DNA of 25,980 bases from a virus. The notes below the pieces were generated by a model. That model had not been told where the DNA came from and ran no database searches. It saw nothing but the letters and a program-made list of their open reading frames with translations. Each line of letters opens with the position of its first letter. Position 1 is the first letter of the stretch. The stretch spans positions 1-25,980 of the IMG/VR virus record IMGVR_UViG_3300027836_000476; one strand, 5' to 3'. Of the stretch, positions 1 through 25,980 are shown in pieces. The position numbers were made by a program, and so were the translations under genes.

Positions 1-936
1 TACTGGCCACAACTTAATGTTGCCTTTGCTTAGAGCTGGTTTCATCATGTTAGCGAGATCGTTAGCAGAGTTACCTGCTGATCCTGCGCCAGAGATCATA
101 TGTGCCTCGTCGATGAACAGCACAGTCTTACCTTTCTTAGTAAGGGCTTTTAACACTTGCTTGAAACGTTCTTCAAAATCTCCACGATACTTACTGCCAG
201 CAAGCATCGCACTAATATCCAGGTTATAAACTGTATAGTCTTTTAGAAAGTCTGGTACAGCACCCTTAACAATATTGTAAGCAAGTCCTTCTGCTATAGC
301 AGTCTTACCTACACCTGGATCTCCTACTAGGATAACGTTGTTCTTGCTACGTCGACCCATCGCTAGCGCAATATTTTCTAACTCTTCAATTCGACCAATA
401 ACAGGATCAATCTTATTCTTCTTAACAGAGTCGTTTAAGTTTGTAGTAAATGATGCCAGTGCTCTGCTACTAGAATTATCTTGTTCTTCTACTTCTTCCT
501 GCTCAACCGAATTGTTAATGTAGTCGGCAAATTTATCTTTATCGATATTTCCTTGAGCAATATAGAAATGTGCCCAGCTACGTTTTTCGCCAATCATAGC
601 AAGGAACACATCAGTTGGTTCAATCCTCTGGCGTCCGTTAAACAATACTTGTGTAAACGCACGATTAAGTACACGCTCAACTGATTGAGTTTTCTTTGGC
701 TTAACTACTACATCTTGGATGGTAATTTCGGCGCACTTATGTTGAAGATATTCTCCAAGATTTTTTCTTAGATTCTCAGCATCGGCACCGTATCCTTGAA
801 TAGTATTAGTAAACGACTCATCTAACAACATGGCAAACAATAAATGTTCAATTGTTAGATATTCGTGATGTAATTTTTTAGCAGTATCAATTGCTTTTTC
901 AAAAACTGCTTGTAAATTGTCGCTTGGTTCAACCAT
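1..936 (-). CDS. clpA: ClpA/ClpB-type AAA+ unfoldase (5' part; runs off left edge)
   Basis: Only the first 312 codons are present; the frame is still open at base 1. The start is the ATG at 936-934, which overlaps the end of the peptide deformylase gene by 8 bp. Residues 1 to about 140 look like a Clp N-domain (for example AKKLHHEYLTIEHLLFAMLL near residue 18, with a second related half around 75-115). An acidic linker follows at about 150-160. The first AAA+ module begins with KIDPVIGRIEELENIALAMG, has Walker A GDPGVGKT at 205-212 and Walker B LFIDEAH at 273-279. Clp ATPases unfold proteins in the cytoplasm, either feeding ClpP (ClpA/ClpC) or disaggregating aggregates with DnaK/DnaJ (ClpB). 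The middle domain and the second AAA+ module that would tell these apart lie outside the window, so the symbol is provisional. The neighbouring dnaJ gene makes a disaggregase role as plausible as a protease role. Confidence 0.85.
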   Translation of the reverse strand, partial: MVEPSDNLQAVFEKAIDTAKKLHHEYLTIEHLLFAMLLDESFTNTIQGYGADAENLRKNLGEYLQHKCAEITIQDVVVKPKKTQSVERVLNRAFTQVLFNGRQRIEPTDVFLAMIGEKRSWAHFYIAQGNIDKDKFADYINNSVEQEEVEEQDNSSSRALASFTTNLNDSVKKNKIDPVIGRIEELENIALAMGRRSKNNVILVGDPGVGKTAIAEGLAYNIVKGAVPDFLKDYTVYNLDISAMLAGSKYRGDFEERFKQVLKALTKKGKTVLFIDEAHMISGAGSAGNSANDLANMMKPALSKGNIKLWPV

Positions 937-1417
937 TTAATTTCCTTTGTTTTTTCCGTGCCATTTGTAATTTTAAATCACTTACATATTCAGTAAATGT
1001 TATTCCATCTAAATGATCCAATTCATGCTGGAAACATCTAGAGTCAATGCCATCAAGTTCTATTATACACTGTTTGCCAGCGTTGTCAAGATAAGCGGCA
1101 GTAATTTTATTATGTCTTTTAACGTTAAGCCATAAATTAGGAAAACTTAAACACCCTTCTTGGTCATGTATTAGATCATTATCGCCAATTAAAATATATG
1201 GATTAAAACATCCTACTTCACGCCCATTTTTTAACTGTAATACAAATACCCTACGTAACAGCCCAACTTGATTAGCGGCAAGACCAATTCCTTTGTTAGC
1301 TTTCATTATTGCTAACATTTCTTGTTCTACTACTGCGGCATTAACATGATTTTTAAAATCCCAAGGTTCGGCTTTTTGTTTAAGTATTGGATTAGGATCG
1401 TGAATTAATTTCATCAT
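929..1417 (-). CDS. def: Peptide deformylase
   Basis: The protein has 162 aa and carries all three signature motifs of peptide deformylase: GIGLAANQ (43-50), EGCLSFP (87-93, metal-ligand Cys89) and QHELDHLDG (130-138, ligand His131 and His135 with catalytic Glu132). The enzyme removes the formyl group from N-terminal fMet of new proteins. Phage versions are common in marine T4-like phages and are usually shorter than bacterial ones. This copy keeps a short Lys/Arg-rich C-terminal tail. The gene overlaps dnaJ by 26 bp upstream and the Clp ATPase gene by 8 bp downstream, so the three are almost certainly one translationally coupled unit. Either of two adjacent ATGs (1417 or 1414) could be the start. 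All catalytic residues are present, so activity is expected. Confidence 0.95.
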   Translation of the reverse strand: MMKLIHDPNPILKQKAEPWDFKNHVNAAVVEQEMLAIMKANKGIGLAANQVGLLRRVFVLQLKNGREVGCFNPYILIGDNDLIHDQEGCLSFPNLWLNVKRHNKITAAYLDNAGKQCIIELDGIDSRCFQHELDHLDGITFTEYVSDLKLQMARKKQRKLNG

Positions 1418-2261
1418 TAAGTTGTTTTAACCTTGCTACTAAATCTGGATCGGTTACTGCCGGCGACTTAATATTTACTACAATTACAAATCTTCCTTTG
1501 TATCCCGAATGGGGATTAGTAAATCCTTGTCCTGCGCTGGCAAATTCTGTACCAACATTTACTCCGGGTCGCATGTCAATAGGCATGGTGTTGCCAGTAA
1601 TAGACACGGCAACTTTTTGACATCCCACCATTGCTTCTATTGGTGTAATGTCTATACTTGTATATAGGTCATCGCCTCGGCGTTCAAATTTGCCAGCAGG
1701 GTCTCCTAACACAACAATGGTTACATTTAAATGACCCCGAGGTGCGTGAGGAAAACTATCATCGCCTAGTCCTGCGTATCTAATAGTTTCACCGTGGGTA
1801 ATTCCGGGTGGCACATTGATGACTACAGTTTGTGGTTTACCACTAGGCAATCTATAGTTAGCTTCTAACTGTTTTCCTAAGTAAGAATCTAGCAAGCTGA
1901 TTTGACATTGAATATTTAAGTCTCTATTTCGACGTTGATTCCCACCACGCATATGACCAAAAATATCACCAAACGGGTGACCTTGCCCAAAGGGATTACC
2001 GCCACCGCTAAACATATCACCAAACGGATCCCCTGATGTAAATCTTACTTGTGGACCGCCACCGTACATACGTTGTTGATCGTATTCGGCTTTCTTTTGG
2101 GCGTTGCTTAACACATCATACGCAACACTTATATCTTTGAATTTGGCTTGATCCCCACCCTTGTCTGGGTGGTGTTTATTAGCCAAGCTTCGATACGCTT
2201 TCTTTATTTCATCTGGGCTAGCTTGCTCGCCAACGCCTAGGGTTTGGTAATAGTCAGTCAT
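1392..2261 (-). CDS. dnaJ: DnaJ-family co-chaperone (type II, CbpA/DJLB-like)
   Basis: The protein has 289 aa. A J-domain occupies residues 1-65 with the DnaK-activating HPD at 31-33. A Gly/Phe-rich linker follows at about 66-115 (GGGNPFGQGHPFGDIFGHM and similar). The C-terminal substrate-binding domains run to the end (for example INVPPGITHGETIRYAGLGD). The cysteine-rich zinc finger of classical DnaJ is absent, which makes it a CbpA/type II J-protein. It would deliver substrates to the host DnaK in the cytoplasm. The gene is first in an operon with peptide deformylase and a Clp ATPase. The ATG at 2261 is only about 14 nt from GGAG, so its Shine-Dalgarno is poor. A consensus sigma70 promoter lies 32-60 bp upstream inside a stem-loop. 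J-proteins are uncommon in phages. Confidence 0.95.
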   Translation of the reverse strand: MTDYYQTLGVGEQASPDEIKKAYRSLANKHHPDKGGDQAKFKDISVAYDVLSNAQKKAEYDQQRMYGGGPQVRFTSGDPFGDMFSGGGNPFGQGHPFGDIFGHMRGGNQRRNRDLNIQCQISLLDSYLGKQLEANYRLPSGKPQTVVINVPPGITHGETIRYAGLGDDSFPHAPRGHLNVTIVVLGDPAGKFERRGDDLYTSIDITPIEAMVGCQKVAVSITGNTMPIDMRPGVNVGTEFASAGQGFTNPHSGYKGRFVIVVNIKSPAVTDPDLVARLKQLNDEINSRS

Positions 2262-2273
2262 GGTCGTAAAAAA

Positions 2274-2315
2274 GGCTCCATTAATAGTATTAATTATACT
2301 ATCTTAAATGGAGCC
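2274..2315 (-). terminator. Stem-loop terminator upstream of dnaJ, enclosing a -10 element
   Basis: On the minus strand GGCTCCATT (2315-2307) pairs perfectly with AATGGAGCC (2282-2274), and an inner ATAGTAT/ATACTAT stem closes the loop. Six T residues (2273-2268) follow directly. This is the form of a Rho-independent terminator for transcripts arriving from the lysis genes. The TATAAT of the dnaJ promoter lies inside the hairpin, so RNA started there lacks the 5' arm and should not terminate. Confidence 0.8.
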
Positions 2316-2321
2316 TGTCAA
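2293..2321 (-). promoter_or_regulatory. Consensus sigma70 promoter for dnaJ-def-clp
   Basis: On the minus strand a perfect TTGACA (2321-2316), a 17-bp spacer and a perfect TATAAT (2298-2293) are present. Transcription would begin near 2286 and give a leader of about 25 nt. The match to both hexamers and the spacing suggests strong early transcription by unmodified host RNA polymerase. Confidence 0.85.
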
Positions 2322-2329
2322 GAGTTTGA

Positions 2330-2554
2330 TTACTTCTTTTTAGGATCTGGCTTAGTACCTTCTACGGCAGTACCTTCCACTTTCTTGTGAACTTTAATTT
2401 TCTTACAAACTTGGACTGGTTTACCAGCTTTATCGTTTATAACTTTACCAGCTTTATCTGTTTTATCTTTACATACTTCTTTTGTTTCACCACCTGCGTA
2501 TGCTGTGCTAGATAACACTAAACATAGTCCTGCTACAAATATAATATTTTTCAT
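2330..2554 (-). CDS. Small secreted Lys-rich protein, unknown function
   Basis: The protein has 74 aa and opens with a clear signal peptide: MKN, a hydrophobic core to about residue 17, then a likely signal peptidase I site after AYA near residue 20. The mature part is very rich in Lys, has two Cys (EVCKDK and PVQVCKKIK) and contains a short internal echo (DKAGKVINDKAGKPV). I recognise no family. It is the last gene of the lysis run, after the holin, and ends just before the terminator/promoter hairpin at 2274-2315. The start ATG at 2554 has AAGGAAA upstream. A basic periplasmic protein at the end of a lysis cassette could act on the envelope, but this is only inferred from position. Confidence 0.7.
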   Translation of the reverse strand: MKNIIFVAGLCLVLSSTAYAGGETKEVCKDKTDKAGKVINDKAGKPVQVCKKIKVHKKVEGTAVEGTKPDPKKK

Positions 2555-2564
2555 TGTGTTTTCC

Positions 2565-3110
2565 TTATAAAATTGGTTGCGGCTCGTCTGGAATGATCTT
2601 CTTGCCAGTTGCCGTTGTTGCTATTTGCGTTGTACCCCAACTTGGTGCTGGCGCAAAACTTGTGCTCGGTGCTGAAGGTGCGCTTCCAAAGCCGCCTCCG
2701 CCAAAGCCACTTGGTGCTGGTGCTGGTGAATTAAAACCACCGGATGAGCCGAAGCCTCCTGTTGACGGTTGGCTAAATGTTGATGGGCCGCCCGCAAATC
2801 CTGTTCCTGGTGTCTGTGCTCCGCCATTGTTTGCTCCACCTAGCTTTTCCTGTGTACGACCAAATGCCGCAATACCTAAAACTGCACCCATTGCAATGTG
2901 GAATAGCCCGGCACCTTGTAGTGTCAGTGGATTCCATTGAGTCATATTAGCTGTATGTAGTACAGCGTGTAATAGTGACCATAGTACTGGAAATAATATA
3001 AAATCGCACATACAAACCATCATGTACATCCAGCCCATCATTGGACGCCATTTTGAATTCATCCAATCTTCTTTTTTCTTTTCGCTTTCGCTTTTAACTT
3101 CTTCGCTCAT
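2565..3110 (-). CDS. Holin, GTA-type 3TM family
   Basis: The protein has 181 aa. Residues 20-85 resemble the GTA_holin_3TM family: KWRPMMGWMYMMVCMCDF, a hydrophobic segment to about 50, then NPLTLQGAGLFHIAMGAVLG as another membrane segment. A charged N-terminus (EEVKSESEKKKE) comes first. Residues 90-181 are a long Gly/Pro/Ser/Gln-rich low-complexity tail with repeats of GGFGSSGGF and APAPSGFGG type, unusual for a holin. Holins open the inner membrane to release or trigger the endolysin. Its place after endolysin and spanin genes supports the call. GGAGCG 8 nt ahead of the ATG at 3110 is a good Shine-Dalgarno. Confidence 0.75.
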   Translation of the reverse strand: MSEEVKSESEKKKEDWMNSKWRPMMGWMYMMVCMCDFILFPVLWSLLHAVLHTANMTQWNPLTLQGAGLFHIAMGAVLGIAAFGRTQEKLGGANNGGAQTPGTGFAGGPSTFSQPSTGGFGSSGGFNSPAPAPSGFGGGGFGSAPSAPSTSFAPAPSWGTTQIATTATGKKIIPDEPQPIL

Positions 3111-3129
3111 TTGTCGCTCCTAATTTATT

Positions 3130-3693
3130 TTAAAACCAAAGAAATAAACCATTTAGGCTTAATAAGATACCAAATCCTGCTACCGCAAAGCTACCCCAGA
3201 ACATGGCCATACTAACAGCAAGAATACTTGCTGATAATACAACAATAGCCAACTGGTATGCTGTGCTTGCGTAACCAATCCATGGGCTAGAGTGCTTTGC
3301 TATTTCACGTTCTGCTTCCATCTTACGGGCGTTGGCAGCAATTTCTTTTTTGTCAGCATCCATACGCTCTGCTTCTGACTTGAATTCTGCTTTTAGTTTT
3401 GAATCACTAGTTGTTTTGCTGGCAATTTCAAAACTTACTAAACGATTATTCTTTGCTTGATATTGTGCCCACGCATTGTTAGCACCTAATGTATTGTTTA
3501 ATACTGTGCTAGATAACTTGCCGCCGTACCATGCGTTAACTGCTAATAACAAAGCAAATATGCTAATAACCATACCTGCTTTGTCTTTTAGTTTTGCTTC
3601 TCTCTCCGAACGTGAACCTACTGGGGGCTTTGGTGCGTCTAGATCTTTTGGTTGCTTTGTTACTAAATTTAATACTGAATCTATTAATGCCAT
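3130..3693 (-). CDS. DUF4337-like membrane protein
   Basis: The protein has 187 aa, with a membrane segment at about 40-58, a charged helical region at about 85-135 (EFKSEAERMDADKKEIAANA), and two membrane segments filling 145-187. The block ANNAWAQYQAKNNR (71-84) and the overall layout (TM, WxxYQAK motif, coiled coil, two C-terminal TMs ending NGLFLWF) match the DUF4337 family as I know it. That family has no established function. Lying between the spanins and the holin, it may be an extra holin, an antiholin or a membrane regulator of lysis; this is inference. The ATG at 3693 follows GCAGGAGCG, nearly the same ribosome-binding site as the holin gene. Confidence 0.65.
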   Translation of the reverse strand: MALIDSVLNLVTKQPKDLDAPKPPVGSRSEREAKLKDKAGMVISIFALLLAVNAWYGGKLSSTVLNNTLGANNAWAQYQAKNNRLVSFEIASKTTSDSKLKAEFKSEAERMDADKKEIAANARKMEAEREIAKHSSPWIGYASTAYQLAIVVLSASILAVSMAMFWGSFAVAGFGILLSLNGLFLWF

Positions 3694-3717
3694 TGTTCGC
3701 TCCTGCTTAATATACTC

Positions 3718-4338
3718 TTATTTAACGCTTTCGAAGATTTTCTTCTGTTCCTTATACCATTCTTGCCATGCTTCTAGTTTGGCTGCGTTTTCGTGGCAGG
3801 AGCCGTAGTTTTCAACGACTCTGTCAAGGAGCTGACTGGCTTTAACTTCGCTGGCGGCTCCATCAGTTGCGGCGGCACGTCCGGCCACTTCATTACGACT
3901 GGCGCTGTCGTGCAAGCTGACAGTAGACTTAGGCAAGCTACAGCTAGAATCCAACTGCTTACCGGCAACTTCTTTGATAATTTCTCTGTTAACATAAACG
4001 TTTTCCTTCACTACTTTAATTTTAGTGACTACCCTTTCTTGTATAACTGTGTTTACTTTTTGACTCTGCTCTTCGGCAGCTTTTACTTTTGCTTCTAATT
4101 CTGCTACACGAGCTAACCATGCTTGTTGTACCCCATGTCCGCCAAACAAATAGGCACCAACTACTAACAATACAACGCCAACTAACTCTGCTGGAAGTTT
4201 GTACTGACCCATCATAGGAATCCATCTTACAAGTTTACTTCCGATGTAAAGACTAACTCCTGCTATTGTAAGTATATAATATACCCAAACAAAAATGCTA
4301 TCTGGAATAAGACTCAACATCCACTGAATTTGTCCCAT
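3718..4338 (-). CDS. Inner-membrane spanin (Rz-like) with two membrane segments
   Basis: The protein has 206 aa. There are two hydrophobic segments, about 15-34 (VYYILTIAGVSLYIGSKLV) and 52-66, then a long coiled coil (about 72-128, AELEAKVKAAEEQSQ), then a C-terminal domain with Cys133 and Cys181. Its SCSLPKSTVSLHDSAS and ENYGSCHENAAKLEAWQEWY segments resemble the C-terminal part of Rz-type i-spanins. I-spanins span the periplasm and fuse inner and outer membranes with an outer-membrane lipoprotein partner. That partner is encoded inside this gene in another frame (3774-3995), which strongly supports the call. Typical Rz has one N-terminal membrane segment; two is odd and changes the expected topology. 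The gene starts 6 bp after the endolysin stop. Confidence 0.75.
   Translation of the reverse strand: MGQIQWMLSLIPDSIFVWVYYILTIAGVSLYIGSKLVRWIPMMGQYKLPAELVGVVLLVVGAYLFGGHGVQQAWLARVAELEAKVKAAEEQSQKVNTVIQERVVTKIKVVKENVYVNREIIKEVAGKQLDSSCSLPKSTVSLHDSASRNEVAGRAAATDGAASEVKASQLLDRVVENYGSCHENAAKLEAWQEWYKEQKKIFESVK
3774..3995 (-). CDS. Outer-membrane spanin lipoprotein (Rz1-like), embedded in the i-spanin gene
   Basis: The 73-aa reading frame lies wholly inside the i-spanin gene, shifted by one base. It has a basic start (MLTEKLSKKLPVSSW), a hydrophobic core and the lipobox LSAC with Cys28 as the lipidated residue, then a short Pro-rich mature part (KWPDVPPQLMEPPAKLKP). That is the classic build of an Rz1 o-spanin: a small Pro-rich outer-membrane lipoprotein encoded within Rz. 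The ATG at 3995 has GAAGGA 8 nt upstream, a good Shine-Dalgarno within the i-spanin coding sequence. It would bind the i-spanin C-terminus in the periplasm to complete host lysis. Automatic annotation is likely to discard it as an overlap. Confidence 0.85.
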   Translation of the reverse strand: MLTEKLSKKLPVSSWILAVACLSLLSACTTAPVVMKWPDVPPQLMEPPAKLKPVSSLTESLKTTAPATKTQPN

Positions 4339-4344
4339 AATAGC

Positions 4345-4974
4345 TTACCCGTGTAGCACGTGAATAGCGTGGTTGTAGTGCTTAATACGATCTTCTAGAC
4401 CAATAGTTCCGCCATTAATACGCTTTGTTAAAGTTAGCATATCACTTGAGTCTGCCCATTGATTTAAATTGTTAGCTTCCCAGAACCAGCAAGCTGATTG
4501 AATAGCGCCTTCAAAAGTTGCTAGAAACTCTGGAAGTTCTTCTACAGGGGTTTCGATACTATCAGCAAAGTTTTGATAATTCTGTTTACCTGTTAATTGA
4601 ATAAGGCCACGCCCGCAATAACGGAATCCATCGCCGCTTGCTTCGTCGCCATTGCCCATACGATTTCCGTATACACGATTAGCGATCATTTCTGGTTTTT
4701 GTGCGTAAGCATTTGCCAATTCATCAGTTGGAAAGTATTTAGGAAATACCTTACGTAGTGTTACAGCGCGATAGTTTAAGTTTTCTTTTAATGCTTTATA
4801 TCCGCCTGATTCATGTGCTGTCTGTGCTAGAAATGCTGCCACACGATTTGTGGTATTAATTTCATAGTCAGGTAAAATCTTACAAAGTGCTTCGTACCAA
4901 TGAGACACATACTGATTGCCAGGAATAATCTGTGCTAGTTTTTCTGGCGTAAATTCAAAATCAAAATCTGACAT
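4345..4974 (-). CDS. GH19 endolysin (chitinase-like lysozyme)
   Basis: The protein has 209 aa and spans the whole glycoside hydrolase family 19 fold. It has FLAQTAHESGGYKALKENLN with the probable catalytic Glu55 and second acid Glu64, GRGLIQLTGKQNY at 121-133, and TLTKRINGG near 181-189. Phage GH19 enzymes cut the beta-1,4 link of peptidoglycan. There is no signal peptide, so it should accumulate in the cytoplasm until the holin opens the membrane. It starts by TAATG overlap with the stop of the 245-aa gene upstream, and the spanin genes follow after 6 bp. Confidence 0.93.
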   Translation of the reverse strand: MSDFDFEFTPEKLAQIIPGNQYVSHWYEALCKILPDYEINTTNRVAAFLAQTAHESGGYKALKENLNYRAVTLRKVFPKYFPTDELANAYAQKPEMIANRVYGNRMGNGDEASGDGFRYCGRGLIQLTGKQNYQNFADSIETPVEELPEFLATFEGAIQSACWFWEANNLNQWADSSDMLTLTKRINGGTIGLEDRIKHYNHAIHVLHG

Positions 4975-5711
4975 TATAGTTTCCTTTTAAGAGCAACGGC
5001 CCAACCGCTGTTTTCAAATATAAATGTATCACCAATTTTGGTAATATTGTACGGCCCGATATACTTAGACAAAAACATGACTTCTGCCATGCTTGAGCTT
5101 TCTAACATAATAGGACCTTTTACCGCAGTATAGACTTCTTGTCGTGTACCGCTAGTAATGATATTAAATTTTACTAAATCACCGTAGCCTTTTTTAAAGC
5201 TAATTGATTCGTCAAGTAAATGAATTTCTTCAGCATAACTGTTTCTAAAAAAGTTGCTAAAGTTTTCTAACATATTTTCTTGTGTAGCAACTTTGTAAGA
5301 TTCTGCGTCACTTGGCACAGCTAGTTCTAAATTCTCTAATGATGCTTCTTGGCTTTTAAAACTTTTAAAGTATCTAAATCGCATATTAGGCTCGTCACAT
5401 AATTTCTTAACACCGTCTAACACTGCGTTGATTTGACTAGCAACGTGTCTGCTACGTTCTAATTCAACAAACACTCGATATTTGCCATCGTCCATTTCGC
5501 CTGGAGTAATGTCTGCGTCGAGTACAAAATCGTAACCCATTTCAATAAAATTTTCAAGGTCTTTAGCAGGATCTTCGCCGTCAACAGTAAATGCTACTAC
5601 AACAATATCTTCGTCGTCGCCAATTTTACTTTTATACGAATCGATCTCAAACACTTTTTTAACAAAGTGTCTTAGGTCAGTAGCACGTAAACTTTCTGTA
5701 ATGTATTTCAT
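4974..5711 (-). CDS. Conserved phage protein, unknown function
   Basis: The protein has 245 aa, is soluble, and has no signal peptide or membrane segment. I recognise no catalytic motif. It has an acidic N-terminal half (IGDDEDIVVVAFTVDGED; ADITPGEMDDGKYRVFVELE) and a C-terminal half rich in beta-type segments. The gene lies between a conserved 191-aa gene (2 bp gap) and the endolysin gene (TAATG overlap), so it is co-expressed with lysis genes. A virion or assembly role is possible, since a late-promoter-like site drives this run. Confidence 0.6.
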   Translation of the reverse strand: MKYITESLRATDLRHFVKKVFEIDSYKSKIGDDEDIVVVAFTVDGEDPAKDLENFIEMGYDFVLDADITPGEMDDGKYRVFVELERSRHVASQINAVLDGVKKLCDEPNMRFRYFKSFKSQEASLENLELAVPSDAESYKVATQENMLENFSNFFRNSYAEEIHLLDESISFKKGYGDLVKFNIITSGTRQEVYTAVKGPIMLESSSMAEVMFLSKYIGPYNITKIGDTFIFENSGWAVALKRKL

Positions 5712-5713
5712 AA

Positions 5714-6289
5714 TTATACCGGTGGAGCCGCAGCCGCGCCTGCTGGAGCAGGCATGCCGCCAGGAGCAGGAGCCGCACCGCCAGGAGCCGCTGGAGCAGG
5801 CATGCCGCCAGGAGCAGGTGTTCCTGCTTTAGGAGCAGTGGCTTCTTGATCTTGATTTTCGTTCTTCATTTTGTCCATGTAACCTTTGTATATATCAAAA
5901 GCTACTTTCTTTGGCATCTGAATTTCGACAATCCAAATAGGTTTATGATCTAGTTTACCTTTTTTAGTACCTGGACGAAGGTCATCCGGTGTACGGATCT
6001 TTCGAGGTTCAATTAAATGACTCTTTTCGTAGGATATTTTACAACCTAAGTCTAGTAATCGTTTAGCACCGTCTGGGTCTGGCATCTTATTCTTGGGCCA
6101 CATAAAACTAGCAGTTATCCAATGTCGATCCACTATTGGGCCTGATGCTAGTTCACCATCTTCCCAATTATCATACACATATAGATCCATTACGTCGAGT
6201 ACACGCTCAAAGTCTTTTAATACACTGATGCTAGTGTTGTTTTCGTATAGATCATCTATGTTACGGATTATGTCTAAAATATCATGCAT
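5714..6289 (-). CDS. Conserved T4-like phage protein with Ala/Pro/Gly-rich tail
   Basis: The protein has 191 aa. Residues 1-140 form a conserved-looking domain (DLYVYDNWEDGELASGP, RLLDLGCKISYEKSHLIEPR). I believe similar proteins occur in marine T4-like phages, sometimes called structural, but I cannot name a T4 counterpart. The last 45 or so residues are low-complexity (APGGMPAPAAPGGAAPAPGG), encoded by GC-rich DNA containing an exact 29-bp repeat. The ATG at 6289 has AGGA upstream. A late-promoter-like GCTAAATA lies about 25 bp upstream, so the gene probably opens the late transcript for endolysin, spanins and holin. Confidence 0.6.
   Translation of the reverse strand: MHDILDIIRNIDDLYENNTSISVLKDFERVLDVMDLYVYDNWEDGELASGPIVDRHWITASFMWPKNKMPDPDGAKRLLDLGCKISYEKSHLIEPRKIRTPDDLRPGTKKGKLDHKPIWIVEIQMPKKVAFDIYKGYMDKMKNENQDQEATAPKAGTPAPGGMPAPAAPGGAAPAPGGMPAPAGAAAAPPV
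5742..5818 (-). repeat. Exact 29-bp direct repeat, 48-bp period, in-frame
   Basis: Bases 5742-5770 and 5790-5818 are identical (29 bp), 48 bp apart, so the repeat adds 16 codons and keeps the frame. It encodes PAPGGMPAPA-type units at the C-terminus of the 191-aa protein. The DNA is much richer in G+C than its surroundings. Confidence 0.85.
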
Positions 6290-6314
6290 GAGAGTTCCTA
6301 GAATTCATTATACT

Positions 6315-6322
6315 TATTTAGC
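6315..6322 (-). promoter_or_regulatory. Late-promoter-like element for the lysis run
   Basis: The minus strand reads GCTAAATA here, followed by AGTATAATGAATTC and the 191-aa gene start at 6289. T4 late promoters read TATAAATA, and those of marine relatives are often shortened to TAAATA-type cores. Similar sites occur at 11694-11701 and 16393-16400, each 20-35 bp ahead of a gene start. Confidence 0.45.
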
Positions 6323-6326
6323 TGGT

Positions 6327-6354
6327 TTGAAATCATAAGCTAACAGTTTATATT
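6327..6354 (+). promoter_or_regulatory. Probable sigma70 promoter for phoH
   Basis: TTGAAA (6327-6332), a 16-bp spacer and TATATT (6349-6354) each match five of six consensus bases. Transcription would start near 6361 and give a leader of about 88 nt that holds the hairpins at 6379-6439. The spacer is one base short of ideal, so this is a moderate call. Confidence 0.5.
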
Positions 6355-6378
6355 TCTATGTATTAGTTAAATAATAGT

Positions 6379-6440
6379 GTAGGACCTCTGTAGTAATCGA
6401 GGCGGTCGCTACAAGTCCTACTTTTACATTAAAGTAGGAG
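6379..6440 (+). promoter_or_regulatory. Structured phoH leader with two mutually exclusive hairpins
   Basis: Hairpin A: GTAGGAC (6379-6385) pairs with GTCCTAC (6415-6421). Inside it TGTAG (6389-6393) pairs with CTACA (6409-6413), and CGA (6398-6400) with TCG (6406-6408) around the loop GGCGG. Hairpin B: TCCTACTTT (6416-6424) pairs perfectly over 9 bp with AAAGTAGGA (6431-6439), loop TACATT. The segment 6416-6421 belongs to both, so they cannot form together. Hairpin B covers most of the phoH Shine-Dalgarno AGGAG (6436-6440), 8 nt before the ATG. Together they look like a translational switch. I know no described RNA family with this shape. Confidence 0.6.
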
Positions 6441-6448
6441 CAACTTAG

Positions 6449-7165
6449 ATGACAAAAAGAGTGAAAAAACGCTTTACATCAGAAGTTAAAGTCATTGACT
6501 TTCAACCATACCTTCCTCAAAAGAAGCAACGTGTGAGCCTTCAGGCGCGAAATGCCAACCAGAAGATATACATACAAAAACTCCAAGACGAACAAAAAAG
6601 CATTATATTTGCTATCGGGCCAGCTGGCACAGGCAAAACAATGTTAGCAGTTCAACATGGAATTAAATTGTTTCAAGAAGGTATAGTAGACAAGATCATT
6701 GTGACTAGACCCGCCGTTTCCGTAGATGAAGATTTGGGATTTTTACCAGGTACGCTAAATGAAAAAATGGCCCCGTGGACAAGACCAATATTTGACGTAC
6801 TTGGAGAATATTATAAACAAACAGACATAGCTAAAATGCTAGAGGATGGAACTATTGAAATTAGCCCGCTCGCTTATATGCGAGGCCGAACATTTAAAAA
6901 TGCTTACATTATCGCTGACGAGTGTCAGAATACCACAGCTAATCAAATGAAGATGCTACTTACACGCTTAGGTGAAGGATCTAAGATGGTAGTGACAGGC
7001 GATTTAGCCCAAGCAGATCGTATGAACGATAATGGACTAATAGAATTTTGTAATTTATTATCGAAGAAGCCCGGACTTAAACATATTGATATAGTCCAGT
7101 TCGATCATAAAGATATTGAAAGGCACGATGCCGTTAAGGAAGTGTTATCAATATACGGTGATTAA
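6449..7165 (+). CDS. phoH: PhoH-like P-loop ATPase
   Basis: The protein has 238 aa. Walker A is GPAGTGKT at 57-64. The other conserved PhoH blocks are TRPAVSVDEDLGFLPGTLNE (86-105), the Walker B-like IIADECQN (154-161) and VTGDLAQ (172-178). PhoH proteins are widespread in marine phages; they have NTPase folds and a proposed RNA-related role, and in some bacteria they respond to phosphate starvation. The basic N-terminal extension (MTKRVKKRF) could bind nucleic acid. It is the only plus-strand gene here, standing alone between a structured leader and a terminator, so it has its own transcription unit. Confidence 0.95.
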   Translation: MTKRVKKRFTSEVKVIDFQPYLPQKKQRVSLQARNANQKIYIQKLQDEQKSIIFAIGPAGTGKTMLAVQHGIKLFQEGIVDKIIVTRPAVSVDEDLGFLPGTLNEKMAPWTRPIFDVLGEYYKQTDIAKMLEDGTIEISPLAYMRGRTFKNAYIIADECQNTTANQMKMLLTRLGEGSKMVVTGDLAQADRMNDNGLIEFCNLLSKKPGLKHIDIVQFDHKDIERHDAVKEVLSIYGD

Positions 7166-7188
7166 AAAAGGGCCTTCGGGCCCTTTTT
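7165..7188. terminator. Bidirectional terminator between phoH and the clamp loader gene
   Basis: AAAAAGGGCC (7165-7174), a TTCG tetraloop and GGCCCTTTTT (7179-7188) form a perfect 10-bp stem with a U-run on either strand. It directly follows the phoH stop and faces the stop of the clamp loader gene, so it can end both converging transcripts. Confidence 0.93.
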
Positions 7189-7190
7189 GT

Positions 7191-8105
7191 TTACAAGTGA
7201 CTTAATCTTATCAGCGTTGCAGCTAAGTTAATTTCAGCATCACTAACTAACGCATGATCTGCTAATCCTGCTTTAATAATAAGGATAGCTTTGTCTTGTG
7301 TTGGCTCATCGCCAAATATAGCAATGTTATCATACAACCATCGATAGATTTCTTCCATTTCTTCTGGACGAGCCTGCGAGCAGACTAACTTACGTGCCTC
7401 ACTGATCTTTCCAGCTTTAAACAACGCAACCATTTCAAGTTTATAATCAGCTTGCCCGCTGTCACCTTTTTCTGGACTGTGTAATTTACCATCTAAACTA
7501 TTCATTTGAACAGTATTAATACACTTACGCAAATCTGGATACGTTGCTTTAACAAACGTGTCTAAAGTATCGAGTTCAAACTCCACTGCTTCTGTAATCA
7601 AGATCTCAGCAATGCGGGCAGTAAATTCAGTAATGTCTACACGTTCAATATGAAAGCCTTGGCAACGGCTATGTAACGCAGGAATAATTCTATTAGGATA
7701 GTTACAAGTAAGAATAAACCTAGCGGTAGTATGATATTCTTCCATAACACCACGTAAAGCTGCCTGTGCGTTTGGACTTAGATAATCTGCCTCGTCTAGC
7801 AATACTACTTTAAAATCACCAAACGGAATCATCTGTACAAAATTAACAATCTTGTCACGAACATCCTCGACCGAGTTAGTTCGACTTGCGTTGATTTCTA
7901 AAATATCGTATTCATTTAAATCAAGTTCATTAAATAAAATTTTAGCTAGGGTAGTTTTGCCAATCCCTGCGTTACCACTAAACAACAAATGCGGAATTGA
8001 TTTTTGTTTAATCCATTGTTGGACTTGCTCTTTTTGATGACTATCTCTAAAGACGTAGCCTTCAATAGTTGCTGGTCTATATTTTTCTACCCATAGTTCT
8101 TTCAT
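7191..8105 (-). CDS. 44: Sliding-clamp loader large subunit (gp44/RFC-like)
   Basis: The protein has 304 aa, the usual size of T4 gp44. It opens with LWVEKYRPATIEGYVF, typical of RFC/gp44. Walker A is GNAGIGKT (44-51), Walker B VVLLDEAD (100-107), and the arginine-finger SRC motif is at 146-148 (IPALHSRC). The protein hydrolyses ATP, with gp62, to load the gp45 clamp onto primed DNA for replication and late transcription. It overlaps the small membrane-protein gene upstream by ATGA and is served by the consensus sigma70 promoter at 8289-8317, which fits early expression. No gp62 partner is visible in the window. Confidence 0.95.
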   Translation of the reverse strand: MKELWVEKYRPATIEGYVFRDSHQKEQVQQWIKQKSIPHLLFSGNAGIGKTTLAKILFNELDLNEYDILEINASRTNSVEDVRDKIVNFVQMIPFGDFKVVLLDEADYLSPNAQAALRGVMEEYHTTARFILTCNYPNRIIPALHSRCQGFHIERVDITEFTARIAEILITEAVEFELDTLDTFVKATYPDLRKCINTVQMNSLDGKLHSPEKGDSGQADYKLEMVALFKAGKISEARKLVCSQARPEEMEEIYRWLYDNIAIFGDEPTQDKAILIIKAGLADHALVSDAEINLAATLIRLSHL

Positions 8106-8269
8106 ACCAGTTCCTCAACGATGCCTAACACTTCAGCCAGGATAAAGCCAGTGCCGGCAAATACAAAATTACCGCTGACTAGACATCCCCCAGCAACGAT
8201 CCGAATTACACTCTTAGCTAGGCTAACATAAAAATGTCCCTTGCTTGTATCTTTAGGTTGAATTTCCAT
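8102..8269 (-). CDS. Small membrane protein, unknown function
   Basis: The protein has 55 aa when started at the ATG at 8269, which has GGAGAT 5 nt upstream. A longer frame from 8317 exists but would begin inside the promoter hairpin, so I reject it. After a polar start (MEIQPKDTSKGHFYVSLAKS) the rest is hydrophobic and Gly-rich (VIRIVAGGCLVSGNFVFAGT), long enough for one or two membrane segments. It overlaps the clamp loader start by ATGA and is the first gene after the early promoter. I think similar short proteins occur in marine T4-like phages, without known function. Confidence 0.65.
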   Translation of the reverse strand: MEIQPKDTSKGHFYVSLAKSVIRIVAGGCLVSGNFVFAGTGFILAEVLGIVEELV

Positions 8270-8288
8270 TTGTAATCTCCTTATCACT

Positions 8289-8317
8289 ATTATACAGGTA
8301 AGAACAGGACTAGTCAA
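8289..8317 (-). promoter_or_regulatory. Sigma70 promoter for the clamp loader pair
   Basis: The minus strand has TTGACT (8317-8312), a 17-bp spacer and TATAAT (8294-8289). The -35 element lies in the loop and 3' arm of the perfect palindrome at 8303-8327. Confidence 0.8.
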
Positions 8318-8327
8318 TAGTCCTGTT
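8303..8327. terminator. Perfect 10-bp palindrome overlapping the -35 element
   Basis: AACAGGACTA (8303-8312) and TAGTCCTGTT (8318-8327) are perfect inverted repeats with a 5-nt loop. On the minus strand the hairpin would follow the GroES-like gene by about 20 bp, but there is no clear U-run after it, so termination may be weak. It could instead be an operator over the -35 box. Confidence 0.55.
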
Positions 8328-8345
8328 GCTCAAAGCAATTACACA

Positions 8346-8744
8346 TTAGTAATGTGGACGCATAAAATCTTCTGGGCTGTGAGTCGACCCGTGACCAGGT
8401 GTGCTGTGTTCGCCAGAATAAAAATCATTCGGTGGTTCGTCAGTACTTAGAAGAATAGCCTTAGTGTCAACTCGCCGGATAACAAATTCATCACCGTCAT
8501 CACCTCTAACAGTAACTCCTCGAGTCCAACGACCGTGTTCGATTAGAATCCATTCTCCTACTTGAACATCCTTTTGGTCTTTACCGATAGCCCAAACTTT
8601 ACCCCAGCGCGGTTTAATACCCTCACTTTTTCCGTCGTCACTTCTGATAATAATACCACTTGAAGTTTTTTGTTCTTCAAAATTCATGTCTGTAATTAAG
8701 ACATTATCTCGAATTGGAATAAGTTTTCCTTGTACTACATTCAT
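8346..8744 (-). CDS. GroES/gp31-like co-chaperonin
   Basis: The protein has 132 aa. The first 95 or so residues have the Cpn10 plan: IPIRDNVLITDMNFEEQKTS, a mobile-loop-like SGIIIRSDDGKSEGIKPRWG, then GKVWAIGKDQKDVQVGEW and a closing beta strand (RRVDTKAILL). Phage gp31-type proteins replace GroES as the lid of host GroEL during capsid folding. A His/Pro-rich tail (residues 103-132) is extra to the Cpn10 core. The start overlaps the stop of the 92-aa gene by ATGA. Sequence similarity to bacterial GroES is weak, so the assignment rests on the fold pattern. Confidence 0.75.
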   Translation of the reverse strand: MNVVQGKLIPIRDNVLITDMNFEEQKTSSGIIIRSDDGKSEGIKPRWGKVWAIGKDQKDVQVGEWILIEHGRWTRGVTVRGDDGDEFVIRRVDTKAILLSTDEPPNDFYSGEHSTPGHGSTHSPEDFMRPHY

Positions 8745-9019
8745 TCGTCGCCCTCTGGATCTTGATCGGCTACTGTTTTAGTAGCAGGTACACGTGATAC
8801 TTGCTTGTCAGCAACCGCACCTGCCCCAGTTGGAACTGCAATTGTGTCTTCAACTTTGCGAATAATTTTGCCGCCAGGGCCTAATTCGTCGCCACGGGCG
8901 TTAACTTTTACGTTGCCCACTGCTACGGTCATTTCGTTTTGCATAACCAATTTAGTCATGTCAATTTCTTTACCTTGCATTGTTCGGTAAACTGATCTTT
9001 GTTGTTCTTTCATTGCCAT
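8741..9019 (-). CDS. Small conserved phage protein, unknown function
   Basis: The protein has 92 aa, is soluble and is acidic at the C-terminus. The block VGNVKVNARGDELGPGGKII (residues about 35-54) looks strongly conserved in style, and I believe it recurs in marine T4-like phages without known function. The start ATG at 9019 has AAGGAGA upstream (6 nt spacing). A TATAAT at 9039-9034 on the minus strand lies just ahead, without a convincing -35. It overlaps the GroES-like gene by ATGA, so the two are translationally coupled. Confidence 0.65.
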   Translation of the reverse strand: MAMKEQQRSVYRTMQGKEIDMTKLVMQNEMTVAVGNVKVNARGDELGPGGKIIRKVEDTIAVPTGAGAVADKQVSRVPATKTVADQDPEGDE

Positions 9020-9033
9020 TTTAATCTCCTTGG

Positions 9034-9039
9034 ATTATA
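9034..9039 (-). promoter_or_regulatory. Possible -10 element ahead of the 92-aa gene
   Basis: The minus strand reads TATAAT in the short gap between the DnaE-like gene and the 92-aa gene. No good -35 sits 16-18 bp upstream. It could be a middle promoter that needs a phage activator, or chance. Confidence 0.3.
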
Positions 9040-9046
9040 CTATTAC

Positions 9047-9556
9047 TTATCTCAGGAATTCCTGCCAGTCTAAATTATATTTGACTGAATCTATTTCGTG
9101 TACTCCTAGCAAAAAAAGCACAAAACTGGCTACGCTAGATCCACGCCCTACACCCCAAACTACGTTATTTTCGTTACACGTATCGACAAAATGTTTAATC
9201 CATTGTAGCAATGGAATCATATCTCGTTCTTTATACGCAGTAATTTCTGCGGTAACCCTCTCACGCTCGGCATCAGTAGTACACCTAGATAAACAGTGTG
9301 CTTCTACATCAAACTCTAAATATTCTTTTGGCATAAACCAATCACTTTGTAGTGCTTGGTCAAAGTCTTTGATTGAAATTTGATCTAATTGCTGATTAAA
9401 GCGATCAAACTCAAATCCAGCAGTTTTCTCTAACTGCTCAATATCGTCAGTGTAATCTACTGTAACTTTTTTTAGATTAGTTAGCTTGCCCTGATAGAGG
9501 ACCTTGAATATGTCTTGTGAATTAAAGATAGGATTACCAAATTGATCTAGGCGCAT
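9047..9556 (-). CDS. DNA polymerase III alpha (DnaE/PolC) palm-like fragment
   Basis: The protein has 169 aa. Its C-terminus, residues about 130-169, reads VVWGVGRGSSVASFVLFLLG followed by VHEIDSVKYNLDWQEFLR. This matches the palm segment of bacterial Pol III alpha (GPGRGSAAGS...YALGITDIDPLxYxLLFERFLN type). In DnaE the catalytic DxD segment follows directly after FLN, but here the protein stops, so it cannot be a polymerase alone. A preceding helical region (about 75-128, including a two-Cys-spaced AHCLSRCTTDAE) fits the DnaE segment before the palm. It may be a structural or regulatory derivative, or one half of a split gene. The start has only a weak Shine-Dalgarno. Confidence 0.7.
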   Translation of the reverse strand: MRLDQFGNPIFNSQDIFKVLYQGKLTNLKKVTVDYTDDIEQLEKTAGFEFDRFNQQLDQISIKDFDQALQSDWFMPKEYLEFDVEAHCLSRCTTDAERERVTAEITAYKERDMIPLLQWIKHFVDTCNENNVVWGVGRGSSVASFVLFLLGVHEIDSVKYNLDWQEFLR

Positions 9557-9566
9557 AGCCTATATT

Positions 9567-9797
9567 TTAACTTACATTAATCAGTTTGTCAAGATCTTTA
9601 TTGCGAGAATTCATCATTTTTTCGTATTCTCGAAGCCTGCGGTTTGCCATTTCTGACTTATAAGTATCTAGCATCATAGCAACTTGTTGTTGTAGCTCAA
9701 AATTGTATGTGCTGAAATACTTACGAGTTAAGTCGTTAATTTTGGATTCAATTTCTGAATCCTTAAATTGCGATAGGTCTCCGGCTAATGGATGCAT
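9567..9797 (-). CDS. Small helical phage protein, unknown function
   Basis: The protein has 76 aa and is nearly all predicted helix (LQQQVAMMLDTYKSEMANRR). It begins MHPLAGDLSQFKDSEIESKI, a start I associate with a small conserved protein of marine T4-like phages with no assigned function. It lies 3 bp after the 620-aa fibre gene and 10 bp before the DnaE-like gene, so it is co-transcribed with structural genes. It could be a small chaperone or assembly factor; this is not shown by the sequence. Confidence 0.65.
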   Translation of the reverse strand: MHPLAGDLSQFKDSEIESKINDLTRKYFSTYNFELQQQVAMMLDTYKSEMANRRLREYEKMMNSRNKDLDKLINVS

Positions 9798-9800
9798 AGA

Positions 9801-11663
9801 TTAAGCAAATACTGCGCCGTTATTACCGATACAGAACCATTTGTTATCAATGTATTGTAATAGACAACTTTGTCCAATAGTATCAAATAGTATTGTACCA
9901 GCCCCACCCCACCCTGGGTTTACTACAGAAATAGTCATAGTACTATCACCGGCGGTGTACATAAACGCTTTGGTTTGTCCATCCTTACCTTCCATTAACG
10001 TAGCAGTAACAGGTGTGGTAGTAGCAGTAAAGTATGAAGCTGTTTTTGCTAAACTTGCCGGCGCACCAGAAACTAAATTTTCACTTCCTGTAAAATAAAA
10101 TCCGCCAACACTTACTGGATATGCAGCACCTAATAGAGATGTGTCAAGCATGCCAGACCCTTCTAAGCCGTACAAGAATAGTATCTTTGGAGTTTCGGAG
10201 GTAACTCTAATTTCAACATACGCACCTGCTGTCCCTGCTGTACCGTAAACGGTTACTCCTGTTGTATACGGAGTGATCGACGCCGGGACTGATGTGTCTG
10301 CGGTTGTTGAAAACCGTAAAGGAGCAGGACTATTAGATGAGTCACTTAGATTGAAACGATATTTTTTTCCTTGGCTAAGTTCTAAAACAAACTCAGCGCC
10401 AGCATCTGTTTTTAAAGCAGTACCGTCTAAGAAAAATACTTCCTGTGTACCAGATCCGTTATCATTGATAGTAACAGCATATTCAACTAGATCAAAGTTA
10501 TTAGTCCAAGTAGATGTACCTGCATCATACTTTAAACTATCGCCGTCGGCTGGCAATACAATATTAACATCAGTAACGTCATTAAGATTGTTATTACTAT
10601 TTTTCCAATCACTACCGTCATATTTTAAAATTTGGTTAGCAGTTAGCGATGTAGCAGTGTCAACATTAGAAATGTCATTAATATCAGCAATAGTTATGCT
10701 AGTCGTTGATAACGAAGTATTGCCTTCAACTGTAAGATTTCCTTTGATTACAACTTCGTTTGTAGTAGTAGATCCTAGTACAACATTACCGCCTACGTTT
10801 AATCGTTTAGAAACACCGACACCGCCGGCAATAATTACAGCACCAGTTGTTTTAGATGTCGATTCAGTAGTGCCTGCTACAGTTAAATTTAATCCAAGAT
10901 TGGCACTTTTGGCGATTCCGATGCCGCCACTAAGTTTGACAGCACCAGTAGATGGCGAAGTTGATTCAGTTGTGCCGGTTGCGGTTAACGTACCGCCGAT
11001 AGTTACGTTACCGAATGATGTAATTAATTCACCAAGGGTAGTATAATTTCCTATCACACGCATGAATACAGTGTCGCCGTCGTAAGTCCAAACATCAACT
11101 ACTGTATGAACCGGGTCGGTTACTCCCGGAGTATATCCAGTCAATGTAACTGTTTGGTTTACTATACCGTTCGATTGATCAAATACTACTGATCCGCCAC
11201 TATTTGAGAATTGAACAGTCCATGCGCTGGCCCCATTACTTAATAAATGAATACGCATACTGGTAAATTGTACCGGCGTAGTTCTCCAATTAGCAAATGT
11301 AATTAATGAATTTTGAGATATTTTAAAAACTTGTAGAGCACCGGCGTTTTCAGAAACACCACTAAAGTGAATAGTATGTTGATTACCTGTAAATGTAGTT
11401 TCTCCAGCATCTGGAACTAATCCGTTAAAGTTGCTGTATAATCCATTCTTAATGGTACTGCCCAATAAGTCGTTAGCAACACTATCAGTCCCATCTAGTG
11501 TTTGTTTTAATACTGTTTTTAGTTGTAGATCAGACAGGTCTGACTGGGCTTCGCTCAAAGAAGCTTTTATTGCGGCAAAATTTCCACGAAACCCTTCGCT
11601 GTCGTTATCCTGGCCAGCAACTGGGAATGATTCGTTAATTGCGCTATAATTTAAATTGCTCAT
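9801..11663 (-). CDS. Tail-fibre-like structural protein
   Basis: The protein has 620 aa. The N-terminus (PVAGQDNDSEGFRGNFAAIK) is a variant of the anchoring module also found in the 171-aa and 88-aa proteins here. The middle carries two near repeats of about 34 residues (GTTESTSPSTGAVKLSGGIG and GTTESTSKTTGAVIIAGGVG), a well-known beta-strand repeat of phage fibres, then NLTVEG-type strands. The C-terminal third (AYPVSVGGFYFTGSENLVSG onward, ending LLQYIDNKWFCIGNNGAVFA) is likely the distal or trimer-capping part. It overlaps the 925-aa gene by ATGA. A late-promoter-like GATAAATA lies 31 bp upstream inside that gene. Confidence 0.75.
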   Translation of the reverse strand: MSNLNYSAINESFPVAGQDNDSEGFRGNFAAIKASLSEAQSDLSDLQLKTVLKQTLDGTDSVANDLLGSTIKNGLYSNFNGLVPDAGETTFTGNQHTIHFSGVSENAGALQVFKISQNSLITFANWRTTPVQFTSMRIHLLSNGASAWTVQFSNSGGSVVFDQSNGIVNQTVTLTGYTPGVTDPVHTVVDVWTYDGDTVFMRVIGNYTTLGELITSFGNVTIGGTLTATGTTESTSPSTGAVKLSGGIGIAKSANLGLNLTVAGTTESTSKTTGAVIIAGGVGVSKRLNVGGNVVLGSTTTNEVVIKGNLTVEGNTSLSTTSITIADINDISNVDTATSLTANQILKYDGSDWKNSNNNLNDVTDVNIVLPADGDSLKYDAGTSTWTNNFDLVEYAVTINDNGSGTQEVFFLDGTALKTDAGAEFVLELSQGKKYRFNLSDSSNSPAPLRFSTTADTSVPASITPYTTGVTVYGTAGTAGAYVEIRVTSETPKILFLYGLEGSGMLDTSLLGAAYPVSVGGFYFTGSENLVSGAPASLAKTASYFTATTTPVTATLMEGKDGQTKAFMYTAGDSTMTISVVNPGWGGAGTILFDTIGQSCLLQYIDNKWFCIGNNGAVFA

Positions 11664-14437
11664 ATTGTTATCCTATCGTTTCTAAATATAAGGTATTTAT
11701 CCCCTATCTCGTCACCGACTGCATCAATTATATATCGATCAGAGGTGTAGTCTAATAATTTAAAATCAAACCCACTAAACTTGATGTTTAATATTATGTC
11801 ATCTGCTGTTCCTACTTTACAATAACAAAGCGGAACGGCTAACTGAAAATCCAATTCCTGCCTTGCGCCTGGTTGAATACTGCGCATCCATAGCGGCAAG
11901 TAGTTTCGTTCTAATTCTAATGGTATTTGATTACCAGAGTTATCTATCCTGTAACTTGATTTAATGCGTTCTCTCCACAAAGAAACACTGTTAGGATAAT
12001 ATGTACCTAAATTTGGGTTTGATATTTCATACCCGGATTGATCAATACTTAATGCTGGATCAGGACGATTTGAGGCGTTGCCGACTTGTTCCATACGAGC
12101 ACGTTTTGCCGCCGCCATCGGATCACTTAAACTGTACCCGGCTGACCATATGTCGTTATTTGTATCAATTGTTATACTAGCAGACCGTAACCCTAAATTC
12201 TTTATAGTATCAGGAAGGACATTGCCATTTGGTTCTAATGGGTCGACCATTTGTACATATACTACTTCGTATACCTCGTCGCGTGTTCCTGGAATAATAG
12301 CAGTGGCTTTTTTAATAGCACCAAATTGAAATCTCTTGCGTTTATGATTTAACCCCATTGCTGATACATAGGCTGCAGCTTCTGTAGTTTCAATCCCGGC
12401 AAATATTAGCATTGATAATTCTTGCTGAATTCCAAAGTTTTCGTCGTTTGGTCGATAAATGCTTTCCGGAGTAAACACACTAGCATTATTAATGAACCCC
12501 TTCCATTTGGCTCGTTGATCTAATTTCAAGAACGGTTTAGTTTTTAAGTTTCCGTAGACTGCTCGATTTGGAGTATCTACAGTAATTGAAAACGTTCTAG
12601 TAGTTGCGCTGTAACCAAATTGATCTTTTGCTTCAACTGTAAACACAAATTTACGATCTACAGTAGTTTCTCCGTTATCAAATGACGTAAATGTCTTTGT
12701 AGAAACTTGGGGCGGTTGATCAAAGAATCTAGTAAGTCCCGGATTACCTGGTTTATAGAACTGATTAGCTTTACCAATAATTTCTCCATCTTGTGTTAGA
12801 CCTAGTCCAGGTGGCAGATTTCCGCTAACTTTTGAATATAGTACTGTTGCGCCTGATATACTAGTAGCGGCTTGTATTTTTAAAGTAGACACAAAGTTAG
12901 CATTAATTGAACCTAAATCAATAGGAGTAATCCAAGTGATAACACTTTCAACTTCGCCAATTATACTGACCGTAAATACTCTCGGTGATCTTGCGTATTC
13001 ACCTTTATCAGAAAATCTAGTTGCGGTTATTGTAAATTTGTAATCTTTAGTAATTGCTGGCTGGTAAGGTGAAATGCCATAAATTTCAGCAGTAGCAATA
13101 TCAAATTGTAATCCTGGAGGCAGTTGACTTAAATCACCGATAAAGAATGTAATGCCGTTTGGTAATGTTAATTGTAATGGTTGTACAACAGTAAGTCGAT
13201 ATTCGTTATTGCCTAATGCGGCCACATGTGATATTTGATATTTTCTGTAGTCGGGGGTTGCTATAACTTCTTCAGTTAACGGATCAGTGATGGTAAACAA
13301 ACCGCCAAATGTTAACCATTGTCCGATTACTGGCGCGATGTGTGTATTTGTTATAGTAATACTGTAACCATCAGTTTTATTATCAGTGTATATTTTACTT
13401 AAAGTAACTGCCGAAATGTCGCTGTTTATTTCTTCTAATGAATAGATAACTTGATCTGTGTCGTAGGTATCTAATATTAGTGTTATATAATTATTTGCTC
13501 TATATAACCCAAGATTACTCTTAGTGAGCCATATCGGCGCTCGTAAGTAAGTGGCATCTGCTGTGAATAAACTTGTACCGTCTAACAACGACACGTTGTC
13601 TGATCTAAAATAATCATCACCTACTACAAAAATTGCAAATTTTCTTTTTGATCTATACTCAGTTTTTGGCATAGTAGTGCCAGTAGTCGGATTAGTAGTA
13701 TAGGTAATAATAGTTTCTGGTGTAACATCACCGTCAGTAATGCTAACTACAAACTCGTAATTTCTATTAAGTTTTTTTGGTCTTACCGCAGGCACACTGT
13801 AGTCAAAAAATACAGTATCGTAAATATAACTGTCGTAGCCATTTGTTGGACGTGATCCAAAATCAAACGCAACTGAATCGTAGTATCCGTCATCATATGT
13901 ACCTGAACCGTCTTCAGGTTTGATCGACACTGCGGGTTCTACCCATCCTGTAATTTTACCCTCAGGCGACAGCGATAATCCTGGGGGTAGCAGGCCGTCG
14001 GTGTCAGCAATAAAGAAACTTAATCGTTGTCCCGCCGCGGTATCTCGGTCAAAGGCTTCAATTTGAAAATCTACGTAACTTGAGTCTAATACAAAGTATT
14101 GAAGCTGATTAGTGTTAATGGCCAGTGAGCCAGATGGGGTAATAAATTCGGGAGCATCAGGCCCTTGGATAGTTATAAAAAATGTTCGATCGGATATCTG
14201 ACCGTTTTTTTCTGCTCGAATACAAAATTCGTAGGTAGTATCTCTAGAAACTTCGTAAGGGGTTCCTACAATTTTTAATCCTGAAATTCTAAGGCCGCCG
14301 GGAAGATGTCCCGATATAACTCTAAAATTAGAAACACCCGCTGATAGATCAACAGGCAAATTAAGTTCTTGAGTAGACCTTTCTTGGAATGTTCCAAAGG
14401 AGTATCCTGATAGTTGGGTCCATACTACTAGTGCCAT
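11660..14437 (-). CDS. Virion structural protein with He_PIG-like Ig repeats
   Basis: The protein has 925 aa. Four blocks fit the He_PIG (putative Ig) signature: LPGGLRISGLKIVGTP near residue 45, LPPGLSLSPEGKITG near 150, LPPGLQFDIATAEIYG near 440 and LPPGLGLTQDGEIIG near 540, each followed by a beta-rich stretch such as YEFCIRAEKNGQ or FTVEAKDQFGYSATTRTFSI. The C-terminal 300 residues are different and may be the attachment part. Such proteins are usually surface-exposed virion or adhesion components. It starts 13 bp after the 463-aa fibre gene, with AGGA in the gap, and is overlapped by the 620-aa gene. No T4 equivalent can be named. Confidence 0.7.
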   Translation of the reverse strand: MALVVWTQLSGYSFGTFQERSTQELNLPVDLSAGVSNFRVISGHLPGGLRISGLKIVGTPYEVSRDTTYEFCIRAEKNGQISDRTFFITIQGPDAPEFITPSGSLAINTNQLQYFVLDSSYVDFQIEAFDRDTAAGQRLSFFIADTDGLLPPGLSLSPEGKITGWVEPAVSIKPEDGSGTYDDGYYDSVAFDFGSRPTNGYDSYIYDTVFFDYSVPAVRPKKLNRNYEFVVSITDGDVTPETIITYTTNPTTGTTMPKTEYRSKRKFAIFVVGDDYFRSDNVSLLDGTSLFTADATYLRAPIWLTKSNLGLYRANNYITLILDTYDTDQVIYSLEEINSDISAVTLSKIYTDNKTDGYSITITNTHIAPVIGQWLTFGGLFTITDPLTEEVIATPDYRKYQISHVAALGNNEYRLTVVQPLQLTLPNGITFFIGDLSQLPPGLQFDIATAEIYGISPYQPAITKDYKFTITATRFSDKGEYARSPRVFTVSIIGEVESVITWITPIDLGSINANFVSTLKIQAATSISGATVLYSKVSGNLPPGLGLTQDGEIIGKANQFYKPGNPGLTRFFDQPPQVSTKTFTSFDNGETTVDRKFVFTVEAKDQFGYSATTRTFSITVDTPNRAVYGNLKTKPFLKLDQRAKWKGFINNASVFTPESIYRPNDENFGIQQELSMLIFAGIETTEAAAYVSAMGLNHKRKRFQFGAIKKATAIIPGTRDEVYEVVYVQMVDPLEPNGNVLPDTIKNLGLRSASITIDTNNDIWSAGYSLSDPMAAAKRARMEQVGNASNRPDPALSIDQSGYEISNPNLGTYYPNSVSLWRERIKSSYRIDNSGNQIPLELERNYLPLWMRSIQPGARQELDFQLAVPLCYCKVGTADDIILNIKFSGFDFKLLDYTSDRYIIDAVGDEIGDKYLIFRNDRITI
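11694..11701 (-). promoter_or_regulatory. Late-promoter-like element for the 620-aa fibre gene
   Basis: The minus strand reads GATAAATA followed by CCTTATATTTAG, 31 bp ahead of the ATG at 11663. It lies inside the 3' end of the 925-aa gene and resembles the T4 late consensus TATAAATA in seven of eight bases. Confidence 0.5.
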
Positions 14438-14450
14438 GAATAATCCTAAA

Positions 14451-15842
14451 TTAGTTTAACGCTACCCAACCACCTAATGTACCGTCAGTATTGCCTTCAA
14501 ATTTACCAGTAGTAGTATTGAATATAATCATACCAACAGATGGTGTAGGAATAGCAGTGTCTCGAGCAGTATTATCAGCAAACACACCAGTTTTTATTGC
14601 TACACTAGCGTTCACTGTGCCTGTTACCGCAAGTACTCCGTTAGTTGTTGATGTACTATTGTTAATTTTTGCCACAGGGGTTAGTGTACCGCTAGCATTT
14701 CTAACACTGATAGTGAAAGCTCCTGGAACCACGTTAGTAGAAACTGCTCCGTCTACAGAAGCAGTCATTAATACGCTACCTACAGAAGTGGTACCATCAT
14801 AGCCACTAAACGATATATCAAAAAGGTCGTCGCCGTTTTGAACTGTGGTTGGAACTGCATATGTGCCACGCCCCCTTTGAACACTAAAATTCTGGCCGTC
14901 TTGGCCGCTAAAGAATGAATTTATACCGATTACTGAGTTACCAAAGAAACTGGTCTGCGGGTTAACAGTTGATGTAATTAATAGCTGTCCGGTGCCAGTG
15001 TCAGTTGCCGAGATATACGGGCCAATAACAGTCATACCAGTATCTAATACTCTTAAATTATTACGCAGTACTCCATCAGTACCCATAGTAAAAATATTAA
15101 TACTTGATGGAACTATGTTATTTGACACAGTTTTAAATGCGCTAGATGTAATTTGGGAAGCAAGTATAAATTGATCACCATCATACCCTTGAAAAATTAC
15201 ACTGCCGAGGCTGTCTTGACTAACAATAGTTGTTGGTGATAGAACCGTTCCGCGAGATTTATTAAAAGCTATGGAATTAGCAGTCGATGTGTTTACACTG
15301 GTGTTAAGGGCTATTAACGCCCTTGGACTAGTACTAGCAGTCATTCCTAACGCACCGTTTTCAATTGTTAAAAGATTTGATGTTTCATCCCAGGTTAAAT
15401 TTTCAGTATTGGACACTGCTGTACCAGTAGTTGCATACCGCGCAAGAGAGTTAGCAAGGCCGCTGTTAACCGTACCACTTGCTGAGACTACTGCGTCAAT
15501 TCTGTTTCCACTGTCTTGTGGAGTTGTATTATATGTAAATGTAATTCCAGTGTGTACACCGTTAACTAACGCCGCCGCGACATCGTCTTGAGCTCTTTCA
15601 GCAAGATAATATCTGTTAGTAGTACCTTCAGAAATATTGTCAGAAGTTAGTACCACTGCGCCAGTTTGGCTGTTTACACTAACTACTCTAACAACAGGAA
15701 CACCGCCAGTAGTAGACCCATCACCGATGTATAACGGGCTAACCTGTGCTGATAAATTATCAGTCACATAAACTAGTTCTCCCGGTGCTAATGGAGTGGT
15801 TGCTCTTTGAGAGTTTATCCCTCTTCTTAATTGTAATGCCAT
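14451..15842 (-). CDS. Tail-fibre-like protein with Mtd_N/hyaluronidase-type N-terminus
   Basis: The protein has 463 aa. The N-terminus (MALQLRRGINSQRATTPLAP, then GELVYVTD and LYIGDGSTTGG) is the short beta module that starts many phage fibres, related to the N-domain of the Bordetella phage Mtd protein. Next comes SEGTTNRYYLAERAQDDVAA, a common fibre linker. The long Ser/Thr/Asn-rich centre has FSGYDGTTSVGS and FQGYDGDQFILAS pairs that look like internal repeats. The C-terminus (RDTAIPTPSVGMIIFNTTTG, KFEGNTDG, GWVALN) is a frequent closing motif. It would be a baseplate or fibre adhesin. GGTAGGAGAAG precedes the ATG at 15842. Confidence 0.75.
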   Translation of the reverse strand: MALQLRRGINSQRATTPLAPGELVYVTDNLSAQVSPLYIGDGSTTGGVPVVRVVSVNSQTGAVVLTSDNISEGTTNRYYLAERAQDDVAAALVNGVHTGITFTYNTTPQDSGNRIDAVVSASGTVNSGLANSLARYATTGTAVSNTENLTWDETSNLLTIENGALGMTASTSPRALIALNTSVNTSTANSIAFNKSRGTVLSPTTIVSQDSLGSVIFQGYDGDQFILASQITSSAFKTVSNNIVPSSINIFTMGTDGVLRNNLRVLDTGMTVIGPYISATDTGTGQLLITSTVNPQTSFFGNSVIGINSFFSGQDGQNFSVQRGRGTYAVPTTVQNGDDLFDISFSGYDGTTSVGSVLMTASVDGAVSTNVVPGAFTISVRNASGTLTPVAKINNSTSTTNGVLAVTGTVNASVAIKTGVFADNTARDTAIPTPSVGMIIFNTTTGKFEGNTDGTLGGWVALN

Positions 15843-15856
15843 ATTCTTCTCCTACC

Positions 15857-16372
15857 TTAAAAGGTTCCTAAATCAAAAGTACTTGTAGTCGGAGCAGTAA
15901 ATGTTCCAAAATCACCGAAGTTTGCGTTTAACGCAGTTTGAATTTGATTATTAAGCGTTCTAATATCAAAGCCCCATACTGTTGCTCGAACATCGCCACT
16001 TGCGCCTGGACTACCTGCCCCGATAACATTATAACCATTTAGGCTCAAACTGCCACCGAGTGTAGGGGATACATCAGTTGATACCTCTACTACCGATGCT
16101 ATATCAATAGTCGTAGCGTTGGAAGTTAGTGTAATTCCCGAGCTTCCGGTTAATGTTTTAAATTTTAATTTATTATCAACGTAACTAGCAAATACTGCGG
16201 TACCGCTACCGAGATTTTCGCCCCCAACGCCTGTAGCAAACGTAGCATTAATTAAATCAAATGTGCTGTTGACTTTAGTAAACGCGGTAAGTAAATCGTC
16301 ACCTGTACCGTCGTTAGGGTACTTGCCTAATTTTAGTTTTAAATTATCTGGTATAATAAATCCGTTTGCCAT
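15857..16372 (-). CDS. Short tail-fibre-like protein (anchor module)
   Basis: The protein has 171 aa. Residues 15-45 (KYPNDGTGDDLLTAFTKVNS, then TFDLINATF) are the AFxKVNxxFxxL module that opens many phage fibres and recurs in the 88-aa and 620-aa proteins here. The rest is beta-rich (DVSPTLGGSLSLNGYNVIGA) and ends FTAPTTSTFDLGTF without a known receptor-binding domain. A late-promoter-like GCTAAATA lies about 21 bp ahead of the ATG, and a hairpin separates it from the giant fibre gene, so it probably starts a new transcript. Confidence 0.7.
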   Translation of the reverse strand: MANGFIIPDNLKLKLGKYPNDGTGDDLLTAFTKVNSTFDLINATFATGVGGENLGSGTAVFASYVDNKLKFKTLTGSSGITLTSNATTIDIASVVEVSTDVSPTLGGSLSLNGYNVIGAGSPGASGDVRATVWGFDIRTLNNQIQTALNANFGDFGTFTAPTTSTFDLGTF

Positions 16373-16392
16373 GGTTTGCGCTCTCTTTTAAG

Positions 16393-16400
16393 TATTTAGC
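16393..16400 (-). promoter_or_regulatory. Late-promoter-like element for the 171-aa fibre gene
   Basis: The minus strand reads GCTAAATA followed by CTTAAAAGAGAG, 21 bp ahead of the ATG at 16372. The same eight bases occur at 6315-6322. Confidence 0.5.
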
Positions 16401-16419
16401 TAGTTTGTTGGGTAATGAA

Positions 16420-16445
16420 TATCGCACCTTATGGAAAGTGCGATA
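16420..16445. repeat. Inverted repeat in the gap after the giant fibre gene
   Basis: TATCGCAC (16420-16427) and GTGCGATA (16438-16445) are a perfect 8-bp inverted repeat with a 10-nt loop whose inner TT/AA can add two pairs after one mismatch. On the minus strand it lies 35 bp after the giant gene's stop and is not followed by a U-run. It may be a weak terminator, RNA processing site or 3'-end stabiliser. Confidence 0.5.
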
Positions 16446-16479
16446 CCTGTATTAAGCTACAAAAACAATGTATTAGAGC

Positions 16480-19400
16480 TTAATTACTTGCGCCGCCACG
16501 TAAACACCAAGCACCGTCAGCAAATATAGCCATAGCAATAGTTGTAGGTTCTAGTGATTCACCAGTAAACGGTGTCCAACTGTAATCTGTTATATTTGAC
16601 ATTCCCACTCCAGTAATAACAGTTCTAGCATTTGATACTAGTATATACGCATCACTAGTGTTGCCATGTGTGCTTGATGGTACAAAGTACATGATCTGTC
16701 CTTCGACACCGTCTGCTAACCCGTAGTGGTTAGTACCAATCACATTAACAGTTTTAGTTAGATCCAATGCTGTTGGAGTCGCTTGAACTACTCCATTAAC
16801 TGTGACAGTAATTGTTAATGCGCCTGCGGTGCCGCCAATGTCACCGCTGTCAATTGTGCCTAACACATCGTTGATTGTTACGTTTGCTGTGCTACTCACG
16901 CTAACAAAATTATTAATAACACCGCCGTTAACAGCCACACTAAAAGTCACAGTGCCTAGTGTAAACGGACCGTATTGAGCGTCAGTTAATCCAGTTAATC
17001 CAGAATTGTGAGTTAATGACTCTGCGATGCCAGTAATTGTTGGCAATATCACACCAGTCTTGGCCACTGTACTTTTAACTACAGCGCCTGGTAATGTTAA
17101 TGAACCATCTGTGCCAAAGGTCCAAGTCTTTGCGCCGACAGTGGTATTGGTTCGAATTAGTGTATTGCCAATACTTTGTATATCATAAGTGCTGGTTGAA
17201 ATAACTGTATCGCCTGTTGTTGTAGTACCATCTGGGAATGTTAAATTACCAGTTGGAGAAAATACCCAACTTTTATAGCTATTTGATAATACTCCAACCG
17301 GCACAGGTCCAGGTCCAGTACTTAGAGCCCACCCGATGAGATCATTGCTGGTGTATTTGGCATCACCATCTATGAATACAAACCAAGTGCCGCCTAGGTT
17401 TTCTACAGTGACACTACTGTTGTCATTACCTGTATAAAGTGTATCGTTAGTTTTGTTATAAGTTTGATTTACTGGAACATTACCAGCACCACTTAGAGTT
17501 AGTATAGCAGTTTGATCAATAGCGTCAAGACTGATACCTTCACCGCTGGCAATATGGAAGCCCATGCCCACACGTATTGTTGTGTTGTTGCGGTCAAACA
17601 CTATACCACCGTTATCTGGTAGATTTAGATCTCCAGCAACATCAAAATTCCAAACATTGTTGCTTGTGTTAGGAGTGGTTATTTCAATACCGCCATCAGT
17701 TGTAGTACGAACATTGTGGTCATCAGTGCCTAGAAAAATGCTAGTTTCAGACAAGTCGCCTGTGGTCAAGTGTAGGTGATGCTCATAATCAAAAGTAGGT
17801 GCGTCAGCGTTGATTAAGCCTGATTCAACTCCTAAACTTGCAGGGTCATAGTTGTTGGCTTCAGGTGACACACGCAGAGTAAACTCATTGTCATCACTGT
17901 CTAATACAAAACTAATGATGCCGCTACTGCCATCCAATACCACTGTGCCTGATCCTGGATCTGATATGCCAGCGCCTTCTGGGTAGATCCACCAGTAGAG
18001 CGTTTGGCCAGCGTAAGTAGATGAATTGATATAGAAAGTAAGAGTATCACCGACTATAGCAGTATTAGTATAATAATTTATGTTTATACCATTGTCGGTA
18101 TAATCATATGAACCGCCACCTTTGATCACTAATTTCTGACTGGCAACATCTGGCGTCGCTGGAGTAAGTTGTATTGTGGGATTGCTGGTAACGTAGCCTT
18201 CAGTGATAGTACCACCTGCTGGCAATGTCAATGTGCCAGTATTTTCCAAAGTAACTGAGTAAGCACCGTTGACCAAACTGTTGTCACCACCCGGTGCTGT
18301 GAACAGTGTGCCTATTAGGAAGTTGCTTGAATCTTCTTCTAGAGTAACAGTGCCCATGCTTATGTTTGCGATATTGTCATAGTCTGTCTTGCCAGCATTA
18401 ACCACTGTGATATCACTGGCTGAACTGTTAAGTACACCGCTGAAACTTGCGCTTTTGAAATCCCAGTTGCCCACTGTGAACACATCGCCAGAGGCCGGAA
18501 TCTGTGCTACTGCGGCATTAACACTTCCCGGACCTCCAAATGGATCTTCGCCACCAAACCCAAGGCCTACGGCCACATAATCCTGTTTAACTGCTAGATT
18601 ACTTCCGCCAATGTCGGATCCAAAGAAGTTCGTACCAAATGAATAACCAGCAGTATAATCTAACAGTCGTTGCCATGCCACTAGGCCATCAAAACTATAT
18701 TTGGCCAAGACCAAATGAATGTCAAGGTCGCCAGGGTCTGTTCCAGTAAAGGTTGTGGCAGATAGATAAAGATGGTCATCAGCGCCAACCACTATGCTTG
18801 AGGTCCATTGCCCACAGTTGCCCACCACACGGCGACTCCACTGTTTGACACCTGAACTGTTGAATTTAACTATGGACATTAGTTGGCCAATTGGGTCAAC
18901 ATTATCGGCGCTATACTGACCACACACATAGATATTGCCCTCACTGTCAATGTCAGCGTCTGCGCCACTACAGTCAAAGTCCGCGTCAAACTGTATGGCC
19001 TTTTGCCAAACGATAGTACCGTTGGCAGCATACTTGACCACCAACATACGATCATCAGTGTCGTTAACAGCCACGGTGGCCACTTTGACAATCATATCAT
19101 CTACACCGTTCACTCCACCAATCGTGGAACCCAACACCGTGACAATTACATCGTCTACTGTTCTGCCACCTACTGTATCAACAATGTTGGTAAATGTAGG
19201 GAAACCGGCAGCAAAAGTAAAATCTGCTGTAACTCCATTAGAGTTTATTGAGCCACCTATAGTCCAATTTAGATTACCTGCGAGATCAGCATACAAATCG
19301 TCAGCCGCATCCTGTATTCCAAATGACTCCATATAACCCACAGCCACTACTTCACCACTAGGACCCACTGCCATACCATAGGCTTCTTCATCGTTTTGTC

Positions 19401-21300
19401 CGTCTAATGCTCTTGACCAAATGACTGTGCCATCTGTTTGATCAATTTTGGTCGTTGTCACGTAGCGGTCATCACCGTTTTCAGCGAAACCAACCATAAC
19501 AGGAGCGCCGGTGTTGGACACATCAACTACTGGACTAGAACTATTGTAGCCAAAGTCATAGGTCTTGCTCCATTCGACTAGGCCAGTGGTTCCACTGATT
19601 TTAGTCAGGGTAGCGTTGTCTTGACCACCGTCAGCACTGGTACGGCCTGCTATGTAAACAAATCCGCCATCATTGTCTACTGCTAGACCCCATCCGTCTG
19701 TGAAAAAATCGTCAGCGAATCCCGTAGTCCATATGCGTGTGCCAGTTGTGGTATACTTGCCCACTGAATAATATGCGCTGTCGTCTACAGGATCGACATG
19801 ATTGAACAGGGCAATGATGTTGCCAGCACTATCGTATTCCACGCTGGTTACTACCTGTGGCACATCTGTAGCAGGTGTTGCTGTTTCAAATGTCTGTACC
19901 CAAATGTTAGCATCACCGCCAGTACCACCGCCGACACCTAGTACTGAGGCACCGGTTGAGTCTACAATGTCGCCACCTACAGGTAGTTGTAGTACACCGT
20001 CGCCCTTAAATAGCCAGTCGTGATTAGTTGAGTCATCAGAATCATCAAATGTTCTAATGGTCAATCCACTCTTGTCTTCAGTTTGATCCCAGTTTAGTTT
20101 AATCTGTGCTCGCTCAACATCATTCTCTTCATCAGGATCTCCTGTGTAGACACGGATTAACTGTGTGCTACTGCTACCTTGGTTGACATTAATCCAACGC
20201 ATACTGGTAGTGCCGTCATCACAGTCTTGAATGAATCTACCACCATCAGCGCCTGTGGTGATATCACCAGGTGCTGTTAGGTTACCGTTTACGTCGAGTA
20301 CAACTTCATTAAGTCCGTTGATTAATCTATCGCCTACTCCGCCGCCAGTTGCTATTTCAGTCCAAATAGCAGGCTGTGGAACTGTGCCGTTGTATGTGAC
20401 AGTAAAAGCACTGCCCGATGTAATACCAACAGGATCAGTACCACTGCGATATGGCCAGAAGAATACTGGATTATTGTCAACATCAAATGTTACATCAGTA
20501 CAAGTATACGTGCCACCAAACCCTGCGTCCGCCATAGCAATTTCCCAATCGCCTGGAACAATTGCCGCGCTTTGTAGAATATACAATATTTCTGGAGGGA
20601 CATCAACACGAAGTATAAATGCCGCATTGCTTACGTTGCCAGTTTGGCTTGGTAAGAATTCTCCAGTAGTCACAAGTCCACTGTACTCGCCACCGTATTC
20701 GCTGTAGTCAAACCAGTCAGTAGTACAAAGATAAAGTTCGCCATTAGGTATTAGTGCCAGTGTGCCTGCTGTGTCACCTTCCTCACCTGCTGGAAACTCG
20801 ATGCTACGTTCTACGACACCACCTGATCCACCACCTACATTCTCAACAGCACCTGCTCGCATTTTAGGACGGAAAGGAATCTGTGTCCAGTTGGCCGCGT
20901 TGAATGACGCAAACGGAGTAGGCGTTGTAGTGGCCCACATGTTGGCTGCTTCAGCACGAGTCTTGTCAGCAGTTAAAAATATACCTTGATTTTCAACATT
21001 GATCTCTTCGATTTGACCGTCATCTAGTTCGTCAACACTGTAGCCGGCCGACGCATAATCACCACTTGGTTGAGCACCACCACTTCTATATACATAGTCA
21101 GCATTGTCTATAATGGTAACAGCATTGGCATTACTGCCAAATATAATTGGGTTGCTACCATCACGTTCGTCTACTTCTTCAACAAAGTAGTCGGCAGCCT
21201 GAGTAACGCCAGGAATAACAATAGTAGTTGCGCCTGCTGATAAATTCACGCCGCCTAGTGTTAGGTCGGAGCCTTGTATTGCGAAAGGTTTATTTGCCAT
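16480..21300 (-). CDS. Giant modular adhesin/tail fibre with beta-propeller-like centre
   Basis: The protein has 1606 aa, the largest in the window. Residues about 485-935 hold repeated blocks of the form VGKYTTTGTRIWTTGF ... VYIAGRT, VKYAANGTIVWQKAIQ ... IYVCGQY and LAKYSFDGLVAWQRLL. These have the KY-x-x-x-G-x-x-x-W plus D-x-x-G-N-x-Y-V-x-G pattern of SBBP/PQQ-like beta-propeller blades. At least five W-F-x-x-x-G-x-L-x-L-P repeats lie outside the propeller (about 429, 1014, 1217, 1345 and 1393). The block VGDRLINGLNEVVLDVNGN (322-340) is shared with the 280-aa protein upstream. The C-terminus (GVEGQIMYFVPSSTHGNTSD onward) is probably the tip. The propeller DNA is richer in G+C than the flanks. 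It is probably a receptor-binding virion protein. The start has AAGGAAAA upstream. Confidence 0.75.
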   Translation of the reverse strand: MANKPFAIQGSDLTLGGVNLSAGATTIVIPGVTQAADYFVEEVDERDGSNPIIFGSNANAVTIIDNADYVYRSGGAQPSGDYASAGYSVDELDDGQIEEINVENQGIFLTADKTRAEAANMWATTTPTPFASFNAANWTQIPFRPKMRAGAVENVGGGSGGVVERSIEFPAGEEGDTAGTLALIPNGELYLCTTDWFDYSEYGGEYSGLVTTGEFLPSQTGNVSNAAFILRVDVPPEILYILQSAAIVPGDWEIAMADAGFGGTYTCTDVTFDVDNNPVFFWPYRSGTDPVGITSGSAFTVTYNGTVPQPAIWTEIATGGGVGDRLINGLNEVVLDVNGNLTAPGDITTGADGGRFIQDCDDGTTSMRWINVNQGSSSTQLIRVYTGDPDEENDVERAQIKLNWDQTEDKSGLTIRTFDDSDDSTNHDWLFKGDGVLQLPVGGDIVDSTGASVLGVGGGTGGDANIWVQTFETATPATDVPQVVTSVEYDSAGNIIALFNHVDPVDDSAYYSVGKYTTTGTRIWTTGFADDFFTDGWGLAVDNDGGFVYIAGRTSADGGQDNATLTKISGTTGLVEWSKTYDFGYNSSSPVVDVSNTGAPVMVGFAENGDDRYVTTTKIDQTDGTVIWSRALDGQNDEEAYGMAVGPSGEVVAVGYMESFGIQDAADDLYADLAGNLNWTIGGSINSNGVTADFTFAAGFPTFTNIVDTVGGRTVDDVIVTVLGSTIGGVNGVDDMIVKVATVAVNDTDDRMLVVKYAANGTIVWQKAIQFDADFDCSGADADIDSEGNIYVCGQYSADNVDPIGQLMSIVKFNSSGVKQWSRRVVGNCGQWTSSIVVGADDHLYLSATTFTGTDPGDLDIHLVLAKYSFDGLVAWQRLLDYTAGYSFGTNFFGSDIGGSNLAVKQDYVAVGLGFGGEDPFGGPGSVNAAVAQIPASGDVFTVGNWDFKSASFSGVLNSSASDITVVNAGKTDYDNIANISMGTVTLEEDSSNFLIGTLFTAPGGDNSLVNGAYSVTLENTGTLTLPAGGTITEGYVTSNPTIQLTPATPDVASQKLVIKGGGSYDYTDNGININYYTNTAIVGDTLTFYINSSTYAGQTLYWWIYPEGAGISDPGSGTVVLDGSSGIISFVLDSDDNEFTLRVSPEANNYDPASLGVESGLINADAPTFDYEHHLHLTTGDLSETSIFLGTDDHNVRTTTDGGIEITTPNTSNNVWNFDVAGDLNLPDNGGIVFDRNNTTIRVGMGFHIASGEGISLDAIDQTAILTLSGAGNVPVNQTYNKTNDTLYTGNDNSSVTVENLGGTWFVFIDGDAKYTSNDLIGWALSTGPGPVPVGVLSNSYKSWVFSPTGNLTFPDGTTTTGDTVISTSTYDIQSIGNTLIRTNTTVGAKTWTFGTDGSLTLPGAVVKSTVAKTGVILPTITGIAESLTHNSGLTGLTDAQYGPFTLGTVTFSVAVNGGVINNFVSVSSTANVTINDVLGTIDSGDIGGTAGALTITVTVNGVVQATPTALDLTKTVNVIGTNHYGLADGVEGQIMYFVPSSTHGNTSDAYILVSNARTVITGVGMSNITDYSWTPFTGESLEPTTIAMAIFADGAWCLRGGASN

Positions 21301-21313
21301 GTTATATTTTTCC

Positions 21314-22156
21314 TTAGTCCATTGTTCCGGTTTCTACCGAGTGTATTCTTAAACTTGCGTTGCCAGTTGTTGTTGCTGTTGCTGTTCTAGTTCCCACAAT
21401 TTCAACCAAGTTAGATACAGGATTGCGGTCTACTGTAAATGTCATCAGCGGTGCTACGCTGGTATGCGTTACACCATATACAGACATTACAGGCACACTG
21501 GCAGCAGTATAACCTCTTACGGCAATGACAGCCTCACAGACTTGTGTTTCCCAACTGCCAGTGCCGCCAGTTTCATTTGCTTCTACTTGGATGGTAAGTT
21601 TAGCACCGCTGATGTAAGTTTCAGTAGCGGTCCATACTATTTGTGTTAGTACTGTGGTAGCAAGATTATTTGTTGTTGTTTTAGTAAAACTTCCACTGGG
21701 ACTGGTTAGTGCGCCATTTCGACCAAATCGCCAAATAGATTCATTTGCTGTGCCGTAACTTGTGCCAATCTCGACAAACAAATTATTGTTTATCTGTATA
21801 TATTGCTGACCGTCTTGGCTGGAAACACCGCCGCTACCGCCACCGCCGGGTGTTACAAACCAACTGTTATCGCTGGCACCTGTGCCGCCTGGATAATTTG
21901 CTATCTGTCCACCAGTTGGGAAAGTCGTAGCACCATCTGCGTCAAGGATAACTTCGTTAAGTCCGTTGACTAATCTATTACCTACGCCAGCACCTGGTTG
22001 GAAGTAAGTTAATGCCGCCCAAGTACTAACGCCGTCACCCAGCTTAAACTCACCTGAAGTTAAGTTAACACCAATCTCACCTGCGGCTAGAACAACAGTA
22101 CTATTAGTAGTCCAGTTCGCGGCAGTATCTCTTCTTAATTTTATTTGCGTTGCCAT
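21314..22156 (-). CDS. Tail-fibre-like protein, Mtd_N-type N-terminus
   Basis: The protein has 280 aa. It begins MATQIKLRRDTAANWTTNST, then AAGEIGVN and FKLGDGVSTW, the short N-terminal module of many phage fibres. VGNRLVNGLNEVILDADGA follows, nearly identical to a block in the 1606-aa protein, then a Gly-rich hinge (GGGGSGGVSS), a WRFGRNGALTSP repeat unit and a beta-rich C-terminus. It lies 13 bp ahead of the giant fibre gene. It may be an assembly partner that shares an interface with it, or the remnant of a duplication. The Shine-Dalgarno is weak. Confidence 0.7.
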   Translation of the reverse strand: MATQIKLRRDTAANWTTNSTVVLAAGEIGVNLTSGEFKLGDGVSTWAALTYFQPGAGVGNRLVNGLNEVILDADGATTFPTGGQIANYPGGTGASDNSWFVTPGGGGSGGVSSQDGQQYIQINNNLFVEIGTSYGTANESIWRFGRNGALTSPSGSFTKTTTNNLATTVLTQIVWTATETYISGAKLTIQVEANETGGTGSWETQVCEAVIAVRGYTAASVPVMSVYGVTHTSVAPLMTFTVDRNPVSNLVEIVGTRTATATTTGNASLRIHSVETGTMD

Positions 22157-22169
22157 TTTTTAATAGTCC

Positions 22170-22436
22170 TTAAAACGTTGTCGAAGCGGCGCCGCCGTCG
22201 ATAGTCACTGTTATATTTAATTTATTAGTAGAATCGATATACTCTACGTTAACCCCACTATGGGTCCCACTAGTTAGCATCGCCGCCGCATAGTCCTGCG
22301 CCAGCTCAGTAACAGCCACAGCTAACGTTGCGTAGAGCTCATCAAAATTAGCATTTACTTTTTCAAATGCGGTACGTATTGGGTCGCCATTTTTAGCATT
22401 AGGCGCTGTTCCAGTATTAATTACTTGTTTAGTCAT
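22170..22436 (-). CDS. Minimal fibre anchor protein
   Basis: The protein has 88 aa. The N-terminus (NTGTAPNAKNGDPIRTAFEK, then VNANFDELYATL) is a textbook phage-fibre anchor module; a short linker (ASGTHSGV-type, HSGVNVEYIDSTNKL) and one beta hairpin finish it. No receptor-binding domain follows. It starts by TAATG overlap with the stop of the large fibre gene upstream and ends 13 bp before the 280-aa gene. It could be a connector protein or the leftover head of a longer fibre; the clean stop and operon spacing favour a real gene. Confidence 0.7.
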   Translation of the reverse strand: MTKQVINTGTAPNAKNGDPIRTAFEKVNANFDELYATLAVAVTELAQDYAAAMLTSGTHSGVNVEYIDSTNKLNITVTIDGGAASTTF

Positions 22437-25400
22437 TATGATCTCCCTACAGCAATTTGTATTACTCCGGCTTCGCCGTAGTCTTTATCTTCTAATGCTT
22501 TGCCGATAATAGCGCCTAGTGTTGGATTTGTTGCTTTTACAGCACATCCAGGAGTAGCACTGGTTGTTAACATATCACCTTTCTTAACCCGCCCAACTAC
22601 TCGACATGGAATACGTCCAGCTAACGCAACACAAACTTTAATACCAGTTTGTTCTGTATTCATTACATACGCTGGATTAGTTGTTACTACACCGGCTGAA
22701 CGTGTGTCGTTCATTGTAGTAGTTGTTGTAACTTCTTTATCCCCACCGAACACTAAAACAGTACCTGCTTCGTATTCTTGATCGCCTTCGTAGAATTCAG
22801 CCAAGTCAGCGTAGGTAGCTTCAAATGTTCCACTTAAATGCCAATCACCAGTAATGTCGCCTCGTGTGCCGCTGGCACCAGTTGTTAGTGTAGTACTCTT
22901 TAATGTACCACCAGTGACATCAATTAAACCAGTTTGTACAGTTAATGTACCATCTGATATTGTTAAGTTACTACCAGTGGCAAATCTTAGTTGACTTGCC
23001 GCGGCCACTGTCCAATCACCTACAATTGATCCCGGAGTTGCTGGCGCACCAGTGTATAAACTCTTAGTTGTTAAAGAACCGTTAGTGACATCAAATGTGC
23101 CGTATACAGTTGCAATTCCGTTAGTACCATTAGTACCGGTAGCAGTTAGGAAATTAAATGTTCCTGGCGTATAAAAATCTACACTCGGAGTTGCAGCAGT
23201 AGTATCGATGATCTTATAACCATCTATCTTTAACTGTTTAGCATCAATCTCACCAGCACTACCAGTTTTAACAATACTACTATTTCCACCACTTGTTGTA
23301 ACGGCAGTAACACTATATGTATTGTTGTTAGTGTTTGACCCGTCATACGCAGTAATCATTACACCATTGGCAGCAAATGACGCATTTTTAATACCATCAC
23401 CTGCGGTAACTACATTACCTGGAGTAACTTCAGTAGGCGCAGCCGATACAGTTCCTAAGTTACCAACAAGACTTTTAGCACCAATGTATTGTAGTCTGCT
23501 TAAAGTTACACCAGTTGTTGTTGAGATACTTGGTTTAATAGTAATCCAACCATTTGATGATGTAAATTGTTGACTGTCAAATGCCGCAATACCTAAGTCG
23601 GCTTGCGCAACACTTGGCGCAGTATATGGTGATAAACTTGTAGGAGCAATGGTGCCACTGGCAGTCATTGCTAGTTTGCTTTGCGCAATCGCTGCACTAG
23701 CACTAACCATCAAGTTAGTAATCTTACCACTAGCAATTGCTGTAGTAATTGTTCCAGGACCAGCATTGTAAGTAATAGTAACATCATTACCTGTGCTAGA
23801 TGCCGGTAGAGCAATATTTTTCCATTGCTGTGATACTACCGTTCCGCCACCGCCCCATAAGGTTGTATATGTGCTGACCCACGATACTGAGTTGTCAGTA
23901 CAGTCAGATACTATCCATACACCATTATACCCGGTCGATGTTAGAATTCCACTGATGCTAATAAGTGATCCAACCGCAAACGGTGGACTGGCTTGTGTAG
24001 CAAAGTTTATGGTAGCAACTGCTCCAGTACCACTTGCTCCAACAACTGTAAAGTTTGTATTTAAATCATATACAGCAATGTTTCCTTGAGCAATATTGGT
24101 AAAGTTTGCATCACGTAATTCACTGAATTGATCGTGCTCAGCAACTAACGAATCAACGTACCCTTTAGTTGCTGCATCAAATGCGCCAACTGGGGTAGAA
24201 ATGTTACCAATGCCAAAAGTAGCCATGTTAAGGTTACCTTTCATTGTTCCGCCGTTTAATGGCAAGTATCCTGGGCCAATTAAGTTAGATGACGGCACCG
24301 GACCACCGCCGTGATCAAGACCTAGTCGTTTGTCAATATACCCTCGAACAGCACTTTGTACAGGAACAACTTCACTAGCGTTGTTGGTCATAGTTGAGTC
24401 TGTTGAGAACTCACTAATAACAACACCTCGCTTAAATCCTAAGCCATCTAAGTTACTCAATGCAATACTTGCGGAGAATGTAACAGTACCAGTACCTTGG
24501 TCAACAGTAAAGAATTTACCAACACGGAAGATACCGTTCTGGTCAGTGGTTACATAGAATACACGTCCAACTCCGTCTTCTTGAATTTCTTGAGCTTGTT
24601 GACGACCTATTACTGGATTACCGTAAATTGTATACGGGTAGTTAGTAGTTGAATACCCGCCAGTACCAATATCTAAGAAGTCATGTCCAGTAGCACGGTT
24701 TGTACTAATACGCTGAGTAATCTGCGCTGCAGCTCCAACAGCATATCCTAATCGCAGTGTTGCAGCAGTATCAGTTGGGAAAGGTTTACTAATACCTAAC
24801 GAATTACTAGATGCCGCAGTAACTTCTTTCATTATAAAAGTTACAGGAGTTAATATAGTTGTTCCGGTGCTATACACTCCGGGGTCGGAAGCATACCTAA
24901 CGGTAACTGTTGTTGCTGTTGATGCGCTAACGGTAACTGTACGGTTGTATGTATCAGTGGCATTACCGGTAACGGCCCAGTAACTACCGACAGCCGGTAA
25001 GTTAGTTTGTGTTGGTATTGTGTATGTTACTAGATACGGGTTAGTTCCTGTAACGCTGTCGTAACTTGTAATAGTAATACTAGCAACACCGCTGTTCCAT
25101 GTGCCTGGGTTATACGGATAGCTTAATGTGATTTCGCTAGTAGTACTGGCTACACAATAATAGAATCCGTTATATAAAGGATTGTTGTTACTGGTAATAT
25201 TAAAATACTTACCAACTGTTGGGGCAGACCCTTGTGTATATAATCCTAATACCACAGCATAGGTAGTTGTTATAATTCCGCTTGATACTGTTTGTGAAAC
25301 ACTAACAGTCCACGAACTACCAGAACCAGCAGTAATATAAGTCCCTGCTGATACGCCAGTACCAGTTACCCCTTGACCAATAGCAATAGTGCCAGTACCC

Positions 25401-25980
25401 GAAGCAACTACGGTTAGAGTAGTTCCAACAATAGTACCAGTGAATGAAGCAGGGCCAGTTATACTAGTAAATGTGTTAACTTCTACTAGAGCAGTAACCG
25501 TAGTACTAGTGAATGTTTGTGAAGGACTTACGGTCCATGACAACCCAGATCCTGCGGTAATGTAGGAGTTAGGAGTAACACCGTCACCAACAATAGTTTG
25601 GCCAATTTCAATAGTACCGTTAGTTATAGAACTAACAGTTAATGTAGTAGACCCAGCCATCGATCCAACAAATTGTGCGTAGTTACTCTTGGTAAATGTT
25701 CCTGGGTCACTAGTGTAAGCAACTGTAATTTGGTTAGTTGATACACCTGCTACAGCAACTGGAGTAACTGTAGCAGTAGCCGACAAGACCGCAGTAAGTA
25801 CAGCATTGCCCCCACTGATATAAACAATTGGGGTAGAAGAGTAGCCATATCCCGGACTTACAATGCTAACAGCAGTAATACTACCGCCACTAATTGTACA
25901 AGTAGCAAGGCCACCAGCAGTCTCACCGTTGACAAACGCACCGTTAATCGTACCTCCACGCCCAATAATGATTGTAGATC
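22436..25980 (-). CDS. Large tail-fibre-like protein (3' part; runs off right edge)
   Basis: The frame stays open from 25980 to the stop at 22436 (over 1180 codons). The apparent start near 25786 is only an internal TTG, so the true start lies outside the window. The right end encodes PGYGYSSTPIVYISGGNAVL, a common fibre repeat. Two copies of a GTIxIGQxVxGxGVxxxxYI / TAGSGxSWTVSxSQT unit follow at roughly 25670-25280. The middle has YLPLNGGTMKGNLNM and GAFDAATKGYVDSL, typical fibre motifs. The last 120 residues (YADLAEFYEGDQEYEAGTVL ... GKALEDKDYGEAGVIQIAVG) form a conserved C-terminal domain seen in marine phage fibres; by position it could be a chaperone or self-cleaving domain like Peptidase_G2, which I cannot confirm. 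Confidence 0.8.
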   Translation of the reverse strand, partial: STIIIGRGGTINGAFVNGETAGGLATCTISGGSITAVSIVSPGYGYSSTPIVYISGGNAVLTAVLSATATVTPVAVAGVSTNQITVAYTSDPGTFTKSNYAQFVGSMAGSTTLTVSSITNGTIEIGQTIVGDGVTPNSYITAGSGLSWTVSPSQTFTSTTVTALVEVNTFTSITGPASFTGTIVGTTLTVVASGTGTIAIGQGVTGTGVSAGTYITAGSGSSWTVSVSQTVSSGIITTTYAVVLGLYTQGSAPTVGKYFNITSNNNPLYNGFYYCVASTTSEITLSYPYNPGTWNSGVASITITSYDSVTGTNPYLVTYTIPTQTNLPAVGSYWAVTGNATDTYNRTVTVSASTATTVTVRYASDPGVYSTGTTILTPVTFIMKEVTAASSNSLGISKPFPTDTAATLRLGYAVGAAAQITQRISTNRATGHDFLDIGTGGYSTTNYPYTIYGNPVIGRQQAQEIQEDGVGRVFYVTTDQNGIFRVGKFFTVDQGTGTVTFSASIALSNLDGLGFKRGVVISEFSTDSTMTNNASEVVPVQSAVRGYIDKRLGLDHGGGPVPSSNLIGPGYLPLNGGTMKGNLNMATFGIGNISTPVGAFDAATKGYVDSLVAEHDQFSELRDANFTNIAQGNIAVYDLNTNFTVVGASGTGAVATINFATQASPPFAVGSLISISGILTSTGYNGVWIVSDCTDNSVSWVSTYTTLWGGGGTVVSQQWKNIALPASSTGNDVTITYNAGPGTITTAIASGKITNLMVSASAAIAQSKLAMTASGTIAPTSLSPYTAPSVAQADLGIAAFDSQQFTSSNGWITIKPSISTTTGVTLSRLQYIGAKSLVGNLGTVSAAPTEVTPGNVVTAGDGIKNASFAANGVMITAYDGSNTNNNTYSVTAVTTSGGNSSIVKTGSAGEIDAKQLKIDGYKIIDTTAATPSVDFYTPGTFNFLTATGTNGTNGIATVYGTFDVTNGSLTTKSLYTGAPATPGSIVGDWTVAAASQLRFATGSNLTISDGTLTVQTGLIDVTGGTLKSTTLTTGASGTRGDITGDWHLSGTFEATYADLAEFYEGDQEYEAGTVLVFGGDKEVTTTTTMNDTRSAGVVTTNPAYVMNTEQTGIKVCVALAGRIPCRVVGRVKKGDMLTTSATPGCAVKATNPTLGAIIGKALEDKDYGEAGVIQIAVGRS
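25276..25670 (-). repeat. Two tandem protein repeats of about 60-70 residues in the large fibre
   Basis: Both copies follow the order TLTV, GTIxIGQ, GxGV, YITAGSGxSWTVSxSQT. The first covers roughly 25670-25490 and the second 25450-25276. The DNA copies have drifted, so this is an old duplication. Confidence 0.7.

Follow-up and report, generated by a model that had tools for sequence, protein, structure and literature searches.

phoH is a common phage marker gene, usually called a phosphate-starvation gene, although what it does in phages is a matter of dispute (PMC4360716). In the window, by which the whole 25,980-nt stretch analysed here is meant, the phoH gene follows a leader that can be folded in two ways, and the question raised by this locus is whether the leader controls translation of phoH by changing its fold. 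If a conserved RNA switch acts on phoH alone, the dose of PhoH would be tightly set after transcription, and the switch would provide a direct handle on what PhoH responds to.

Gene context

As the preliminary description had noted, phoH is the only accepted stand-alone plus-strand gene in the window; every other ORF on this strand is either short or overlapped by a larger gene on the minus strand. It lies between virion genes encoded on the minus strand and a gene for a clamp loader. The terminator-like hairpin directly after its stop (Table 1) suggests that phoH is a one-gene unit. This hairpin was not reported by the terminator scan, probably because its T run sits in the stem.

The closest PhoH from a cultured phage (54% identical) is that of PA5oct, which has the same local order of DnaJ, structural gene, phoH on the opposite strand and, further on, a chaperonin; in Deifobo, a PA5oct relative, a downstream gene is annotated as a clamp loader. 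At this level of PhoH identity, the window is taken to derive from an uncultured phage related to the PA5oct group. In uncultivated freshwater Far-T4 phages phoH also lies near structural genes (PMC4360716), and a Far-T4 connection of the window is retained as a lead. Genes for peptide deformylase, DnaJ and a GroES-like protein cluster with the virion genes around phoH (window positions 929-2261 and 8346-8744, minus strand).

Two folds of the leader

Positions 6379-6421 had been described as a long interrupted hairpin. Its two main helices are present in the sequence at exactly these coordinates: P1 (GTAGGAC 6379-6385 / GTCCTAC 6415-6421, 7 bp) and P2 (TGTAGT 6389-6394 / GCTACA 6408-6413). The CGA/TCG helix with loop GGCGG placed at its tip is present here but is not conserved, and the conserved apical helix is ATC 6396-6398 / GGT 6404-6406. 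The competing 9-bp pairing of 6416-6424 with 6431-6439, here called the SD hairpin, is likewise found at exactly the coordinates given earlier and masks most of the AGGAG Shine-Dalgarno (SD) sequence ahead of the ATG at 6449.

RNAfold of 6361-6460 gave -24.1 kcal/mol, compared with -17.1 +/- 3.0 for shuffled sequences (z = -2.3), which by itself is moderate support; the real support comes from homologues. The minimum free energy (MFE) structure contains a third hairpin, P0, which was absent from the preliminary description and pairs UGUAGGACC (6378-6386) with GGUC.G.CUACA (6404-6413). Because P0 takes the 3' strand of P2, the leader swaps partners twice. Fold A consists of a1-b2 (P1) and a2-b1 (P2) and leaves the SD open; fold B, the MFE structure, consists of a1-b1 (P0) and b2-SD and closes it. 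The proposal of mutually exclusive folds that open or hide the SD thus stands for the class of leaders to which the window belongs (class I), where they are conserved, with the amendment that the exchange is a double one involving P0 and not the sharing of one strand. The two folds at these coordinates are far beyond chance.

A transcription attenuator was rejected: no U run lies between the SD hairpin and the ATG, and the UUUU after P1 belongs to the SD stem. A candidate pseudoknot between CCTC before P2 and GAGG in the P2 loop was rejected, being absent from the GACGAAC class and others on inspection, uncounted.

Table 1. Features of the phoH leader and gene, in window coordinates
Feature	Position	Strand	Partner or basis
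TAAATA promoter-like box, T4 late-type	6368..6373	+	Ends 5 nt before P1; in nearly all relatives; putative function
a1 in full, TGTAGGACC	6378-6386	+	Partner 6404-6413 in fold B; resembles Shine-Dalgarno region
P1 5' strand, core of a1	6379..6385	+	Partner 6415-6421 in fold A
a2, P2 5' strand, TGTAGT	6389..6394	+	Partner 6408-6413; covariation
Apical helix ATC/GGT, loop GAGGC; class I motif GGCGGTC	6396..6406	+	Conserved in class I only
b1, GGTC-G-CTACA	6404..6413	+	Forms the 3' side of P2 in fold A and, with a1, P0 in fold B
b2, GTCCTAC, P1 3' strand, anti-Shine-Dalgarno	6415..6421	+	Partner a1 (fold A) or SD region (fold B)
SD hairpin of fold B	6416..6439	+	9 bp; 95.6% of cells paired; class I duplex energy
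Shine-Dalgarno AGGAG	6436..6440	+	Direct sequence
phoH, 238 aa	6449..7165	+	Pfam PF02562 PhoH, E = 3.3e-74; phrog_170
Terminator-like hairpin, AAAAAGGGCC-TTCG-GGCCCTTTTT	7165..7188	+	Direct sequence; directly after phoH stop

Occurrence of the leader

Protein and DNA-pattern scans of viral contigs yielded several hundred phoH leaders, and the same leader precedes phoH in hundreds of contigs of uncultured phages. In class I, every pattern match that could be judged directly precedes phoH, apart from one in a contig without phoH (L210) that was dismissed as chance. Fifteen further pattern matches in bacterial genome contigs, none with the surrounding leader, were also judged to be chance. A covariance model was built from 49 distinct class I leaders, and the covariance search proposed in the preliminary description was performed with it on 64 sources (824 kb). 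It returned one strong match per phage, at the phoH leader; all further matches scored less than 28 bits and correspond to these leaders read on the reverse strand. At 62-71% PhoH identity, most relatives still give a correctly placed match to the model, the better ones with E values between 1e-5 and about 0.1. The element was thus found only before phoH, one chance match aside.

The leader DNA has no match in cultured phage records. In agreement with the earlier statement that no known riboswitch class was recognised, no Rfam family (4227 models) matched the window or 16 relatives at the gathering cut-off, and at E <= 10 the best match of the leader was ES239, at 11.6 bits a chance hit. No description of a phoH leader RNA was found in the literature covered, mostly open-access journal papers. 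As far as these databases and this literature show, the leader is previously uncatalogued.

Covariation

In the 49 distinct class I leaders, 98.5% of the fold A cells and 97.4% of the fold B cells are paired, compared with 22-61% for slid partners. Two-sided changes within this set are sparse overall (3 cells in fold A, 4 in fold B), because the strands are so conserved. The P0 cells are 99.1% paired with zero two-sided changes, and the SD hairpin cells are 95.6% paired, three of the leaders showing a double change from UA to AU there. Double changes in P1 occur as GUAGAAC/GUUCUAC in L006 and as GUAGGGC/GCCCUAC in L018 and L273, and the SD hairpin takes the form CUACAUUU/AAAUGUAG in L041.

The preliminary description had made its case depend on compensatory base changes among homologous leaders, and these were found in the diverged relatives: 12 of the 16 fold A pairs carry two-sided changes, in 45 cells, against 6.7 +/- 2.3 in shuffled controls and 7-14 with slid partners. 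This wide alignment was fitted to the covariance model, so it leans towards structure, and it contains a few reverse-strand echoes. In a measure independent of the model, 91% of the 168 distinct leaders have a best 7-bp P1 helix with a score of 15 or more; with shuffled interiors the share is 5%. On the PhoH tree, P1 variants such as GAAGGAC/GUCCUUC, UAGCAGG/CCUGCUA and GUAGGGC/GCCCUAC are found at several points; the core AGG/CCU of P1 is constant while the flanks covary. These compensatory changes mark the leader as a conserved structured RNA that is putatively cis-regulatory.

Variation in architecture was also seen. P1 is lengthened to GUAGGGCCU/AGGUCCUAC in L106 (1197-1277), where the P2 junction is different, and to GUAGGACGA/UCGUUCUAC in a subclass comprising L282, L223, L322 and L040, whose CCCC-rich SD-hairpin loop might contact the GGGCGG loop. 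The phoH leader of L399 has a single short hairpin (GUAAUC/GAUUAC), and the two-tier structure has apparently been lost there.

The alternative fold in relatives

The second pairing of a1 was evaluated against a null that preserved the P2 helix, base pairs and composition included, while the order and orientation of the pairs were randomised. In distant leaders, in which the P2 sequence is unrelated to that of the window, the mean a1-b1 energy was -10.3 kcal/mol, compared with -5.1 for the null, and the excess reached p <= 0.05 in 23 of 29; the combined p of about 1e-12 over 15 clades is optimistic, since these clades are related. Clear cases are L385 (GCAGGA with UCCUGC), L355 (GUAGGAC with GUCCUAC) and L375. 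Such an excess is not predicted by a static two-tier hairpin.

The duplex between b2 and the SD region behaves differently in the two groups. In class I it averages -9.9 kcal/mol, compared with -4.6 for shuffles, and is significant in 40 of 49 leaders, whereas in distant leaders (PhoH 62-71% identical) it averages -5.6 against -4.1 and is significant in 6 of 39. These figures supersede an underpowered test with shuffled b2. Given how weakly the distant leaders sequester their SD, the family conserves the hairpin and a1-b1, and not necessarily SD control. The comparison of homologues thus points to a family-wide hairpin with its a1 alternative, and to tight SD control in the window's class only; in that class, the two exclusive folds respectively expose and hide the SD, as expected of a translational riboswitch. 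The apex of P2, including an apical GGC that has the look of a recognition site, is conserved in class I only and is unrelated in the relatives with PhoH 62-71% identical, which retain the helices and the strand logic despite this difference.

The TAAATA box and the probable 5' end

In 142 of the 168 leaders, the distance from AAATA to the start of P1 is exactly 5 nt. In the 90-nt stretches that precede 23 selected gene starts of the window (2070 nt in total), TAAATA occurs 7 times against 0.64 expected, and it is therefore probably a late-type promoter element of the phage. The convincing occurrences are those placed 26-36 nt upstream of genes, and boxes at window positions 3724, 6320, 11699 and 16398, all on the minus strand, lie at this distance. 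If transcription starts where a T4 late promoter would set it, the RNA would begin at the base of P1, which by this analogy is the probable 5' end. A transcription start downstream of 6421, against which the preliminary description had cautioned, is not predicted computationally, as the promoter-like box lies upstream of 6379; the start that it indicates is putative.

Folding energies and the growing chain

When the window's leader was folded as a growing chain, P0 formed at the outset, was replaced by P1 and P2 while the SD had not yet been made, and returned together with the closed SD hairpin. Fold A reached -19.9 kcal/mol before the SD emerged and the final state -23.4, and the end states are about 4 kcal/mol apart at most. 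The path therefore includes the SD-open metastable intermediate that is characteristic of kinetic leaders, on an MFE path computed from equilibrium energies only. A start 2 bases later shifted the final balance to fold A by 0.6 kcal/mol, and the exact 5' end therefore matters.

Class I leaders are mostly predicted to be closed at equilibrium, with P1 at about 17% on average at 37 C. The predicted share of fold A is a few per cent in most of them, 81% in L006 and 98% in L342, so that in these models the A/B balance varies among class I leaders and is not tuned alike. Temperature, which had been named as one possible determinant of the fold, is not favoured: the predicted probability of the SD hairpin rises from 0.78 at 5 C to 0.93 at 45 C. 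A heat-opened RNA thermometer was rejected on this prediction, as the closed state is not lost on warming over this range and the trend is wrong.

Proposed mechanism and alternatives

On balance, the phoH leader is probably a co-transcriptional strand-exchange switch of translation initiation; the leader structure is well supported, and the predicted switch moderately so. The switch would take up the 5'-terminal ~65 nt of the phoH transcript and pass between two states by strand exchange during synthesis. Along the RNA the strands are a1 (UGUAGGACC), a2 (UGUAGU), b1 (GGUC-R-CUACA), b2 (GUCCUAC) and a3 (the SD region, GUAGGAG). Initially a1 would pair with b1; as b2 emerges it would capture a1 (P1), and b1 would move to a2 (P2), leaving the SD open. 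Once a3 emerges it would rival a1 for b2, and where a3 wins, the SD would be hidden and a1 would return to b1. The most likely role is either to confine PhoH synthesis to newly made late transcripts, and thus to a limited time, or to let PhoH, an ATPase resembling RNA helicases, feed back on its own message. By such folding, alone or with a helper, the phage could probably raise or lower its PhoH output. We infer control of translation, its direction and its trigger from this arrangement of strands, and kinetics or PhoH feedback are likelier triggers than a single metabolite aptamer.

The main rival, though an unlikely one, is that a 5'-terminal stem-loop shields a long-lived phoH mRNA from 5'-end-dependent decay, with the SD hairpin secondary and no regulated switch. 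5' stem-loops stabilise mRNAs, and the 5-nt distance of P1 from AAATA in most leaders probably puts it at the very 5' end; moreover, the two-tier hairpin is nearly universal and SD pairing is weak in distant relatives. This explanation does not account for the second partner of a1, b1, found against a null that preserves P2, for the constant AGG/CCU core of P1 beside covarying flanks, or for the 9-bp SD hairpin of class I. The preliminary description had also allowed for a ligand that decides the fold, and a metabolite-sensing translational riboswitch with P2 and the apical loop as aptamer would agree with the UNAUC and GGC of the P2 apex, which are nearly invariant in class I and only partly explained by pairing, and with an SD fold that excludes fold A. 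It is nevertheless quite improbable: the leader serves phoH alone and never a metabolic gene, no Rfam family matches, and a single metabolite aptamer is disfavoured because the apex is conserved only within class I, while helices and strand logic extend beyond it.

Least probable of all is control by transcript length as in the T4 genes e (lysozyme), soc and I-TevI, where, according to PMC3014915 and PMC2988022, the SD is hidden in early transcripts and freed by a late start inside the stem. The ingredients described there, a late-type box beside a structure and an SD hairpin, are present here, but the box lies upstream of every switch strand, so that late transcripts would keep the whole SD hairpin and the T4 arrangement is reversed. 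Somewhat doubtful, and yet more plausible than any of these, is an autogenous operator, in which PhoH would bind or unwind its own leader and so set the fold; it is a possible trigger of the strand-exchange switch favoured here, not a full alternative. It would fit the exclusive link to phoH across wide divergence, the T4 precedents of gp32 and gp43 acting on their own messages (PMC3014915), and a review citing PhoH2 work that states RNA helicase activity for the PhoH family, sequence-specific in some members (PMC7824862). Against it, the helicase work cited in that review deals with PhoH2 proteins, and PMC5101352 describes YbeZ as having an unknown biochemical function.

Comparison with known systems

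Nearest to the strand-exchange switch in working principle, as modelled, are the kinetic leaders of MS2 maturation, hok and H. pylori aapA3, in which mutually exclusive hairpins that form sequentially during transcription time the access of ribosomes (PMC6733600). They differ in that the phoH leader belongs to a DNA phage, has no known antisense RNA and reuses both strands of its first hairpin. With translational riboswitches it shares a two-state leader with anti-SD and anti-anti-SD strands, but it has no family-wide aptamer core, known ligand or Rfam match.

The RBS hairpins of T4-type late genes (e, soc, I-TevI and Aeh1 mobE) resemble it in combining a local SD hairpin with a T4-late-type box in the leader, as described in PMC3014915 and PMC2988022. 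In those genes, however, late transcripts begin inside the inhibitory stem and so lack its 5' strand, whereas the phoH box precedes the whole element, and the phoH leader adds the anti-anti-SD strand a1 and a second exchange through b1. Membership in this early/late group was rejected, since the box at 6368-6373 lies upstream of 6378-6439 and late transcripts would retain the stem. The T4 gene 32 and gene 43 operators likewise place a structured leader ahead of the coding sequence for a phage protein that binds nucleic acid; the available sections of PMC3014915 describe no alternative SD fold for them, and binding by PhoH is putative in the present case.

The leader might constitute a new family of leader RNAs, an assignment that is offered tentatively. 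In such a family the 5' strand and the SD would be near-copies competing for a shared anti-SD, the second partner of a1 would lie inside P2, and a self-timed double exchange, possibly read by PhoH, would serve phoH only in a large group of uncultured phages. The leader would also be a small, naturally occurring case of strand exchange during transcription, and well over a hundred different versions of its sequence are available for study. In the PA5oct group itself (L201 1299-1390 and L241), the phoH hairpin AUGUAAAGAU-UAG-AUCUUUAUACAU follows directly after an ATAAATA box; this form has no evident anti-SD and occurs in culturable phages.
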